A stretch of DNA of 64,000 nt from Armatimonadota bacterium. Lineage in GTDB: Bacteria > Armatimonadota > Fimbriimonadia > Fimbriimonadales > Fimbriimonadaceae. The notes below the pieces were generated by a model. The model made no database searches and was not told where the DNA came from. It was given only the letters and a program-made list of their open reading frames with translations. Positions 1 through 64,000 of this stretch are shown here, piece after piece. The position numbers were made by a program, and so were the translations under genes. The stretch covers positions 496,001 to 560,000 of the forward strand of contig JAFLBD010000002.1 of NCBI GenBank assembly GCA_017303935.1, in the 5' to 3' direction. How positions within the stretch are numbered: the stretch's first letter is position 1; each line of letters starts with the position of its first letter.

Positions 1-2
1 CA

Positions 3-512
3 TTTGTGCTTTCGGTGTGTTCGATTTGGCCACGAAAGAACATCGCCCATATCATCAAAGCGGTGGACGCATTGCCGGTCGATGTACCACACCGGCTTGT
101 TCTTACTGGCAGGAAGCACTACGGCGAGCTCCCGATGAGCAACCGAGCGCACTTTACGGGATATGTCGATGAAGGATTGCTTTCTGCTCTTTACTGCGCA
201 GCGGACTTGTACCTTTGTCCGAGCTTGCACGAGGGATTTGGAATTCCACTGCTTGAAGCTTTTCATGCCGGCTGTCCCGTGATCTGTAGTGATCGCGGCG
301 CATTGCCAGAAGTCGCGGGCGAGGCATGCGAGATCGTCGGGCTAGAATCGGTTCAGGATTGGACGGCGGCGATTCGGAACCTGTTGGCTGATTCCGGTAA
401 GCTAGAAGACTATCGTCAAAAGGGGTTTGAGCGCGCGGCGCATTTTGACTGGGAAACCGCCGCAGATCAAACTGCAAAAATCTATGAATCCTGCCTTCAA
501 GATCGAGCCTGA
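3..512 (+). CDS. Glycosyltransferase, GT4-like, C-terminal part (cut by window edge)
   Basis: Only the C-terminal ~170 residues are in the window; the reading frame is open to the left edge and the true start lies upstream. What is visible is the nucleotide-sugar-binding Rossmann half of a GT-B fold retaining glycosyltransferase: an S-x-W-P-R-K-N entry motif, the F-T-G-Y-V-D strand, and the diagnostic HEGFGIPLLEA block with its E-x7-E pair, followed by G-x-P-V-x-x-S-D-R-G-A-L-P-E-V. Donor and acceptor cannot be told from this half; it probably makes cell-surface polysaccharide. Its last codons overlap the start of the Trm112-like gene, so the two are probably co-translated. Confidence 0.85.
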   Translation, partial: FVLSVCSIWPRKNIAHIIKAVDALPVDVPHRLVLTGRKHYGELPMSNRAHFTGYVDEGLLSALYCAADLYLCPSLHEGFGIPLLEAFHAGCPVICSDRGALPEVAGEACEIVGLESVQDWTAAIRNLLADSGKLEDYRQKGFERAAHFDWETAADQTAKIYESCLQDRA

Positions 513-678
513 ATTGTTGCGCACGGTGGCCTGCCCACGGTGCGACCATCGGCCCGGTTTGACCCAGAAGGATCAGTATTTGGTCTGCCCGGATTGTGGC
601 GCGAAGTACCCAATTGTCGATGGAATCCCGCAGCTTCTCCCAGAAGACGCCGAGTTTGAGAATCAATCAAAGTCATGA
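484..678 (+). CDS. Trm112-like small zinc-ribbon protein
   Basis: This 64-residue protein belongs to the Trm112 family of small zinc-binding proteins. Two CxxC knuckles are visible (Cys17/Cys20 and Cys35/Cys38), followed by the family's typical Y-P-I-V-D-G-I-P-x-L-L-P ending. I chose the ATG at 484 because it gives the normal length; longer versions run into unrelated sequence of the upstream frame. The gene starts 29 bp inside the glycosyltransferase gene and its stop shares ATGA with aroQ. Eukaryotic and archaeal Trm112 activates methyltransferases; bacterial members are mostly uncharacterised, so the partner here is unknown. Confidence 0.8.
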
Positions 679-1130
679 GTGCCAAAACGCTTCAAATCTT
701 GATCTTGCACGGTCCAAACCTAAACCTAACGGGTTTTAGGGAGCCGGATATCTATGGCAAAAAGCCGTTAAGCGATATCGACGAGATGGTTCGCAATGCC
801 GCCGAGAAACTCAAAGTAGACGTGCGGATTTTGCAGTCAAACCACGAGGGAATCCTCATCGATGCTATCCAAGAACACCGAACCTGGGCGGACGCAATCA
901 TCATCAATGCGGGTGCGCTAACACACTATTCGTACGCGCTCCGGGACGCCCTCGCAAGCGTTCGATTGCCGGTCGTCGAAGTCCACCTGAGCAACGTCTA
1001 TTCCCGCGAAGAATTCCGGCACAAAAGCGTGATCAGCCCCGTGGTTGTTGGTCAGATCGCCGGGTTCGGCGGCTTTGGCTATGTGCTGGCCATCGAAGCG
1101 CTTCAGAACCTGCAAATCGAAGTCATATGA
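675..1130 (+). CDS. aroQ: Type II 3-dehydroquinate dehydratase
   Basis: This enzyme catalyses the third step of the shikimate pathway, dehydrating 3-dehydroquinate to 3-dehydroshikimate in the cytoplasm. The 151-residue length is normal for the dodecameric type II family. Family motifs are all present: HGPNLNLTG near residue 12, the catalytic Tyr in REPDIYG (about residue 27), S-N-H-E-G, the [10 protein letters not shown] segment, and [11 protein letters not shown]-x-F-R-H-K-S with its catalytic His. Start and stop overlap both neighbours as ATGA, indicating translational coupling in a short operon with the peptidase that follows. Confidence 0.96.
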
Positions 1131-2191
1131 GCCAACTCAAGCGTTTACAATCTGCCATGACCGCCGCTGGCGTGGAGCATTTGCAAATCCACGAACCCGC
1201 CACCTTGCAATGGCTAGCCGGTTTCACTGGGAGCTTCGGAATTGCACTCGTCACCCCGAATGAAGGCGTTTTCATCACCGATAGTCGGTACACGATACAG
1301 GCCAAGAATCAAGTCAAGGAACTCGACGTCATCCCGCATGACCCCAGCAAGGTCATTCAAGATGTTGTTGCGGACCAAGTGAAGCGACTCGGCGCCAAGC
1401 AACTCGCCTTTGAGTCCAGCGCGAGCTACGCGCAGGTCGAAGCCTGGCGGGCGAAATACGATGGGGTTGAACTTGTTTCCTGCAAGAACTTGTTGACCGA
1501 TCTTTTCAAGATCAAAACCGCTGATGAGATTGCTCTGATCAAAGAAGCCTGCAAGCTCGGCGACGCCTGCATGCAACGCGCAATTTCGATGATCCAAGTC
1601 GGCGTCTCCGAGTACGACATCGGACTTGATATCGAATTCTTCTTCAGGAAGCAAGGCGCGAAGATTGGGTTTGATCCGATCGTGGCCAGCGGTCCAAATA
1701 GTGCGCTGCCTCACGCAAGACCTTCGGAGCGAAAGATCGAACGCGGAGAATTCGTGACCCTTGATCTGGGGTGCAGTTTGGACGGCTATTGTTCAGACAT
1801 CACTCGCACGGTTGTGGTGAGCGAATGCTCCGATCGGCATCGAGATATCTATGAGCAGGTGCTCCGCGCCGAAGAAGAATGCTGTGCGGCACTCGTTCCT
1901 GGTGCAAACGGCAAGGATGTAGACCAGCTTGCGCGAGACATCTTGAATGAAAAGGACCTCGCACAGTACTTTGGGCACAGCCTCGGCCACGGGCTCGGCA
2001 GAGTTGTTCACGATCCAGGCAGGTTGTATCACACCGCTGACGAACCGATCGTTGCCGGACAAGTGTGGACGGTCGAGCCGGGCGTCTATATCGAAGGATT
2101 TGGCGGCGTCAGGATCGAAGATGATGTGGTCGTCACGGCATCTGGCCCTGAGATCATCACGCACACTCCGAAAGCGCTTTTGATCGTCTAA
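1127..2191 (+). CDS. M24 family metallopeptidase, Xaa-Pro aminopeptidase type
   Basis: This is a cytoplasmic dimetal aminopeptidase that likely removes N-terminal residues preceding proline. It has an N-terminal creatinase-like domain (about residues 1-130) and a C-terminal pita-bread catalytic domain. Metal ligands are visible in order: Asp in [17 protein letters not shown] (two Asp), His in [10 protein letters not shown], Glu in VEPGVYIEG and Glu in [11 protein letters not shown]. At 354 residues it matches the short YpdF/PepQ-like class rather than the longer E. coli PepP. The start codon overlaps the aroQ stop (ATGA), a pairing with aroQ that also occurs in Firmicutes. PepQ-type prolidase activity cannot be excluded. 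Confidence 0.92.
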
Positions 2192-2198
2192 ACCCAGC

Positions 2199-2984
2199 AT
2201 GGACGCATCTGTCAAAGGTTTTAAGACCACGCCAGAAGCCTCTCCGGCTGACATCAAATTCCGTAGTTCTGAACCTTCGGCGATCGTCGGGCCAGCTTCC
2301 TGTGGGAAGTCTCGGCTACTTGCTTCGGTCGCTGACGAACTTCCGCGCGGAACCCCAGTTCTGGAGCTAGATACTGAAGTCAAGGTTGGGCGAGTGACGC
2401 CGCAAGGGATGCTTAAGCACGTCAGCCCGGACCGTATTGCGGAGTTGTTGACCCTGACGGGTCTTTGGGATGTGCGCCGAAAGAACGTGCAATCGCTCGG
2501 CCCCGGGCATCAACAAGCCGTGACTGCGCTCCAATTTCTATCGCGGCCAAACCACGTGGTCCTGTTGGATGGCGCGCTGGATCTGCTTTCGCCTTGGGTG
2601 ATCGATGGCGTGCTCTCGGAGATGTTCAAGCTCCAGTTTCCATTGGTTATCGCCACCACCAATCGCCCGGAAATTGCAGAGAAGTTTGACCGGCTCCTGG
2701 TTCTGACCGAGCGCGGGATGCGTTTCGATGGGCGTCCACACGACTTCACTCGGATGGTTCAACCGGATGAAATCGAAATCGAGTCTGACGATACTTCTGC
2801 GATTCGAGCGCTGGTGGAGCCGTTCCAAGTCCAACTCGACATTGACGGTCGAACGATGCGGTTTCAGGCCCGCGACGGCCAAGAATTGGCGGCAAAACTG
2901 ATTCGCGAAGGATTCCCACACATTCGGTTGATTGCGGTGAAACAGCCGACCTTGGCCGATGCGCTCAAGCTAGTTCTGCGTTAA
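2199..2984 (+). CDS. Degenerate ABC-like P-loop ATPase of unknown role
   Basis: I do not recognise a named family. A Walker A motif GPASCGKS lies near residue 33 and a Walker-B-like strand VVLLDGALDLL near residue 120, with the ABC signature position occupied by SLGPGHQQAV instead of LSGGQ. The residue after the Walker B Asp is Gly rather than the catalytic Glu, so hydrolysis may be weak or absent. The N-terminal half resembles the nucleotide-binding domain of an ABC transporter; the C-terminal ~80 residues look like the accessory domain found after some transporter ATPases. No permease is adjacent. It ends 15 bp inside the convergent SelB-like gene. Confidence 0.7.
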   Translation: MDASVKGFKTTPEASPADIKFRSSEPSAIVGPASCGKSRLLASVADELPRGTPVLELDTEVKVGRVTPQGMLKHVSPDRIAELLTLTGLWDVRRKNVQSLGPGHQQAVTALQFLSRPNHVVLLDGALDLLSPWVIDGVLSEMFKLQFPLVIATTNRPEIAEKFDRLLVLTERGMRFDGRPHDFTRMVQPDEIEIESDDTSAIRALVEPFQVQLDIDGRTMRFQARDGQELAAKLIREGFPHIRLIAVKQPTLADALKLVLR

Positions 2985-3728
2985 CGTGTAGCGTTCGCCA
3001 TTGAGGGTCGCCCGTCCGGTATTCACCAAAAAGTCTGCCAGTGCGCCCGTGAATTCTCGCGATGTATCGAGGGATTCTCGCATTAGGGCTAGATCGAATT
3101 TTGGAGGCAACTGCTCGACCGCCTTTTGGAATGATTCCTGAGAGATCGCGATGCCAGGGGCGAGCAGAACCAGAATCCCGCAATCCGCACCTATTTGGTA
3201 GGCCGCTTCGACGGCTTGAGGTGGGATGTGCAGCAGTTGTGACATCTGCTTGACCGTTGGCGGAGCAAGCTGAAACTCTTGAAGTTCATGCACGATTCGG
3301 TCCAGAGTCTTGCCCGCATTTCGCGGAACCTCGATGATAGCTTGGGGCGGGAGCCAACCTTTGCTGGTGACGCGGATTAATCCTAATCGCTGGAGTTCTG
3401 CGCCAGCCCGACGAAGGGCGCGTCGGGTCAGCCAATAACCGAGTGACTTTTGCACCAGTTCAGGGTCGAATCCAAGTTCCTTTGGATTTTCAGAATGCAG
3501 TTGATTGACCTTAGTGACGAACTCCTGCTGGAAGACTTCGAAGGACTCGTTGAGGAACCAATGTCCTCCCACGCTCACGACCTTACCAGAAGATTTGATC
3601 GCTTCAAAGGCATCTCCAAGTTGCTGGACAGAAGTCTCGAAGTGCTCGGCGACTTCTGTCGAATCGACACCCTTGGGACATTCGGTGATGATTTCGAAAA
3701 TCTCTTCGATCAGCTGATTCGCGCGCAT
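2970..3728 (-). CDS. Free-standing SelB C-terminal (winged-helix) domain protein
   Basis: This 252-residue protein aligns by eye with the C-terminal winged-helix array of the selenocysteine elongation factor SelB. The family signature L-H-S-E-N-P-K-E-L-G-F-D-P is at about residues 76-88, and a terminal FDLALMRESLDTSREFTGAL segment matches the last winged helix. The EF-Tu-like GTPase domains that normally precede this region are absent: the ATG at 3728 shares TGATG with the preceding asparaginase gene, and no GTPase sequence lies upstream. In SelB this array binds the SECIS RNA hairpin. Here it could be an RNA- or DNA-binding relic or a repurposed regulator. Confidence 0.72.
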   Translation of the reverse strand: MRANQLIEEIFEIITECPKGVDSTEVAEHFETSVQQLGDAFEAIKSSGKVVSVGGHWFLNESFEVFQQEFVTKVNQLHSENPKELGFDPELVQKSLGYWLTRRALRRAGAELQRLGLIRVTSKGWLPPQAIIEVPRNAGKTLDRIVHELQEFQLAPPTVKQMSQLLHIPPQAVEAAYQIGADCGILVLLAPGIAISQESFQKAVEQLPPKFDLALMRESLDTSREFTGALADFLVNTGRATLNGERYTLTQN

Positions 3729-4603
3729 CAAGATGCTGGCGTCCCGAATGTGATCAATTCCATTTCGCCATCTTTGCAAACCCAGAGCGGAAAATCGCCT
3801 TGAGTACAGCTCGCACCAATCTGCCAATCTTTGCTCATCGCAAACACCACGCAAGGCAGTTCGTGCACCTTGGGTTGTCGCCGGAGCATGTGATTCACGA
3901 CTTCATCGCTGGCTTCCTGCGGTGTCATTCCATGGCGCATGTTTTCGACTGCACGGAACGAAGCGCAAGCCTTCCAAAGTTCTTCGCCGTTGCCAGTGGC
4001 TCCAGCGGTACCGACTTCGTCATCGGCGTAGATCCCAGCCCCAAAGATCGGTGAATCTCCAACCCGACCTGGTTGCTTGTAGGGCAGTCCACTGGTCGAC
4101 GAAGCCGCGAACAGCTGTCCATTTTCCCCGCCAAGCATGGTTACGGTGTCGGAAATTGCATGAACGTACTCTTTGATTCTTTCCGGGTTTTGGAGCCAAA
4201 TGTCGTATTGCGCGGCCACATCTGGGGTGACCAGATTGCGTGGCTTCATCCCTCGCTCGATGGCGTATCGTCTAGCTTGTTCGCCGGCGATCATGACATG
4301 CGGGGTGTCTTCCATCACCATCCGCGCGAGAGAAATTACCGGCACAATTCCGCGAACAGCGCACACGGCGCCGCAGAGGTAGTCGCTGCCCCGCATCATC
4401 GAAGCGTCAAGCTCGAGCTCTCCGTCCGAATTCGGGATCGAGCCGAGTCCGACGAGCGTCAGTGTCGGGTCTAACTCGGCGGCGGCGAGCCCAGCTTCGA
4501 GTGCATCGAGTACGCTTCCGCCTTCACTTTTCTTCGCCCAAGCGGCGCGAATGGCGACCTCGCCGGGTTCTTTCCACGATGAAAGAATGATAGATTGACT
4601 CAC
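3728..4603 (-). CDS. Isoaspartyl peptidase / glycosylasparaginase family Ntn hydrolase
   Basis: This 291-residue protein is a threonine-nucleophile (Ntn) hydrolase of the N4-(beta-N-acetylglucosaminyl)-L-asparaginase family. The expected autocleavage region reads H-A-I-S-D-T-V-T-M-L-G, with the Thr after Asp as probable nucleophile. It is followed by the conserved S-S-T-S-G-L-x-x-K-x-P-G-R-V-G-D-S-P-I-x-G-A-G and the G-A-T-G-N-G-E-E loop that binds substrate. There is no signal peptide, so it is likely cytoplasmic and may act on isoaspartyl dipeptides or short glycoasparagines. It starts 14 bp after the upstream small gene and is coupled by TGATG to the SelB-like gene. Confidence 0.88.
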   Translation of the reverse strand: MSQSIILSSWKEPGEVAIRAAWAKKSEGGSVLDALEAGLAAAELDPTLTLVGLGSIPNSDGELELDASMMRGSDYLCGAVCAVRGIVPVISLARMVMEDTPHVMIAGEQARRYAIERGMKPRNLVTPDVAAQYDIWLQNPERIKEYVHAISDTVTMLGGENGQLFAASSTSGLPYKQPGRVGDSPIFGAGIYADDEVGTAGATGNGEELWKACASFRAVENMRHGMTPQEASDEVVNHMLRRQPKVHELPCVVFAMSKDWQIGASCTQGDFPLWVCKDGEMELITFGTPAS

Positions 4604-4617
4604 AATTGGAACCTAGT

Positions 4618-5034
4618 CTACTCGCGGCGCTTGGCTCGTTGTGGTCCAAAAAGTGCGGAATTCCGTTCAATATCGAGGAGTTGCGTGAATTCTTGTACCA
4701 TTGCCAGGGCATCTGATTCGAAGTGATAACTCCCTGCGATTTCGCCTTGCCAGATGGATTCGACCACCCAATCTGGCACCGGGAGGAATACGATTCGTTG
4801 CGGCGCGTCGAGTTTAACCGGCAAGATGATAGCGGTCACTCCTGGCTTACTGAACACGATTTCGATCGTTACCGAATCTGGAAAATATTGCAGAGTCCCA
4901 AGCTGGGGATTGCCGATAACCCGCGCTTCCTTCAAGATGTTTGGATCAAATTCACCCTGGCTAGGCTCGCGGGACTCGAGCACGTCGTCGAGAATCTCGC
5001 GTTGCGCTTTGGCGAGCCAGGTGTTGAGCTTCAT
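4618..5034 (-). CDS. Hypothetical protein, 138 aa
   Basis: I do not recognise a family. The protein is soluble, without signal peptide or membrane segment, and mixes short beta-strand-like stretches (T-I-E-I-V-F, V-T-A-I-I-L-P-V) with a charged N-terminus and a basic tail ending K-R-R-E. Its start overlaps the cutC stop by 4 bp (ATGA) and it lies 14 bp before the asparaginase gene, so it is a genuine member of the pdxS-led unit. Function unknown. Confidence 0.7.
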   Translation of the reverse strand: MKLNTWLAKAQREILDDVLESREPSQGEFDPNILKEARVIGNPQLGTLQYFPDSVTIEIVFSKPGVTAIILPVKLDAPQRIVFLPVPDWVVESIWQGEIAGSYHFESDALAMVQEFTQLLDIERNSALFGPQRAKRRE

Positions 5035-5702
5035 GAAATGAAGTCTACCAATTCGCGGCGGACTTCCTGGATGACTTCCGCATCCAGAGAATTCCCAACA
5101 AATGGAGCGAGGTGCAGCCGTGCAATGCCAGTGGAGTCAAGAACTTCTTTCGCATTGTGAGCGCGAATGCCGCCACCGGGCAGCAGTTGGATTCTATCGC
5201 CGAACTTCTCGTTTAGGCTTCGTAGAGTGGATGCACCTTCAAGGGCGGACTTCGTTCCTCCGCTGAGAAGAATTCGGTTGAATCCGAGCGCAATCAACTC
5301 TTGGCAAGAACGGTCCAGATTTGGCGTGTGATCGAACGCTCGATGGCAGATAAACTCGAGGCTGGGCGCAGACGATTGGACGTGGGCCATCGCAGGCGAA
5401 TGGAGTGTATTTGAGGCAGTCAAAATGCCAAACACGATGCCATCCATGCCCTCCTCCGCCATGATGTGCGCGTCTTCGACCATGGTTTCGATTTCTGATT
5501 TCGAGTAGGCAAAGTCGCCGGGTCGTGGGCGCACCATGGAGTAAATAGGTTGTTGAGTTGCCTTGCGCGCCTGTCGAATCAAGGCTAAGGAAGGAGTTAG
5601 CCCGCCGACTTCGATCCCTGTACAAAGCTCAAATTGAGTCGCCCCTGCGGCTTCGGCGACGCGAATATCCTCAACCGAGCAACAAACAATCTCGAGCATC
5701 AT
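5031..5702 (-). CDS. cutC: CutC family protein
   Basis: This 223-residue TIM-barrel protein belongs to the CutC family, historically linked to copper homeostasis although the enzymatic role is unsettled. Family hallmarks visible are LEIVCCSVED at the N-terminus, G-A-x-x-F-E-L-C (residues ~20-27), M-V-R-P-R-P-G-D-F, the C-H-R-A-F-D motif near residue 120, I-L-L-S-G-G near residue 144 and the L-L-P-G-G-G-I phosphate-binding-like loop. It is coupled to its neighbours by 4-bp overlaps at both ends. No copper chaperone or export gene is nearby, so the context does not support copper as the substrate. Confidence 0.93.
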   Translation of the reverse strand: MMLEIVCCSVEDIRVAEAAGATQFELCTGIEVGGLTPSLALIRQARKATQQPIYSMVRPRPGDFAYSKSEIETMVEDAHIMAEEGMDGIVFGILTASNTLHSPAMAHVQSSAPSLEFICHRAFDHTPNLDRSCQELIALGFNRILLSGGTKSALEGASTLRSLNEKFGDRIQLLPGGGIRAHNAKEVLDSTGIARLHLAPFVGNSLDAEVIQEVRRELVDFIS

Positions 5703-6424
5703 TTGAGTGGTTTCAACTCTCCTTCAAGCATCCTAGAATCAACATCGAAATCATAAACTCCGAGGAATCTTGCATGCGATCCGCCCTGAGCGACCCAGGT
5801 CGATCCGTGCAGCTCCGGCTTTTCAAGAACGGTGTGAGAATGGCCTCCAAAAATAAGGTCGACCGCTCCGGTTTCGGCTAGCTTGAGGTCTTGGCGCATG
5901 CCAATGTGGGTGAGAGCAATCACAACATCGCAATCTGCGCGGAGTTTGTTGCCTTCTTGAATCGCTGCGGCGATCGGGTCAGTCCAGATGAACTCGCTAG
6001 CGTGCTTGGAAACCATCTTTTCGGTGACCATTGGTACCGAAACTCCTAAGATTCCGACCTTGATCCCCGCGACGCTGATCACGAGAGATGCTGGTAGAAC
6101 AAGTTTCCCAGAGCTTTGAAAAATCATGTTCGCGCACAAGATTGGATGTGCCGCGCCAGCGATCTTGGAGTTAAAGACTCGCTCGATGACGTGAGTTTCG
6201 CGATTTCCAATGGTCGAAGCTGTCAGTGGAATTTGCGAAAAGAGATTCCAAACCGGTTCCTGCCGCAAAGGGATTCCGAGGTTTCCAGTTTTGATCGCAT
6301 CGCCCGAATCAAATATGAGGCAATCCGGAGTCTTGAAAGACTGTATGCGCGCGACTTGCTGCTCGGTCAAATGACCGTGAAGATCGTTGAGGTGGAGAAT
6401 CCGAAGGTTACGCTTTGTGCCCAA
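5699..6424 (-). CDS. Calcineurin-like metallophosphoesterase, 5'-nucleotidase N-terminal type
   Basis: This 241-residue protein matches the dimetal phosphoesterase domain of UshA-type 5'-nucleotidases. Metal-binding motifs seen are L-H-L-N-D-L-H-G-H-L (residues ~10-19), F-D-S-G-D-A-I-K, G-N-R-E-T-H (replacing the usual GNHE/D), A-L-T-H-I-G and F-G-G-H-S-H. The substrate-specificity C-terminal domain of UshA is missing and there is no signal peptide, so it is a cytoplasmic single-domain enzyme. The R replacing H in GN(H/R)E removes a residue that normally stabilises the transition state, so substrate and rate are uncertain. It overlaps secG by 17 bp and cutC by 4 bp. Confidence 0.85.
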   Translation of the reverse strand: MGTKRNLRILHLNDLHGHLTEQQVARIQSFKTPDCLIFDSGDAIKTGNLGIPLRQEPVWNLFSQIPLTASTIGNRETHVIERVFNSKIAGAAHPILCANMIFQSSGKLVLPASLVISVAGIKVGILGVSVPMVTEKMVSKHASEFIWTDPIAAAIQEGNKLRADCDVVIALTHIGMRQDLKLAETGAVDLIFGGHSHTVLEKPELHGSTWVAQGGSHARFLGVYDFDVDSRMLEGELKPLK

Positions 6425-6647
6425 CGAAGTCCAAAATCAGCATCAAGCTGACAAATCCCACGCCGAGATAAAACGTGAGCTTATTGATCTGATCGTCAAT
6501 CGTCGCACGACCACCCTTAAACGTGGTGCGGATTTGGCCACCGCCCGACATCGCATCTCCCTTGCTTGTGAGGAGCACGATGATGGTGAATAGCAAGGCG
6601 ACAAGCACGGCTACTCCCAACAGGACTTGATAGGCGGAATCGTTCAC
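6408..6647 (-). CDS. secG: Preprotein translocase subunit SecG
   Basis: At 79 residues with two membrane helices (about 5-27 and 55-75) joined by a Gly-rich cytoplasmic loop (M-S-G-G-G-Q-I-R-T-T-F-K-G-G), this fits SecG, the small accessory subunit of the SecYEG channel. The loop plus the T-x-x-L-x-x-G-F segment is the family pattern. It lies 6 bp after the CBS-DUF1385 gene and overlaps the phosphoesterase gene. It may instead be annotated only as a small membrane protein, but the size, topology and loop favour SecG. Confidence 0.83.
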   Translation of the reverse strand: MNDSAYQVLLGVAVLVALLFTIIVLLTSKGDAMSGGGQIRTTFKGGRATIDDQINKLTFYLGVGFVSLMLILDFVGHKA

Positions 6648-6653
6648 GACAAC

Positions 6654-7847
6654 CTAAGATACCCGCAAGAGTGGTCCAAAATTCAACCACTGGCTGGCAA
6701 GGTCGATCAGGAAGATCAGCGAAATGTATCCGACGAGGATCAGCGGTAGGCCGGATTTTGCAAATCGAATCCAACCTGACGGCGCAACAACCGGGTCGCT
6801 CTCGTACCGGGTGAGCAGTTCTTTTCCTGCGCGAATCCCGGCTTCGATCTGCCTTTTGTTCGGCGGGCGGGTTGTGAAATACAGTTGCAAAAACGACCCT
6901 ATGGATTTCCAGCCGAAGATAGTGACCAAGGCCGCGGCAAGAATTTTGAGTTCTGGGTCTATCGGGAAAGGCGCGAAGGCGATCCCAAAGAACAGGCCCA
7001 TCCCAGCGGCCAGATTGGTGCCGCATCTCGGATGGACCCTGGGCATGCGACGGACGATATCGGGGTGTAGCTCCTCGCCACGCTCGATGGCGTGTACGAC
7101 CATATGCTCTGCAGCGTGATATCCGGCCATCGGCACTTGCCGCAATCCGATCAAGAACAGTAAGACGCTCGCAGGTCCAACGACGGCATTGATCACATTT
7201 ACCGGCGCGTGGAGTGCGGTCAATCCAGCCTCTAGCCCCATCGATGCAGCGTCTGCACCAAGATGCAAGAGCCCGAGCAACATTCCGGCAAGGATGAGGT
7301 GCCACGTGGTCGCTCCTCCCGACGCTGATCCATTCGTAAGATAGACCGAAACCGGAGTGGCCATCCCTCCGACGACCATCGGCCGGAAACTGAATTCGGA
7401 CGCGGGGAAGAGGTGGGCGGGGGTGAGCACTCCGACCAAGTTGTAATCGCGGTCAACCACCAATGCCGCTTGGGCACGCGTCTCCTCGAACACGCGCAAT
7501 GCCTCCGCTCCAGGTGCCGAGGCAAAGATCATTGGGACTTCTGTGGGAGGGAGGACATCTACCCTAGCCGATGGATCGAATCCGCCAGCGAGTGCAGAAG
7601 TAAGCAACCGACCGTCTACCACACCCTTGATCACGCCGTTTTCGACGATGGGTAGGATAGGGGTTCCGAATGTGCGGATTCGTTCGGCAGCCAGTTGAAG
7701 CGACGCGCTCGCGCTCACCGGGTTAACCGGCTGGCAAAAAACGGCGACATTGCGCTGGAGGCTACCGGAGGAGCTCAAGGTTGGCAGTTTACCAACCGCG
7801 CGTTGCCAGTAGTTCAGATTCCGGCAATCGGTCGCAATTGATTCCAA
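6654..7847 (-). CDS. CBS-domain pair fused to DUF1385 membrane protein
   Basis: The N-terminal ~150 residues form two CBS repeats (for example [18 protein letters not shown]), regulatory modules that usually bind adenine nucleotides. The C-terminal ~230 residues are a DUF1385 (YqhQ-like) integral membrane domain with its hallmark Y-H-A-A-E-H-x-x-V-H-A, a G-E-E-L block and R-V-H-P-R-C-G-T-N. The His/Glu/Cys residues suggest a metal site; the family's function is not established. The ATG at 7847 lies 59 bp inside pdxS; a TTG at 7778, just after the pdxS stop, is an alternative start. Most DUF1385 proteins lack the CBS pair. Confidence 0.85.
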
Positions 7848-8694
7848 CCATCGCTTCGCCTAAGCCCTTGCTGATTTCTGCGAGCTTCTTCGGTTCGCGG
7901 TAGAACAGCACGGATTCGACAATGGCTTTGGCCCGCTTGACCGGATCGCCGCTCTTGAAAATTCCGCTGCCGACGAAAACCGTCTCCGCGCCAAGTTGCA
8001 TCATGAGAGCAGCATCGGCGGGAGTGGCAATGCCGCCTGCGCTGAAGTTTGGCACCGGGAGTTTGCCCGTTCGATGGACTTCTCGAATCAATTCAAGTGG
8101 GGCTGCATGCTCCTTCGCGAGTACAAACAGTTCGTCTTCGCGGGCGTTTTGGACGATTCGGATTTCCTTCATGATCGTGCGCATGTGGCGCACCGCTTCG
8201 ACGACGTCACCCGTACCCGCTTCGCCCTTGGTGCGGATCATAGCGGCGCCCTCGCCACATCGTCGGAGTGCTTCTCCAAGGTTGCGCGCACCGCAAACAA
8301 ACGGCACCTTAAAAGCGTGCTTGTCGACGTGGTTTTCGTAATCCGCTGGGGTGAGCACTTCGCTCTCATCGACGAAATCGACCTCGAGTGCTTCGAGAAT
8401 CTGAGCTTCAACAAAGTGTCCGATTCGGCACTTGGCCATCACCGGAATACTGACGACCTCTTTGATTTCGAGAATCATTTCCGGGTCGCTCATTCGGGCG
8501 ACACCGCCATCTTTGCGAATATCGGCGGGGACTCTTTCAAGCGCCATCACAGCGACGGCACCGGCATCCTGAGCGATTTTGGCTTGCTCTGGGTTGACGA
8601 CATCCATGATGACCCCACCCTTTAGCATTTCGGCCAAGCCGACTTTCTCGCGCCAAGTGTTCTTGGCTACTCCGTTGTTGCTCACGTCGCTCAT
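7789..8694 (-). CDS. pdxS: Pyridoxal 5'-phosphate synthase, lyase subunit PdxS
   Basis: This enzyme makes pyridoxal phosphate directly from ribose 5-phosphate, glyceraldehyde 3-phosphate and ammonia supplied by the glutaminase PdxT. The 301-residue length from the ATG at 8694 is normal, and that start has a purine-rich GAAGAGAGA just upstream. Family motifs include [10 protein letters not shown], the catalytic-lysine segment [20 protein letters not shown] and the P-V[15 protein letters not shown] block. It heads the eight-gene minus-strand unit. pdxT is not in the window, which is unusual since the two are often adjacent. Confidence 0.97.
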
Positions 8695-8719
8695 TCTCTC
8701 TTCAAGTTCTACGCAAAAT

Positions 8720-8737
8720 TGAGTTCGATTGAACTCA
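8720..8737. promoter_or_regulatory. Perfect palindrome in the pdxS leader
   Basis: TGAGTTC and GAACTCA form a perfect 7-bp inverted repeat around a 4-nt centre. It lies between the predicted pdxS -10 box and the start codon, just downstream of the expected transcription start. It could be an operator or a small leader hairpin; no regulator gene is adjacent. Confidence 0.4.
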
Positions 8738-8751
8738 GCGCATGAACCAAA

Positions 8752-8779
8752 ATTGTACCTTGCGGCCAATTTTTACCAA
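8752..8779 (-). promoter_or_regulatory. Predicted sigma-70-type promoter for pdxS unit
   Basis: On the minus strand a TTGGTA hexamer is followed after 16 bp by TACAAT. This places transcription start near 8745 and gives a leader of about 50 nt carrying the palindrome and a purine-rich ribosome binding site. Confidence 0.5.
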
Positions 8780-8840
8780 TATAGTCAAGAAAGTAGAGAT
8801 TTCTTAAACATATTTGAGGAGATTCCAGTAAATTGTGTGC

Positions 8841-9062
8841 ATGAGTGATGGGGAGGTTAAGGAATACAAATTTGGCAAAAAGGCCGTGGTCTGGGAGCCG
8901 GGGAAGTGCTGCCACAGCGGGCGATGCGTCCGGGAACTACCGGGAGTGTTCAACCTCAAGCAACACCCTTGGGTCAATGTTGAAGGCGGAACCGCCGTTG
9001 AGATTGAAAATCAAGTCAAGCGATGTCCGAGCGGAGCGCTCAGCATCCGCGATCTCGATTGA
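8841..9062 (+). CDS. Small (4Fe-4S)-binding protein, mono-cluster type
   Basis: This 73-residue protein carries a divergent iron-sulfur motif: C-C-H-S-G-R-C near residue 23, an aligned F-N-L-K-Q-H-P-W-V strand, and a final R-C-P-S-G-A-L-S-I. That is the pattern of the small 4Fe-4S family often annotated as DUF1271/Fer4_19, likely an electron carrier or cluster store. The start is uncertain: a GTG at 8835 lies 12 nt after a GAGGAGA (8816-8822), while the ATG at 8841 is 18 nt away. Its last 23 bp overlap the end of the convergent cysteine desulfurase gene, a functionally apt neighbour. Confidence 0.85.
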   Translation: MSDGEVKEYKFGKKAVVWEPGKCCHSGRCVRELPGVFNLKQHPWVNVEGGTAVEIENQVKRCPSGALSIRDLD

Positions 9063-10149
9063 TTTCTGAGATCGCTTGTTTGAGCCGGTTGCCGGCTTCC
9101 ACCCCGTCCTCACCACTCTGATCGCTTCCAAACGAGAACCGGATACCCTGTTTACATTCTGCTTCGGTGTAGCCACAAGCAAAGAGCACATGGCTGGGTT
9201 CGATGCTCCCACTGCTACACGCCGCACCGCTACTCGCACTGATTCCTAACCGGTCCAGTTTGATTAGCAAGTTGTCTGCGTTGATTCCTGGCACGCGGAA
9301 GTGCGCGATGTTCCCGATTGTCGGAATTTCCGGCGGGACGGAACGAATGACTTCATCTCCAACCGTGTTCCAGAACGCGTCACATGCTTCCGAGCCGGAA
9401 TACCGAAGTGTTCGGACAGCTTCGCCAAAGCCCACAATCGCTTCCACACTTTCGGTGCCTGCACGTTGATCGCGTTCCTGTCCACCACCGACGATCAAAG
9501 GTTCGATCAGCACTCCGCTTCGGCAATAGAGCGCGCCAATGCCCTTTGGCCCCCCGATCTTATGAGCGGAAAGCAATAAGAAATCTGCATCTAGTTCGTC
9601 CACGTTCAGCGGAAAATGCCCCAAAGTTTGAACGCCGTCGATAAGCAGCCTTGCACCCTTTTTATCAAAAGAAGCATTGAGAGTCCCAAGTTCATTGTTC
9701 GCATGCATCACCGCCACCAAAAGCGTGTTTTCGTCGATATAACTGGCTGGATCAACTGCCCGTGCATATCGGTCGACAGGGATGATGACGACTTCGAATC
9801 CGAGTAGGCGCAGTCGATCGGCAGTGTGCAGAACGCAGTGGTGCTCTGCGGCAGAGAACACGAACTTTCGCCGCTGATCTCCAGACGCTAATGCTTGAAA
9901 GGCGGTGCCGAAGATTGCCAGATTCGACGCTTCGGTACCGCTGCCTGTAAATGTGATCTCTCCGAACAGGGCACCCAGGTGACTCGCGAGAATTTCTCTC
10001 GCTTCGTCGATGGCATTCTTCGCACTTCGGCCATCCGCGTGCAAACTGCTCGGGTTGCCGATCAACCCAGAGCTCCAAGAGCGCATTTTCTCTGCAACGG
10101 TCTCGGTTATCGGTGTGGTTGCAGCGTGGTCGAGGTACAGCCGCTTCAT
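9040..10149 (-). CDS. Cysteine desulfurase, NifS/IscS type
   Basis: This class V aminotransferase-fold PLP enzyme removes sulfur from cysteine for Fe-S cluster assembly or thio-modification. From the ATG at 10149 it is 369 residues. Seen are Y-L-D-H-A-A-T-T-P at the N-terminus, G-S-G-T-E-A-S-N, the PLP His segment A-A-E-H-H-C-V-L, the Schiff-base lysine in L-S-A-H-K-I-G-G-P-K-G and the persulfide cysteine in S-G-A-A-C-S-S-G. The short active-site Cys loop resembles group I enzymes. The start overlaps the CPBP protease stop as ATGA. No iscU or sufB is nearby, so the acceptor is unknown. Confidence 0.94.
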   Translation of the reverse strand: MKRLYLDHAATTPITETVAEKMRSWSSGLIGNPSSLHADGRSAKNAIDEAREILASHLGALFGEITFTGSGTEASNLAIFGTAFQALASGDQRRKFVFSAAEHHCVLHTADRLRLLGFEVVIIPVDRYARAVDPASYIDENTLLVAVMHANNELGTLNASFDKKGARLLIDGVQTLGHFPLNVDELDADFLLLSAHKIGGPKGIGALYCRSGVLIEPLIVGGGQERDQRAGTESVEAIVGFGEAVRTLRYSGSEACDAFWNTVGDEVIRSVPPEIPTIGNIAHFRVPGINADNLLIKLDRLGISASSGAACSSGSIEPSHVLFACGYTEAECKQGIRFSFGSDQSGEDGVEAGNRLKQAISEINRDRGC

Positions 10150-11516
10150 GACGTCAGAACGATGCTCAGAGTGAGGATCGCAGTGTTGTGAAGCGCGTGC
10201 ATCACGATGCTCGGAATAAGTGACTTCGTGTGGTAAGCGAGGAGGCTGGACATCGCGCCGACCCAACCCAGGATGAGCCAGAGCGCAGGTCCTTGTGGAT
10301 GGATCGCTGCAAATGCAAATGCGCTCAAGATGACGGCCAAAATCGGCTTGCCAGTCGCCCGCAAGATTCCGCCCATGAGTGCCCAACGAAACGCAATTTC
10401 TTCCCAGATTGGGGCAATAACACTTGCAGAAAGGAAGACACCAAATAGCGTGATGAACCCACCTTGCTGGACAAGCTCTTGGACCGGATGGCTAGGATTT
10501 GAGTCCTTGATCAGCGGACTGACGAGCAGGGCGAGGACTAGCATCACCGGGAGGTTTGCGCAAAAACCAGCGAATCCCCAAGCGATTTGCTTCGAGATCG
10601 GCATGGTGGACGGGTTCAACCAGCTCAACGCGGAGCGACCCTGAAACTTCTTTTTCTTGAGAATCAAGATCAGTCCGAGCAAAAAAAGGCCGCCAAAAAA
10701 TGCGCCATTGATGGCCATGTTCCCGGGCAGAGGATCGCCCAAGGTAGACATCACAAAGAACATTGCGATCATCGCGACCGCATAGAGTCCCATATCGCTC
10801 GCCGCACCTTGGGTGAGTTCCGGCATTGGATGGCCTTCGGGCTGCAATCCCTTCGACCGCATGACGAAGTAGATGATCCACGCGAGCACTCCAGACATGA
10901 GTAATCCAAAGGCGCCCAAGGCAAAAACTACATAAAGATAGAGCCCGGACATCGGCCACACCGTAGTCGCGACCTTCGGCTGATTCAATCGTTGGCGCGC
11001 GCTAAACTCGACGAGCTTGCCAACCGGGCCCATTTCTTTGCTGTCAGAAATCAGTTCGCGCGCTAGGTCTGGGTCCTTGGTTCCGGTCTGATAAAAGCGA
11101 TACAGCTTCTTTCCAGTTTCGGACTTAGAGGTCGCCAGAACCTGGATTTTCGCGAGGTCAATCTTCTTCTCGAGTTGGTTTTGGCAAAAACTATAGACGA
11201 TGGCTTCGTCCGGTCCTTCGATTCCGCCTTCTAGGACGTCCTTCGACGCCTCTTGTAATCTCTTTTTCAGGGTATCTCGTTCACTACCAGGTTGTGCGTC
11301 TAAAAGATAGGCGATCTTCAGCTGAGTGACATTGCCGGTTACATCCGGATTTTTCGCTTTCTGTTCGCCGCTTTTCGAAATTGAAAACAGAGTCAACGAG
11401 ATCAGCAGGCCAAAAAACGCGATCACACATAGCCACTTGAAGATCGAAAAATCACGGTGGACAGGTGGAGATGGATCGATATTCGGCGCGGGCGGCGCAA
11501 TCGGCTCGTTTTCCAT
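10146..11516 (-). CDS. CPBP-family intramembrane metalloprotease
   Basis: This 456-residue protein has one N-terminal membrane segment (about residues 28-48), a soluble insertion of ~120 residues and then a run of membrane helices containing the CPBP (CAAX-protease/Abi) motifs: W-E-E-I-A-F-R-W (EExxxR), A-A-I-H and H-A-L-H-N (HxxxN). These conserved Glu/His residues form the metal site in Rce1-type intramembrane proteases. Substrates of bacterial members are mostly unknown; roles in immunity, stress and envelope maturation have been shown for some. The N-terminal soluble domain is not recognised. It is coupled by ATGA to the cysteine desulfurase gene. Confidence 0.9.
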   Translation of the reverse strand: MENEPIAPPAPNIDPSPPVHRDFSIFKWLCVIAFFGLLISLTLFSISKSGEQKAKNPDVTGNVTQLKIAYLLDAQPGSERDTLKKRLQEASKDVLEGGIEGPDEAIVYSFCQNQLEKKIDLAKIQVLATSKSETGKKLYRFYQTGTKDPDLARELISDSKEMGPVGKLVEFSARQRLNQPKVATTVWPMSGLYLYVVFALGAFGLLMSGVLAWIIYFVMRSKGLQPEGHPMPELTQGAASDMGLYAVAMIAMFFVMSTLGDPLPGNMAINGAFFGGLFLLGLILILKKKKFQGRSALSWLNPSTMPISKQIAWGFAGFCANLPVMLVLALLVSPLIKDSNPSHPVQELVQQGGFITLFGVFLSASVIAPIWEEIAFRWALMGGILRATGKPILAVILSAFAFAAIHPQGPALWLILGWVGAMSSLLAYHTKSLIPSIVMHALHNTAILTLSIVLTS

Positions 11517-11539
11517 GGTGAGGGCTTACTGATAGAACG

Positions 11540-11572
11540 CAGGCACGGGAGAACTTGTCTCATCCGTGCCTG
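11540..11572 (-). terminator. Hairpin downstream of malate dehydrogenase
   Basis: CAGGCACGG pairs with CCGTGCCTG in a 9-bp stem topped by a second 4-bp stem (GAGA/TCTC). It sits between the end of the dehydrogenase gene and the start of the CPBP protease gene. The following minus-strand sequence is only weakly T-rich (CGTTCTAT), so termination may be partial. Confidence 0.5.
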
Positions 11573-11594
11573 ATTTCTTGGACGAAATTAGCTT

Positions 11595-12527
11595 TTAGAC
11601 GCCGGCTTTGACTTGAGCCAGAACATCCTTGAGCGCTGCAGCAGACTTGTGGAGGGCTTCCTTTTCAGCTGCGGATACAGCTGGTTCCAGAATCTCCTTG
11701 GCGCCGCATCGACCAACGCGGGTTGGAAGCGAAAGGCAGATATCGCTGATACCAAGTTTGCCGGTTTGGAGCGCAGAAACTGGGAGGACTCGGCCGCTGT
11801 CCAAGGCAATCGCCTCAACGACTTCCTTGATAGAAACGCCGACTGCGCGACCTGCGCCACCCTTCAACCGGATGACCTCAGCTCCAGACTTCTTGGTGAA
11901 GTCAAAAATGCCGTCGGCAGTGGCTTGGTCGTAGCCTGGAAGGGATGCGATCGAAACGCCGCCGATGGTAGCCGAGCTCCAGATTGGAACCATGCTATCG
12001 CCATGCTCGCCGAGAATCAGTGCATTGACATCCGTTGCGCCGACCTTGAAGTGGTCTGCGAGCAAGGAGCTGAATCGGCAAGTGTCCAAAACGGTGCCGA
12101 GACCAAGCGTTCGTGCTGCTGGAACGATTCCAGACTCAACAGCGAGTTGAGTGAGAATGTCGACCGGATTCGAAACGACCAAAATTGTTGCGTCATCGGC
12201 GAGTTTGACCTTCTTGAGTTCGCCCAAGATCGACTGGAACAATCCGACGTTGCGGTTGATCAGTTCAAGCCGGGTTTCGTCTGGCTTACGTCGCAAACCA
12301 GCGGTAATCACCACGCAGTTCGAACCGGTCACAGCTTCATAGCCGCCGCTAGTGATCACTTGGCTGGTGGTGTAGTGCGAGCCGTGTCGCAGGTCAAGTG
12401 CTTCGCCAGCAGCCATGTCGAGGTTCATGTCGACGAGTGCGATTTCTTGAACGATGCCACCAAGTTGTAATGCGAACGCGGCATCAGATCCAACGCGGCC
12501 GCCGCCACCGATAATACTAACCTTCAT
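11595..12527 (-). CDS. mdh: LDH-like malate dehydrogenase
   Basis: This cytoplasmic NAD-dependent enzyme of the lactate/malate dehydrogenase family is 310 residues from the ATG at 12527. Visible are the Rossmann loop G-G-G-G-R-V-G-S, the adenosine-binding Asp in A-L-V-D-M, the active-site loop A-G-L-R-R-K-P-D-E-T-R, the substrate Arg in L-D-T-C-R-F and the catalytic His in G-E-H-G-D-S. An Arg occupies the loop position that is Gln in lactate dehydrogenases, favouring oxaloacetate/malate. The E-T-R and G-E-H-G-D-S-x-V-P context is typical of the LDH-like MDH clade. It appears to be its own transcription unit. Confidence 0.92.
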   Translation of the reverse strand: MKVSIIGGGGRVGSDAAFALQLGGIVQEIALVDMNLDMAAGEALDLRHGSHYTTSQVITSGGYEAVTGSNCVVITAGLRRKPDETRLELINRNVGLFQSILGELKKVKLADDATILVVSNPVDILTQLAVESGIVPAARTLGLGTVLDTCRFSSLLADHFKVGATDVNALILGEHGDSMVPIWSSATIGGVSIASLPGYDQATADGIFDFTKKSGAEVIRLKGGAGRAVGVSIKEVVEAIALDSGRVLPVSALQTGKLGISDICLSLPTRVGRCGAKEILEPAVSAAEKEALHKSAAALKDVLAQVKAGV

Positions 12528-12610
12528 TTTAAATAGTTGCTCCTGCAAGGGCTGGATCGCAAAAGACGATCACGAGCTACGAAGGATATTATGGCAGACC
12601 CGCAATTGTA

Positions 12611-13477
12611 TTAGCGAAGGTCCCAGTAGTAAGAAGCAGGATCAAACACTCGGCCCGTGTTGGGCGATGCAGCTTCGCAGCCTACGAGAAGTCGTCCTGG
12701 CGCGAATTTGTGGACGCTTCCGTCCACATAAAGTACGGTCATTTTTCCGGTGTGCCAAGGCCAAGCGCCACCGAACTCCAAGAATCCGCTTTCACGATTG
12801 CCGGGAATCCAGCCGTCGTTCGACAAATAGACATCGTCGCTGCCGAATCTGAAAGTGTCGACGAGCGAACTCCCTTGTTTGGAAAATCGGCAAGGCGGAA
12901 CGATCAAGTGGTTTCCACCGCCGTAAGGTCGCCCGGCGATATCGAGATCCCAAACGGAATCCACAAACTGGATAGTCTTCGATGTGTCGTAGATCGAGGA
13001 TAGATACTGTGGCCTTGAAGTTCGGCCACCGGCGGTCGTCACGATCGGCGACAAGAATACGTAGTTGAACCCGAGATTCGTACGCTTGCTGGTTTCGTAA
13101 TCAAAGTTCAACGTATCCAGCTGAGAAAGGTCCGGATCGAATGCGGCGTCTGGTGAAATCTTATTATTCGGATCGGACGGGCACTTCAGTACGCGGCGGT
13201 CCCGTATATAAGGTGACAACAATTGAGGCCATCGCTTGTCGTTGCTGGCGTTCGAACTTGGAGATTCCAGGTAGGCGGCCGGAGTAAAGCCTTCATCATT
13301 GTCTGACAAATAAAGCCCTGAAGCGAGGCCAGCCTGTCGGAAGTTGACGGCGCAGTTGGTGGCCTTGGCAGCTTCGCGTGCGTTCTTGAAGACAGGGAAA
13401 AGCATCGATGCCAGGATCGCTACGATCCCAACAACAACCAGCAACTCAATGAGGGTGAATGCCTTGGCTTTTCTCAA
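12611..13477 (-). CDS. Type IV pilin-like protein with DUF1559 domain
   Basis: The protein starts with a short basic leader and the prepilin signature [16 protein letters not shown], so it should be cut by a prepilin peptidase and assembled or anchored by its hydrophobic helix. Position -1 is Ala instead of the usual Gly. The rest matches the DUF1559 (SBP_bac_10-like) family, including the H-x9-D-G motif near the C-terminus ([14 protein letters not shown]). I chose the TTG at 13477 because AGGA lies 6 nt upstream; a TTG at 13498 directly after the previous stop would add seven residues. No other pilus gene is present. Confidence 0.88.
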
Positions 13478-13498
13478 ATCTATTCCTATCTTACGCAA

Positions 13499-14284
13499 TT
13501 ATTCGGAAATTTGCAAAGTAAAACTGTTTAGTTCGCCAAATTCTTCGAACTTTAGCTTGGCGTAAAACCTCTCGGTCTCCGGTCCGGTCTGTAATACGAG
13601 ATGGGTGTTTCGGGAATCTGCGATCTGGCTTGCGAGATACACCAAGTTCTTTCCATATCCGTGGCCCCGCTTTGCAGAATGTACGCAAAGGTTGTAAACC
13701 CCCACCGAATGTTCTGTTTCCACCAGCATCATCGAAGCAACTAGCCCACTTTCGTCGGCTATCCCAAACAATCGATGGTCGGATTCGGAGGTTGCGAGTG
13801 CCCCTAATCGGCGAAATGTGTTGTCGGAGTAGCGAAAGAACTGCAGAAATGCAAATTCACAAAATTGCAGCCGCTCATCGGGTGTTTTCGCCTCAATGAT
13901 TTTCAGGTTTTGGCTCGGGTTCGGCAGTGGCTGGGTGCACGCCATGATCTTGAGGCTGAAATTGAGATGAAATCCGCATCGCTCAAAATCTTCCTTGGTG
14001 CAATCGTGATCCAGCGAATCTGGCACGACCAATCGGATCGTAGGGTGCAAAGCTGTTAATTTTGCTAGCTCGCCGTAGACTTGTGGCAACTCACTCGGGC
14101 TGGCCTTCAGATTCAGCGCGAAGTTGCAAAAGCTAAATGGCCGATTGCTAACGACAGCGTCAAAGTAAGGTGTGACGACCTTCCGCGCCCCAGGGATTTT
14201 CAGTGCAATGTGTTCGTAGGACGCGAAAATGTTCTCTTGACTCGCCTGAATGACACTCTCGGCACTCACAGCACGAAATTCCAT
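13499..14284 (-). CDS. GNAT-family N-acetyltransferase
   Basis: This 261-residue protein has a C-terminal GNAT fold; the acetyl-CoA-binding loop reads R-G-H-G-Y-G-K near residue 204, preceded by the beta4 strand G-V-Y-N-L-C-V and followed by the R-N-T-H-L-V-L-Q-T strand. The N-terminal ~130 residues are a degenerate second GNAT-like half. Substrate cannot be inferred. The gene starts 19 bp inside the preceding hydrolase gene and its stop lies just before the pilin-like gene, so the three form a unit. Confidence 0.85.
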   Translation of the reverse strand: MEFRAVSAESVIQASQENIFASYEHIALKIPGARKVVTPYFDAVVSNRPFSFCNFALNLKASPSELPQVYGELAKLTALHPTIRLVVPDSLDHDCTKEDFERCGFHLNFSLKIMACTQPLPNPSQNLKIIEAKTPDERLQFCEFAFLQFFRYSDNTFRRLGALATSESDHRLFGIADESGLVASMMLVETEHSVGVYNLCVHSAKRGHGYGKNLVYLASQIADSRNTHLVLQTGPETERFYAKLKFEEFGELNSFTLQISE

Positions 14285-15465
14285 AAGATTCCAGGACCAG
14301 ACCGCTTCGGCGTGATGCTGACCCCGATCGCGAATCCGCCCTTGAGCTTATAGCCGATAAACCCCTGCGGACCTTTTGGGGTGAGCATCAATGTGCCAAA
14401 TCCATCCGCATTCTCGTTCGACTTCCACAGGTCGAGCCCAACGCCAACTTGTAGCCCAGTTGGGAACGCGGCGATCGAAGCCAGCCGGATAGTCGGGGCG
14501 AAAAGCCGACTTGGTGGCTCAAATGGGATCCCGCGGAAGGTTTCGCTGAAGAAATTTGCCACCGTTCGCTGCACGCTCGGCTGGACCAGAAATCCGCCAT
14601 AGTGCCCGGTGTCGAGCCACAATTTGGGCTTGTCCCCGGTTGACTCTGATAATAGTCGCTGGGATTCGACCGGAATCACCGTGTCGTACCTGGCGAGGAT
14701 GAAATAGGCTGGACGAACGTCGTCCTTTTTCAAGTAATTCAGCGGCTCGATCTCGACGAGCTCTTTTCGGAGTGAATCGAGTTTCCAGCCTCGATTACGG
14801 AGGACTTCACGCTGCTTCACCAACCGAGAACTCGACCACAAAATCGCAGCCACATCTCCGCCGCCGAGAACAGAGCAATAGCAAGAAAATCGAGGCTCAA
14901 CTCCGAATGCGATCGAGCTGACAACCGCGCCGAGGCTCGTGCCAACGATTCCTATTTTCTGGTTATCAAAGAGTCCAGAAAACTCCGCCCAATCGACGGT
15001 ACGGCGAATGTCGAGCACCGCCTGAGTCATCGACTTTCGAATCAAATACGGATCGGGTTCGATCGCGAGCTGCCCAGACCTGGTGCCATACGGCGTGCGG
15101 CTGAGATGGTACGGCAACTCGATGATGATCGACGCGATGCCCCTCGAAGCCAATCGATCACTCATATCGGATTCGTTTTTGAGGTCTGTCGCTCCCCAAT
15201 AGTGGGCAATGATCACCACCGGCACTTTTTCGCTTCGCTCGGCCGGCAACGAAACGTGCAGAACCACAGAGTTGTTTTCAACGTATTTCGTTTGGACCGG
15301 GCTGTCGAACTTCACCACGAATTGTTTTGGCGTGGGGGATACAATGGACTGGAAAGAATACGGGGGAGGCGGCTCAGAGATTGATCCAGACTGCGCCCAA
15401 GCTCCGTTCGAAGTGAACACCAGCATGATCAAACTCACCAAAAAGTGTCTTATCCCGATTGTCAT
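14266..15465 (-). CDS. Exported alpha/beta hydrolase
   Basis: A 24-residue signal peptide (hydrophobic core around F-L-V-S-L-I-M-L-V-F, ending A-W-A-Q) precedes an alpha/beta-hydrolase domain. The nucleophile elbow is G-T-S-L-G-A near residue 170, and D in A-R-Y-D-T-V and H in T-G-H-Y-G are candidates for the acid and base of the triad. After residue ~310 a glycine-rich tail of beta character (G-x-G-x-D-L-W) resembles an extra beta-barrel or sheet extension rather than a hydrolase part. The closest class is dienelactone-hydrolase-like; substrate unknown. Its 5' end overlaps head-to-head with the repeat-protein gene by 41 bp. Confidence 0.82.
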   Translation of the reverse strand: MTIGIRHFLVSLIMLVFTSNGAWAQSGSISEPPPPYSFQSIVSPTPKQFVVKFDSPVQTKYVENNSVVLHVSLPAERSEKVPVVIIAHYWGATDLKNESDMSDRLASRGIASIIIELPYHLSRTPYGTRSGQLAIEPDPYLIRKSMTQAVLDIRRTVDWAEFSGLFDNQKIGIVGTSLGAVVSSIAFGVEPRFSCYCSVLGGGDVAAILWSSSRLVKQREVLRNRGWKLDSLRKELVEIEPLNYLKKDDVRPAYFILARYDTVIPVESQRLLSESTGDKPKLWLDTGHYGGFLVQPSVQRTVANFFSETFRGIPFEPPSRLFAPTIRLASIAAFPTGLQVGVGLDLWKSNENADGFGTLMLTPKGPQGFIGYKLKGGFAIGVSITPKRSGPGILWNFVL

Positions 15466-17428
15466 TTCTGCTCTTGCTCCTTCGGCACTAGCTCAGAGTT
15501 TAGACAACACTTTCGATACCGCGCTAGGGACTGCTGGGCTTTCGACAAAGTCGGCACGGTTCGATCAACAGCTACTTCCATTCTTTCAATCGAAGAATCA
15601 CCCCGCGCTGTTGTATGAGGCCGCGCATTCAGATCCTTGGCGTGCGCCGTTCATGATCGAAACAATGCGGGATCAGCTGGCCCAACCCAGCGACCGAATT
15701 CATGATGAACTTGCGGTTGGCGCGAGAATGCTCGGCATCAACATCCGGCGTTCACTTCTTGCCGATACCGCCGCCACCACCGCACAATTTGCCGACCGTC
15801 CCGGTGCACTGTCTGCAACCTTGCAGCGAATGCAAAAGGAAGGATTGATTGTCGGCGCGGTCCCGAATTCGGCGGCTTTGCCGGAGCCCGTGAAGCAAGC
15901 GGCGGCTCTGTTGCTGACAACGATGATGGATGCCGCACCGCTGCGCCGAGCCGCGTTCAACAGAGTGCCGAATGTGGATTCGCTCTATGTCCGGGCGCGC
16001 ACACCTGAATCGGATAAATACGACGCGGACCGAGTCGTGAAGACCATGCGCGATATCGAAGATTTCGATATTCGGTTTATCATCGCGGGTTCGCAAGATG
16101 TAGCAGCCTCAGCTGTTGCCGCAAAGCTCAAACTGCTCGGCGTCGATCGAAGCGAAAAGTTTAATTTCAAGATATCAACGACATGGGGAGACGTGGTCCT
16201 ATCGGGTGGGGCGGACAATCGCTACGAGAATTCGAGCGCGCTCCTCATCATCGACACAAGCGGTGATGACACCTACGTCGGACTTCCTTGCAACAGGTCT
16301 TTTACGAATTGGGCGAGCATCGTGATCGACGTGCGTGGGAACGACAAGTATGTGAGCAATCCAGAACTCGTGAACCGAGCCGTCAAGAACGAACCCAATC
16401 GCCGCAACCCGAGTGGATTCGGCCCGGCAAGCGCAGCATTGGGTGTCGCCATGATCTTCGATGTCATGGGAGACGACCTTTACCGAACGACCGCTCCTGG
16501 GATCGGGTCAGCCACGATGGGAGTGGCCTCGATCAGCGATACCAGTGGCAACGACATCTACGACTGTTATCAAAACGGGATCGGCTATGGCAACTTTGGG
16601 CTCGGGTTGGTAGAAGACATCGCTGGGAACGATCGGTACAACGGCTTTGCGAATTGCCAAGGTCATGGCGCACCGATGGGATTTGGTGGCGTGATCGACC
16701 GTGGTGGAGACGATGTATATGTTGCTGAGAACAACGTGCTCGACTTCCCAAGCCCGCAGTCGGCTCAAGCAAATGCAAGCTTATCGCAAGGTGCTGGTGT
16801 CGGCCGGCGAGCTGACTATCTGGACGGTCACAGTTTGAGCGGCGGAATCGGAGTGCTGTATGACTTGGACGGAAACGACAGCTATTCGTGTGGCGTTTTT
16901 GGGCAAGGCGTCGGCTACTGGGATGGGCTAGGGTGCTTGTTCGACCGAGCAGGAGACGATAAATACAACGGCATCTGGTATGTCCAAGGGGCAAGCGCGC
17001 ACTTCGGGATTGGGTATTTGGAAGATGAATCCGGTACCGACGACTACCGAGCTACGACCAACATGGCGATGGGAGCTGGGCACGACTTCGGGCTAGGTTT
17101 TCTCCTTGATCGAAGTGGAAACGACACCTATACCGCTCCAAATTTGAGCCTCGGCGCATCGAGTTCCAACGGAATCGGAGTGTTCATGGACTTTATCGGC
17201 GATGACAAGTACGAAGGGTCGAACATCACCTTGGGGCGAGCTGCCGAAGTGACTAGTGGAAGTTTGCGCGATCGCTGCCTTTCGCTCGGGCTGTTTTATG
17301 ACGGTGGCGGAAACGATGCTTATCCGATCGCAACCAATTGGGCGCGAAATGCGGCACGCCTGGTGAACTGGACTGACCGAGGCGCATCACCTGAAGAGAG
17401 CCAATTCGGTATCTTCTGGGATCGGTAG
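15425..17428 (+). CDS. Exported protein with twelve D-x-x-G-[ND]-D-x-Y repeats
   Basis: From the ATG at 15425 the protein has 667 residues, beginning with a clear signal peptide (M-I-K-L-T-K-K then a hydrophobic core, ending A-L-A-Q). After a ~250-residue helical region come twelve copies of D-x-x-G-(N/D/T)-D-x-Y, roughly between DNA positions 16250 and 17325; the last four are spaced 27-28 residues with G-x-G-x-x-x-D between them, suggesting a solenoid. The Asp/Asn/Gly clusters recall calcium-binding RTX-type turns, but the invariant Tyr and longer period differ. No enzyme domain is seen. It leads the envelope operon and lies 11 bp before the rhomboid gene. Confidence 0.82.
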   Translation: MIKLTKKCLIPIVISALAPSALAQSLDNTFDTALGTAGLSTKSARFDQQLLPFFQSKNHPALLYEAAHSDPWRAPFMIETMRDQLAQPSDRIHDELAVGARMLGINIRRSLLADTAATTAQFADRPGALSATLQRMQKEGLIVGAVPNSAALPEPVKQAAALLLTTMMDAAPLRRAAFNRVPNVDSLYVRARTPESDKYDADRVVKTMRDIEDFDIRFIIAGSQDVAASAVAAKLKLLGVDRSEKFNFKISTTWGDVVLSGGADNRYENSSALLIIDTSGDDTYVGLPCNRSFTNWASIVIDVRGNDKYVSNPELVNRAVKNEPNRRNPSGFGPASAALGVAMIFDVMGDDLYRTTAPGIGSATMGVASISDTSGNDIYDCYQNGIGYGNFGLGLVEDIAGNDRYNGFANCQGHGAPMGFGGVIDRGGDDVYVAENNVLDFPSPQSAQANASLSQGAGVGRRADYLDGHSLSGGIGVLYDLDGNDSYSCGVFGQGVGYWDGLGCLFDRAGDDKYNGIWYVQGASAHFGIGYLEDESGTDDYRATTNMAMGAGHDFGLGFLLDRSGNDTYTAPNLSLGASSSNGIGVFMDFIGDDKYEGSNITLGRAAEVTSGSLRDRCLSLGLFYDGGGNDAYPIATNWARNAARLVNWTDRGASPEESQFGIFWDR

Positions 17429-17439
17429 GCGGCAACGGC

Positions 17440-18126
17440 ATGATTCCCATTCGGGACAACGTAACATCCAAAGAATTACCATTGGTCACCTGGACGCTGG
17501 TCGTTCTGAACGTGCTCATCTTCTTTTGGGATCGGGGTGGACTTGCTGCAGGAGGTCCGGTTAACTTTGCGGACTTGGCAGTGAGGCCATCAGAAGTTTT
17601 TGCTTCGATGCGCGGCCAAGGCGACGCTGGGGACTTAACAACTCTCTTCACCTACATGTTTTTGCACGGCAATCTGGCGCATCTCGTCGGAAACATGTTC
17701 TTTCTTCTGGCGTTTGGAGTGAACGTTGAAAGCGTCTTTGGCGCGCTCAAGTTCGCGCTTTTCTATCTGTTTTGGGGGCTGGTCGCGGCCTTTGCCGAAA
17801 TCTATGTGCACCCGGGCTCAATGACTTCGATCTTAGGGGCGAGCGGCGCGATCGGTGGTGTGCTCGGAGCCTATCTTCTGCTGTTTCCAGGCAACAAAAT
17901 CACCTTCATTGTTTTCCCGCTCTTCTGGTGGCCGCTCAAGGTCACGGCTTGGTTGCTGCTCGGCTTTTGGTTCATGTTCCAGATCTTTTTCCCGCAAGAA
18001 GGGGTGGCGAACTGGGCACACGCAGGGGGTTTTGCCGCTGGAATGGCGACGGTGTTGCTCCTAGGTGGACGTGTCAAACTGTTACGCGGGGTAGCGCTCG
18101 AAGTAGAGGCGGATGATGAAGATTAA
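17440..18126 (+). CDS. Rhomboid-family intramembrane serine protease
   Basis: This 228-residue protein has six predicted membrane helices and the rhomboid catalytic residues: H-G-N-L-A-H-L-V-G-N in helix 2, the nucleophile Ser in G-A-S-G-A-I-G-G (about residue 135) and the base His in N-W-A-H-A-G-G-F. It cleaves other membrane proteins within the bilayer. The N-terminus M-I-P-I-R-D-N is typical of the bacterial subgroup with a W-x-W-P-like L1 loop. It is between the repeat-protein gene and the DUF5693 gene, which it overlaps by 14 bp. Substrate is unknown; envelope neighbours are candidates by context only. Confidence 0.93.
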   Translation: MIPIRDNVTSKELPLVTWTLVVLNVLIFFWDRGGLAAGGPVNFADLAVRPSEVFASMRGQGDAGDLTTLFTYMFLHGNLAHLVGNMFFLLAFGVNVESVFGALKFALFYLFWGLVAAFAEIYVHPGSMTSILGASGAIGGVLGAYLLLFPGNKITFIVFPLFWWPLKVTAWLLLGFWFMFQIFFPQEGVANWAHAGGFAAGMATVLLLGGRVKLLRGVALEVEADDED

Positions 18127-19960
18127 CGTACCAATTTGGACTTGGGGATTTGTGGTTCTCGCCGCACTGACCTCGCTCTACTCGATTTCGCTCCGCCACA
18201 AAGTAGAAGCCAAAAATAAGGCGGTTGCCCTCGCGGTTGAATGGCAGGTGATCCAAGACGCGATCGCATCCTCTGGTGGAAGTCCGGAAGACGCTCTGGC
18301 ATCGCTCAAGAACAACGGCCTTGGGATGGTCGTGCTTCCAGAAGAGACCGTCGGAAGCCTAATTGACCGGGGACAGATCATTCGACTTCCCAACAATGCA
18401 TTGAGTGGGGATCCCGTGGCTTTGATCCAAACCCAGGAAGCGCTCTCTCGCCGCGGCATTTCGAGCTTCATGGATGCGCGCAAATCTGAGTCACCGACAC
18501 TGCACATCTTGAACATGTCGCCTGATGCGCTGAAGCTAATTAGCTTGGGGCTGCCCGCAGGCACATGCAAGCAGATTCGAGATGCAAGGCTTCTCATCCT
18601 GGCTAGGCATAGCAATTTCTTTGGCGTCACGACTCAATACATCGAGCGGATACTCGAGGATTCGAAGACAAAGGGTGCTGTCGGCTACTTGCCACAAGGC
18701 GATCAGATTCTCGGCGTTCGCGCTCAGATCAAGGACACCGCAGAGGTCCTGCGTAACTTGAAAATGTATTACGCTTCGCCTGAATTCGCGAAGATGACAG
18801 GCGAAACGACAATGCTGCTCAAGAGCGCGTACAACACCGTTCGGTTGCACGCGATCCAAGCGGCGGAGATCGATCGAATGTCTCCTGGCGAAGTCGTGGA
18901 GCGATATGCCAGAGCGTTTTCAGAGCGAAATCAGCGGATTCTCTTGGTTCGGCCGTTTGAAGATTCGGGTTTGACCGCACTGCAATCTCTCTCGCAATCG
19001 TTGAATTCAGTCTCCCGGGCGATTCACAAAGAGCAAGGTGCGCTCGCCGCCCCTAGGCCATGGAACGATCCGAATGTGCCGCAGATCGTCACCTCAATCA
19101 TCATGCTCGCGGTGGTTGGGATGTCGGCGGGATTGCTGCTCGGACTGACTACAAATTCGCCGATGAGACTCGCAGGACTTGCGGTTCTCGTTCTCGTGTT
19201 TGCCTACGGCCTTTATAAGCATGACGCGTCGTATCTTGCGACATTGGGCGCAATAGTTACCCCGATTTTGGCGTTCCTATTGGCCTTGAACAGCTGGCGA
19301 CGCCCCGCGATCCTTGTGTTTGCAGGGATGAGCATCGTGAGTTTGGTTGGAGGTCTTTGCATCGCCGGTCTACTCAACGGTCCAGTTTTCTACGTTCGCG
19401 CTGACACGTTCTTCGCGGTCAAATTGGCGCATTTTCTGCCGATCATCATTGCCGGTTTGATCGCGGTGCGCTCTGTACTTAGCAACCTCGATTGGATGAA
19501 GAATCCGATCACATATGGGGCCACGATCATTGGAATGTTGGTGCTTGTTGGGCTAGCGTTCATGATGGCGCGGACAGGAAACGATAACCCCGGTGCGGTC
19601 AGCGGGTTCGAATTGCAACTCCGAAGTCTGCTGGAGAAAGTGCTGGTGGTCCGCCCTCGAACGAAGGAGTTTATGTTTGGGCACCCGGCCATGTTTGTGG
19701 GTCTGAGTGTTTACTTCTTGGCATTGCGGTCGGCGATCACGCCGTACCGCGATAAGCTCAAAATTCTCGGATTGTCACTGATCTCGGCGGGCATGATTGG
19801 GCAGACCAGCATCGTCAACACGATGTGCCACCTACACACGCCGGTCATCGTCGGGCTTTTCCGGATCATGATTGGACTCATTCTTGGACTGATTTTCGGG
19901 GCCATAATCTGGCTGGTCGCAAAGCCTCGCTTGGCTAGGGACCTTGAGGTGGTGGCATGA
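18113..19960 (+). CDS. DUF5693 membrane protein
   Basis: This 615-residue protein has one N-terminal membrane anchor (residues ~10-25), an extracytoplasmic domain of ~300 residues beginning H-K-V-E-A-K-N-K, and then at least eight membrane helices. The arrangement matches DUF5693, a family usually encoded immediately before csaB in Firmicutes and other SLH-using bacteria. That context suggests a role in pyruvylation, export or attachment of the cell-wall polymer, but no biochemical function is established. Its stop overlaps the csaB start (ATGA), supporting a functional tie. Two adjacent ATG codons (18113, 18116) are possible starts. Confidence 0.83.
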   Translation: MMKINVPIWTWGFVVLAALTSLYSISLRHKVEAKNKAVALAVEWQVIQDAIASSGGSPEDALASLKNNGLGMVVLPEETVGSLIDRGQIIRLPNNALSGDPVALIQTQEALSRRGISSFMDARKSESPTLHILNMSPDALKLISLGLPAGTCKQIRDARLLILARHSNFFGVTTQYIERILEDSKTKGAVGYLPQGDQILGVRAQIKDTAEVLRNLKMYYASPEFAKMTGETTMLLKSAYNTVRLHAIQAAEIDRMSPGEVVERYARAFSERNQRILLVRPFEDSGLTALQSLSQSLNSVSRAIHKEQGALAAPRPWNDPNVPQIVTSIIMLAVVGMSAGLLLGLTTNSPMRLAGLAVLVLVFAYGLYKHDASYLATLGAIVTPILAFLLALNSWRRPAILVFAGMSIVSLVGGLCIAGLLNGPVFYVRADTFFAVKLAHFLPIIIAGLIAVRSVLSNLDWMKNPITYGATIIGMLVLVGLAFMMARTGNDNPGAVSGFELQLRSLLEKVLVVRPRTKEFMFGHPAMFVGLSVYFLALRSAITPYRDKLKILGLSLISAGMIGQTSIVNTMCHLHTPVIVGLFRIMIGLILGLIFGAIIWLVAKPRLARDLEVVA

Positions 19961-21018
19961 GAAAGCTGTTGGCAGCGGGATATTTTGGTTGCGGCAATCT
20001 CGGGGACGATGCCATTCTGCTAGGGTTTATTGAAGGCGCCGCTCCGCTCGGGCATGACGTGATTGCTCTCTCTGGGAGCCCAGAAGAGACTCATCGAAAC
20101 TACGGAATCACATCGTACGCACGGCGAGAAAAGAATGCGATTCGCCATGCACTCAGCGAGTGTGATGCGCTCGTTTTTCCGGGCGGCAGCGTATTCCAAG
20201 ATTCATCCAGCGCTTGGAGCCCAATTTACTACTGGACACTCGTCAAAGAAGCGAAAAAACTCGGAAAGCCAGTTCTGATGCTCGGGCAGGGGGTTGGGCC
20301 GCTGACCACACCGGTGGGGAAGTCTTTTGCGCGCCGAGCGTTTATGGCCGCAGATGGAATCGCGGTTCGTGATCCCGCATCGAGTAAGGCTCTTTTGGAA
20401 CTGGGTGTTAAGCGACCAGTGACGGTCGCTGCCGACATGGCGTGGCTACTTCCTCCCGCGAATTCACAGCAGGACTCTGACCAGTTCGGCGTGGCAGGAA
20501 TGAAGACCATCGGAATTTCAGCCCGGCCACATGGAAAAGGTGAAGACACCGCAAAGCTAATCGCGGCGATCTGCCGAAAGCTCTACGACAACGGCTACGT
20601 CCCGACCTTGGTGGAGATGGACCAGAAATTCGACTTTGGGATGATCCAGCAAGTTGAAAAGGTTTACGGCGGTAAGATTCCTAGCCTTCGAAAGGTGACC
20701 ACTCCGATGGATATGCAGCGACGTTTAGCGCGCATGGACGGATTGATCGCGATGCGACTTCATGCGGGGATATTGGCCGCGACCGTGAACATGCCGTCGG
20801 TGATGCTGAGCTACGACCCCAAGGTGCTGGCATTCGCAAATGAAGTAGGACTGCCGTCGCTTGCAATGAACAATTTGACTGCGGATCGTGTCTTTGATTC
20901 GTTCGTGACCACGATGCAGAAGAAGGCCGAGCTTGAGGCGCAACTAGCCAAACGTAAGGAAGCTCTGATCGCGAAGGCAAAACAGAATTTTGAAGTACTG
21001 CAGCAAACGTTGCGCTAG
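19957..21018 (+). CDS. csaB: Polysaccharide pyruvyl transferase CsaB
   Basis: This 353-residue enzyme adds pyruvate ketals to a cell-wall-linked polysaccharide, creating the ligand for SLH domains. Family features visible are G-Y-F-G-C-G-N-L-G-D-D-A-I-L-L at the N-terminus, the F-P-G-G-S-V-F-Q-D loop, L-G-Q-G-V-G-P-L near residue 109 and R-L-H-A-G-I-L-A-A near residue 265. In diderms with SLH-anchored outer membranes this modification tethers the outer membrane to the wall. It follows DUF5693 with a 4-bp overlap, and its end overlaps the next gene (TTG start at 20990) by 29 bp. No SLH-domain protein is in the window. Confidence 0.94.
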   Translation: MRKLLAAGYFGCGNLGDDAILLGFIEGAAPLGHDVIALSGSPEETHRNYGITSYARREKNAIRHALSECDALVFPGGSVFQDSSSAWSPIYYWTLVKEAKKLGKPVLMLGQGVGPLTTPVGKSFARRAFMAADGIAVRDPASSKALLELGVKRPVTVAADMAWLLPPANSQQDSDQFGVAGMKTIGISARPHGKGEDTAKLIAAICRKLYDNGYVPTLVEMDQKFDFGMIQQVEKVYGGKIPSLRKVTTPMDMQRRLARMDGLIAMRLHAGILAATVNMPSVMLSYDPKVLAFANEVGLPSLAMNNLTADRVFDSFVTTMQKKAELEAQLAKRKEALIAKAKQNFEVLQQTLR

Positions 21019-23548
21019 TTGGCGAATCGCTGGAATCTCCATTGGAATCACTCTGGGGATGGCCGCATCTGCGACCCCTCCGGAATGGAAGTGGGTTACG
21101 GAAAACGTTCTCAAAAAGATCAAAGTCAACGGCTATCGACAGCTTGGCTATCACATCCGCTCGATTCAGGGTGACCGCGACGCCTTTGACGTTCAAAACT
21201 ATAGCGGGCTCGGCGGTAAGTCTTTCACCGATATCGGGCAGTTGCAGTTCTCGGGTCGCAAGGTCTTTGGGATTCTGAATTTCGACGCCACGCTGCAAGA
21301 CAGCAGGTTCACCGATCCGATGGGACAACGATTCCTGATCGATTACGAACGCGGCGGTTGGAAGGTCAATTTCGGCGATGTGAACGCCTCTCTGCTCAAC
21401 ACGAACAGGTACGCAAGCTTCAATCGAAATATCCGCGGATTTCAGGTGGGATACAAGTCCGGCAGGTTTGAAGGCAGGGCGCTTTCCAGCCAAGCCAAGG
21501 CCAGTGTCAAAACGGTTTCGTTGGTCGGGAACGGCTCTTCCGGGCCCTACTATCTGCAAGTGACCCAGATCGTGCCTGATACAGAAAGAGTTCAGGTGGA
21601 CGGCGAGACTTTGCAACGTGGGACGGATTATGTAGTGAGCTACGAAGTCGGCTCGATCACGTTCGTCAATCGCACGATTTCTCCATCCAGCTCAATCGTG
21701 GTGACCTTTGAAGCCCTGGGATTTAACACCCGGCAAGGATTTATCGAAGGAGTTGGCACTTCCTATGACATGGGCAAGGTCGGGCGATTGGGCATCACCG
21801 CGATGCGACAAAAGGCACGCGGAAACCCGGGCATCGGCAGCACGCGGCTCGAAAAGTTCTTTGGATTTGGGCCGCCGTCTGCTCCATATTCGCTGCAATT
21901 TGAACCTGAGCCGACCCGCCCAATCACGATCCGAGTGAATGGCGTACTCCAGTCACTGGGAACGGACTACACCTTTGATTCGGAACTTCCCTCGACGTTC
22001 TATTTCACTCGCTTCATGGCGCCGACCGATGAGATCGACGTGGTCTATACGCCCAAAGCTCGTGCGACGGTGGACGGCGACCGAGAAGTACTGGGCTTCG
22101 ATTATCGCATTCCGCTGGGCAACGGCGGCTCGATCAGCTATGGCCAAGCCTTCGGAAAACTCAAGAATCCATTGAACCCTTCGAGCGGCCTCGCGAGGAA
22201 CCTGACCGCAACAACCCGCGTCGGTGAGTATCTGATCAATGCGTCACTGCGCGATGTTCCGGCGGGGTATGTGAGCATCGAAACTCGGTCGTTCAACCGA
22301 AATGAGCGTGCGGGAGACTTTTCGATTTCACGCAACGGGAACGGTATCCGGTACGGTGTGAGTACCAGCAACAGCTCGGTAACTTCTCGCCAGGTGGCCT
22401 CCACTGGTGCAGTCACCTATTCTCGCGCGCGGGTCACCAACACGAGCGGATTTTTGAGCTTGACACCAACAGGAGACCAGCCTTGGTTTTTGACGGTGGA
22501 TCGTAAGAGAAACAAGACCCTAGGGAACCCGTCCGAGGTGGATACGATTGGGCTGAGTACCAACAAGCAGTTCAACAACTGGAGCTACAGGATTGGGACC
22601 AATTACCAATCCGGCAAGGGGCCAACAAGCTTTTCGAGCGGTTCTGATATTGTCAAATTCAATGTTCTCGGGCTGATCGCTGGCGTGCGTTGGAATCCCA
22701 ATACACGGCTCGCAATCGATGGTTCAACCAGCATCAGCGCCGTACGCAGCGGAGACAAAGATGGAACGGGTCGGCGGCAGGATTTCTCCGCGACATACAT
22801 CGCTAGCAATCGGCTTAGCTGGGTCGCGCGGTACAGCGACACCGACTCGGGTGGAGTGTCTGATCTAGGAGCCTTCAGCAACGGGTCTGGGTTTGGCTAC
22901 AACGGGAGCGGATTCAGCGGTGGTGTCACGACCCCCACCTTTGTGGGTTCAAGTGGGTCGAGGCTGGCCAGTTTCGGTGCCGAATACAAAGCGAATGACA
23001 AACTCTCTTTGAGCTTCGACGCCTTTCTCACGCGGTACATCGGGTCAGCGACGAGCAACAGCCAGACGCGTGGATTCGGACTGTCCGCGGTGTGGGATTT
23101 CAGTGATCAAAACCGCTTTACACTGCGAGCAGATACTTCGAGCACCAAGTTCATCGGTAGTCCTTCTCGATCGAGCGCGACGACTCTCTTTGCCACTTTG
23201 GACGGTACGTTGGGATCGCGGCTGAACTATTCGTTGCGCGGAAGCACGATTCTCACCGGAGGGACGAGCGCGTTTAAGCAGAATGGAGTCTCGTTTGAAG
23301 GCAGTGCACGGTACTTCTTGGCACCGAGGCAGAATCTGTTGTTCGATGTCATCTACGGCGGGACCTCGGGCTATCTTCCCCAGAGCGATCTTGGCGCAAA
23401 TCTGACTTATCAGTACCAGTTGTACGAGTCGCTAGCGCTCAATCTGGGATACCGATGGCGCGATGTGCGCAACCGTGATTCCAGCTCAAGCGGCGCATAC
23501 CGGGCCAATAGTCTCGATTTGACACTTTCATTTAGTTTCACCCAGTAA
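20990..23548 (+). CDS. Large outer-membrane beta-barrel-like protein
   Basis: Starting at a TTG inside csaB, the protein (852 residues) has a basic n-region and hydrophobic signal core ending M-A-A-S-A. The mature chain is rich in alternating polar/aromatic beta strands and Gly/Ser turns, and ends L-D-L-T-L-S-F-S-F-T-Q, close to the aromatic C-terminus of barrel proteins. Two modules near residues 195-240 and 300-345 carry the pattern V-D-G-x-x-L-x-x-G-T-D-Y-x-x-x-Y-x-x-G-x-I-T-F, known from surface proteins of several diderms. The ligand is unknown. No SLH segment is seen. Most likely a surface barrel in the csaB operon. Confidence 0.75.
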   Translation: MKYCSKRCASWRIAGISIGITLGMAASATPPEWKWVTENVLKKIKVNGYRQLGYHIRSIQGDRDAFDVQNYSGLGGKSFTDIGQLQFSGRKVFGILNFDATLQDSRFTDPMGQRFLIDYERGGWKVNFGDVNASLLNTNRYASFNRNIRGFQVGYKSGRFEGRALSSQAKASVKTVSLVGNGSSGPYYLQVTQIVPDTERVQVDGETLQRGTDYVVSYEVGSITFVNRTISPSSSIVVTFEALGFNTRQGFIEGVGTSYDMGKVGRLGITAMRQKARGNPGIGSTRLEKFFGFGPPSAPYSLQFEPEPTRPITIRVNGVLQSLGTDYTFDSELPSTFYFTRFMAPTDEIDVVYTPKARATVDGDREVLGFDYRIPLGNGGSISYGQAFGKLKNPLNPSSGLARNLTATTRVGEYLINASLRDVPAGYVSIETRSFNRNERAGDFSISRNGNGIRYGVSTSNSSVTSRQVASTGAVTYSRARVTNTSGFLSLTPTGDQPWFLTVDRKRNKTLGNPSEVDTIGLSTNKQFNNWSYRIGTNYQSGKGPTSFSSGSDIVKFNVLGLIAGVRWNPNTRLAIDGSTSISAVRSGDKDGTGRRQDFSATYIASNRLSWVARYSDTDSGGVSDLGAFSNGSGFGYNGSGFSGGVTTPTFVGSSGSRLASFGAEYKANDKLSLSFDAFLTRYIGSATSNSQTRGFGLSAVWDFSDQNRFTLRADTSSTKFIGSPSRSSATTLFATLDGTLGSRLNYSLRGSTILTGGTSAFKQNGVSFEGSARYFLAPRQNLLFDVIYGGTSGYLPQSDLGANLTYQYQLYESLALNLGYRWRDVRNRDSSSSGAYRANSLDLTLSFSFTQ

Positions 23549-23596
23549 CGCGCAGGATTGCCGTTCGTTTATCGGGTGCAGGTGTTGTGAATATCA

Positions 23597-24916
23597 ATGA
23601 TCTTGAATAGGATTTCTTCGTTATTGTTCGTTGGAGCCGCGGTGTTTTTAGCCGGGTGCGGCATTCTGGAAGTACCTAAAACTTCGACGATCACGGGCCG
23701 GATTACCGATCTTGCTGGGATGCCAGTGCGGAACGCCAGGGTTTACACGATTGACGGGGAGACGAAAAGCTCTTCTAACGGTTCGTACACCTTGCCGATG
23801 AACCGGGAAGATTTCCTCACCGTATTTGCAGAAATCAATCAGGACGGCGTGACCTATAAAGGTCGTACGGTGGTGCGCACTGTTCAAGATCAGACGCAAC
23901 TCAGCGCAAACGTCGTGGTCGCTCCCATTTCGACGCTTTCTCGAATTCATGGCCGGGTTACCGATTCATTTGGCGCACCGATCGTCAACGCCCGGGTGTA
24001 TGCCTACACGACCGGCTATCTCAGTAGCGCGATGGTCAGCACCGACGTGAACGGGTTCTATAACCTCGAGGATCTGATCGGTGGGCGACAGTACACCGTT
24101 CAGGCAGGAGCGGTCACCTATTCGAACGACACGGTCACCGTCACGATGTCGAATGGTGACGATAGAGTCATCAATTTCTCGCTGTTTGATTCTGGGACGC
24201 CCACATTGCCGCAAGTCACGGGAGTCACTGCTCGGACCTGGGTGTCTCAACCGATCGCATCCCGTGGAGGCATCGGGCCAGAGGCTTATGAAGCGATTAA
24301 GCGCCGGTGGAGCCCTAATCGCGCCGACTATGTTGCCACGAGCCGCACTTCGTCGAGTGGCGCGCCAATCGAAGTCGAATTGAATTGGAACCGATTGCAG
24401 GGCGATGATTTCCAGGGTTATGGCGTGTACCGAGGTACCGGGACTGGAACGATCACCGACTACGACTACTACCGCGAACCGATGGCGGGAACCTATATTG
24501 ATAGCGATGTCGCTCTGAATCCAAACGCGTTGTATCGCTACCAGCTCACCGCGCTCGGGACGGATTTTCCGAATAACGGCTCTGCTGAGGGGCCACGAAG
24601 TGTCGCTGTTGACGCGCGAACCTTGGATGACCTCATCGCCACCGTGAATCAAACAACGGGCCTGAGGTTCAATTGGAACAACGATTCGGGCGCGACTTCA
24701 TTCGTGATTTACATCTTCGACCGGATTCCTGGTGTCGGCGTGACCTCGATTTGGAACAACGAAACTTCCCGGGCAAGTGGGACATCGTTTGTTTACGATA
24801 CTGCCGGGAACCCTGCGGGCCTGACTACGTCCCGTACATACTGGTACGTTGTTCTCGGTCTTGCAAACTCCGACTCGAGCCGAACTTTGAGCACCATCGG
24901 TTCCTTCACTTATTAG
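23597..24916 (+). CDS. Lipoprotein with carboxypeptidase-regulatory-like and Fn3-like domains
   Basis: The signal peptide ends in a lipobox F-L-A-G-C (Cys21), so the protein is probably acylated and anchored to the inner or outer membrane. Two regulatory-like beta-sandwich repeats follow (I-T-G-R-I-T-D-L-A-G-M-P-V-R-N-A-R-V at ~33 and I-H-G-R-V-T-D-S-F-G-A-P-I-V-N-A-R-V at ~117). They are followed by regions resembling fibronectin-III folds (E-V-E-L-N-W-N-R, Y-x-V-Y-R-G). Such modules bind or display other proteins or glycans. The gene lies 48 bp after the barrel gene and 5 bp before the next exported protein. Function unknown; 439 residues. Confidence 0.82.
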   Translation: MILNRISSLLFVGAAVFLAGCGILEVPKTSTITGRITDLAGMPVRNARVYTIDGETKSSSNGSYTLPMNREDFLTVFAEINQDGVTYKGRTVVRTVQDQTQLSANVVVAPISTLSRIHGRVTDSFGAPIVNARVYAYTTGYLSSAMVSTDVNGFYNLEDLIGGRQYTVQAGAVTYSNDTVTVTMSNGDDRVINFSLFDSGTPTLPQVTGVTARTWVSQPIASRGGIGPEAYEAIKRRWSPNRADYVATSRTSSSGAPIEVELNWNRLQGDDFQGYGVYRGTGTGTITDYDYYREPMAGTYIDSDVALNPNALYRYQLTALGTDFPNNGSAEGPRSVAVDARTLDDLIATVNQTTGLRFNWNNDSGATSFVIYIFDRIPGVGVTSIWNNETSRASGTSFVYDTAGNPAGLTTSRTYWYVVLGLANSDSSRTLSTIGSFTY

Positions 24917-24921
24917 ACATC

Positions 24922-27600
24922 ATGAAAATCCGCAGCCTCGCATTATTGCTCGCCTTTTCGGCGGCAGGGTTTGAAATCGCTCAGGCGACGACGCTGATCC
25001 TGCCGCCTGCGGCAAATCGATCGGAGTCGGGCATGGAACAAGCTGCGATTTCTGCAGCAAAGAAGTTCATGCAGAATGTCGCGAGACTGACGGTGCGGGA
25101 GCGCGCAACGCGCAAGATGAAGGGTGTTCCGCTCACTTTTCCGATCCGAGTGCGGACTACAGAGCCTTCACTGCCTCTCCTCAACCGCGGCGCGACTGGG
25201 CTGACCCTTCAATTCGGAACAGGTGGGAATGCTTTTCCAACCCAATACCAAGCGCTCCTGAACGACGTTTTTACATCAGTACAGTCGTTCTTGGACACGT
25301 ATTTGGGTGCACCCCAATTGAGCGGCGTCGTGACCGTCAAAAACTACGATGCGTCGATCGGTGATCGCGATGCGGTAGCCGGCGGAATCTATGTTCATGG
25401 GACTGGTTCGAATCGCGAAATCCTCTTTCCTGTCTATTCAGACAATGGCGGATTCAAGAACGAAGTCGCGGCAGTGAACTTCGTACACACACTGGTGCTG
25501 GCATACCTCGGAAACTCCGAAATCCTGTCGGATGGCTGGACGGAGGGGCTCGCGCGCGCGGTCACAATGCGAATCTGCAGGAGTACCGGCGCACTTCCTG
25601 CGCTACTCGATCGAGAGCAGATTGACTCCGTTCTATCGAGTACTTACGACACGGGGCCAACCTACGATTGGAATAACCAAGCTGCGCTTGCCGGACCGCA
25701 GTTTATTGCCGAGAATCTCAGAAATCAGCCGCTTCCAGTGGGTGGGTCGGTCGGCGGGTTATATCTGCTGAAGTACTTGATGGCCGGGTCTGCCTGGCAA
25801 AAAGTGCTGACCGAGTATCCGCTATTTGCGAACAACTTTTTGCAGAGCTATTACGCAAACCCCTCGCTTTATGCGAGTTTCAGCCAGGTCACCGCGCTGG
25901 GTCAGTCCACAATCGGCGGGCTTGGCGGCTCGACTATCGAAGGATTATCGTTTGGCCAATGGGCGCGAAAGCAGTTCATTTTGAATCCGAAATTGGTGCC
26001 TGGACTTAAGTTGCAGGTTCAACCTTTCCCGATTACGAGTGGGCTGGCTGGGAGCGACTTTGGAGTGTTCGCTATTCAAATTCATGCGTTTCGAACGGCA
26101 CTAAATGGCGATGAATCACTGGCCCGAGAGACCGCCTATCCGATTTTCTGGACCCCAAGTTTTACACGGTTCTTTGCCAGCGCACAGGATGACCGCGCCG
26201 ACATCATCCAAGGCTACGGATCGGTCGTTCCGAACTTCACCGGTGGCGCGTTTAACAATGAACCGTATCGAGTGGTTGTTGACGTACCGGTTCTAGATGC
26301 CATCGAAAGGGTGGCCCTGCCAGCAGGTGCTATCGCGACCACCGCGAACCCGAATCCAAAGAACTTCTATGGGACGATCGAAGGCATCTCGGCTAGTTCG
26401 TCGGTGCCACTCGTGGTCCGGCTCCAATACGGTTCAACGTCCCAAGATATTCCTGTCAAGAACTTGGCGTTCGGAGCTTTGATCACGGATACTGCCTTCC
26501 AGCAATCGCTACCGCTGACGGTCAAGGTCTTCACCAATGTCAACAGTACACTCACCGAGATCTACAGCCGGAGAGTCAATAAGGGGCCAGGTTCAATCGG
26601 GCTCAGGCTGATCACCGACGCAAGATCATCGTTCGACTTGAATCTTAACGGCGGAATCAACATGATCGGAATTCCGATCACCCCCGCTGAAGTGGATGGC
26701 GCGGCGATTTTGGGTTCCAATCCGCTGACGACACTCCTTTCTCGATATGCCCCAGCAGACAGTCGATTTGAGTTTTATCCTGAATGTGGCACAGTGCGCG
26801 CGGGCTATGGCTTTTTTACACGCCAGGCGGCCGCGAGCACGATAACCGTCCCCGGAACCGGTGCATCACAAGTGAGCCCGACCGTGGCACTGAGGCAGGG
26901 CTGGAATCTAGTCTCAAATATGTTGAGCCGAACAGTCAACAAGTCCGAACTTCAGCTAGTCGTTGGAGCCGAAATTCCAGTGGATTACAATTCGGCGGTC
27001 GGTACCATCATCGGAACGGACGTCTTTGAATTCGTACCTGGTACCCCGGACTCATTCTCAGGAGTACCAGAGACAGGCAATTACACCTCGGTTTCTGGAA
27101 TTTCTGAAGGCAATGCGTTCTGGATCAAGGTTCTCAGCCCCAACGGTGCGACACTGGTGTTCCCGAACGCTGTGGCGGCAAACCGCCCTGTCGTCAGCAC
27201 TGCAAATGCGAAGTGGGAGATGCCACTGGTCTTGACTGGACCAGGCGGTCGTGCCGAAGCGATTCTGGGTCAGGCTAAAGGTGCGACCAGAGCACGGGAA
27301 TCGGCATTTGATATCGAGGCGCCTCCCGGAAGCGGCGGGCTATCCATGATCGCTGGGACTGGACTGTTCCGAGATACTCACAGTTTTGGCTCTGCCGACA
27401 CGTTTACCGTGACTCTGAATGGATTGACCCCGGGCGGCCGTTACCGACTGGCGATGTCCCCTACAACGAGGCTCAGTCAGTACTCCGTTTACGACGTTGC
27501 AACGCGCCAAACAACTTTTTTCCGTGGATCGAAGACTTATGAATTCGATGCGAGCGGACCGTCAATGACCTTGATCATCAACACCATGAGGCCGAACTAA
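24922..27600 (+). CDS. Exported protein with degenerate gluzincin-like peptidase region
   Basis: From the ATG at 24922 it has a signal peptide ending about residue 24. Around residues 190-210 the sequence V-N-F-V-H-T-L-V-L-A-Y-L-G followed by D-G-W-T-E-G-L-A-R-A has the layout of a gluzincin metallopeptidase (HExxH then W-x-x-E-G-x-A). The catalytic Glu is replaced by Thr and the second His by Leu, so peptidase activity is unlikely. The remaining ~600 residues are beta-rich, with repeated G-W-N-L-V-S-N and G-x-N-M-I-G-I-P segments typical of surface-protein modules, and T-M-R-P-N at the end. 892 residues; between two lipoprotein genes. Confidence 0.7.
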   Translation: MKIRSLALLLAFSAAGFEIAQATTLILPPAANRSESGMEQAAISAAKKFMQNVARLTVRERATRKMKGVPLTFPIRVRTTEPSLPLLNRGATGLTLQFGTGGNAFPTQYQALLNDVFTSVQSFLDTYLGAPQLSGVVTVKNYDASIGDRDAVAGGIYVHGTGSNREILFPVYSDNGGFKNEVAAVNFVHTLVLAYLGNSEILSDGWTEGLARAVTMRICRSTGALPALLDREQIDSVLSSTYDTGPTYDWNNQAALAGPQFIAENLRNQPLPVGGSVGGLYLLKYLMAGSAWQKVLTEYPLFANNFLQSYYANPSLYASFSQVTALGQSTIGGLGGSTIEGLSFGQWARKQFILNPKLVPGLKLQVQPFPITSGLAGSDFGVFAIQIHAFRTALNGDESLARETAYPIFWTPSFTRFFASAQDDRADIIQGYGSVVPNFTGGAFNNEPYRVVVDVPVLDAIERVALPAGAIATTANPNPKNFYGTIEGISASSSVPLVVRLQYGSTSQDIPVKNLAFGALITDTAFQQSLPLTVKVFTNVNSTLTEIYSRRVNKGPGSIGLRLITDARSSFDLNLNGGINMIGIPITPAEVDGAAILGSNPLTTLLSRYAPADSRFEFYPECGTVRAGYGFFTRQAAASTITVPGTGASQVSPTVALRQGWNLVSNMLSRTVNKSELQLVVGAEIPVDYNSAVGTIIGTDVFEFVPGTPDSFSGVPETGNYTSVSGISEGNAFWIKVLSPNGATLVFPNAVAANRPVVSTANAKWEMPLVLTGPGGRAEAILGQAKGATRARESAFDIEAPPGSGGLSMIAGTGLFRDTHSFGSADTFTVTLNGLTPGGRYRLAMSPTTRLSQYSVYDVATRQTTFFRGSKTYEFDASGPSMTLIINTMRPN

Positions 27601-27601
27601 A

Positions 27602-28483
27602 TTGAGAAACATCTTCCTTTACATCATTAGCCTCGTATTGTTGGTTTTGGTGGGCTGCGGTGGCGGCGGAGCATCCAGTGGCCCGACGTCGGTCACTTTG
27701 AGCGGGCTTGTCGTGTCGATCACGACCCTCGGCGCGCCAAACCCTGTCGCGAGCGTTCAGTCCGGAAGTGCTACGGGCAACACCGCCGTGGACGGATCAT
27801 TTTCACTGACCGTGCCATCCGGTACGACCTCGGTCACAGTGATTTACACTCCTAGCGGTGGATCTCCGACGACATTCGTTTTCAATTTCCCAGGATTGAC
27901 AGAAGACACCGATCTCGGAACATTGTTTGTGGGACCAGAAAAGGTCACTGTCAACGGACTGGTGAAGAATCAGGTGACCTCTGCACCGATCAATGGTGCG
28001 ACGGTGAAGCTCGCCGGACAATCGACCACGACAAATTCTAGTGGTAGCTACACCTTTAGCTCGATTCCTTACGATTCCAGCGTGCCGGCGAACTTCTTCG
28101 CCCTGGACGGCCGCGCCGGAGCGACCGGTTATTTTGTACGCTTGTTTAACCCCACGAATCTGCCGTTGACAGGGGTTGCTACCATCAACGACATTCTTTT
28201 GCAACCGGACTCCGGGATCGCACCGCCAGGAACACCTTTTACGATTTCTGGCCTTGTCGGACCGGCAGGAGTGGCCGCTGGAAGTAAGGTTGATTTGGTC
28301 CAAGGGTCCACGATCATTCGCAGTTTCAACGTTGGTGCGGATCGAAGCTACGGTTTTTGGGTGCCACCAGGAACGTATATTATTCGAGCTTCCAAGCCAT
28401 CTGCGGGCCTCACAGCACCCGACATCACGGTAAGCTTAACAGCTCCGACAGATACCGTTCGCCGTGATGTCACCCTCAACTAA
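27602..28483 (+). CDS. Lipoprotein with beta-sandwich (carboxypeptidase-regulatory-like) repeats
   Basis: This 293-residue protein starts with TTG one base after the previous stop. Its signal peptide ends in L-V-L-V-G-C-G-G-G-G, a lipobox with a glycine-rich spacer. Three beta-sandwich modules of ~80 residues follow, each with an L-S-G-L-V-, V-N-G-L-V-K-N- or I-S-G-L-V- entry strand and a hydrophobic S-Y-T-F or S-Y-G-F strand, as in carboxypeptidase regulatory-like folds. It is likely a periplasmic or surface-exposed scaffold. The last 17 bp overlap the LptC-like gene. No enzyme motif is seen. Confidence 0.8.
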   Translation: MRNIFLYIISLVLLVLVGCGGGGASSGPTSVTLSGLVVSITTLGAPNPVASVQSGSATGNTAVDGSFSLTVPSGTTSVTVIYTPSGGSPTTFVFNFPGLTEDTDLGTLFVGPEKVTVNGLVKNQVTSAPINGATVKLAGQSTTTNSSGSYTFSSIPYDSSVPANFFALDGRAGATGYFVRLFNPTNLPLTGVATINDILLQPDSGIAPPGTPFTISGLVGPAGVAAGSKVDLVQGSTIIRSFNVGADRSYGFWVPPGTYIIRASKPSAGLTAPDITVSLTAPTDTVRRDVTLN

Positions 28484-29954
28484 ACCGATTACTAAAGCTC
28501 TTTATCTTGTCGCTGGCGCACTCGTAGTGTGGGCCGGTGTGATCGGCGTCAAACGGGTGCTGACCGGTGACCCTTTGGCGCAGTACAAAACGGACGAAGT
28601 GATCCGGCAGGACGCTGGGATCGAGGCGGATAATGTCACCGTTCGGAATTATGAGAAAGGCAAACTGGTCAACCAGGTCGTTCTCGACAAGATGCAGATC
28701 AGCCGCGATCGCATGGTGACGACCGGGATAAATGCGCGCCAAGGCAAAGTTTTTCGCGATGGTCAACCGGCGTTTGACTATACAGCGGGCGAACTGAGTT
28801 GGAACGATGCCACGAAGTTTTTGACGGTGACCAAGGGGATTCAAGTCACCACGAAGAACATGAACCTGAAGCTGCCTGAGGCGACTTACGATCACCTGAA
28901 GGGCTTGCTCAAATCGGCGAAACCGGTGGAGGGGAAATTCTACGGCGGGGATTTGAAGGTGGCGAAGTTCACCTACAATGTCACAAAGAAAAAGTACTGG
29001 GTGACCTCGGTGCAATGGACAGGAATGCTCACGGCCGAAATGCAGGAGCAAGCCCCATTGCCCGCCGCAAAACCTTGGAAATTCCGCGCCGAGAACATGG
29101 AAGGCGAAAGCGAGAATCGCATGGTGTACACCAAAGGCGAAGCCACAAACGGCGAGGTATTTATCAGCGCGGACCGACTGGAACGGGTGATTGAGCCGAC
29201 CACCAAAGTAGAGACTTTATTTGCGACGGGCAACGTGAAGTACTACTCTCCAGAAGCTAATTTGCTTTGCGATAAGGCGACCATTTTTCGCACCGAGCGC
29301 CGTGCAATCGCTGAAGGGCGGGTGACCATGCTGATCAAGCCTGAGCAAGACACCGGACTAAAAGTAGAGCCGATTCAGCCGATGCGGCCAATTGTTCCGG
29401 AAGAGATCGCAAAGAACCGGCCTGGTGCGCCTCCGACCACCAATCCAAAGAACGATGAACTTAGGAGTACGGACAACAAACGGAAATATCCCGTGCGTGT
29501 CCTTGCCCAGAGAATCGAGTATTGGTACGCAAAGGGGGCAAAAAGAGCAACGATCACTGGCAACCCTCAGGCTCGACAAGAGCTTCCAGATGGTGCCTGG
29601 CGAATGGTCTGGGCTCCTCGGGGTGAGTGGGACGGCGAGAGCAACTGGTTACGCTTGATTGGTGCCGCCAAAAAGCAGGAAGTCCGTATGGCTCAATCCA
29701 ATGGCGATACACTCTGGGCAGACCAGCTTGGGATCAGCACCGAGCGAGACGTTGAACGTTTCACCGCAGCGAATGTCCGAGGCGAAGGATTTATGGACGA
29801 GGAGGAGGACCTGCCAGGAACCGGTGGGACCAAACCGAAACCACCTGCATCAGATAAACCGCTTTCCGGTCCGATTACATTTTTCTGGCGGGCTCACGAG
29901 CAATCGAGCATAGCAAATCACCAACGGTATGCCCTTGCTCAAGCGGATGCCTGA
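28467..29954 (+). CDS. LptC/LptA-like lipopolysaccharide-transport protein
   Basis: One N-terminal membrane helix (residues ~10-30) is followed by beta-strand repeats of the OstA/LptC jelly-roll kind. Examples are I-E-A-D-N-V-T-V-R-N-Y, T-G-I-N-A-R-Q-G-K-V-F and, near residue 260, A-T-G-N-V-K-Y-Y-S-P-E-A-N-L-L-C-D-K-A, typical of LptA-like segments. At 495 residues it is much longer than E. coli LptC (191) and may combine LptC- and LptA-type parts. It suggests the organism exports a lipopolysaccharide-like outer-membrane lipid. A GTG at 28464 precedes the chosen ATG. Its last 80 bp overlap the convergent winged-helix gene, so the tail may be poorly conserved. Confidence 0.75.
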   Translation: MSPSTKPITKALYLVAGALVVWAGVIGVKRVLTGDPLAQYKTDEVIRQDAGIEADNVTVRNYEKGKLVNQVVLDKMQISRDRMVTTGINARQGKVFRDGQPAFDYTAGELSWNDATKFLTVTKGIQVTTKNMNLKLPEATYDHLKGLLKSAKPVEGKFYGGDLKVAKFTYNVTKKKYWVTSVQWTGMLTAEMQEQAPLPAAKPWKFRAENMEGESENRMVYTKGEATNGEVFISADRLERVIEPTTKVETLFATGNVKYYSPEANLLCDKATIFRTERRAIAEGRVTMLIKPEQDTGLKVEPIQPMRPIVPEEIAKNRPGAPPTTNPKNDELRSTDNKRKYPVRVLAQRIEYWYAKGAKRATITGNPQARQELPDGAWRMVWAPRGEWDGESNWLRLIGAAKKQEVRMAQSNGDTLWADQLGISTERDVERFTAANVRGEGFMDEEEDLPGTGGTKPKPPASDKPLSGPITFFWRAHEQSSIANHQRYALAQADA

Positions 29955-30186
29955 GCTGCGCATCGAGATTTATTTTGTAGCTGTTGCGCCTACCGATTCT
30001 CTCGCGCGTGATGATGCCGCCTTTTTCGAGGTCGCTGACTAACAAACTGACCATTCGCTCAGTAATCCCAATCTTAAATGCCATCTCGCGGATGGTGAGA
30101 TTCGGGTCTTTTAGCAAACAAACGAGGACATGGGAATAATTAGTCAAAAACGTCCAAGAGGAAGCTGATTTTTCTGTTTCGGCCAT
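29875..30186 (-). CDS. Winged-helix transcriptional regulator
   Basis: From the ATG at 30186 (AGGA at a good distance upstream) the protein has 103 residues. A helix-turn-helix is visible as T-I-R-E-M-A-F-K-I-G-I-T-E-R-M-V-S-L-L-V followed by a wing with R-I-G-R-R-N-S-Y, the layout of MarR/ArsR-like one-domain regulators. No metal-binding Cys pair is evident. It probably controls itself or the YceI unit upstream. Its C-terminal third overlaps the end of the LptC-like gene on the other strand. Confidence 0.8.
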   Translation of the reverse strand: MAETEKSASSWTFLTNYSHVLVCLLKDPNLTIREMAFKIGITERMVSLLVSDLEKGGIITRERIGRRNSYKINLDAQLRHPLEQGHTVGDLLCSIAREPARKM

Positions 30187-30245
30187 CTGATATCTTTCCT
30201 TTTGGGTCTCGGCGATCACAGACACTTCTGAGAAAAGCCACTCAT

Positions 30246-30275
30246 AAATTACCCTAACCTCTTTCTAGAATCCAA
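30246..30275 (-). promoter_or_regulatory. Predicted promoter for the winged-helix gene
   Basis: On the minus strand TTGGAT is followed after 18 bp by TAATTT. The expected leader is about 50 nt. Both hexamers are imperfect, so this is a moderate candidate. Confidence 0.35.
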
Positions 30276-30321
30276 CGCTCTAACTAAATCATCGGATTAG
30301 ACGAGGAATTCAGCAGAAAGA

Positions 30322-30720
30322 TCAAGACTTCTTGGCTTGTTTGAACTGGATAATACTGTACAAAACAGTAAATAATGCAAATGCAATTCCAGATGCAATA
30401 AGGATATTGCGCGAGATGAAATCGACGGTCTGCACTTGGAGCGGATAGATCTTATGCTCTTTGAGATAAGCCTCGCTGACGTATTCGGCACCTTCAGGAG
30501 ACTTCTTGTTCAGAAATGCCGCCTTATCTTCGATAACCATCCGCTGTGGGGAGCCGATGGGAGTACCGAGCTCGCCAAAAAGTTCTGCGGACGGATCGAC
30601 TTGAATCCTCTGCACCAGTTGCGACTTTTGGTTTAGTTGTGACTGCACGATTGGCGTGCCAACCAAGAACAAAAGACTTACAAATGAGCCGATTAAGGCG
30701 AGTATCCGCAGAACTTTCAT
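30322..30720 (-). CDS. Hypothetical membrane protein, 132 aa
   Basis: Two hydrophobic segments (residues ~5-25 and ~103-123) flank a soluble, extracytoplasmic loop of about 75 residues with several Gln/Glu-rich stretches; the tail is basic (Q-A-K-K-S). I do not recognise the family. It lies 6 bp after the yceI-like gene and is probably cotranscribed with it, which hints at an envelope role. Function unknown. Confidence 0.65.
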   Translation of the reverse strand: MKVLRILALIGSFVSLLFLVGTPIVQSQLNQKSQLVQRIQVDPSAELFGELGTPIGSPQRMVIEDKAAFLNKKSPEGAEYVSEAYLKEHKIYPLQVQTVDFISRNILIASGIAFALFTVLYSIIQFKQAKKS

Positions 30721-30726
30721 CAGAAT

Positions 30727-31326
30727 TTACTTCGTGGAAGCGTAAGCGCTGACTGCGATGTTGACGGTTTCAGCGACCTTGCCCTTGGCCATCGCAGGGA
30801 TCATCACGCCGTAATCGCTCAACTTGACTTTGAACTTGGTGCTGAACTGAACGACGTTGCCTTCGAATCCGGCAGCCTTCACTTGTGCGCTTGCGGCTCG
30901 ATACTTCACGGTCACCGGGGTGACGATGGTCTTTGTAACGCCGTGCAGAGTGAATTTGCCTGTCACCGAGTAAGTTTCTCCCTTTACGAACTTGACCTTG
31001 GTTGTTTCGAAGGTAGTGGTGGGGAACTTGCCGGTATTCAGCCACATTTCGCCATTCATATGATCGTTTCGTGCTGGAATGCCGGTATCGATCGACTTTA
31101 GATCGATCACGATCTTGCCGCTGCCAGTCTTCTTGATTGGATCAAATTTCAGGTTTCCAGAGACGCCGGTGGTTCTACCTGTGAAAGTTTCGAATTCGGT
31201 CACGCTCTCAACTGTCGCGCTGTTTCGATATTGAAGCTTGTCGCCGACGACTTTAAACGCCATTAACTCTGCGTTGGCCATAGCGGCCGAAGCAATGATG
31301 ATTCCTGCAATTGCAATTTTTTTCAT
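30727..31326 (-). CDS. YceI-family periplasmic protein
   Basis: A signal peptide (M-K-K-I-A-I-A-G-I-I-I-A-S-A-A-M-A-N-A) precedes a YceI lipocalin-like beta-barrel. Family features are V-E-S-V-T-E-F-E-T-F-T-G, I-V-I-D-L-K-S-I-D-T-G, R-N-D-H-M-N-G-E-M-W and F-T-L-H-G-V-T-K-T-I. YceI proteins bind isoprenoids or other lipids in the periplasm; several are stress or pH induced. GGAG sits 7 nt before the ATG, and a second GGAGG further up can pair with CCTCC in a 6-bp leader hairpin. The gene is divergent from the Crp-family regulator and followed by a small membrane protein. Confidence 0.93.
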   Translation of the reverse strand: MKKIAIAGIIIASAAMANAELMAFKVVGDKLQYRNSATVESVTEFETFTGRTTGVSGNLKFDPIKKTGSGKIVIDLKSIDTGIPARNDHMNGEMWLNTGKFPTTTFETTKVKFVKGETYSVTGKFTLHGVTKTIVTPVTVKYRAASAQVKAAGFEGNVVQFSTKFKVKLSDYGVMIPAMAKGKVAETVNIAVSAYASTK

Positions 31327-31365
31327 GAATGTTCTCCACCTCCGAGCATAACAGCCGGAGGAGCA

Positions 31366-31393
31366 ATATTACTCTAAACGTTTGACTGCGCAA
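31366..31393 (-). promoter_or_regulatory. Predicted promoter for yceI unit
   Basis: On the minus strand TTGCGC is followed after 16 bp by TAATAT, about 40 nt upstream of the start codon. A moderate sigma-70 match. Confidence 0.4.
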
Positions 31394-31423
31394 ATAAATT
31401 CCAACGAAAATGGAAAATTTTTG

Positions 31424-31447
31424 CAGAGGTTGCCATGTTGGCCTCTG
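31424..31447. promoter_or_regulatory. Imperfect inverted repeat between yceI and the Crp-family gene
   Basis: CAGAGG and CCTCTG are the outer arms of a 24-bp imperfect dyad; the inner bases also match partly. It lies inside the intergenic region of the divergent pair, overlapping a TTGCAG/TGTAAT-like promoter for the regulator. It is a candidate operator, possibly for autoregulation. Confidence 0.35.
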
Positions 31448-31494
31448 TAATCACACGCACTCAGTCCGAATTCTGATATTCTCAGTACCACTTC

Positions 31495-32205
31495 GTGACG
31501 CACCATCGAGAACGACCCACAGCGATAAGCATCATCCGCAAGAGCACTTTGTTTGGCGGCATCCCGGATTCAGACATGGATCTGTTGGCGCAGTGGGGCC
31601 AAACCCACCAGTTTGTTCGTGGGGAGACCATTTGGCTAGATGGAACTGCAGCCAGCTTCATCTGCGTGATCGGCACCGGGTTTGTGAAGATGGTCAAATC
31701 AACAGGGACCGGCCATGAAATCACACACGAGATCATGGGGCCCGGGCAAACGTTTGGCTTCCTCGGCGCAATCGACGGCACGGGGTGTCCTCTCATCGCC
31801 CGTGCTGTGACAGATTGTTGGGTGATCAAGATTCCAAAGACTTCGATCATGCCGATTTATGAGCGGACGGTTGCGCTTAAGGATCATGTCATCCGCCGAA
31901 CGACGATCCGATTGCGGAAGGCGCATGAACTGGTCGCTCGGCTTTCGACCGGAAACGTGGAATCCCGCATCATCTCGATACTCCTGATGCTGGCGGAGAG
32001 CTATGGGGAAGAGAAGACTGGCGGTGAGATCGAATTGAATGTCCCGCTGACCCGCCAAGATATCGCCGAGATGGCCGGGACGACGGTGGAATCCACGATC
32101 AGAGTCATGAGCAAGTGGAAAAAGGATGGATTGGTGACGTCCAGCGCCAAATTAATCACGATCCATGACGTCGATCTCCTCTCGGCCCGAGTCGCTCCGA
32201 TTTAG
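31495..32205 (+). CDS. Crp/Fnr-family transcriptional regulator
   Basis: Starting at GTG, this 236-residue protein has an N-terminal cyclic-nucleotide-type beta-barrel (about 15-130, with G-E-T-I-W-L-D-G and F-G-F-L-G-A-I-D), a long dimer helix and a C-terminal winged helix (R-Q-D-I-A-E-M-A-G-T-T-V-E-S-T-I-R-V-M). No Fnr-type cysteine cluster is present, so it is not an oxygen sensor of the Fnr kind. The recognition helix E-S-T-I-R is close to the E-T-x-x-R of Crp/Fnr. The residues that bind cAMP in Crp are only partly kept, so the ligand is unknown. It overlaps the subtilase end by 4 bp. Confidence 0.92.
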   Translation: MTHHRERPTAISIIRKSTLFGGIPDSDMDLLAQWGQTHQFVRGETIWLDGTAASFICVIGTGFVKMVKSTGTGHEITHEIMGPGQTFGFLGAIDGTGCPLIARAVTDCWVIKIPKTSIMPIYERTVALKDHVIRRTTIRLRKAHELVARLSTGNVESRIISILLMLAESYGEEKTGGEIELNVPLTRQDIAEMAGTTVESTIRVMSKWKKDGLVTSSAKLITIHDVDLLSARVAPI

Positions 32206-34112
32206 TCTTCCAGCAACTCGCAGACATCGATCTTCATCACTGCACCAGCTACGGACCATGTGCCCGTAATTTGTAAGTAAGCCGTGGATTCCGGGTCGAT
32301 GAGCAAATCAGTCCGCTTGACCGGAATGTAAAGATCTTGGTATGCGCCAGCAGTGACCGGTCGCTGGTTCAACACTCTAAATGCCCCGTAGGGATAGGAC
32401 GCTGTCGACCAATTGTAAAAGCTGATTGTCTCGGTTCCAGTACCGGTGCCTTCGTACTTGAGCCGAAGATGCAAGACCATCTTTTCTGCGCTGCCGACCT
32501 GATTGAAAGTCGCATGCAAGTTCAAATCAGTGTTCGAGAAACTCGCCTGGATGAATGAATTATCGGGATTCAGAGCCTCAAGAAATCCTCCCGAAACTGC
32601 CCCAACATCGCCCGCAGCTTCGATCAATGGGTAGGCCTGCTTCACCTTCTGAGTCTTTGCGGGCAGAGTGCTCACTAGTTGGTTGTCCACCCAGACTTGA
32701 AGGGCGACCCGCGCATTGTAGGCAGCGGTATCGACTTCGATTGTGTCGCGGGTGCGCCGCAAGATTCGCAGAGATTTTCCACTTTGGGTGACCTTCACCG
32801 AATGTGGGGAATCGAATCCTCGACCGCGAATCAAAATGCCAGGTTTCGACCGATCCAATGAGGGATTCTGTCTCATCGGATACGGTGATGCGCACCGCAC
32901 AACTGCACTTCGCTCTGGCTTGGTGATCTGGTTCAGAGCAACCTTTGCAGCGGCTTGTGCATCGACCCTGCCGTAGTTTGTGTATTCGCCAAACGGGGAT
33001 TGGGACATGGCGACCCCGGTGTCCTCTAGGATTGCTCGAACTTGCTTTGCCTTTAGGCTTGGGTTCATTCCCCAAACAAGCGCGGCAACTCCTGCAAAAA
33101 CCGGGCAAGCCGCGCTGGTACCGCTAAAATTGGTGTTGTAGTTGCCGTCCTTCGTTGGGGATGGGATGCTGACTCCAGGTGCAGAGACGTCCACCCACGT
33201 ACCGAAATTGCTGAAACCGGCTTTTGCGGGTGTCGCATTCAGCGCGGCAACGGCAATCACTTCTTCGTACGCACCGGGATAAAACGGATAGATCGTGTGC
33301 TCGTTGCCGGCTGCCGCGATGGGGAGCACACCCTTAGCCACGGCGTACTTCATCGCCGCATGCTCGCTAGGCAAGATTCCGTCTCCATAGAAGCTCATGG
33401 AAAAGATCTTTGCGCCCATTTTTGTCGCGTATAGGTATGCGCCGATGTTGGCAGAAGCGTAAAAATAGCCGCTGTCATTGGATGCCTTTAGGCCCATGAC
33501 CTTGACCCTAGGCGCTATTCCAGAAACGCCGATATTGTTGCCTTGAACTCCCGCGATGATTCCCGCGCAATTCGTTCCGTGGCCCACGACATCGTTGGGA
33601 ATCGGATCGCCGTACGCAAAGTCGAAGCCGTTGATATCGTCGACATATCCGTTGGAATCATCATCAATACCGTTTCCTGCGATCTCACCTGGATTGATCC
33701 ACACGTTTGCAGCGAGATCGGGGTGAGCAGTGTTCACACCGGTGTCGATCACGGCGACGGTCAGATTGCTCCCGAAACTGAGGTCCCAAGCGAGGTTAGT
33801 CTTTGTGGTGGTCAAGTGCCAACTGTTAGCGACCAGTGGATCGTTCGGAGTGTAAGCAGGGTGACGAGCAAGGTCGAACGATGCCGCGGAATCCGAGAAC
33901 TTCGAGCGCAAACTCTCTAATGCGGTCACCAACTCGTCTGGTGAGAAATCCAGGACGGTGTAACCGATTTCGTCGAATCTACGCTCGACTTTGCCACCAA
34001 GCTCTTGTGCAAAGGCGACTGCTCGATCTTCGACGATCAGATGGGTGGGGTGCCGATAGGCCTCCAAGGGGAGCAATTTCGCGTTCATCGAAAGCAAAAG
34101 GTCGGTCAGCAC
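32202..34112 (-). CDS. Subtilisin-like serine protease (S8)
   Basis: The catalytic triad is visible in order: Asp in V-A-V-I-D-T-G-V-N-T-A-H-P-D (about residue 119), His in V-G-H-G-T-N-C-A-G-I (about 176) and Ser in F-S-G-T-S-A-A-C-P (about 329), with the oxyanion-hole region A-A-A-G-N-E. An N-terminal propeptide-like part (1-100) precedes the protease and a ~230-residue beta-rich tail (IPT-like and jelly-roll-like) follows. Neither the GTG at 34112 nor the ATG at 34088 gives a convincing signal peptide, which is unusual for a subtilase of this architecture. It could be exported non-classically or the start may be misjudged. Confidence 0.9.
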   Translation of the reverse strand: MLTDLLLSMNAKLLPLEAYRHPTHLIVEDRAVAFAQELGGKVERRFDEIGYTVLDFSPDELVTALESLRSKFSDSAASFDLARHPAYTPNDPLVANSWHLTTTKTNLAWDLSFGSNLTVAVIDTGVNTAHPDLAANVWINPGEIAGNGIDDDSNGYVDDINGFDFAYGDPIPNDVVGHGTNCAGIIAGVQGNNIGVSGIAPRVKVMGLKASNDSGYFYASANIGAYLYATKMGAKIFSMSFYGDGILPSEHAAMKYAVAKGVLPIAAAGNEHTIYPFYPGAYEEVIAVAALNATPAKAGFSNFGTWVDVSAPGVSIPSPTKDGNYNTNFSGTSAACPVFAGVAALVWGMNPSLKAKQVRAILEDTGVAMSQSPFGEYTNYGRVDAQAAAKVALNQITKPERSAVVRCASPYPMRQNPSLDRSKPGILIRGRGFDSPHSVKVTQSGKSLRILRRTRDTIEVDTAAYNARVALQVWVDNQLVSTLPAKTQKVKQAYPLIEAAGDVGAVSGGFLEALNPDNSFIQASFSNTDLNLHATFNQVGSAEKMVLHLRLKYEGTGTGTETISFYNWSTASYPYGAFRVLNQRPVTAGAYQDLYIPVKRTDLLIDPESTAYLQITGTWSVAGAVMKIDVCELLED

Positions 34113-34119
34113 AATCGAA

Positions 34120-34125
34120 AGTATA
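34120..34125 (-). promoter_or_regulatory. -10-like box 7 nt before the subtilase GTG
   Basis: On the minus strand TATACT ends 7 nt before the GTG at 34112, with no Shine-Dalgarno between. This spacing would place the transcription start at or beside the start codon, as in leaderless mRNAs. Confidence 0.4.
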
Positions 34126-34185
34126 CGATAGCAACTTTTGCGCCGGGCATCAAATTTTGCCGGACTTGTATCTTCCCCGGTAAAT

Positions 34186-34770
34186 ATGGCAAGGTCAATT
34201 GCTATGGTGAGTGCACTCGTTTCGGCATTGGTGGGATTAACAGCGAACCTGGATATTCCGTACGTGATTCAAAATGGCGGAATCAAGATCGATGGGAGAC
34301 CTTCAGCCGAAGCCATCGGGACGCACATTTCGCTATCGCCTAACAACACCGTCGAGAACACTGACCCGGTCCCAGCCACTGTGGTCATTGACGCGACTTC
34401 TCAAGTCCTGATGTTCGACAATACTAGATTGATCTACACCGGAAAAAACGGTGAAGACACCAAGGACAATGAGATCTTCGAGTTGTTGAACGGCGCAATC
34501 GTCTACACAGCGGCGCCAGTGGATATCAGAACTCCTACCGCATCCACTCCGCGTCGTCGCCGGGTCGTACGCACACCAAACCGGTCTACGATTGCCATCG
34601 GAACCGCGTTCTTCATGAAGAATGAGGTTCGCAATTTCCGACTTTCGGTCACCTCAGGCGGTGTCGAGTTTGTCCACCGAACGGACGCGAACAAGACCTT
34701 GACTCTGAAGCAAGGCGATTTTGTTAAAGGGAAAGATGACGACGACGTAACCGCAAACGGAGTGAGATGA
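34186..34770 (+). CDS. FecR-domain-like exported protein
   Basis: From the ATG at 34186 the protein has 194 residues and a signal peptide (M-A-R-S-I-A-M-V-S-A-L-V-S-A-L-V-G-L-T-A). The core fits a FecR-type beta sandwich: F-E-L-L-N-G-A-I-V-Y-T, I-R-T-P-T-A, I-A-I-G-T-A-F-F and L-S-V-T-S-G-G-V-E-F-V ending with L-K-Q-G-D-F-V-K. Such domains often partner a CHASE2 cyclase encoded next door, as here: the stop codon overlaps the cyclase start (ATGA). It is therefore probably an extracytoplasmic input protein for the cyclase, not an iron-regulation FecR. Divergent from the subtilase gene. Confidence 0.75.
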   Translation: MARSIAMVSALVSALVGLTANLDIPYVIQNGGIKIDGRPSAEAIGTHISLSPNNTVENTDPVPATVVIDATSQVLMFDNTRLIYTGKNGEDTKDNEIFELLNGAIVYTAAPVDIRTPTASTPRRRRVVRTPNRSTIAIGTAFFMKNEVRNFRLSVTSGGVEFVHRTDANKTLTLKQGDFVKGKDDDDVTANGVR

Positions 34771-36506
34771 TTGGATTGCGGCTCGTCCGCATTGGTCTTC
34801 CACTGATTTTCGCTGTTGCCGGCGTTTGGATCAGTGAAATTGTGCTTGATCGAAGCGTCGAGCTGAACGAGCTCGACGTGAAGGCGTCCAATTTTCTCCT
34901 CAGCAAAGTCGCGCCGATTCCAGTGGATGACCGCATTATTTTGGTGAAGGTCGACGCGGATTCTGTTCTCGAATTAGGTGGCGCCCAACCCGAATCTATG
35001 CTGAGTCGAACGTTGTACCGCGAGTACTTTCAACGCTTGGCCAAGACCAAAGTTCTGGTGTCTCTTTCTGATATCGGCTTCGCGAGCGACTCCAAGGAAG
35101 ACGCGGGTTTTGGCGACGGCATCGATGATCGATTTTGCTTCGTGAAAGTCGAAGTTCCGCTTGAGACCGAAGGTGAAATCTCGGACGATGGGTTTGCCTA
35201 CGATTTCAAGATTTGCTCTGCACTGAGTTCCAAGCCTGCAACCTTCGGTCATGCGCTCAGTTTCGCGCCGGATGGAGTAGTTCAATCGGTGCTGGCTCAA
35301 GCCTATGACAATTCGAGCGGAAATTGGCTCTTCCACACAGCACTACTTGCCGCGTGGAAGGCTGAGGGGCTAGATGTCGATGGCGCAAAGATCGCCGGCA
35401 CCCAACTGGTTTGCGGAGACTGGAAGCGCGAACTCGGTGGAAACAACGACTTTTTCAACCAATATCCTGGCTCACTGTCTGAATTCAATTCGATCCCTTT
35501 CAGCAAAGCGCTGGGAAAGTTGCGGCAAGGCACCCAAGAATTTGATGGCAAGATCATGGTTCTGGTCGACTCTCGGCCTGGAAAAGATGAGCACACTACG
35601 AGTCAATTTGGCCGGACTGCCGGATACAACATCACGGCGTCAGTGTTAAATTCAGCCTTATCGCCAGCCTCAAAGACCATCCGCTGGGCATCGGCGGCAC
35701 AAGAATACGCCTATAGCCTAGCGCTCGGATTACTTGGTGTGGTTGTGTTCGGCGTGATGCCTCGGCGATCGGTCGGGCTTGCGCTTGGTCTGATCGTGCC
35801 GCTGATTCTAAGCTGGGTCATCCCCCTTGCTGTTGCGGGCTCGACGCGAGTGATTCTGCCGATGGTGCAACCGGTGTTGACGGTAGGCGCGGTCGTTTTT
35901 GGATGTTTGTTGACGCTCGCGCTCCGCTCGAAGCCGATCGACACCAGAGTTCCTGGGATGAACATTCCCGCCACCGTGTTGTTTTCCGACATTGAGGACT
36001 CGACTGGCTTGGTACAACAGATCGGCGCGCAACGCTACCAAGAAATTTATGGCGCGTGGGTCCGTCAATGTGGCGCGATTATCGCCAAGCGTGGTGGGGA
36101 ATTGGAGCGTACTACCGGCGATGGTTTTGTCGCGACATTCGCAGGCTCTGCAAATCTCACGGTGGAACGCGCCATTCTTGCCGTCGAAGAAATGACCCTT
36201 GAGCTCCAATCGGTGAGCAAAAGATATGAGATTCCGCTCAATTCTAGCTTTGGGATGAGCGCTGGAGAAATATCAGGAGGCTACGTCTTTGAGGCCGGAA
36301 TCGAGACTTGGAGCAGCTCTGGCGCGACTGTGAACCGCGCCAAGAGAATCCAAACTCTCGCGGGACAGCTCGGGGTCAACTTGCTCGCGGACGCATCAGT
36401 GATCCCAGTCATTCCGAAATCATTCGGTGCGACCGCCCAAGGCTCACACGACCTCAAGGGGTTCGAGGAACCCGTCGAGCTTTTTTCAATATCCGCGAAG
36501 AGCTAG
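34767..36506 (+). CDS. CHASE2-domain class III adenylate/guanylate cyclase
   Basis: This 579-residue protein has an N-terminal membrane helix, a CHASE2 sensor domain (~30-290, extracytoplasmic), three membrane helices (~316-386) and a class III nucleotide cyclase domain. Metal-binding Asp residues are in L-F-S-D-I-E-D-S-T and R-T-T-G-D-G-F-V-A-T-F; the transition-state pair Asn/Arg appears in T-V-N-R-A-K-R. The residue usually Lys in adenylate cyclases (K-T-x-G-D) is Arg here, so nucleotide choice is uncertain. It is coupled to a FecR-like exported protein. A Crp-family regulator 2.6 kb upstream could respond to its product, which is an inference. Confidence 0.93.
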   Translation: MIGLRLVRIGLPLIFAVAGVWISEIVLDRSVELNELDVKASNFLLSKVAPIPVDDRIILVKVDADSVLELGGAQPESMLSRTLYREYFQRLAKTKVLVSLSDIGFASDSKEDAGFGDGIDDRFCFVKVEVPLETEGEISDDGFAYDFKICSALSSKPATFGHALSFAPDGVVQSVLAQAYDNSSGNWLFHTALLAAWKAEGLDVDGAKIAGTQLVCGDWKRELGGNNDFFNQYPGSLSEFNSIPFSKALGKLRQGTQEFDGKIMVLVDSRPGKDEHTTSQFGRTAGYNITASVLNSALSPASKTIRWASAAQEYAYSLALGLLGVVVFGVMPRRSVGLALGLIVPLILSWVIPLAVAGSTRVILPMVQPVLTVGAVVFGCLLTLALRSKPIDTRVPGMNIPATVLFSDIEDSTGLVQQIGAQRYQEIYGAWVRQCGAIIAKRGGELERTTGDGFVATFAGSANLTVERAILAVEEMTLELQSVSKRYEIPLNSSFGMSAGEISGGYVFEAGIETWSSSGATVNRAKRIQTLAGQLGVNLLADASVIPVIPKSFGATAQGSHDLKGFEEPVELFSISAKS

Positions 36507-37663
36507 CTCGTTGCGAGCCCAACCATCACTTTTATGCCAACGGCGATAGCATCATCGTTGAAGTCAAATGTGGGCGTGTGGACATTCGGATAAGAATCCT
36601 GCCCATCTGGAATTAGGCCGAGTTGATAGAAACACGCTGGGCATTCATCGCCGTAATAGGCAAAGTCTTCACCGCCCATCGTTGGGACGGCTTGATCCGA
36701 TACCCACTCTGGGCCAAGGACGTTCGTCGCCGTTTTCATGAAGCGATCAACAGCTTCTTGCGCGTTGATCACGACCGGATAACCTTCGTTGATCTCGATC
36801 TTTGCGGTCACGTCATGGGCCTGAGCGACACCCTCCGCGACCTGACGTAGTCGCTTCTTGGCGAGCTCGCGAGTCTCAGCGCTCATGGTACGGATCGTGC
36901 CGTGGATCATGGCGGACATCGGGATGATGTTATTCGCCGTGCCGCCATGGACCTGACCGACGGTGACAACGATGTTGTCGAACGGGTCCGTGTTTCGAGA
37001 AGAAATCTGTTGCAGCGTCGTGATGAGAGAGGCGATGGCGACCACTGGATCGCGTGTCGTTTGTGGTGCGGCGGCGTGCCCTCCTTGCCCGACCAGTTCA
37101 ATAATGAACTCATCCGTCGAAGCCATCAAAGCCCCAACTCGGGTAGCGACATGCCCCAACTTGACCGAGCTCCAGCCATGGAGCCCAAACACGAAATCGG
37201 CCTTCTTCCCAAAGATCTTGCCGTTGAGACATCCGTCTTCGACCATGAATTTTCCGCCTGCACCACCCTCTTCAGCGGGTTGGAAGAGCAGTAAGACGTT
37301 GTTTGGTCGATGGGACATTGCGGCAAGTTCAGCGGCGACACCCAGCAAAATTGCGGTGTGACCATCGTGGCCGCAAGCGTGCATCCGCCCGGGAATCCTA
37401 CTTGCGTATGGCTTACCGGTTTCTTCGTGAATCGGTAGTGCGTCGATATCTGCCCGGAGGGCGATTGTCGTCGCAGACTCTGGATTCGCTGTCGCCGGAA
37501 GGTATCCGAGCACCCCAGTGCCTTTCGCCAAGCCCGCTTTGAACTGGACTCCGAGGCTGGTCAAGGTCTTTTGAATCAACTCAGAAGCAAAGACTTCCTC
37601 AAATCTGATCTGAGGATTGGAGTGGAGCTGATGGCGGATTTCCACCACTTCGGCGAGGGTCAT
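36503..37663 (-). CDS. M20-family amidohydrolase (N-acyl-amino-acid/hippurate hydrolase type)
   Basis: This 386-residue dimetal hydrolase has the M20D arrangement: M-H-A-C-G-H-D-G-H-T near residue 92, the Glu pair in P-A-E-E-G-G-A-G-G, a lid domain with G-Q-G-G-H-A-A-A-P (~175-290), and T-M-G-G-E-D-F-A-Y-Y near the end. It most likely removes acyl groups from amino acids or similar compounds in the cytoplasm. There is no signal peptide. Members with near-identical motifs include hippurate, indole-acetyl-amino-acid and N-acetyl-diaminopimelate hydrolases, so substrate is open. It overlaps the cyclase stop by 4 bp, convergently. Confidence 0.94.
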   Translation of the reverse strand: MTLAEVVEIRHQLHSNPQIRFEEVFASELIQKTLTSLGVQFKAGLAKGTGVLGYLPATANPESATTIALRADIDALPIHEETGKPYASRIPGRMHACGHDGHTAILLGVAAELAAMSHRPNNVLLLFQPAEEGGAGGKFMVEDGCLNGKIFGKKADFVFGLHGWSSVKLGHVATRVGALMASTDEFIIELVGQGGHAAAPQTTRDPVVAIASLITTLQQISSRNTDPFDNIVVTVGQVHGGTANNIIPMSAMIHGTIRTMSAETRELAKKRLRQVAEGVAQAHDVTAKIEINEGYPVVINAQEAVDRFMKTATNVLGPEWVSDQAVPTMGGEDFAYYGDECPACFYQLGLIPDGQDSYPNVHTPTFDFNDDAIAVGIKVMVGLATS

Positions 37664-37742
37664 TTTCCGAGGTTACCCCGCAGGATTATCGGGAACTAAT
37701 CCTAACAAATTGCACTCTGAATGGATGATGTTTGAAGATTAG

Positions 37743-38120
37743 ATGAAACAGGCTGGTCTCGGCGATCAAGGCGGAGATCTGATGAAGATGATTGGTTCCC
37801 ACATCCAGGGACAAGGGGGGTTGCAAGGCCTTGTGGAAGGGTTCTCAAAGCAAGGTCTTGGTGATCAAGCCGCGTCTTGGGTGGGCACGGGTGAGAACCA
37901 GCCGATCTCTCCTGAACAGGCCCATGGCTTTTTGGGCAACGACTTTATACAGAATGCAGCAAAGCAGTTTGGAATTTCTCCAGACATGATCGCCCAGGCA
38001 GCATCGCAGTTCATCCCAGGCATGGTGGATAAAGCGACTCCTGGTGGCCAGATTCCTCAAGGCGGCGACATCATGAGCGCGCTCCCAGGAATGCTCGGCG
38101 GACTATTCGGCAATAAGTAA
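37743..38120 (+). CDS. YidB-family (DUF937) protein
   Basis: The 125-residue Gly/Gln-rich protein matches the YidB family: G-G-L-Q-G-L-V-E-G-F, the diagnostic G-L-G-D-Q-A-A-S-W-V-G-T-G-E-N block near residues 38-52, P-I-S-P-E-Q and M-V-D-K-A-T-P-G-G at the end. YidB-like proteins are cytoplasmic; their function is poorly known. An in-frame TAG directly precedes the ATG at 37743, so the N-terminus is fixed and slightly shorter than in many homologues. It faces the SbtA-type gene across a shared terminator. Confidence 0.88.
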   Translation: MKQAGLGDQGGDLMKMIGSHIQGQGGLQGLVEGFSKQGLGDQAASWVGTGENQPISPEQAHGFLGNDFIQNAAKQFGISPDMIAQAASQFIPGMVDKATPGGQIPQGGDIMSALPGMLGGLFGNK

Positions 38121-38143
38121 AGGCTAACCGCAAGGAACTGTAG

Positions 38144-38174
38144 GTAGCGCACTCGATGATTTCGAGTGCGCTAC
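38144..38174. terminator. Bidirectional intrinsic terminator
   Basis: GTAGCGCACTCGA and TCGAGTGCGCTAC form a perfect 13-bp stem with a 5-nt loop between the convergent yidB-like and sbtA-like genes. A short T-run follows on the plus strand; the minus side is followed by CTACAG rather than a strong T-run, so plus-strand termination is better supported. Confidence 0.8.
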
Positions 38175-38188
38175 TTTGCTTTGCGACC

Positions 38189-39154
38189 CTACTTAGCAAA
38201 CCACTTAGCAAACTCGAACACGATTGGAATCCCGAGCACGAGGTTGAACGGGAAAGTGATCGCAATTGCCGCAGTTAAGTAGAGGCCGGGCTTTGCTTCT
38301 GGAAGCGCGATCCGAACGGCTGCCGGAGCAGCGATGTAGGAAGCGCTCGCGGCCATTACGCCCAGCACTCCAGCTCCGCCGACGCTCATGCCGGCAAGCG
38401 TCCCGAGATAGGCACCAAGCGCGCCATTGACGATCGGAAGCAAGATTCCCATTCCGATCAGGAACGCCTTGGATTCCTTGAGGTCCGCGATTCGAGCACC
38501 AGCGACGAGGCCCATTTCGAGCAGGAATATCGTCAACGCGCCTTTGAAGAGGTCTCCGAACAGAGGCTGGACTTGTTTGATCTGTTCTGGGCCGCTGATC
38601 CATCCGATCAACAATCCTCCGACCAACAGAATGATCGCCTTACCAGTGAGAAGTTCGTGAATCATCGGACGCAGGTCCTTATTGCCCTCCTTCTTCATCA
38701 CCATTCCAATCGCGAACAGGATTGCGGGAATCTCGAGGATGGCCACGAGAGCCGGCAAATAGCCTTCTGGATTGAGATTTTGGAGTTGGGCGAATGTGAT
38801 CGCTGCGATGAAGGTCACTGCCGACACGGAACCGTAATGTGCGGCCAGGGCGGAGCTATCTACACGCCCGAGATTTCCAATTTTCCTGCAGACGAAATAG
38901 GCGAGCGTCGGTGTGATGACACTTAGCGCTAGGGTCGCTAGGACCGGGAGAGCGAGCGTGCTCAAGTTGGATTGGGAGAGGGCAACACCACCTTTCAAGC
39001 CGATTGCAAAGAGCAGATAGATGGAGATTGAGGTGTAAAGACCGCTCGGGAGTTTGAGATCGCTTTTGACCAGTACCGCCACAAAACCGAGAACGAAGGC
39101 CAGCACCATTGGTGAAGTCAAATTACTGAAAATTAATTCATATGATAGATTCAC
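38189..39154 (-). CDS. SbtA-type sodium-dependent bicarbonate transporter family permease
   Basis: This 321-residue protein has about ten membrane helices with the inverted-repeat layout of SbtA (DUF897), including G-L-K-G-G-V-A-L in the first half and L-L-E-M-G-L-V-A-G-A-R in the second half, and A-S-A-S-Y-I-A-A-P-A-A-V-R near the end. Cyanobacterial SbtA imports bicarbonate with sodium; in heterotrophs the substrate is less certain. The cognate PII-like SbtB is not adjacent. The start is GTG at 39154 with no Shine-Dalgarno; CACAAT lies 8 nt upstream. Confidence 0.92.
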   Translation of the reverse strand: MNLSYELIFSNLTSPMVLAFVLGFVAVLVKSDLKLPSGLYTSISIYLLFAIGLKGGVALSQSNLSTLALPVLATLALSVITPTLAYFVCRKIGNLGRVDSSALAAHYGSVSAVTFIAAITFAQLQNLNPEGYLPALVAILEIPAILFAIGMVMKKEGNKDLRPMIHELLTGKAIILLVGGLLIGWISGPEQIKQVQPLFGDLFKGALTIFLLEMGLVAGARIADLKESKAFLIGMGILLPIVNGALGAYLGTLAGMSVGGAGVLGVMAASASYIAAPAAVRIALPEAKPGLYLTAAIAITFPFNLVLGIPIVFEFAKWFAK

Positions 39155-39162
39155 AAATTAGG

Positions 39163-39168
39163 ATTGTG
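39163..39168 (-). promoter_or_regulatory. Possible -10 box 8 nt before the sbtA-like GTG
   Basis: On the minus strand CACAAT lies 8 nt before the GTG, with TTGCAT 18 bp further up. The terminator of the preceding gene ends only ~38 nt upstream, so the promoter must be in this short gap. The match is weak. Confidence 0.3.
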
Positions 39169-39191
39169 ACTCAAAGGCGACCTGGAATGCA

Positions 39192-39225
39192 ATAAAAAGC
39201 CCTGCAATCAAACGATTGCAGGGCT
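39192..39225 (-). terminator. Intrinsic terminator of the exported-unknown gene
   Basis: AGCCCTGCAATC and GATTGCAGGGCT form a perfect 12-bp stem with a 4-nt loop; on the minus strand it is followed by TTTTTATT. It lies 22 bp after the stop of the gene ending at 39247. Confidence 0.9.
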
Positions 39226-39246
39226 CTTGAGTAAGCGTGTAGCGTG

Positions 39247-40116
39247 TTACTTCTTGATAACGAGCTTGCTGATGCCTTGCGAGTTGGATGGGAACGATAC
39301 GCCCATGTCTGGCAGCTTGACTTCAGCGGTCGACTCGTAAGCCGAATCGATCATCACGATTTGGCCGGTTGCCTTGCTGAGGAAAACCTTGGTGAGGGTC
39401 TTTGTAGTGCCTTCGAGCATCATCTTCATGTCGCCCATGCCTGCTCCTCCGCCACCTTCAGACATCATCTTGCTGAGGTCGAGATTCATCTTTGGCGAAC
39501 CGCTAACGTTGATCTGCCAAGCATCGATTTCTTGAACCTTTGCTTCGCCGACGAGCTTTGCGGTCATCTTGTAGTTCTTTTCGAACATTTCCATTCCCTT
39601 GAGCTCGAAGTTCCAAGTGTCGCCAACCTTGACTGGATCCTTTGGCAAGGCAAAGAATTGGAAGATCGAGATCGGGCTCATGCCGCCGGTCATAATCGCC
39701 ATGGCTCCGCCGCCACCACCGTCGACCTTAACGTCTGAAACTTGGTAGAGCGCATCCAACTTTGCGGTGCCGCCCAATTCCTTTGGCATTTCCTGTCCGC
39801 CGGACATCATTTCCGCCATCGGACCAGCCATTTTGACAACCATATTGCTCAAGAGAAACTTGAGTGAAACGGTGCCATCTTCCTTTGGATTGCTGTAAGT
39901 CAAGGTCAGATCAGAAGTCGAATCCACAACCATTTCCATTACGTCCTGGCCCATCGAGCTGAGGTCTGTGGAAGTCGTTACGTTGCTGGTCAGCGTGTAC
40001 TTTTCAACTGCGCCGTTGGTGTAGGTGCGCTTCAGTGCGATTGCATCCTGCGCAAAAGCGCTCATGGAAACGGACATCGCGAGTGCAATAAATGTAATTT
40101 TGAGAGAACTTTTCAT
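39247..40116 (-). CDS. Exported protein of unknown function, 289 aa
   Basis: A signal peptide (M-K-S-S-L-K-I-T-F-I-A-L-A-M-S-V-S-M-S-A-F-A-Q) is followed by a beta-rich chain with unusually many Met and Gly residues, especially M-S-G-G-Q-E-M, G-G-G-G-G-A-M-A-I-M-T-G-G-M and a G-G-G-G-A-G-M-G-D-M-K-M-M stretch. Strands such as V-G-D-T-W-N-F-E-L-K suggest a DUF6263-like fold. The methionine-rich loops could bind copper(I) or be oxidised, which is speculation. It has its own promoter and a strong terminator. Function unknown. Confidence 0.75.
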   Translation of the reverse strand: MKSSLKITFIALAMSVSMSAFAQDAIALKRTYTNGAVEKYTLTSNVTTSTDLSSMGQDVMEMVVDSTSDLTLTYSNPKEDGTVSLKFLLSNMVVKMAGPMAEMMSGGQEMPKELGGTAKLDALYQVSDVKVDGGGGGAMAIMTGGMSPISIFQFFALPKDPVKVGDTWNFELKGMEMFEKNYKMTAKLVGEAKVQEIDAWQINVSGSPKMNLDLSKMMSEGGGGAGMGDMKMMLEGTTKTLTKVFLSKATGQIVMIDSAYESTAEVKLPDMGVSFPSNSQGISKLVIKK

Positions 40117-40133
40117 GGCAACAACTCAGAGTC

Positions 40134-40162
40134 ATTTTAGCGACTAGCACAGCTTTTCGCAA
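40134..40162 (-). promoter_or_regulatory. Strong sigma-70-type promoter for the exported unknown
   Basis: On the minus strand TTGCGA is followed after exactly 17 bp by TAAAAT, ending 17 nt before the ATG. It is the best canonical promoter match seen in the window. Confidence 0.6.
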
Positions 40163-40251
40163 TACTTAACTTGACGCTTATCTGATTTACGCGTTTCGGA
40201 ACTCGGGTGGTTTCAAAAAAGTGTGAGTTGGTCGTGCGACAATAAAGAAAG

Positions 40252-41295
40252 ATGTTGGAACGTGCGCTTACTCTTCTTCGTGACCAAATCGCACCGCGGG
40301 CAGAAGAAATTGATGCTGATCCGGCCGTTCTGGCTTGGGCATTGAAGCTGCTGGGTGATAACGAACTGATGGCTTTGAGGCGACCACATGCCTTCGGCGG
40401 ACCAGAGATGAGCGAAGCAGACTTTCGATCTTTCCAGGAAGAAGTCGCTCGCGCGAGTGGGACTTTAGCCTTCCTCCAGACGCAACATCAGAGCGCAGTC
40501 AGTTTGGTTTCAAAAGGGCATAACCAGGCGATCAAGGAAGAGTATCTCCCGAAGATGCACAATGGCGAGAGGTTGGTGGGCATCGGGTTTAGCCAGTTGC
40601 GCCGTCCTGGTCCTCCAATCTTGCGTGCGCAACCGACTGATGGCGGCTACCATCTGATCGGCGAAGTTCCTTGGGTGACGGGGCTGGGGTATTTCCCTGA
40701 GTTTTTGGTTGGGGCGCAACTCGATTCAGGAGAATCGGTGTTCGGATTGCTCCCGTTCGAAGAAGCCGAGGGCATCTGCATTGGGCCGGTGATGGAACTG
40801 GCAGCGATGCAATCCGCGAATTCAGTGGCAATCGAATTGGATTGCTTCTTGCCCGGCGAGCGTGTGATCGACATCAAGCCTGCGAACTGGATCTTCCGCA
40901 ACGACATGATCAACATCACGTTGCAAGGATTCTTTGCGGTGGGATGCGCGCGCGCGGGGATTGATCAGGTTCGACTCGCGGAGGGCAAGCGCAAGAATTT
41001 GGCTGGCAAGGGCTTTGCAGACGCGTTGGAAGCGGAATTGATGGAGTGCCGAAGCCGATTGAGCACAGCTCAGACGATGTCCGAGGAAACCACCGAAGAA
41101 AAGCTGTCCCTTCGGGCGTGGGCGATCGATCTCGCGGTGCGATGCGCGCACGCAGGAATCGTTGCCGTTGGTGGCAGCGCGAATTCGCTCCGCCACCCAG
41201 CACAACGAATCTATCGTGAAGCGTTAGTTTTCAGCGTGAGCGCTCAGACCGGACCGATTCAAGAGGCAACCTTGCAACGCCTTATTCGGCGTTGA
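40252..41295 (+). CDS. Acyl-CoA dehydrogenase family protein
   Basis: This 347-residue FAD enzyme follows the acyl-CoA dehydrogenase plan: an N-terminal helical domain (R-D-Q-I-A-P-R-A), a beta domain with a substrate/FAD-contact region, and a C-terminal helical domain (A-I-D-L-A-V-R-C-A-H-A-G-I-V-A-V-G-G). The usual catalytic Glu region and the typical R-D-x-R-x-x-x-I-Y-E-G end are replaced by P-A-Q-R-I-Y-R-E-A, so it may be a dibenzothiophene-monooxygenase/flavin-monooxygenase-like relative rather than a true dehydrogenase. Its last 14 bp overlap glyS convergently. Confidence 0.8.
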   Translation: MLERALTLLRDQIAPRAEEIDADPAVLAWALKLLGDNELMALRRPHAFGGPEMSEADFRSFQEEVARASGTLAFLQTQHQSAVSLVSKGHNQAIKEEYLPKMHNGERLVGIGFSQLRRPGPPILRAQPTDGGYHLIGEVPWVTGLGYFPEFLVGAQLDSGESVFGLLPFEEAEGICIGPVMELAAMQSANSVAIELDCFLPGERVIDIKPANWIFRNDMINITLQGFFAVGCARAGIDQVRLAEGKRKNLAGKGFADALEAELMECRSRLSTAQTMSEETTEEKLSLRAWAIDLAVRCAHAGIVAVGGSANSLRHPAQRIYREALVFSVSAQTGPIQEATLQRLIRR

Positions 41296-43333
41296 CCTTG
41301 GTCCAATCTCCGCCCAGGCGCAGGGTGGTACCCAGCTGATCCATCACGGCCAATCGATTCGACCGCAGTTTCTCGTCGTCCACCATCACCATCGCGTTGT
41401 CGAATGCGGCATTGATCGTTGGTAATAGCTTCGTGATTGCCGCTACGAATGCGTCTGGGGAAAGTGAATCCGCAGCTGTATGGGCATCGTTAACAATTGC
41501 TCGGTGTGCCTGGGCGAGTGCACTGATTTCAATTGAGTCCAACTCACCGATCTCAGTTGCAATCTGAATGCCCTTGCTCTTCGCGGCACTGACGATGTTC
41601 AACGGCCGCGTTACGGTCTGCAAGAAGCTTGGATTGCTGATTGCTTGCTGAATCGCCTCGATTCGGAACGAGACCCGACGCGGGGAGGAGAGTTCACCCA
41701 AGTGATCTGCGAGCATTGCCGCTTCCAGAACGTCGTGCCGTTCCACATTCATTAGCGCCTTGTAGCGACCGACGAAAATTTCGGCCAGGCTCTGAACTGC
41801 CTTATTAGGGTCAAGCGTAATTCCTTGTGCGGAGTACAGCTCGAACGCCTTGCTCAGAAGGTCGGAATAGCTAGTTTTCAACCCGGTCCAATCTTTGGCC
41901 AGTTCAATGAGGATTGTCACGGCGCGGCGAAGTCCGAAAGGATCGCTCGAACCGCTTGGGCTAAGTCCTTGCCCAAGATATCCCGCGAGTTTGTCGAGTT
42001 GGTCCGCTGCGATCATAGACCGCGAGACAACCGATTCGCCGGAGATTTTCTCATGGGAGTACTGATCCCGGATGGCGTTACAAACCTCGGTTTCGAATCC
42101 TTCACGTTTGGCGTATTCGCCTCCGACAACACCCTGCAAAGACGAAAGCTCGGAAACAAGTCCGGTGACCAAATCGGCCTTTGCGTAAAGTCCTGCTTTT
42201 TGTGCGGCAGCCGCCTGTTCTGTGGACGCACCAGCCTTGCCGGCGACAAACTCCGCCAGTGCCGCCAGGCGGTCTGCTCGCTGGCGAACGGTGCCTAACT
42301 TTTCTTGGAACAGCATCTTCTCGGTTTTCGCGAGGAACTGATCCATCGTGAACCGACTATCTTCATCGAAGAAGAATTTGGCATCGTTGAACCGAGCGTT
42401 TAGCACCCATGCGTTTCCGTTGCGCACAGTGGTTTCTTCGCCGCCATTGCGTATCGAAATGAACTTGGTGAGGAGCTTTCCATCTGGGCCCTCAACGGGG
42501 AAAAACCGCTCGTGCTTGGCCATCGCGGTGATCAAAACAGGTTCAGGTAGGTTGCCAAATTCAGGCTTGAAGTCACCTTCGAGAGCCGTCGGCCATTCGG
42601 TAAGAAACACGTTTTCGTCGATCAGCGCTTCGGTCATCATCGGTTTGCCGCTCGCAACGGTCGTGGCGCCTTCGATGATTCGGGTTCGCCGGGCTTCTGG
42701 GCAGGGTTCGACTTGTCTGCTTCGTAATGCCGAAAGCAACTCATCAAATCGGGTGGCTTCAAAGCTCTCTGGCGCGTTGAACCGGTGCCCTCGGGACTGG
42801 GTTCCGCTGACCACGGATTCGATCTGAAAATCGACCGATCTGCCGTCAAATGCCGCCAAGATCCACCGGATTGGACGGGCATAGCGGATACCCGAGCTAC
42901 CCCATCGCATCGACTTTTCGAACTGCAGAGCCAAGATGGATTCGGGGATCAGAGTCTTTAGGACGTCGATCGTGGGAACGCCAGGGATGAACTTCGTGAT
43001 CCAAGCGTAATCGCCTTCCTTTCGGACTGTGGCCACATCAACGCCTTGTGACCGGCAAAATCCTTCCAATGCTTTTGTTGGATTCCCGGACTCGTCGAAT
43101 GCGGCTTTGACTGCTGGCCCGCGCACATCTTTGTTCTGATCTGGCTGCATCGCGACCAAATCTTGGACGGAAACGATCAGTCGGCGAGGGGTGCCCAGAC
43201 TGACCACTGCACCGAACGAGAGATTGGCTGCGCGAAGTCGAGTTTCGACCTCTGACTGAAGCTGCTCATAGGCGCCACGCACAAAACTGGCGGGCAGTTC
43301 TTCGCATCCAAGTTCAATGAGCAGTTCCGGCAT
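41282..43333 (-). CDS. glyS: Glycine--tRNA ligase beta subunit
   Basis: This 683-residue protein is the beta subunit of the alpha2-beta2 glycyl-tRNA synthetase. Seen are L-L-I-E-L-G-C-E-E-L-P-A near the N-terminus, the F-E-K-S-M-R-W and R-Y-A-R-P-I-R-W segments, the H-E-R-F-F-P-V motif and F-I-S-I-R-N-G-G near residue 290, the HD-like D-P-F-G-L-R-R, and a C-terminal anticodon-binding part ending V-M-V-D-D-E-K-L-R-x-N-R-L. The alpha subunit gene glyQ, usually next door, is not in the window. TAAAAT lies 8 nt before the ATG with no Shine-Dalgarno. Confidence 0.97.
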   Translation of the reverse strand: MPELLIELGCEELPASFVRGAYEQLQSEVETRLRAANLSFGAVVSLGTPRRLIVSVQDLVAMQPDQNKDVRGPAVKAAFDESGNPTKALEGFCRSQGVDVATVRKEGDYAWITKFIPGVPTIDVLKTLIPESILALQFEKSMRWGSSGIRYARPIRWILAAFDGRSVDFQIESVVSGTQSRGHRFNAPESFEATRFDELLSALRSRQVEPCPEARRTRIIEGATTVASGKPMMTEALIDENVFLTEWPTALEGDFKPEFGNLPEPVLITAMAKHERFFPVEGPDGKLLTKFISIRNGGEETTVRNGNAWVLNARFNDAKFFFDEDSRFTMDQFLAKTEKMLFQEKLGTVRQRADRLAALAEFVAGKAGASTEQAAAAQKAGLYAKADLVTGLVSELSSLQGVVGGEYAKREGFETEVCNAIRDQYSHEKISGESVVSRSMIAADQLDKLAGYLGQGLSPSGSSDPFGLRRAVTILIELAKDWTGLKTSYSDLLSKAFELYSAQGITLDPNKAVQSLAEIFVGRYKALMNVERHDVLEAAMLADHLGELSSPRRVSFRIEAIQQAISNPSFLQTVTRPLNIVSAAKSKGIQIATEIGELDSIEISALAQAHRAIVNDAHTAADSLSPDAFVAAITKLLPTINAAFDNAMVMVDDEKLRSNRLAVMDQLGTTLRLGGDWTKVNAE

Positions 43334-43341
43334 AGAGCCAA

Positions 43342-43347
43342 ATTTTA
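43342..43347 (-). promoter_or_regulatory. -10-like box 8 nt before the glyS ATG
   Basis: On the minus strand TAAAAT is separated from the ATG by 8 nt. The -35 region is poor. It fits a leaderless arrangement. Confidence 0.35.
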
Positions 43348-43441
43348 CCGTGGGAACTGATTTTTCGACCTTTCAGTAGGAATTTAGGTAAAGTTCAATC
43401 GTTTGGGCTTAGCCTGAACTGAACCTAGGAGAAAAAACAGC

Positions 43442-43948
43442 ATGAAGCGAATCCTCACAACCGCTCTTGTCGCTGGACTTGGCGTGATGGCCATGGCTCA
43501 GTCGCCAAGCTTTATTCCAACCAACACCAACATTCGACTTGGATTTGTGTATCCGACCGAAGACGCCGTCCGAGATTTCACGGGCAACATGTTTGGCCTC
43601 GGCGTAGACATCGACACAAACTTCCGACTCGTGTCTTTCGGCCACGGATTCTTGTCGCTGGACTACTACACCAGTTCGCTCGACGGTAACAAGGGCCGAG
43701 TCCTTTCGGCAATGTACAACCAACGAATGCCGCTGTCCTCGATGGACGGACGAAACACCTACTACTTCGTGGGTGCTGGCATCACGAATGTGGACTTCAC
43801 GACTTCCAAGACAGTCTTTGGATTGCGCGGTGGCGTGGGCATGTCCCTCAGCGAAAAGACCTACGGCGAATTGGTTTACAACTTCACCGAGAAGGTTGAT
43901 GGCGTTCGAGCTTCGAATTTCGGCGTCTACCTCGGATTCAAGTTCTAA
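43442..43948 (+). CDS. Small outer-membrane barrel-like protein
   Basis: A signal peptide (M-K-R-I-L-T-T-A-L-V-A-G-L-G-V-M-A-M-A-Q) precedes a ~148-residue chain of amphipathic beta strands with G-x-G turns (F-G-L-G-V-D-I, Y-Y-F-V-G-A-G-I, L-R-G-G-V-G-M-S-L-S) and a terminal aromatic strand F-G-V-Y-L-G-F-K-F, as in OmpW/OmpA-like eight-strand barrels. AGGAG sits 10 nt before the ATG and a strong terminator follows. A single-gene unit; function unknown. Confidence 0.75.
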   Translation: MKRILTTALVAGLGVMAMAQSPSFIPTNTNIRLGFVYPTEDAVRDFTGNMFGLGVDIDTNFRLVSFGHGFLSLDYYTSSLDGNKGRVLSAMYNQRMPLSSMDGRNTYYFVGAGITNVDFTTSKTVFGLRGGVGMSLSEKTYGELVYNFTEKVDGVRASNFGVYLGFKF

Positions 43949-43967
43949 TCCGGTCTTAACAAGATTC

Positions 43968-44002
43968 GACCCCCGCCACCCAAAAGGTGGCGGGGGTCTT
44001 TT
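43968..44002 (+). terminator. Intrinsic terminator of the small barrel gene
   Basis: GACCCCCGCCACC pairs with GGTGGCGGGGGTC in a perfect 13-bp stem with a 5-nt loop, followed by TTTT. It also separates the convergent fabH gene. Confidence 0.9.
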
Positions 44003-44020
44003 CATTTAGCTAATGCTCGG

Positions 44021-45004
44021 CTACCAGCGGATGATATTTGCGCCCCAAACCAGTCCGGCACCAAACCCAACGGTCATCACGAGGTCTCCCTCTTTGAGCC
44101 TTCCGGTTTTCTTGGCTTCGCTCAGCGCGATCGGGATACTCCCGCCGCTGGTGTTGCCGTACTTTTCAACGTTCTTGAAGACCTTTTCGTCCGGCAAACC
44201 TAATTTCTCAGCTGCTGAATCGATAATTCTCATGTTCGCCTGGTGAGGAACAAAAAGATCGATGTCCTCTGGCGTCATCCCCGCCTGATTCAGCGCGCGC
44301 ATGCAGGCATCACCCATCGCCCCAACCGCGAATCGATAAACCTCCGCGCCCGCCATGTAAAGGTGCGGGTGAAGATCTGGAGGGATCGGGCAGCCTGGAG
44401 GCACCATTGAGCCTCCAACGTCTACGCCGATATGCTTGGCACCACCGCCATCCGATAGAAGGACCGTGTCGATGATTCCTCGGTCGGTGTTTTCTTCGCC
44501 GCGCAAGACCACTGCACCCGCTCCATCACCGAAGAGCACGCAAGTCGCACGGTCCGTGTAGTCGAGGTACTTGGACAGAACGTCAACTCCCACAACCAGT
44601 GCCGTCTTGATGCGGCCCGCCTCAATCATGCTGCTCACAGAAGCCAGGCTGTAGATAAATCCTGCGCATGCCGCTCCAAGGTCAAATGCGCCCGCGTGAT
44701 GAATTCCAAGATTGTGCTGCACCATGCATGCGGTCGCGGGGAACGGGCGATCGCCAGTGACGGTGCCAACCACGACCATTTCGATCTCATCGGGCGAAAT
44801 GCCAGCGTCAATTAGAGCGTTGTGCGCGGCTTCTGTAGCGAATGTGCTCGCGGTTTCATGCGGCTCACTCACACGCCGCTCTCGAATTCCGGTTCGCTGG
44901 GTGATCCACGCGTCCGAAGTATCGACAATCTTCTCCAGATCTAAGTTGCTAAGAATTTTGTTGGGGACGGAATGGCCGACACCCTGCACCACAGCGCGAA
45001 TCAT
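44021..45004 (-). CDS. fabH: 3-oxoacyl-ACP synthase III
   Basis: This 327-residue thiolase-fold enzyme starts fatty-acid synthesis by condensing acyl-CoA with malonyl-ACP. The triad is visible: Cys in L-G-A-A-C-A-G-F-I-Y (about residue 112), His in F-V-P-H-Q-A-N (about 252) and Asn in Y-G-N-T-S-G-G-S-I-P (about 283). The T-Q-R-T-G-I-x-E-R-R segment near residue 35 is also family-typical. It follows plsX by 45 bp in the classical yceD-plsX-fabH order, so synthesis of acyl chains and phospholipid is transcriptionally linked. Confidence 0.97.
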   Translation of the reverse strand: MIRAVVQGVGHSVPNKILSNLDLEKIVDTSDAWITQRTGIRERRVSEPHETASTFATEAAHNALIDAGISPDEIEMVVVGTVTGDRPFPATACMVQHNLGIHHAGAFDLGAACAGFIYSLASVSSMIEAGRIKTALVVGVDVLSKYLDYTDRATCVLFGDGAGAVVLRGEENTDRGIIDTVLLSDGGGAKHIGVDVGGSMVPPGCPIPPDLHPHLYMAGAEVYRFAVGAMGDACMRALNQAGMTPEDIDLFVPHQANMRIIDSAAEKLGLPDEKVFKNVEKYGNTSGGSIPIALSEAKKTGRLKEGDLVMTVGFGAGLVWGANIIRW

Positions 45005-45049
45005 TTTGGTGATTGTTATTGTGTCACTTTTTGAGGCTCGGGGCCAATC

Positions 45050-46036
45050 TCAGAGATTTTGGATGCCAACAATACGTTCCTTCATCGAATCGATGAGGTC
45101 AAATTGTGCGGCCTTGTCGGCGACCAACAGCGCATTCATAATCGCCCGGGCATTGCTTCGGCCATGGCAGATCACGCACAAGTGATTGAGCCCAAGCAAG
45201 GGCGAGCCACCATATTCGGCGTAGTCCAATTTTTCTCTCAGAGGCCGCAAGTACTTTCGGATGGGAAGGAAGGCGAGCTTGCTCTGCCAACTCGCCATCG
45301 CCGATTCTTTGATCTCGCTGAGGATAAATTCGGCGACGCCTTCAGCGGTTTTGAGGACGATATTTCCAACAAACGCATCGCAGACGATAACGTCGATCGG
45401 CTCTTTTCCGAGGTCTTTGCCTTCGATGTTCCCGGCGAACCAGGCGTGGCTTTCCAGAAGATTGTAGGCCTGCTTTGCAAAGGCGTTTCCTTTGCCGGGC
45501 TCCTCGCCCATGTTCAAGAGATGCACTTTGGGATTGGTCTTTCCCATCACGATCTCGGCGTATGCACGGCCCATCACCGCAAACTCGACGATCTGTTCCG
45601 GGTCGATGTCGGGCGAAGCTCCTGCATCGAGCAGCAAGAATCGGCCGTGCTTTCCTGGCATGACGGTCGCGATGGCGGGGCGGTGGATCCCGGGCATTTG
45701 TCTCCATGCAAGCAGGGATGCGGCAGACGCGGCACCCGTGTTACCAGCGCTCACCATTGAAGTTGCCTGACCTTCTTTGACCAGCCTCACAGCCACATTT
45801 AGGGAAGAGTCCTTCTTCTTTCGGAGTGCTTCGACTGGCTTTTCATCCATGCCCACGACTTCGCTGGCATGAACGATTTCGATGTTGGATGGCAAAGGGC
45901 CAAACTTCTCGATTGCTTCCTTCTGACCTACCAGAAGAATCTTGCCCTTGATCAAAGGCGCAGCCAAGATCGCCCCAGCGACGATCTCTCCTGGGGCATG
46001 ATCACCCCCCATTGCATCCAATGCGATGACGCTCAG
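45050..46036 (-). CDS. plsX: Phosphate acyltransferase PlsX, probable CTG start
   Basis: PlsX makes acyl-phosphate from acyl-ACP for phospholipid synthesis. Motifs include A-L-D-A-M-G-G-D-H-A-P, S-A-G-N-T-G-A, and the C-D-A-F-V-G-N-I-V-L-K loop near residue 225. The first Met/TTG in the frame (46021) would start at L-D-A-M and delete the first beta strand, which in other PlsX proteins begins about five residues before D-A-M-G-G. Extending in frame to a CTG at 46036 restores S-V-I-A-L-D-A-M-G-G. That CTG overlaps the yceD stop as CTGA, parallel to the ATGA overlaps elsewhere. I chose it for this reason; 328 residues. Confidence 0.88.
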   Translation of the reverse strand: MSVIALDAMGGDHAPGEIVAGAILAAPLIKGKILLVGQKEAIEKFGPLPSNIEIVHASEVVGMDEKPVEALRKKKDSSLNVAVRLVKEGQATSMVSAGNTGAASAASLLAWRQMPGIHRPAIATVMPGKHGRFLLLDAGASPDIDPEQIVEFAVMGRAYAEIVMGKTNPKVHLLNMGEEPGKGNAFAKQAYNLLESHAWFAGNIEGKDLGKEPIDVIVCDAFVGNIVLKTAEGVAEFILSEIKESAMASWQSKLAFLPIRKYLRPLREKLDYAEYGGSPLLGLNHLCVICHGRSNARAIMNALLVADKAAQFDLIDSMKERIVGIQNL

Positions 46037-46566
46037 TCTGATTCTTCTCCCGGTTCCAGAATACTTCGAAGCTGGTCTAGAGGGCTAGACTGCCTTCCTA
46101 GACTATTTTCTTGTCGGACTTTCGCTTCGGGGCAATCGCCTTCCCAGCCGTAAGTGCAGAGCGGCTGAACGGGCAGATTAAGAATCAAGTTTTGGCGAAT
46201 CAGACTTTCGACGATCAAGCTGTTCTCGTGGAATAGGGGTTCGCCTTCTTCATCGACAACCCGCGCAAAATCGTCTTGGGAGTACATGCTCGGAACGCCT
46301 TCAACGGCGAAGTCCTCGGTAACTTGAAAATTGACTTCTTGTTCGAGCGGACCGCCGCACCGGGCGCAATCCATATTGCATCTGGTCTTGAATTCGCCTT
46401 CGATGACCAGACTGTTCCCGGTCGAATATGCTTCTAAAAATCCTTCAACAGAGTCGGCAAGATCAACATCGTCGGACTCGGGCAAGTCGGTGGAGATATC
46501 AACGGCGATCTTTCGTCCCGGATGTTGTAGCGCATCATTAAGGTCAAGCAATCCATCGCGCTTCAT
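46033..46566 (-). CDS. yceD: YceD-family (DUF177) protein
   Basis: This 177-residue protein matches DUF177/YceD, linked in E. coli and plants to 23S rRNA accumulation. Characteristic are L-D-L-N-D-A-L near the N-terminus, the central C-N-M-D-C-A-R-C-G-G and a later C-T-Y-G-W-E-G-D-C-P pair, four cysteines that could bind zinc. The ATG at 46566 gives the standard length. In most bacteria rpmF (L32) lies between yceD and plsX; here it is missing and the yceD stop instead overlaps the probable plsX start. TACAAT lies 9 nt before the ATG. Confidence 0.9.
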   Translation of the reverse strand: MKRDGLLDLNDALQHPGRKIAVDISTDLPESDDVDLADSVEGFLEAYSTGNSLVIEGEFKTRCNMDCARCGGPLEQEVNFQVTEDFAVEGVPSMYSQDDFARVVDEEGEPLFHENSLIVESLIRQNLILNLPVQPLCTYGWEGDCPEAKVRQENSLGRQSSPLDQLRSILEPGEESD

Positions 46567-46575
46567 GGGAAGGTG

Positions 46576-46605
46576 ATTGTACCCCGGGGCAAGGTTTGAA
46601 CCCAA
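46576..46605 (-). promoter_or_regulatory. Predicted promoter directly at the yceD start
   Basis: On the minus strand TTGGGT is followed after 18 bp by TACAAT, whose last base is 9 nt before the ATG. Transcription would begin 0-4 nt before the start codon and no Shine-Dalgarno exists, so the yceD-plsX-fabH mRNA may be leaderless. Confidence 0.45.
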
Positions 46606-46674
46606 AAACCGGGGCCGAAATGCATTTTTTGATGCCAAGTAAAAAATGGGTCAAACTAAGAACCTGTAAACGTC

Positions 46675-46703
46675 GTCAAACATGGCGAGCGTTGGTCTAT
46701 ACT
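46675..46703 (+). promoter_or_regulatory. Possible promoter for the 46765 lipoprotein
   Basis: TATACT at 46698-46703 is preceded by a weak GTCAAA hexamer at 17 bp. It would give a ~55-nt leader. The -35 match is poor. Confidence 0.3.
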
Positions 46704-46764
46704 GAGGCTTGAATGGGTATCGGGTTTTTCTGGTACCTAGAATGAATAGGAATCATCAACCAGC

Positions 46765-48111
46765 ATGAAGAAGCTGCTCTTGGGCGCAATTACTCTCGCG
46801 ATTTTAGCCGGCTGTGGCGGAGATGGATCGGATACAACAACGACCACCTCTGGTGCTACGACTGGCGCCACCTCCGGTGGAACTGGACGCGAATATCCGA
46901 CTTTTAACTTGGGCACGGGTGCCCTTCTCCAGACATCGTTCGTTTCCGGTCAGGGCCGCTCAACAGGCAGTTCCCGAGCCACCGGTTCGCAAGTTGCGCT
47001 GATCAAATCAGTTCAATTCCGAAACGATGCCAACGATTTTGTTCCAAGCTCGGATCAGATTCTGGGTGACGAAATTCGAGTCCAATTGGACGGTTACACC
47101 CTGAACACTAAGGCCTTCGGTGTGACCTTTGGAATCGGACAGACCTCGAAGCGATTCCTGGAGTACCCGATGGAGATCGCTCAGTTCCTGCGAGTCGAGT
47201 CAGACAATTCTCTGACCCCTTTGACTCCAGAAGATAGCATTGCTTTCCAACCACCGGTTCCGTTTGACTGTGACGTCCGAGTTTTTGCGGGTCGCGTGAG
47301 TTCGGTGAATATCCGTCTCGATGATTCGATGGTGAGCTTTGATGACGTCGCTGGTGCGGTCACTTTCAATCCAGACCTGTTCGTGGCTTCGAACTACGAT
47401 CTGATTCATAACCGCATCACAAGTTCGTTCAGCGACTACTTGGCATTCGACATTTCGCAGATGCCGACAGGTGATCGACCTCCTCTCTCGATTTCTGGCG
47501 ATCCTGCCGACCGCGTTTTCTTCAGCGGCGACGGATACGGAATTTCGAACGGTTTGGGCGCAGCTAGCCAGTTCGAACTCCTTTCACCAGTCCGAATCGA
47601 CTCCGGTCGATTGAACACTGGCTCCCCGCTTGGATCAGGCGGTGGAAGTGGAATCGGCTTTGGCGCGAACTGGTTCATCTTGGAAGATCAAGATCCACTC
47701 GCAACTCGGTTGACTTCGCTCATCGGAATTTGGAAGCCATTCACACAAGCTGTCAACTCTTCGGAAGATGTCACCGTGATCGCCCTTCCTTCGAGCCGAG
47801 AGAATGACGGAATCGAAGCGAATGAAGAACAGCAAATCTTGTTCTACAAGCGAAACGTGGCAGGCAAGATCATCGACCTTTGGTACGGTCAGGTTTATTA
47901 CAACACCGATGGTGACCAAACCGCAGGTACCTTCCGAGCCTATCCGATCTCAACCGTGACCGATGCTGTTCCAACTCAACAAGTGGATGGCACGATCAGC
48001 GGTGTCGTGATCACTTCGGGCGCAGCTCGACGAGGAGACTGGCAACTCAGCTCGCCTCCATCGAACTGGCCGTTCGGAACAGAAGGCGGATTCGGCGTCT
48101 ATCGACGATAA
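46765..48111 (+). CDS. Lipoprotein of unknown function, 448 aa
   Basis: The signal peptide ends in a lipobox L-A-G-C (Cys17) followed by G-G-D-G-S-D and a Thr/Ser/Gly-rich linker of about 30 residues (many T-T-T, S-G-A-T). The rest is a beta-rich domain with an R-V-E-S-D-N and D-C-D-V-R-V-F-A-G-R-V-S-S-V-N-I-R strand pattern. I recognise no family. It ends just before dop; a strong hairpin lies 110 nt after its stop, inside dop, and may be the terminator of this transcript. A surface or periplasmic anchored protein seems likely. Confidence 0.78.
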   Translation: MKKLLLGAITLAILAGCGGDGSDTTTTTSGATTGATSGGTGREYPTFNLGTGALLQTSFVSGQGRSTGSSRATGSQVALIKSVQFRNDANDFVPSSDQILGDEIRVQLDGYTLNTKAFGVTFGIGQTSKRFLEYPMEIAQFLRVESDNSLTPLTPEDSIAFQPPVPFDCDVRVFAGRVSSVNIRLDDSMVSFDDVAGAVTFNPDLFVASNYDLIHNRITSSFSDYLAFDISQMPTGDRPPLSISGDPADRVFFSGDGYGISNGLGAASQFELLSPVRIDSGRLNTGSPLGSGGGSGIGFGANWFILEDQDPLATRLTSLIGIWKPFTQAVNSSEDVTVIALPSSRENDGIEANEEQQILFYKRNVAGKIIDLWYGQVYYNTDGDQTAGTFRAYPISTVTDAVPTQQVDGTISGVVITSGAARRGDWQLSSPPSNWPFGTEGGFGVYRR

Positions 48112-48124
48112 GAGTCACGCCGTG

Positions 48125-49558
48125 ATGAGGCGACTGTGTGGCGTCGAAACAGAGTACGGACTCTGGATTGATGGACGCGGCCCGGAATCACAGCAAGACG
48201 ACTCAAAGACGTTCGTCGAGAATTGTCCCAACCCAAGCTATTTGGGTTGGGACAATTTTGTTGAGGCCCCACGCGCAGACCTGCGAGGATTTGAAGCGAA
48301 GCGCTTAAGCGTTGATCCACGAGATCAGCAATATGAATACCGGACAGAAACCCGGACCTATGCCCAACTCCGCGCCGACCGGATTCTCACCAACGGAGCG
48401 AGGTTCTACAACGACCACGGTCATCCTGAGTACTGCACTCCAGAGTGTTTCTCGGCGATTGATGCGGCACTGGAAGACCTGCATGGTGAATCAGTACTGC
48501 TTGACACGCTACGAGCGAGTGGCATGCCGGCCAAGATTTACAAGAACAACACAGATTTTCATGGCGCGAGCTATGGCACTCATGAGAGTTTTCTTGTTAA
48601 ACGGAGAGTCGGGTTCGATGCTCTTTTCAACGCGGTTGTGCCAGTTCTTATCGCTCGACAAATTTTGTGCGGCGCGGGAAAAGTTGGGTCGGAAGCAGGC
48701 CCAAAGTGTAATTTTCAGCTCAGCCAGCGTGCGGACTTTTTGACCGAAGTGGCGAGCGTCGACACCTTGTATCGTCGGCCGATCTTTAACACGCGCGACG
48801 AACCCCACGCTGATCCAAATAAGTGGACTCGGTTACACGTGATCTGCGGGGACGCAAACCGCAATCCGATCGCTACCATGAGGAAGCTGTTGCTCGTTCA
48901 GTGCGAGCTCAAACTGCTTGAAATCGACAAGGCACCGAAATTTCCAATCTCGAATCCCGTGAAGGCGTTTGAGCAAATCAGCAAGAATGAATCTCACGAG
49001 TTCGTTTTTGAGGGGCATCGTTGCTCTGATGTGCTTCGCTCAGTGGCGTTGGCGAGTCTTGAGCATCTCGATTTGGATGGGCGTGAGTCCTCCGCACTTC
49101 GCGGTGTTCTCGGCGCACTGGACAGGTTCGAAGTCGAAGGTTGGTCTGGGTTGATCGGTGAGGCGGATTGGGCCGCAAAAAAATATCTGATCGAGCATTA
49201 TTTCGAACCTTCGGGCGACCAGGCACAAGACCTCTTGTCTCAGCAAAGCCTCGACCTAGCCTATAGTAACATCGACCCGGAGGAGAGCTTATTTACAGCG
49301 ATGCAGGAAATGAATCTGATCGCGCTATTTGAATGGGAAAAGAACCAATCATTTCCTACCCGAGCGTATGCCAGGGGGCTCGCCGTGGAAAAGTTTAGAG
49401 ATCAAATGACCTCGGCGAGTTGGGGCAGAATTACATTCGCAACTTCGAGCGGTGAACAATCCATCGATTTGGAACCAGAATTGGAATACCCGGCGCACCT
49501 AAGCGACGCCAAAAGCGTAGAGGAATTTATAGAATCGCTAAGGAACATGCAACAATGA
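48125..49558 (+). CDS. dop: Dop-type deamidase/depupylase homologue
   Basis: This 477-residue enzyme belongs to the carboxylate-amine ligase-like Dop/PafA family that acts on prokaryotic ubiquitin-like proteins. The ATP-site motif C-G-V-E-T-E-Y-G lies at the N-terminus; N-G-A-R-F-Y-N-D-H-G-H-P-E-Y (about 92-105) matches the Dop version (Y-V-D-H-A-H-P-E-Y), not the PafA version (Y-L-D-V-G-S-H-P-E-Y). A G-W-D-N-F-V-E-x-P-R-x-D-L-R-G-F segment corresponds to the Dop-specific loop region. I-Y-K-N-N-T-D-F-H-G-A-S-Y-G and F-N-T-R-D-E-P-H-A-D are also conserved. Its stop overlaps the UBact start (ATGA). GTG at 48122 is an alternative start. Confidence 0.92.
   Translation: MRRLCGVETEYGLWIDGRGPESQQDDSKTFVENCPNPSYLGWDNFVEAPRADLRGFEAKRLSVDPRDQQYEYRTETRTYAQLRADRILTNGARFYNDHGHPEYCTPECFSAIDAALEDLHGESVLLDTLRASGMPAKIYKNNTDFHGASYGTHESFLVKRRVGFDALFNAVVPVLIARQILCGAGKVGSEAGPKCNFQLSQRADFLTEVASVDTLYRRPIFNTRDEPHADPNKWTRLHVICGDANRNPIATMRKLLLVQCELKLLEIDKAPKFPISNPVKAFEQISKNESHEFVFEGHRCSDVLRSVALASLEHLDLDGRESSALRGVLGALDRFEVEGWSGLIGEADWAAKKYLIEHYFEPSGDQAQDLLSQQSLDLAYSNIDPEESLFTAMQEMNLIALFEWEKNQSFPTRAYARGLAVEKFRDQMTSASWGRITFATSSGEQSIDLEPELEYPAHLSDAKSVEEFIESLRNMQQ
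48221..48259 (+). terminator. Perfect 16-bp hairpin with short T-run inside dop
   Basis: AATTGTCCCAACCCAA and TTGGGTTGGGACAATT form a perfect 16-bp stem with a 5-nt loop GCTAT, followed by two more T then G (T-run 48256-48259). It encodes part of the Dop N-terminal region. It could terminate most transcripts of the preceding lipoprotein gene and so limit dop expression. Confidence 0.5.
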
Positions 49559-49737
49559 TTCAAGCAGACCGATTGACCAGAAGGCAACCCGAGGAGCCAG
49601 CCCGAAAGCTCGGCGACGAAACAGGGCCCACCGACCCAAAAGTGGATCGCCCAGCCGCGCCAAACCCTTTGATGGACCGATTGAAAAAGGTTGACCCAAA
49701 GCAGGCCGAAAAGTATCGGCAGCGTAGCGGAGAATAA
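49555..49737 (+). CDS. ubact: UBact-type prokaryotic ubiquitin-like protein
   Basis: The 60-residue protein is short, hydrophilic and rich in Pro, Lys, Arg, Asp and Glu with no Cys and no hydrophobic core, as expected for an intrinsically disordered tag. It ends Y-R-Q-R-S-G-E; the UBact family ends R-(S/T)-G-(E/Q), a variant of Pup's G-G-(E/Q). The terminal Glu would allow ligation to target lysines without prior deamidation. It is coupled to dop by ATGA, and the prcB GTG directly follows its TAA. Function as a degradation tag is inferred from family and locus. Confidence 0.9.
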   Translation: MIQADRLTRRQPEEPARKLGDETGPTDPKVDRPAAPNPLMDRLKKVDPKQAEKYRQRSGE

Positions 49738-50472
49738 GTGCAGATTCCAAGTCCAAAGACCTTCAGCGAACTGGTGGGTTACTCCCCGGCCGCGGCCGAC
49801 CAGCCTGAAACGCATGGCACCACGGTGCTCGCCATGCGGTTTGATTCCGGTGTGATTGTGATGGCCGACCGGCGTGCGACCATGGGCAATTTGATCATGT
49901 TCGACAAGGCCGAGAAGGTCTTTGCTTTGGACGATTCCACCGTGGTCGCGATCAGCGGAAGCTTCGCTCGTAGCATCGAAATCTGCCGGTTGCTCAAGCA
50001 CAGCTTCAAGTACTACCGACGGATGCATCTCAACGAGATGTCGGTTGAAGGGAAGTTGCAGGAAATCTCGAAGGCACTCTCTAACAATCTCGGAATGGCG
50101 ATGAACGGCATCGGTGTATTTGTGCCGATCCTAGCGACCTACGATGCCAAGAAGGACCAGTTTGGCGTCTACTTCTTCGACACCGCTGGGGCGAGATTCG
50201 AAAATGGCCAATTTGCCGCTGCAGGGTCCGGTTCAGAGAGGATTCGCGGAATCTTCGACTACATTTCCGAAACCGTTGGTGAATTTGAATCCAGGTCGCT
50301 TGTCGATGTCTTGACCGATGGACTGAAAATGCTCCGGATTGCCGCTGATCTTGACTCAGCCACCGGCGGAATCAGTAAGAATCCACCCGTGATCCGCGTC
50401 TTGACTAAAGAAGGCAATCATCCGATCGACGCCAAGGTTCTGGAGAAGGCACTCAAAGCAGCGGCGAAGTAA
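49738..50472 (+). CDS. prcB: Proteasome beta subunit
   Basis: This 244-residue protein is the catalytic beta type of the 20S proteasome. A propeptide of ~26 residues ends at T-H-G, so autocleavage would expose T-T-V-L-A-M-R-F with Thr as nucleophile; the Asp in M-A-D-R-R-A-T and Lys in K-A-E-K-V-F fit the active site. A-A-G-S-G-S-E-R-I-R-G matches the family S-G-S motif. It resembles actinobacterial PrcB rather than HslV. The start is GTG, immediately after the UBact stop. The alpha subunit prcA, which often follows, is absent; the next gene is on the other strand. Confidence 0.95.
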   Translation: MQIPSPKTFSELVGYSPAAADQPETHGTTVLAMRFDSGVIVMADRRATMGNLIMFDKAEKVFALDDSTVVAISGSFARSIEICRLLKHSFKYYRRMHLNEMSVEGKLQEISKALSNNLGMAMNGIGVFVPILATYDAKKDQFGVYFFDTAGARFENGQFAAAGSGSERIRGIFDYISETVGEFESRSLVDVLTDGLKMLRIAADLDSATGGISKNPPVIRVLTKEGNHPIDAKVLEKALKAAAK

Positions 50473-50475
50473 AAC

Positions 50476-51330
50476 TCAGTCGTTGTTGATGATCTTCACC
50501 AGCGTCGGCCACTTTGATTTGAGGTCAGACAGCAGTGGCGAATTCGCACGGATCATGGCCAGAGCGTCGAGGTCAACTTCGCTCACCAAGAGGTGGGGTT
50601 CGAGCATCGGACTCTTGGCGATGACCTCACCTTCTGCATCAGTGATGCTAGAGACTCCTGCGAAACCCTTGCCACCCTCGAATCCGCAGAGCATCGAATT
50701 CAGAACATAGATCGAATGTTCTTCCGCGATTCCCTTGAGCAGTCTTTCGTACCGCTCGACATTGCCTGGGACTTCGCCCTTAAACCCTCTTGCTGGAGAT
50801 GCACTGGGAACAAGCAGGACTTGTGCGCCTTGAAGCGCGACTAGAGTTGGCATGATCGAATGCCAGATATCTTCGCAGATCAGAATCGCGACTTTGCCGA
50901 ACCGGGTATCGAAAACCGGCAGCTCGGTCCCTCGTGAGACAAATCGGTCCTCGTCAAAGGTGCCGTAAGTCGGCAAGAAGATCTTGCGATAGATTTGCAC
51001 CAGCTTCAATTCGCCCTGGATCAGGCTGAAGTATGCGGCGGAATTGTAAAGCAGTTCCTCGTGCTCTTCATAGAACCCAAGGCAAAAATCGATGTCGGAA
51101 TTTAGGCCACCGAGTCGGCTGGCGAGTTCACTTTGTAGCGCGGAAGCGGTGAGCGAGCATTCGAGGACTCCTCCTTCCAGATAGTAGCCAGACGTCGAAG
51201 ACTCAGGAAACACCAGCACGTCGACTTTGGCAGCCGCTGCTTCCCGAACAAATTGGGCGATCGAATCCAGATTGGCACGGACATCTGCCTTCTTCGGCGC
51301 AAATTGAGCACATCCAGCCAAAAATCGCAT
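50476..51330 (-). CDS. Carbon-nitrogen hydrolase (nitrilase superfamily)
   Basis: This 284-residue protein has the nitrilase Glu-Lys-Cys triad: Glu in F-P-E-S-S-T-S-G-Y, Lys in Y-R-K-I-F-L-P-T-Y-G-T-F-D-E and Cys in I-L-I-C-E-D-I-W-H-S. The last motif is typical of the amidase / NAD-synthetase-glutaminase-like branch. It likely hydrolyses an amide or carbamoyl group in the cytoplasm; substrate unknown. It ends 4 bp after the prcB stop on the opposite strand. TATCAT lies 6 nt before the ATG. Confidence 0.92.
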   Translation of the reverse strand: MRFLAGCAQFAPKKADVRANLDSIAQFVREAAAAKVDVLVFPESSTSGYYLEGGVLECSLTASALQSELASRLGGLNSDIDFCLGFYEEHEELLYNSAAYFSLIQGELKLVQIYRKIFLPTYGTFDEDRFVSRGTELPVFDTRFGKVAILICEDIWHSIMPTLVALQGAQVLLVPSASPARGFKGEVPGNVERYERLLKGIAEEHSIYVLNSMLCGFEGGKGFAGVSSITDAEGEVIAKSPMLEPHLLVSEVDLDALAMIRANSPLLSDLKSKWPTLVKIINND

Positions 51331-51336
51331 AGAACG

Positions 51337-51342
51337 ATGATA
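51337..51342 (-). promoter_or_regulatory. -10-like box 6 nt before the nitrilase-family ATG
   Basis: On the minus strand TATCAT is separated from the ATG by 6 nt with no Shine-Dalgarno, again fitting a leaderless start. Confidence 0.35.
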
Positions 51343-51372
51343 CCGTTACCAGGTTTTTCGATTCATTTACTT

Positions 51373-51391
51373 GTTTTAACCGGTTCTAAAC
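51373..51391. promoter_or_regulatory. Inverted repeat around AACCGGTT
   Basis: The centre AACCGGTT is a perfect 8-bp palindrome and the flanks (GTTTT and CTAAAC) extend it imperfectly. It lies between the divergent nitrilase-family and PEP-CTERM genes and could be an operator for either. Confidence 0.3.
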
Positions 51392-51409
51392 CCGAGCTGG
51401 CATGTGTTC

Positions 51410-51418
51410 TGTTAGAAT
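51410..51418 (+). promoter_or_regulatory. Possible extended -10 promoter for the PEP-CTERM gene
   Basis: TGTTAGAAT is an extended -10 (TGn plus TAGAAT). It would give an untranslated leader of about 155 nt before the ATG, long enough to fold; a short GCC/GGC hairpin is possible, but I recognise no riboswitch class in it. Confidence 0.4.
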
Positions 51419-51579
51419 AGTAGTGTGCTCACGGACAGAGCGCCGGTCGTGGGGATTGCTCGCGGCGGTTTTAGTTTTGGTGAGAGGGTGTTTCTACCCT
51501 GAGGAAGGGATCAATTCAACGCCGTTTTTTGGCATTGGCATGCCTTCCTTGATTAGAAAGTCAATTGGAGAATAGCCAT

Positions 51580-52362
51580 ATGAACAAGAAAATTATTGCT
51601 TCTGTCGCGTTGGCCATGGCTCTCGTCGGTGCGGCTTCCGCTACCACTTACAAGTGGACATGGAACTCAGCTACACACGTGAACGGGAATCAGGCAGGTG
51701 GCGGCGATCTTTGGTACAGCGCTGGTGGCGGTGGAATCAAGACCATCACAAGCGAATACAACACTGCCAACAAGAACTTGAAGTACGAAGTCAACTTCAG
51801 CTCGCAACAAACCAACGGATATTGGTTGGCGCTTAGCCAAGGCGATAATCCGAAGGGTCACGCCGGCGAATTGGCATTGTTTTACTTCGATGCCAGCCAA
51901 TCGGCACCTGTGCTTCTCGCCTACAACTACAACGGCGTGAACGGCGACACTTCGCACTACGATGGTTCGCAAGCAGCAGGAACTCAAGCTCCTGATCTCA
52001 TCCTTTCGAGCAAGACCACCACAAACTGGATCAACCAGCTTCAAGTGATCAACAACATTGACGGCACCCGCACGATGAAGTTCGATATCGATGCGACCGC
52101 AATCAACAACCACGTGCCTCTCTACCCAGGCAACACGCCATGGGAAGGTGCTCAGTTTGGTAACAAGATGGGCGTTTGGTTCCACCAGGTCAAGGGTCTT
52201 TCGACTTCTTACAATTCCAACGGTGGCTTGAACACTTGGAGTCACCAAGGTGCTGGCTACCTTGATGGCAGCAACCTCCAAACGGTTCCAGAACCGATGA
52301 CCATGACCGCTTTGGCTCTTGGTTTGGCTGGTGTTGCACGACGCCGACGAAACTCGAAGTAA
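51580..52362 (+). CDS. PEP-CTERM sorting-domain exported protein
   Basis: From the ATG at 51580 (GGAGA 9 nt upstream) the protein has 260 residues: a signal peptide (M-N-K-K-I-I-A-S-V-A-L-A-M-A-L-V-G-A-A-S-A), a beta-rich Asn/Gly-rich middle, and a C-terminal PEP-CTERM tail V-P-E-P-M-T followed by a hydrophobic helix and R-R-R-R-N-S-K. Such tails are recognised and processed by an exosortase during export to the surface. No exosortase is in the window. The middle region is not recognised. A strong terminator follows. Confidence 0.92.
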   Translation: MNKKIIASVALAMALVGAASATTYKWTWNSATHVNGNQAGGGDLWYSAGGGGIKTITSEYNTANKNLKYEVNFSSQQTNGYWLALSQGDNPKGHAGELALFYFDASQSAPVLLAYNYNGVNGDTSHYDGSQAAGTQAPDLILSSKTTTNWINQLQVINNIDGTRTMKFDIDATAINNHVPLYPGNTPWEGAQFGNKMGVWFHQVKGLSTSYNSNGGLNTWSHQGAGYLDGSNLQTVPEPMTMTALALGLAGVARRRRNSK

Positions 52363-52384
52363 CCAACTCGATTAACTAAAGATG

Positions 52385-52419
52385 CCGCTCGGGAGAAGTT
52401 TTTTCCCGGGCGGTTTTTT
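52385..52419 (+). terminator. Intrinsic terminator of the PEP-CTERM gene
   Basis: CCGCTCGGGA pairs with TCCCGGGCGG (10 bp, one G-U) and is followed by six T. Confidence 0.9.
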
Positions 52420-52497
52420 GTGTGTTTAGGTTTGGTGTATGCTCATGAAGACATCGTTTGGTGAAATGCCAATCGGTCCTTAGAAAGGAAAATTATC

Positions 52498-52902
52498 ATG
52501 GCCAATATTGAAGATATTGAAGGCGTTGGACCTGCGTACGCAGAAAAGCTGGCAGCAGCTGGTGTGAAGTCGGTTGAGAAGCTGTTGGAGGTCGGTGGCA
52601 CCAAGAAGGGCCGACAGTCTCTTGCAGAAAGCTCTGGGGTGGACGAATCAAAGATTTTGAAGTGGGTGAACCACGCAGACTTGATGCGTCTCAATGGCGT
52701 TGGACCTCAATTCGCAGAATTGTTGGAAGCGGCCGGAGTCGATACCGTCAAGGAACTTCGAGGACGACGCGCTGACAACCTGGCAGCAAAGATGGCCGAA
52801 GTGAACGAAGCCAAGAATTTGGCAAATCGAACTCCAAACGAAGACATGATCTCTGGTTGGATCGAAGAAGCCAAGACTCTTTCCGAAGCTGTTTCGCACT
52901 AA
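52498..52902 (+). CDS. DUF4332 helix-hairpin-helix protein
   Basis: This 134-residue protein has two helix-hairpin-helix repeats: I-E-G-V-G-P-A-Y-A-E-K-L near residue 7 and L-N-G-V-G-P-Q-F-A-E-L-L near residue 65, the pattern of DUF4332. HhH motifs usually bind DNA backbone non-specifically or mediate protein contacts. An AGGAAA precedes the ATG and a clear terminator follows, so it is a single-gene unit. Function is not established for the family. Confidence 0.88.
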   Translation: MANIEDIEGVGPAYAEKLAAAGVKSVEKLLEVGGTKKGRQSLAESSGVDESKILKWVNHADLMRLNGVGPQFAELLEAAGVDTVKELRGRRADNLAAKMAEVNEAKNLANRTPNEDMISGWIEEAKTLSEAVSH

Positions 52903-52924
52903 ATTTTGGTCGAACCCTTCTTTC

Positions 52925-52952
52925 AAGGTCCCCACTCGTGGGGACCTTTTTT
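52925..52952 (+). terminator. Intrinsic terminator after the DUF4332 gene
   Basis: AAGGTCCCCA and TGGGGACCTT form a stem with a 4-nt loop, followed by a T-run. It is the last element before hslU. Confidence 0.88.
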
Positions 52953-52984
52953 GTGGGTACCTGGTAACCTCATTCTAAAGCTCT

Positions 52985-54397
52985 ATGCACCCTATCGAAG
53001 ATCTCACGCCGAAACAAATTGTCGCTGAACTAGACCAGTTCATCATTGGTCAGCAAAGCGCGAAGCGTGCGGTAGCGGTGGCGTTGAGGAACCGGTATCG
53101 GCGTCAGCAAATTTCGGAAGACGAGCGCAACGACATTCTCCCGAAGAACATTCTGATGATCGGTCCAACTGGCGTCGGAAAGACCGAGATCGCGAGGCGA
53201 TTGGCGCAAATCTCACGCGCGCCATTCATCAAGGTTGAGGCGACCAAGTTCACAGAAGTCGGATACGTCGGTCGTGATGTGGATTCGATGATTCGGGACC
53301 TGGTGCAAATTTCTGCGCGGTTGGTCGAATCCGAACGTAAGCAGGCTCATCTCGCCGATGCCAAGCGGCGAGCGATTGAGCGTGTAGCCGACCAGATTCT
53401 GCAAGACCGAATCTCACAACGCGGGGTCACCTCTTCGGCCATGCACGAATTCGGATTTGCTGCGGATTATCCTGTTCAAACCGAATCAACGGACACGGTG
53501 GATGACTTTGACTATGAAGCCGAAAAGTCCCAAATCATTAGCGAAATCGAAAGCGGAGCCCACGATAACACGGAGATTGAAGTCGAGATCGAAGAGCCTG
53601 GCAGCTCGTTCTTGCAGGTGTTTACCCCGGGCGGGATGGAAGAGATGGGACTCGATATGCTCAACGGACTGGGCGGACTGGGGCAAAATCGGCGCGAATA
53701 TCGGAAATTCAAGGTCAAGGATGGCTTGCGAATCCTCGAAGATAACGAAGCAAAGCTCATGATCGATTCGGGCTCAGTGAACCGAGAAGCAGTCGAGCGC
53801 GTCGAGCAAACCGGCATAATCTTCATCGACGAAATCGACAAGGTCGCAATCAAAACTAGTGGCGGAAGCGGCCCAGATGTCAGCCGAGAAGGCGTTCAGC
53901 GCGACTTGCTACCTGTGATCGAGGGCAGCACCGTTCAGACGAAATACGGCCCGGTCCGAACCGACCATATCTTGTTTATTTGTGCGGGCGCGTTTCACCT
54001 CGCCAAACCAAGCGACCTCATTCCTGAATTGCAAGGTAGATTGCCGATTCGCGTCTCGTTGGAATCTCTCGCCGAAGATGATTTTTGCCGGATTCTTCGC
54101 GAACCGAAAAATGCTCTCATCAAACAGTATCAGAAGTTGCTTTCGGTGGACGGGGTCGAGGTTTCATTCTCGAGTGCGGCCTTGGACGAAGTTGCTCATT
54201 TTGCCGTCGAACTGAACTCAAGAGTCGAGAATATCGGTGCGCGCCGACTGCACACGCTTATGGAGCGCATTCTAGAGGACCTCTCGTTTGAGGCTCCTGA
54301 CTGCGGTCCAAAGAACGTTGAATTCCAAGTCGAAGACGTTCGCAGAATCCTCAAGCCACTGATCGATAACGCCACCACAGACCACCACCTGCTGTAG
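52985..54397 (+). CDS. hslU: ATP-dependent protease ATPase subunit HslU (no HslV beside it)
   Basis: This AAA+ unfoldase (470 residues) keeps the HslU plan: L-T-P-K-Q-I-V-A-E-L-D-Q-F-I-I-G at the N-terminus, Walker A G-P-T-G-V-G-K-T (about 59), the pore loop G-Y-V-G-R-D (about 91), the I domain (about 110-240), Walker B I-I-F-I-D-E-I-D and sensor-2 R-V-E-N-I-G-A-R-R. The C-terminal tail, which docks into HslV, reads T-T-D-H-H-L-L rather than the usual L-S-R-(F/Y)-I-L. hslV normally precedes hslU; here the preceding gene encodes a helix-hairpin-helix protein, and no hslV is present in the window. Confidence 0.95.
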   Translation: MHPIEDLTPKQIVAELDQFIIGQQSAKRAVAVALRNRYRRQQISEDERNDILPKNILMIGPTGVGKTEIARRLAQISRAPFIKVEATKFTEVGYVGRDVDSMIRDLVQISARLVESERKQAHLADAKRRAIERVADQILQDRISQRGVTSSAMHEFGFAADYPVQTESTDTVDDFDYEAEKSQIISEIESGAHDNTEIEVEIEEPGSSFLQVFTPGGMEEMGLDMLNGLGGLGQNRREYRKFKVKDGLRILEDNEAKLMIDSGSVNREAVERVEQTGIIFIDEIDKVAIKTSGGSGPDVSREGVQRDLLPVIEGSTVQTKYGPVRTDHILFICAGAFHLAKPSDLIPELQGRLPIRVSLESLAEDDFCRILREPKNALIKQYQKLLSVDGVEVSFSSAALDEVAHFAVELNSRVENIGARRLHTLMERILEDLSFEAPDCGPKNVEFQVEDVRRILKPLIDNATTDHHLL

Positions 54398-54399
54398 CC

Positions 54400-55041
54400 A
54401 TGGAACCCGAACCCGGAACGCAAAGAACCGCCAAAATTCCTGTCAAGATTTGGTTCTTCGCGCACGTCATCCTGATCACACTTTGGACCCTGCCACAGCC
54501 GCCCCGCGACGAAAATGGGATGATGCGGCAAGACACCGGGCTGAATAAGTTTCTGTACTGGACCGATGCGAAAGTCCGAAATTCCGGCCCTCAGAGAATG
54601 TATGTCTCATCCACCGGGCTTTGGCAGTATTGGGATATGTTTGCGCCCGATCCGCTCAATACGGATTATTATGTGACCGCAGACATTCAGTTCTTGGATG
54701 GTTCACAGAAGAATTTCGAGTATCCACGAATCGCGACAATGAACCTCGCGCAGAAGTTTGTCAACGAGCGATTCCGGAAGTTTATCGAGCGCGCGCATAG
54801 CGACGAGTATCTTTACCTCTGGCCCACCACAGCGCAATGGATGGCCGGTCAGCACTTCACCGACCCGAAGAACCCTCCAGTTGCCGTGCGTCTGAATTAT
54901 CACAGCCGAAGGATTCCGCCGCCAACTCCCAAAATGCCGGAGCCTTGGAACTATGAAATCCAGCCCTACTACGACTATGTGGTGGACCAGTCTAAGCTCT
55001 TCAAAGACAAAGGGCTGACGATTCCGGAGGGGCAATTCTAG
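54400..55041 (+). CDS. Membrane-anchored partner of the HTTM protein
   Basis: One N-terminal membrane helix (about residues 15-33, I-W-F-F-A-H-V-I-L-I-T-L-W) is followed by a ~175-residue extracytoplasmic domain containing a W-Q-Y-W-D-M-F-A-P-D-P motif near residue 76. Variants of W-x-x-F-x-P-x-P occur in proteins or domains paired with HTTM proteins. It starts 2 bp after hslU and ends 1 bp before the HTTM gene, so it probably acts with it. Enzymatic activity is not apparent; family not recognised beyond that. Confidence 0.7.
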   Translation: MEPEPGTQRTAKIPVKIWFFAHVILITLWTLPQPPRDENGMMRQDTGLNKFLYWTDAKVRNSGPQRMYVSSTGLWQYWDMFAPDPLNTDYYVTADIQFLDGSQKNFEYPRIATMNLAQKFVNERFRKFIERAHSDEYLYLWPTTAQWMAGQHFTDPKNPPVAVRLNYHSRRIPPPTPKMPEPWNYEIQPYYDYVVDQSKLFKDKGLTIPEGQF

Positions 55042-55042
55042 G

Positions 55043-55966
55043 ATGAGCTGGTTCAAAAGGATCGACCAATATCTGTTTGGATTTGGCTCCCCCGTGACCT
55101 TGGGCGTTTACAGAGCTTTGATGGGGTCACTCATCTTCATCAACCTTGCAATGATCGCCAAGGACTTCTCGGTCTGGTTCACAGATGCAGGGCCCGCGCC
55201 GGCCAATACCGCTGCGATTTGGGCTGGGGATCAATGGAACCTGAACGTCCTGAGGGATGTCACCGATCCACGGATTGCGATGGCTGTGTACGGCGTCACG
55301 ATGCTCGCCGCGCTGATGGTCGCGTTGGGGCTGACCACCCGACTCGCGACGATCGTGCTTTACATTGGGTTTATCTCGCTGCATCACCGAAACCCGTTCA
55401 TCTTGCACGGTGGCGATACGTTGATGCGGTGTTCGGTGATCACTTTGATGCTCGCGCCGTGTGGCGCGGCATTCTCACTAGACCGCCTCATCTCCCAACG
55501 GGCAGGCAAACCGACCAAAGATCTGGTGAGTTTGTGGCCGCAGCGCTTGATTCAGTTTGAGATGTGCTTGATGTACCTGACCACGGTTTGGCATAAGTGG
55601 GGCGGCCGCACATGGAGGGATGGCACAGCCGCCTGGTATCCGCCGCATCTGTCCGAGTTTTTCCGATTTCCTATGCCAAATTGGATCGATTTACCGCCAT
55701 ACGTCCAGATTTCCTCCTATGGAACGCTGGTGATCGAAATCCTGCTTGGCACATTGGTTTTCTACAAACCCGCTCGAAAATGGGTGCTAATCAGCGGCAT
55801 CTTTTTGCATTTCATGATCGAGTGGCGATTCAACATTCCGTTGTTTGCGTTTATCTGCTGGGCGCAATATGTGTCGCACTACTCGGGTGAGGAAGTGCAA
55901 GGCTGGCTTGACCGGGCAAAGCTCCGCTTTCTACCGCAAATGAACAAGGAAGCTGCCAGTGGATAA
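55043..55966 (+). CDS. HTTM-domain membrane protein (gamma-carboxylase-like)
   Basis: This 307-residue protein has several membrane helices and the HTTM (horizontally transferred transmembrane) domain shared with vitamin-K-dependent gamma-carboxylase: the L-G-V-Y-R-A-L-M-G segment in helix 1, S-L-H-H-R-N-P-F-I-L-H-G-G-D (about 115-128) and the W-H-K-W-G-G-R-T-W-R-D-G-T-A segment near residue 187. The carboxylase catalytic half is absent. Bacterial HTTM proteins often sit beside DCC-type thiol oxidoreductases; one is encoded 1.3 kb downstream here. Substrate unknown. Confidence 0.88.
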   Translation: MSWFKRIDQYLFGFGSPVTLGVYRALMGSLIFINLAMIAKDFSVWFTDAGPAPANTAAIWAGDQWNLNVLRDVTDPRIAMAVYGVTMLAALMVALGLTTRLATIVLYIGFISLHHRNPFILHGGDTLMRCSVITLMLAPCGAAFSLDRLISQRAGKPTKDLVSLWPQRLIQFEMCLMYLTTVWHKWGGRTWRDGTAAWYPPHLSEFFRFPMPNWIDLPPYVQISSYGTLVIEILLGTLVFYKPARKWVLISGIFLHFMIEWRFNIPLFAFICWAQYVSHYSGEEVQGWLDRAKLRFLPQMNKEAASG

Positions 55967-56825
55967 CCTCAAAAAGCTGTTAAGATTCTCCGCTCCAAAG
56001 GGGATCGGAATCTCAATTTCGAAGGATTATTACTTGAGCGTGTTGTCGAGCAAGCCTGTCTTGCCTGCGCCCGATGAAGTACTGATTCCCAAGCCGACTT
56101 CGGGCCAAATTCCAGGATTCTTGGCTCCGGTCATTGGATCAAAGGACAAGTCAGTTTTGGCCCAACCGATGGTGCGTGGCCAGTATGTAGCGGCATCGCT
56201 GGATCAAAAAACGGTTCTGAAGCTGATGGTGATGCAGCGCGACGAGGCCGGATTCGATCCCGAACCATTTTTGAGGAGCAAGGTTGCAGAGTCGTTCTCT
56301 GAGGAAGTCAGGTTGCGGGTGGCGGCGACCTGGGGCATGGTGCAGATAACGTTTGAAGCATTTGACCCGGCAGTGCACCCTGCGCTCGATTTTCTTTTGC
56401 TGGTTGCGCGAAGAATCGCCGAGCGCACCGAGGGAGTGATCGCCGACCCGATATGTCAGCGGTATTTGCTCCCGGAGCAGCTGATTCAGCGTCCGAGATG
56501 GACTCCGGCCTATGATTCGCGCGAACATATCGCCATCAAGATTGAGCCGGACGGGGGTTATGTTTACACGCTAGGATTGCTGAAGTTTCATCATCCCGAG
56601 CTTGAAATTTCTGGGGTCTCGAACCCTGCCAGCGCGGAGCAGGCGTTGCTGTCGGTTTGCCAGCAGATTCTAGCGGGGAATCCGATCGCTGCCGGAGACC
56701 GAGTGAAAGTTGGGGACCACATGTTATCGGCGGGTCACACTACGCGGCCATCAAAATGGGATGGATTGCCGGTTTTGGAATTGCTGCCGCCGCCCGGGCA
56801 GAACATGGCATCGCTGTTTCCGTAG
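55959..56825 (+). CDS. Hypothetical soluble protein, 288 aa
   Basis: Starting at a GTG that overlaps the HTTM stop by 8 bp, this protein has no signal peptide or membrane helix. It has an alternating alpha/beta pattern with a C-terminal segment D-S-R-E-H-I-A-I-K-I-E-P-D-G-G-Y-V-Y-T-L-G-L-L-K (near residue 185-208) and a basic R-P-S-K-W-D-G-L-P-V-L-E-L-L motif at the end. The middle resembles DUF4261-like proteins only loosely. I do not recognise the family. It is translationally coupled to the HTTM gene. Confidence 0.65.
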   Translation: MDNLKKLLRFSAPKGIGISISKDYYLSVLSSKPVLPAPDEVLIPKPTSGQIPGFLAPVIGSKDKSVLAQPMVRGQYVAASLDQKTVLKLMVMQRDEAGFDPEPFLRSKVAESFSEEVRLRVAATWGMVQITFEAFDPAVHPALDFLLLVARRIAERTEGVIADPICQRYLLPEQLIQRPRWTPAYDSREHIAIKIEPDGGYVYTLGLLKFHHPELEISGVSNPASAEQALLSVCQQILAGNPIAAGDRVKVGDHMLSAGHTTRPSKWDGLPVLELLPPPGQNMASLFP

Positions 56826-56836
56826 AACGAATAATC

Positions 56837-57280
56837 ATGCGAGAAGAATTTGTTTCGATTTTGGAGGCACTGGACGAAAGCGCTCTGTCTGGTTATGATT
56901 TTCGCCAGCTAGCCATGGATCAGCTCTCGTTTTTGGACGAATACAAGTGGTCTGGCGTGTACGTTCTTGTCGGAGAGACGCTCTTTTTGGATGCCTACAA
57001 CGGTGATGCGCCGGAGCACAAGGAAATTCCGGTCGGTCGGGGCGTTTGCGGAAGTGCAGTCAGCGAAAATCGCAACAAAATCATTGAGGATGTGCGCACC
57101 GAATCGAATTATCTTGCATGTTCAGTGCTTACTAGGAGCGAAATCGTGGTGCTCATTAAGCAGAATGACGAAATCCTAGGGCAAATCGACATTGACGGGC
57201 ACAAAGTTGGTGCGTTTACGAGCGAGGATGAGGCGTTTCTGAGCCAGATGGCTCAACGACTTGCCGATCGGTGGGATTGA
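56837..57280 (+). CDS. GAF-domain protein, free-methionine-(R)-sulfoxide-reductase-like
   Basis: From the ATG at 56837 this is a 147-residue single GAF domain resembling the enzyme that reduces free methionine-R-sulfoxide. The P-V-G-R-G-V-C-G-S-A segment (Cys ~74) and the Y-L-A-C-S-V-L-T-R-S-E-I-V segment (Cys ~96) match two of that enzyme's three cysteines. The first of the three is missing (K-E-I-P where homologues have A-C-x-R-I), and the Asp after the last Cys is Ser. It may be inactive or a sensor. Its end overlaps the convergent DCC gene by 65 bp. Confidence 0.8.
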   Translation: MREEFVSILEALDESALSGYDFRQLAMDQLSFLDEYKWSGVYVLVGETLFLDAYNGDAPEHKEIPVGRGVCGSAVSENRNKIIEDVRTESNYLACSVLTRSEIVVLIKQNDEILGQIDIDGHKVGAFTSEDEAFLSQMAQRLADRWD

Positions 57281-57662
57281 TCGCGCATTCGGTGGGGAGG
57301 TTCATCCACTTCGAGACTCGGTGGCGATTTTTTGCGATCCATTTATAAACAAGGCGCGATGGCCAGATGAGCGGAACGGCTCCAAACAAGTACGCAAGCG
57401 GCTTCAGTCGCGAGTGCTTGAGAATGAAGAAAACCGCGTCGGCACCTCCGATCCACCTTCCGTCGGACGTGAAGACGCGCACTTCGCGGCGAGCCACTTG
57501 ATCAGAAAACCCAGGTAGATCGCCCGCTCGAAAACTGGGAACAGCGATAAAGCTGCCCGCTGGCACGCGCTTTAACAGGCCATCGACGCTGGCCTGACAA
57601 AATCCACAATCCGCGTCGTAGACGATTCGGTGCACACTGTGTTCTACGCGGTTCAAATCCAT
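57216..57662 (-). CDS. DCC-type thiol-disulfide oxidoreductase (DUF393)
   Basis: From the ATG at 57662 the protein has 148 residues and the DCC signature Y-D-A-D-C-G-F-C near residue 18, a thioredoxin-like CxxC. The rest (F-I-A-V-P-S-F-R, D-A-V-F-F-I-L-K, Y-x-x-I-A-K-N-R) fits DUF393. Members of this family often pair with HTTM proteins, which supports a link with the genes at 54400-55966, although they lie on opposite strands here. The start overlaps the corA stop by 10 bp; the end overlaps the GAF-domain gene, and the last ~20 residues may be non-conserved. Confidence 0.88.
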   Translation of the reverse strand: MDLNRVEHSVHRIVYDADCGFCQASVDGLLKRVPAGSFIAVPSFRAGDLPGFSDQVARREVRVFTSDGRWIGGADAVFFILKHSRLKPLAYLFGAVPLIWPSRLVYKWIAKNRHRVSKWMNLPTECAINPTDRQVVEPSGSETPHPRS

Positions 57663-58630
57663 TTCTTCTTCCGGAACACCGCAAGAATGACCACACACAC
57701 CAGAACCATTCCAGCAAGGGCCAGCGGATAGCCGTAGATCGCGTCGAGTTCGGGCATGTGCTTGAAATTCATTCCGTAGATCCCGGCGATCAGACTGCAA
57801 GCCATCATCAACGTCGAAATCACAGTCAGAACCCGAACAATTTCGTTCAGCCGAGTGTTGACCAGGTTCAACTGGACATCCATGATGGTCGAAAGGATGT
57901 CTCGCCCCAGATCGATGTTTTCGACAAGTCGCAGACAGTGGTTGTAGAGGTCGTTGAAATATGGACCGTCTTCTGGGCGGACTACTGGTGCCGCGTACCG
58001 GCTAATCGAATTGAGGTTGTCTCGTAGGGGGGCAATCCGCTTGCGCAACACAAGGAGCTCACGCTTGATTTCAAGAGCTTTTCCGGACTGTTGCAGGTTG
58101 CCAGAGAAGATTGAATCCTCAAGCGCTTCGATTTTGTCGTGGTAGAAATCGACGACGGGAAAGAATCCATCCAAGGTGCCGTCCACGACACTCGCGACGA
58201 TTTCTCCGGCATGATCGCCAAAATCTTCAGGATCAGCCAGAAAATCTGATTGGAGCGCGTGGAGAAGAGGTGATTTCTTTACTGAGAGCGTGACCAAAGA
58301 CTTCGCATCAAAGAAGAACGCGATATTTTGATAGACGGCGCGATCATTTTCCAACCGAACGGATTCTGCAATGAATGCGATCTTGCCGTTTTGCTGTTCA
58401 AGCCCAGACCGTGAATGCTCGCTTAGCGCGTCCTCCAGAGTCAACTCGCAAAGGTGAAACTGCTTCGAGAGTTTGTGATGATCTCTTTGCAGTTCGACCC
58501 CATCAAGGTGCAACCAAGCAAAGTCGAATCCATTGCCAGCTAGAAACTCCTCTTCAGAAATTTCTCGGCAACTTCCACCAGTTAGCGCGACGCAACGACT
58601 GTGGTGTTTGGGAAGATGATTCAATTCCAT
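57653..58630 (-). CDS. corA: CorA-family Mg2+/Co2+ transporter
   Basis: This 325-residue protein has the CorA plan: a large N-terminal cytoplasmic alpha/beta domain, a long coiled helix (about 210-270), and two C-terminal membrane helices with the selectivity motif Y-G-M-N (about 290) followed by F-K-H-M-P-E-L. The C-terminus ends K-K-K-W-I. It forms a pentameric magnesium channel. The last 10 bp overlap the DCC gene. It reads away from the tRNA-Ile gene and may use its own promoter. Confidence 0.96.
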   Translation of the reverse strand: MELNHLPKHHSRCVALTGGSCREISEEEFLAGNGFDFAWLHLDGVELQRDHHKLSKQFHLCELTLEDALSEHSRSGLEQQNGKIAFIAESVRLENDRAVYQNIAFFFDAKSLVTLSVKKSPLLHALQSDFLADPEDFGDHAGEIVASVVDGTLDGFFPVVDFYHDKIEALEDSIFSGNLQQSGKALEIKRELLVLRKRIAPLRDNLNSISRYAAPVVRPEDGPYFNDLYNHCLRLVENIDLGRDILSTIMDVQLNLVNTRLNEIVRVLTVISTLMMACSLIAGIYGMNFKHMPELDAIYGYPLALAGMVLVCVVILAVFRKKKWI

Positions 58631-58668
58631 GCTGGCAGTTCTATAGAATACCGACGATAGCCAGATAC

Positions 58669-58705
58669 AAAAACGCCGAATTCTTTGCTTTCAAAGAATC
58701 CGGCG
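58669..58705 (-). terminator. Intrinsic terminator downstream of tRNA-Ile
   Basis: On the minus strand a 14-bp stem with one mismatch (CGCCGGATTCTTTG against CAAAGAATTCGGCG) is followed by TTTTTG. It lies directly after the tRNA gene and before corA. Confidence 0.85.
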
Positions 58706-58721
58706 CATGTCTAGAATTGCT

Positions 58722-58798
<77 letters not shown>

Positions 58799-58966
58799 GC
58801 CACCAGGCAATATTGATACCACATCGCGAACACTCACGTCCAGTCCATTCGTCCAATTGTTGCGTACCTCTTGCGGAATCGCTAGGGATATACTGCGGTA
58901 AGAACGCGAAACCGTGCTTTTGTATACGGGCACGTGTAAAGTAACGATAGAAGGATAACCCTCAAC

Positions 58967-60484
58967 ATGACGTCGAGAACGAAATTGGTTTTGGTAGCCG
59001 CGGTGTCGGCATTCTCTGCCCTTAGCTGGGCTCAGGTGAGCGGACCTGCTCCATTGAGTTGGAAGTGGCAACAATCCACAAGCGTTGTGCCAGGGCCGAT
59101 CAAGGTCGATGGCGACACCGTGTATTCAGCGGTAGGACGCCGAGTCTATGCTTTAGACCGATTGACCGGAAACCAGAAATGGCGTTTTCCGATGGGTGAG
59201 GGCCTCCAAGCAAATCTCATCACAGGAGTAGTCGTCAATCAGGGCGTCGCGGTGTTTGCGGCAGACAACCGAATGCTGTACGGCGTGGACGCGAACACCG
59301 GCGAGAAAAAGTGGGAAAAGGTTCTGGAGACCAATGTTTATGGTCGTCCTGTGGTGTCTGGCAAATTTGTGCTGATCGCTGAAGGAACCAGTTCTGTTTT
59401 GGCCATCAATCCGATCAACGGCGAACCCGCATGGGCCGAACCGGTAAAGCTGACCTATCCGATGCTTTCGCCAGTGGTTGCATCCGAAAACGATTTCTTT
59501 GCTATCTCAGACAACAGTGAACTGACCTGCTACACCTCGCTCACAGGCAAGCAGCGATGGAAAGTCCGATTGGCCCAACTCCGATTTGGGGTCGAGCCGG
59601 TTGTCAGCGAAGACACCATCTATCTCTTCAGCGGCGAATACGTGCTCGGACTTGCGACCCAGAACGGTGCGCGCCGCATGCAAGCCAATGCTGGTGCAAA
59701 TCTGCTGTTCTCGCCAGCGATCTACAAGGATATCGTGACCGTCGTCACCGATGATGCGCGGTTGCTGTCTTTCAATCGTTCTGGCCGCGCGATCGCGGCT
59801 CCATTGCCGCTCGGTTCGCAAGCGATGAACGCGCCAGTCTACGTTGGCGGCCGCGTGATTGTGAACACGGTGAATGGCAACATGAACATGATCGATCCGT
59901 TCACTGCTCAGTTCGTCTGGAATTACACTCTCAAGCCGACGGTAAAGCCGAAGGCCAACGATAAAGGCGTGACTCCGCCGAACTTGATGGTGGCAAGCAC
60001 ACCGGTTGTGGCTAGCGGATCGACGCTGATTTTGGCTGGACAAGATGGCCAGTTGCTGGCGTTCGACCCGAATACCGGCGTTGACTTGACCGGTCCAGAA
60101 GCCAAGATGACCTTCCCGCCAAACGGTGCGGAAATGTACGGTCAATCAAACGTCGCTCAGGATCAAATCCAGCCATTCTTCCTATTCGATGTTTCGGACG
60201 AAGCTTGCGGATTGAAGGGTGATACGGTCAAGGTCGAGATCGACGGCCGGCAAATGGTCCACCAAATGACGAAGGACGGACAATATGCGGTGGTGATCGA
60301 CGGTCGCCAAAATCGAGGATTCTCGGATGGCAACAAGAAAATCATCGTGACTTCGACCGACTGGCTCGGCAATGTCTCGAAGCATGAGTTCTTTGTGACG
60401 ATCGACAATGCGATTCCGCCGTTTAAGCGCGCCGCTTCTGGTGGCTCGAATTCGGGCGGTTTCGGCGGCGGAAGGGATAACTGA
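58967..60484 (+). CDS. Exported PQQ-type beta-propeller repeat protein
   Basis: A signal peptide ends about A-L-S-W-A-Q (residue 23). The mature chain consists of beta-propeller blades of the PQQ/quinoprotein kind: V-Y-A-L-D-R-L-T-G-N-Q-K-W-R-F, L-Y-G-V-D-A-N-T-G-E-K-K-W-E, L-L-A-F-D-P-N-T-G. The PQQ-binding and metal residues of the alcohol dehydrogenases are not evident, so it is more likely a BamB-like scaffold or sensor. The tail is Gly/Ser rich (G-G-S-N-S-G-G-F-G-G-G). AGAAGGA precedes the ATG. A hairpin terminator lies inside the next gene. 505 residues. Confidence 0.88.
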   Translation: MTSRTKLVLVAAVSAFSALSWAQVSGPAPLSWKWQQSTSVVPGPIKVDGDTVYSAVGRRVYALDRLTGNQKWRFPMGEGLQANLITGVVVNQGVAVFAADNRMLYGVDANTGEKKWEKVLETNVYGRPVVSGKFVLIAEGTSSVLAINPINGEPAWAEPVKLTYPMLSPVVASENDFFAISDNSELTCYTSLTGKQRWKVRLAQLRFGVEPVVSEDTIYLFSGEYVLGLATQNGARRMQANAGANLLFSPAIYKDIVTVVTDDARLLSFNRSGRAIAAPLPLGSQAMNAPVYVGGRVIVNTVNGNMNMIDPFTAQFVWNYTLKPTVKPKANDKGVTPPNLMVASTPVVASGSTLILAGQDGQLLAFDPNTGVDLTGPEAKMTFPPNGAEMYGQSNVAQDQIQPFFLFDVSDEACGLKGDTVKVEIDGRQMVHQMTKDGQYAVVIDGRQNRGFSDGNKKIIVTSTDWLGNVSKHEFFVTIDNAIPPFKRAASGGSNSGGFGGGRDN

Positions 60485-61533
60485 GGTCTTTTCCTCCGAG
60501 TTTTTGGAATCGAGTCTTGGCAGGGACATTAAGCCCTGCCAAGTTTTCTCATATTTTTGAAGAGATTCAGCAGACAAAAATTGATCCGATTCAGGTTCTG
60601 AAGAACCATCGATTGCTGACTGAATCGGAGCGCAAGCGGATAACCGGCGCAGATGATCTCGCACTTGAAAAGGCAATCAATGCGGGCGCAAAGGTCATCG
60701 AACAAAAGGACTATCCCGAGTCGTTGCAGGTCGTCGACCACACCCCTCCAGCACTTTTTTATCGTGGATCACTGGACTGCCTGAATGCCCCTTGCGTGGC
60801 AATCGTTGGCACGCGAAGAGCGACCACTTACGGTTTGGCGGTCGCCCAAAAGTTCTCAGAGCGGCTCGCAAAGGTAGGCCTGACCATCATTTCGGGCGGT
60901 GCATCGGGCATTGATACCGCGGCACATCGAGGCGCGCTGGATGTCGGCGGCAAGACAGCGGCGGTGATGGGCACGGGAATTGATAAGGTTTTTCCGGCGA
61001 CAAATCATCGCCTGTTCGATGAAATCGCCCAGAAGAACGGAGTTTTGGTTAGCCAGTTTGCCTGTGGGGCAACCACCGAACCAGCCTTCTTTATCCAGCG
61101 AAACGAGTTGATTGCTGCGCTCGCAGACGCGGTGTTGGTCATCGAAGCTCCAGAGAAATCCGGTGCGCTGCGTACCGCCGGAGTCGCAGCGAATCTGAAT
61201 CGGCCGGTTTTTGTCGTGCCAGGCAGCATTTCGCTCGAAAACTATCGGGGATCTCATGCCTTGATTCGGGATGGTGCAACGTTGGTCGACCACCCCGATC
61301 AGGTTTTCGAAGCGTTTGAGATTGTGCCCGACGCAGAAGAAGACCCAGAGACTGCAGAACTTTCCGATGTTCAGCGGCAGATACTCGAAGTGGTTAGCGA
61401 TCAACCCATGGCTGCCGAGAAAATTATCGCGATGACCGGGTTGGAGACCTCAGAAGTGCTGGGCGAATTGACGATGATGGAAATCGACGGATGGCTGATC
61501 CGGGATGGAATCGGGTATTCCAGAAAGCCATGA
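60481..61533 (+). CDS. dprA: DNA-processing protein DprA, probable CTG start
   Basis: DprA loads RecA on incoming single-stranded DNA during transformation. The extended Rossmann domain carries V-A-I-V-G-T-R-R-A-T-T-Y-G, S-G-G-A-S-G-I-D-T-A-A-H, G-T-G-I-D-K-V-F-P and I-E-A-P-E-K-S-G-A. The C-terminal ~60 residues form the DML1-like winged helix. The first conventional start in the frame (TTG at 60517) begins in the middle of the N-terminal SAM-like domain; translating upstream gives F-W-N-R-V-L-A-G-T-L-S-P-A-K-F, which continues it. A CTG at 60481 overlaps the previous TGA stop as CTGA and has GGAAGGG 4 nt upstream. Confidence 0.88.
   Translation: MRSFPPSFWNRVLAGTLSPAKFSHIFEEIQQTKIDPIQVLKNHRLLTESERKRITGADDLALEKAINAGAKVIEQKDYPESLQVVDHTPPALFYRGSLDCLNAPCVAIVGTRRATTYGLAVAQKFSERLAKVGLTIISGGASGIDTAAHRGALDVGGKTAAVMGTGIDKVFPATNHRLFDEIAQKNGVLVSQFACGATTEPAFFIQRNELIAALADAVLVIEAPEKSGALRTAGVAANLNRPVFVVPGSISLENYRGSHALIRDGATLVDHPDQVFEAFEIVPDAEEDPETAELSDVQRQILEVVSDQPMAAEKIIAMTGLETSEVLGELTMMEIDGWLIRDGIGYSRKP
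60516..60549 (+). terminator. Terminator-like hairpin inside the dprA 5' region
   Basis: CTTGGCAGGG pairs with CCCTGCCAAG in a perfect 10-bp stem with an 8-nt loop, followed by TTTTCT. It lies 32 bp after the beta-propeller gene's stop and within the first codons of dprA, and so probably ends most transcripts of the upstream gene. Confidence 0.75.
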
Positions 61534-62564
61534 GCGCAATTTTCTCGATGCTTGGACCTCAAGGTTGGGGGAGCTACCAACGAGAATCGGAACGTTGGGA
61601 GCGTGTCGATGCGTCCACGACTGACACCTTCATTCCGGGGTTTGTCGACATTCACATCCATGGCGCATTTGGCATCGACTTCATGTCGGCATCAAAGGAG
61701 GAGATGGTGCAATTGGCTGATCAGTTGCACGGACTTGGATACTCCGCGTTCTATCCGACGACGGTCACAGCGACAGCAAATGATGTTCGGGCTGCGCTTT
61801 CTAACTTGCCAGAACATCCGATGATTCCTGGATTCCATTTGGAAGGACCGTTTATCAGCCCGGAATATCCAGGAGCGCAGCCGCCAGAATGCATCCTCGA
61901 CTATGACGGGCACGAAGATGAATGGGACGATATTCTTTCCGATCCGCGGTTGAAAGTGATCACGTTAGCTCCAGAAAGACCAGGTGCCGATCGGTTGATT
62001 TCTAAGCTCGTGAGTCAAGGTGTGCGAGTGAGCTATGGGCACACGAACGCGACCTTTGCTGAGTGCCAGTCCGGATTCAAAATCGGTGCTAGGCACACGA
62101 CCCATACCTACAATGCGATGCGGCCATTACACCACCGTGAAGCAGGGACGGTCGGCTATGCGCTTGCCAATCCGGAAGTGCGAACTGAGCTCATCTACGA
62201 TCGAATCCATGTTTGCAGAGAAGCCGCTGAGGTTCTGATTCAGGCGAAGGGGCCGGAGTCTGTGATCGCGATCAGCGACAGCACACTAGCTTCTGGATTG
62301 CCTTCCGGAAGCGAGGTGATGATGTGGGGACATGCTTGCGTGATGGGGGACAAGCAAATTCGTTTGAAGTCGAACGGAGCACTTGCCGGAAGCGCCATTA
62401 CACTCAAGGATGCCTTCCAAAATCTTGCTGACGATTTCGGAATAGAATTCGCGGTGCGGGCAACCTGCTATAATCCGAGATTGGCGCTGGGTCTTCCAAC
62501 GGAGGAAAATCAAGGGCTTATTCTAAATAGCCAATGGGAGATCATTGACCGAATCGCTTTCTAG
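61530..62564 (+). CDS. nagA: N-acetylglucosamine-6-phosphate deacetylase
   Basis: This amidohydrolase removes the acetyl group from GlcNAc-6-phosphate in amino-sugar recycling or use. From the ATG at 61530, overlapping the dprA stop (ATGA), it has 344 residues. Visible are the H-x-H motif F-V-D-I-H-I-H-G, the metal-bridging Glu in H-L-E-G-P-F, S-Y-G-H-T-N-A-T, T-H-T-Y-N-A-M and the catalytic Asp in A-I-S-D-S-T. The N-terminal beta-sandwich is shorter than in typical 380-residue enzymes, with only ~40 residues before the metal motif. No nagB or transporter is next to it; the substrate may come from cell-wall turnover. Confidence 0.93.
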   Translation: MSAIFSMLGPQGWGSYQRESERWERVDASTTDTFIPGFVDIHIHGAFGIDFMSASKEEMVQLADQLHGLGYSAFYPTTVTATANDVRAALSNLPEHPMIPGFHLEGPFISPEYPGAQPPECILDYDGHEDEWDDILSDPRLKVITLAPERPGADRLISKLVSQGVRVSYGHTNATFAECQSGFKIGARHTTHTYNAMRPLHHREAGTVGYALANPEVRTELIYDRIHVCREAAEVLIQAKGPESVIAISDSTLASGLPSGSEVMMWGHACVMGDKQIRLKSNGALAGSAITLKDAFQNLADDFGIEFAVRATCYNPRLALGLPTEENQGLILNSQWEIIDRIAF

Positions 62565-62593
62565 CGTAATCGGGCAGAACTGAATCCGAGAAT

Positions 62594-64000
62594 ATGGGCG
62601 GGTTTTCAAAATTTAAACGATTCGTTTTCGGGCGACCCATCGCCACCAAGCACGCGCACAACGAGCGACTCTCAAAGCGAATTGCCCTTCCGGTGTTTGC
62701 GAGCGACGCGCTTTCTTCCTGTGCTTATGCCACCGAAGAAATCATGCGCGTGTTCATGATCATCGGTGCGTCGGCTGGGTTTGGACCGGCATTCCTCCAC
62801 AAGACATTCGAGATTTCGATCTGGATTTGTGTGCTCATCGCGATTGTTGCGCTGAGCTATCGGCAGACGATCTACGCGTATCCAGGCGGCGGAGGCTCGT
62901 ACACAGTTGCCAAGGAGAATCTGGGTAGCTTCCCGGGCGAAGTCGCTGGTGCCTCACTTCTGATCGACTACATCTTGACGGTGTCGGTATCGGTGTCCGC
63001 TGGTGTTCTTGCGATCGTTTCGATCAATCCAGCGCTATCGCCGTACATCGTCCACATGGGCATCTTTGCGGTTGCAGTGATCACGATTGCGAACCTGCGA
63101 GGAGCGAAGGAATCTGGCGCAATTTTCTCGATTCCAACTTACAGTTTTATCCTGTTGCTCGGAGTTGTCATCGTCTACGGCATCTTCTTCAAGCAACCGG
63201 CGCCGATTCCTCAAGAGGTAATCGAGGCACGTTCAAAAGTGCCGCCAGACTATCAGATGCTTTCATTCGCATATATCTTTATGGTGGCGCGAGCCTTCAG
63301 TAGCGGATGTACTGCGTTGACCGGTATCGAGGCGATCTCCAACGGTACTCAGGCGTTTAAGGAACCTGTAAGCAAGAACGCCTCAACCACGCTTTGGTGG
63401 ATGGCGGCAATCCTGGCATTCCTTTTTATCGGTAGCAGCTTTCTCGCAGAGAAGTTCCACATCGTCCCAATCGAAGATGTCACTGACCCGCGCTTTAAGA
63501 CGGTTATCGCGTCGATTGTTGCGAACGTGTTCCCAACAAATACGCCGTTTGGGATGTTCTATTACAACGCGATGCTGGTGATGACGGCGGGTATTTTGAT
63601 CCTCGCCGCGAACACCGCTTTCGCTGACTTTCCACGGCTTGCCAGCTTGATTTCTCGGGATGGCTACCTGCCTCGCCAGCTCAGTAGCCAAGGCGACCGA
63701 CTGGTATTCCAAAACGGAATCATCATCCTCGCTTTGGTTGCTGGATTCCTGATTTTCATCTTTGGCGGCGATACGCACAAGCTGATCCCACTCTATGCCA
63801 TCGGCGTCTTCATGAGCTTCACGTTGAGCCAATTCGGAATGGCGATCCATGCCAAGAAGCACAAGCAGAAGTTCACGAATGTTCTCTTGAGTGCGACTGG
63901 CGGAACGATCACGCTCGTGATCACCGGCATTATCACTGCGACGAAGTGGCACGATGGAGCGTGGCTGGTACCAATCGCGATCGGCATCGTCCTGTTCATG
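62594..64000 (+). CDS. KimA-like APC-superfamily K+ importer (cut by window edge)
   Basis: The frame opens at the ATG at 62594 and runs off the window end (469 codons visible). It closely follows the KimA/YdaO plan: the A-L-S-S-C-A-Y-A-T-E-E-I-M-R segment near residue 41, Y-R-Q-T-I-Y-A-Y-P-G-G-G-G-S-Y (about 88-102), the A-F-S-S-G-C-T-A-L-T-G-I-E-A-I-S-N motif (about 235-251) and the L-A-A-N-T-A-F-A-D-F-P segment near residue 338. About ten membrane helices are visible and the cytoplasmic C-terminal domain would lie outside the window. B. subtilis KimA imports potassium with protons and is controlled by cyclic di-AMP. The gap to nagA is 29 bp, too short for a riboswitch. Confidence 0.9.
   Translation, partial: MGGFSKFKRFVFGRPIATKHAHNERLSKRIALPVFASDALSSCAYATEEIMRVFMIIGASAGFGPAFLHKTFEISIWICVLIAIVALSYRQTIYAYPGGGGSYTVAKENLGSFPGEVAGASLLIDYILTVSVSVSAGVLAIVSINPALSPYIVHMGIFAVAVITIANLRGAKESGAIFSIPTYSFILLLGVVIVYGIFFKQPAPIPQEVIEARSKVPPDYQMLSFAYIFMVARAFSSGCTALTGIEAISNGTQAFKEPVSKNASTTLWWMAAILAFLFIGSSFLAEKFHIVPIEDVTDPRFKTVIASIVANVFPTNTPFGMFYYNAMLVMTAGILILAANTAFADFPRLASLISRDGYLPRQLSSQGDRLVFQNGIIILALVAGFLIFIFGGDTHKLIPLYAIGVFMSFTLSQFGMAIHAKKHKQKFTNVLLSATGGTITLVITGIITATKWHDGAWLVPIAIGIVLFM

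Follow-up and report, generated by a model that had tools for sequence, protein, structure and literature searches.

The window analysed here is a stretch of 64,000 nucleotides from a Fimbriimonadaceae bacterium (Armatimonadota), whose genome assembly comprises 2.56 Mb in four contigs and is 99.2% complete. On its forward strand lie three directly adjoining genes encoding a predicted depupylase and possible deamidase (dop, 48125..49558, 477 aa), a UBact tag (49555..49737, 60 aa, C-terminus Y-R-Q-R-S-G-E) and a proteasome beta subunit (prcB, 49738..50472, 244 aa, GTG start). A preliminary description of this DNA had read here a Dop homologue, a 60-residue tag ending in R-S-G-E and a beta subunit with a TTV nucleophile, coupled through an ATGA and a gapless TAA-GTG; all three open reading frames and both junctions were verified. 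The dop stop and the UBact start share ATGA (49555..49558, forward strand), the UBact gene closes with CGT-AGC-GGA-GAA-TAA (R-S-G-E), and its TAA abuts the prcB GTG with no gap (49735-49740). A putative ribosome-binding site, GGAG (49729..49732, forward strand), is contained in the final two codons of the tag (GGA GAA), 5 bases 5' of this GTG. Upstream, a predicted lipoprotein gene of the same strand (46765-48111, 448 aa), whose product had no Pfam match, ends 13 bases before dop and may share a transcript with it.

The order dop-UBact-prcB was found again in 13 named loci of Fimbriimonadaceae type (L184-L196). The -4 offset between dop and UBact also occurs in many relatives, and one of the 13 loci (L194) has a gap at this position. 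The UBact/prcB junction in Fimbriimonadaceae is usually a 4-base ATGA or GTGA overlap, in which the start codon of prcB takes its first base from the last tag codon; the abutting TAA-GTG is peculiar to the window genome among those read. Homologues of the tag beside dop in related genomes, on whose presence the preliminary description made its reading depend, were looked for and are present.

The tag had been assigned to the UBact class and not to actinobacterial Pup, and the profile searches proposed along with that assignment bear it out. The protein matches two curated models above their cut-offs, Pfam PF20513 (E 9.8e-19, 67.3 bits, cut-off 27.8) and NCBIfam NF033388 (E 1.2e-18, 67.1 bits, cut-off 35), and its gene adjoins, with a 4-base overlap, a gene of the Dop/PafA family. 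The cassette is a genuine set of UBact-type protein-tagging genes, of a known type and common to Fimbriimonadaceae. UBact sequences of the order were collected by BLAST, and all those read end in YRQRSG[E/Q]; the corresponding end in other phyla is YRQR[S/T]G[E/Q], with YKQRTGE as the single exception. On a 47-genome tree built from HslU, the terminal residue changed between E and Q at least 11 times, including within the window's genus. Since the window UBact ends in E, deamidation should not be needed, to judge by Pup biochemistry, and the E/Q alternation constitutes a natural experiment on the need for a deamidase activity of Dop.

The gene beside the tag encodes a protein of the Pup_ligase family (PF03136, E 2.3e-98), and a second member of this family, PafA-like, is encoded elsewhere in the genome (contig C1, 939997-941370). 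As both belong to one Pfam family, their roles might be exchanged, the window gene encoding the PafA ligase and the unlinked copy the depupylase. The unlinked copy indeed scores closely with the two models (PafA 295 bits, Dop 279 bits), and the alpha-loop of the window protein, FLTEVASVDTLYR, is Dop-like at one and PafA-like at two of nine discriminating positions when compared by eye with an actinobacterial table (PMC7947786). The window protein itself, however, scores higher with the Dop model TIGR03688 (279 bits) than with the PafA model TIGR03686 (208 bits); the NCBIfam Dop equivalog cut-off of 492 is not reached, and Dop is still its best equivalog. It also carries the Dop-loop, WDNFVEAPRADLRGF at residues 42-56, a feature that distinguishes Dop and is absent from PafA (PMC7947786). 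This motif is largely invariant in a 10-sequence alignment, in which the catalytic-type residues E8, E10, D97 and R202 are invariant. Among known structures the protein matches Dop 4b0r/5lrt (E 2.5e-66), and the best Foldseek matches of its AlphaFold model (mean pLDDT 83.7) are Dop structures as well. Furthermore, when the full operons that other phyla carry were compared with the two copies of the window genome as queries, the gene immediately preceding UBact best matched dop and the last gene best matched pafA. Exchanged roles are accordingly very improbable, and the sequence and the structural model support the gene beside the tag as a predicted Dop rather than PafA. The exact balance of its activities is uncertain, because the protein is among the most divergent Dop of its order (330 bits versus up to 531) and its alpha-loop departs from the actinobacterial Dop signature (PMC7947786).

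The third gene of the cassette encodes a proteasome-family protein (PF00227, E 4.4e-27) that matches the PrcB structures of Rhodococcus and M. tuberculosis and scores 134 bits with TIGR03690, under the cut-off of 191.9. It has a propeptide of 27 aa followed by the predicted Thr1 (HG|TTV; codon 49819-49821), and D17 and K33 are present. The whole-genome search for the ligase, PrcA and a Mpa/ARC-like ATPase that the preliminary description had proposed recovered all of them, so that all six components are matched by profiles in one genome, with pafA, prcA and arc scattered. The alpha-type subunit PrcA (contig C2, 143708-144385) matches TIGR03691 (E 1e-20, below its cut-off) and PDB PrcA (E 1.8e-12), and its pocket lysine is kept in 49/49 sequences, the Rhodococcus reference included. 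The ARC/Mpa-type ATPase (contig C2, 154063-155541) reaches 431.6 bits with TIGR03689; the pup_AAA cut-off of 504.75 is reached neither here nor in any of 61 related genomes. PrcA, PrcB, PafA and ARC thus all fall under their NCBIfam equivalog cut-offs, which appears to reflect models built on actinobacteria.

In mycobacterial Mpa, a C-terminal GQYL opens the 20S gate (PMC8142254). This motif was not found in the ARC of the window genome, which ends in EKNIL, and is absent from all UBact- or dop-linked ARCs read across phyla. In every phylum read, the linked ARCs have two aliphatic residues at the C-terminus, VI or II in most cases; those of Fimbriimonadales mostly do so too, with few exceptions, e.g. 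VH, VS, VT and MN.

Relatives were located by a scan with the Dop alignment; searching the contigs with UBact as the sole query gave no matches, possibly due to low complexity. The Dop-alignment matches came mainly from Fimbriimonadaceae/Fimbriimonas and other Armatimonadota, and further from Latescibacterota, Gemmatimonadetes, Poribacteria, Verrucomicrobia, Nitrospira and Chloroflexi. Among the 61 genomes of the order, UBact is present in 55, the Pup_ligase family in 59 (usually in two copies) and ARC in 58, and UBact was found in 100 of the 201 genomes sampled in Armatimonadota. The tag had been placed in the right class, and its spread was understated when it was called rarely seen. Dop/PafA homologues in Armatimonadetes have been called sporadic (PMC7947786), and a search of a library of non-subscription papers returned no report on UBact in Fimbriimonadaceae.

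Two further arrangements were observed in this survey. Twelve loci of Verrucomicrobia/Spartobacteria (L215, L223, L228, L229, L232, L233, L236, L237, L240, L243, L244 and L251) have ARC adjacent to dop, and UBact, prcB and pafA were not detected beside them. In three Chloroflexi bins, a small ORF ending in PTPQPGGE lies between dop and pafA (L230 ~9400-9672, L250 ~9458-9721, L261 ~3640-3963); these ORFs matched no NCBIfam family, nor that of L230 any Pfam family, and they possibly represent a third class of Pup/UBact-like tag.

An operon ARC-dop-UBact-prcB-prcA-pafA exists in other Armatimonadota, Latescibacterota, Gemmatimonadetes, Poribacteria and Nitrospira. Fimbriimonadales outside Fimbriimonadaceae often keep dop-UBact-prcB-prcA, and Fimbriimonadaceae keep dop-UBact-prcB. 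On the simplest reading of these gene orders, the six-gene operon would have been broken up stepwise, leaving the window cassette as a remnant. The locus is compact, as had been proposed, but it is the remainder of a larger operon and not a self-contained module. A broken operon in Fimbriimonadaceae might also be expected if the pathway were being lost, and two small genomes, G032 and G092 of genus g29, have no UBact; in G032, Dop/PafA, ARC and all proteins of the proteasome family are missing as well. However, none of the components is disrupted in the window genome, the catalytic residues and the last tag residues are conserved across the order, and most genomes keep the parts; we give ongoing erosion hardly any credence.

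We consider it highly probable that dop-UBact-prcB belongs to a working pathway of UBact conjugation and proteasomal degradation in this Fimbriimonadaceae bacterium. The observations concern gene content, family assignment, active-site residues, gene order and conservation, whereas each biochemical step is deduced from the homologous Pup system of actinobacteria. UBact would be made with its C-terminal Glu and enter the pathway without deamidation. The unlinked PafA-type ligase would phosphorylate this Glu with ATP and join the tag to target lysines, and Dop would remove UBact from targets. A ring of the ARC/Mpa type would recognise UBact, unfold the tagged protein and thread it into the PrcA/PrcB 20S core, where Thr1 would cut it. 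Overlap of the genes would coordinate Dop, the tag and the beta subunit with one another.

Marking by UBact could also be reversible, put on by PafA and taken off by Dop for regulation, with no obligatory degradation and with the scattered proteasome genes serving other purposes. Corynebacteria carry out pupylation without a proteasome, and both the departure of prcA, pafA and arc from the operon in Fimbriimonadaceae and an ARC devoid of GQYL would fit such a scheme. Yet the overlap of prcB with the gene of the tag persists in almost every member of Fimbriimonadaceae read, PrcB and ARC are kept in nearly all UBact-bearing genomes, and Thr1, D17 and K33 are intact, as is the pocket lysine of PrcA, which makes regulation without degradation unlikely beside the conjugation and proteasome pathway. 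As the host family includes the described Fimbriimonas, a culturable host for tests of UBact conjugation may exist.

HslU is encoded 2.5 kb downstream of prcB (hslU, 52985..54397, forward strand; TIGR00390, 576.6 bits). A link between this gene and the UBact operon was ruled out, the two being hundreds of kilobases apart in the closed relatives G011, G014 and G036; in the window itself, a convergent gene and terminator-like hairpins in between also contradict it. HslV was not found in the window genome by a PF00227 profile search or by a search with the HslV protein of a relative from the family, this second search ruling out an overlooked HslV. PrcB and PrcA are the only proteasome-type peptidase subunits of this genome, and its HslU ends in TTDHHLL in place of DLSRYIL. 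The search of non-subscription papers returned no report of HslU without HslV in bacteria either.

HslU is present in 77 of 85 Fimbriimonadaceae genomes (63/70 high-quality) and missing from the few others, while HslV is present in 18 (15/70 high-quality), two of the 18 being divergent matches (32-33% identity) from genomes that lack HslU. Beyond Fimbriimonadaceae, the two proteins normally co-occur. Two closed or near-closed genomes (G041, G035) hold HslV, PrcB and PrcA together, contradicting a 2006 paper according to which HslV and the proteasome were not known to occur in the same bacterium (PMC1586193). At one locus (L320, G100:C89), a second divergent HslU (52% identity) stands beside a second HslV-like match, possibly as an acquired hslVU pair.

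The HslV-docking tail of HslU, D-[L/M]-x-[R/K]-[Y/F]-I-L, persists in 37/37 HslV-containing genomes and is lost in 56/56 HslV-less ones, five fragmentary assemblies being set aside, a choice that followed inspection of the data; two of these five (G047, G061) keep the motif with no HslV detected and would be exceptions. Two counted genomes (G015, G091) keep RYIL and have lost the aspartate. Five of the eight HslU columns conserved with HslV and lost without it fall within the last nine residues. By parsimony, the association amounts to approximately four to five changes, and independent pairs give 2 to 5 contrasts, numbers too small to reach significance. The HslV-less HslU proteins first examined retain Walker A, GYVG and GARRL in 24/24 cases. 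Given that the tail changed along with HslV loss and the motor was kept, HslU is probably useful without HslV, and the retention of a re-tailed HslU poses the question of its role. It may act as a stand-alone unfoldase, serve as motor for another peptidase, PrcA/PrcB being the sole remaining core of proteasome type, or be in slow decay, HslU too having disappeared from a few genomes. A more specific proposal is that HslU, having outlived HslV with a changed docking tail, would now form a second, tag-independent cap beside ARC on the UBact-linked PrcA/PrcB 20S core. In HslV-less HslU tails, the last residue is hydrophobic in 54/56 and the penultimate in 48/56, and the altered tails mostly end aliphatic, resembling the ARC tails of UBact systems; this ending is weak evidence for docking to PrcA because HslV-type tails end in I-L too. 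We therefore regard the second cap as a tentative and rather doubtful idea.

Compared with the HslVU protease, the HslU near the cassette has Walker A, the GYVG pore loop and sensor-2 intact, whereas the window genome has no HslV and the DLSRYIL tail is lost. With the actinobacterial Pup-proteasome system, the window genome shares the PafA/Dop pair of the carboxylate-amine ligase superfamily, a small tag ending in G-E/Q, an ARC/Mpa ATPase and a PrcA/PrcB 20S core. It differs in that the tag is UBact with an S-G-E end, unlike the G-G-Q/E end of Pup, and in an ARC ending in two aliphatic residues instead of GQYL. The UBact system was reportedly described in 2017 by Lehmann and colleagues in Nitrospira, Verrucomicrobia, Armatimonadetes and others. 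The window genome resembles it in tag family (PF20513, NF033388), partners and C-terminal R-[S/T]-G-[E/Q], but keeps only dop-UBact-prcB together, with prcA, pafA and arc unlinked, and has TAA-GTG at the UBact/prcB junction where the family usually has an overlap.
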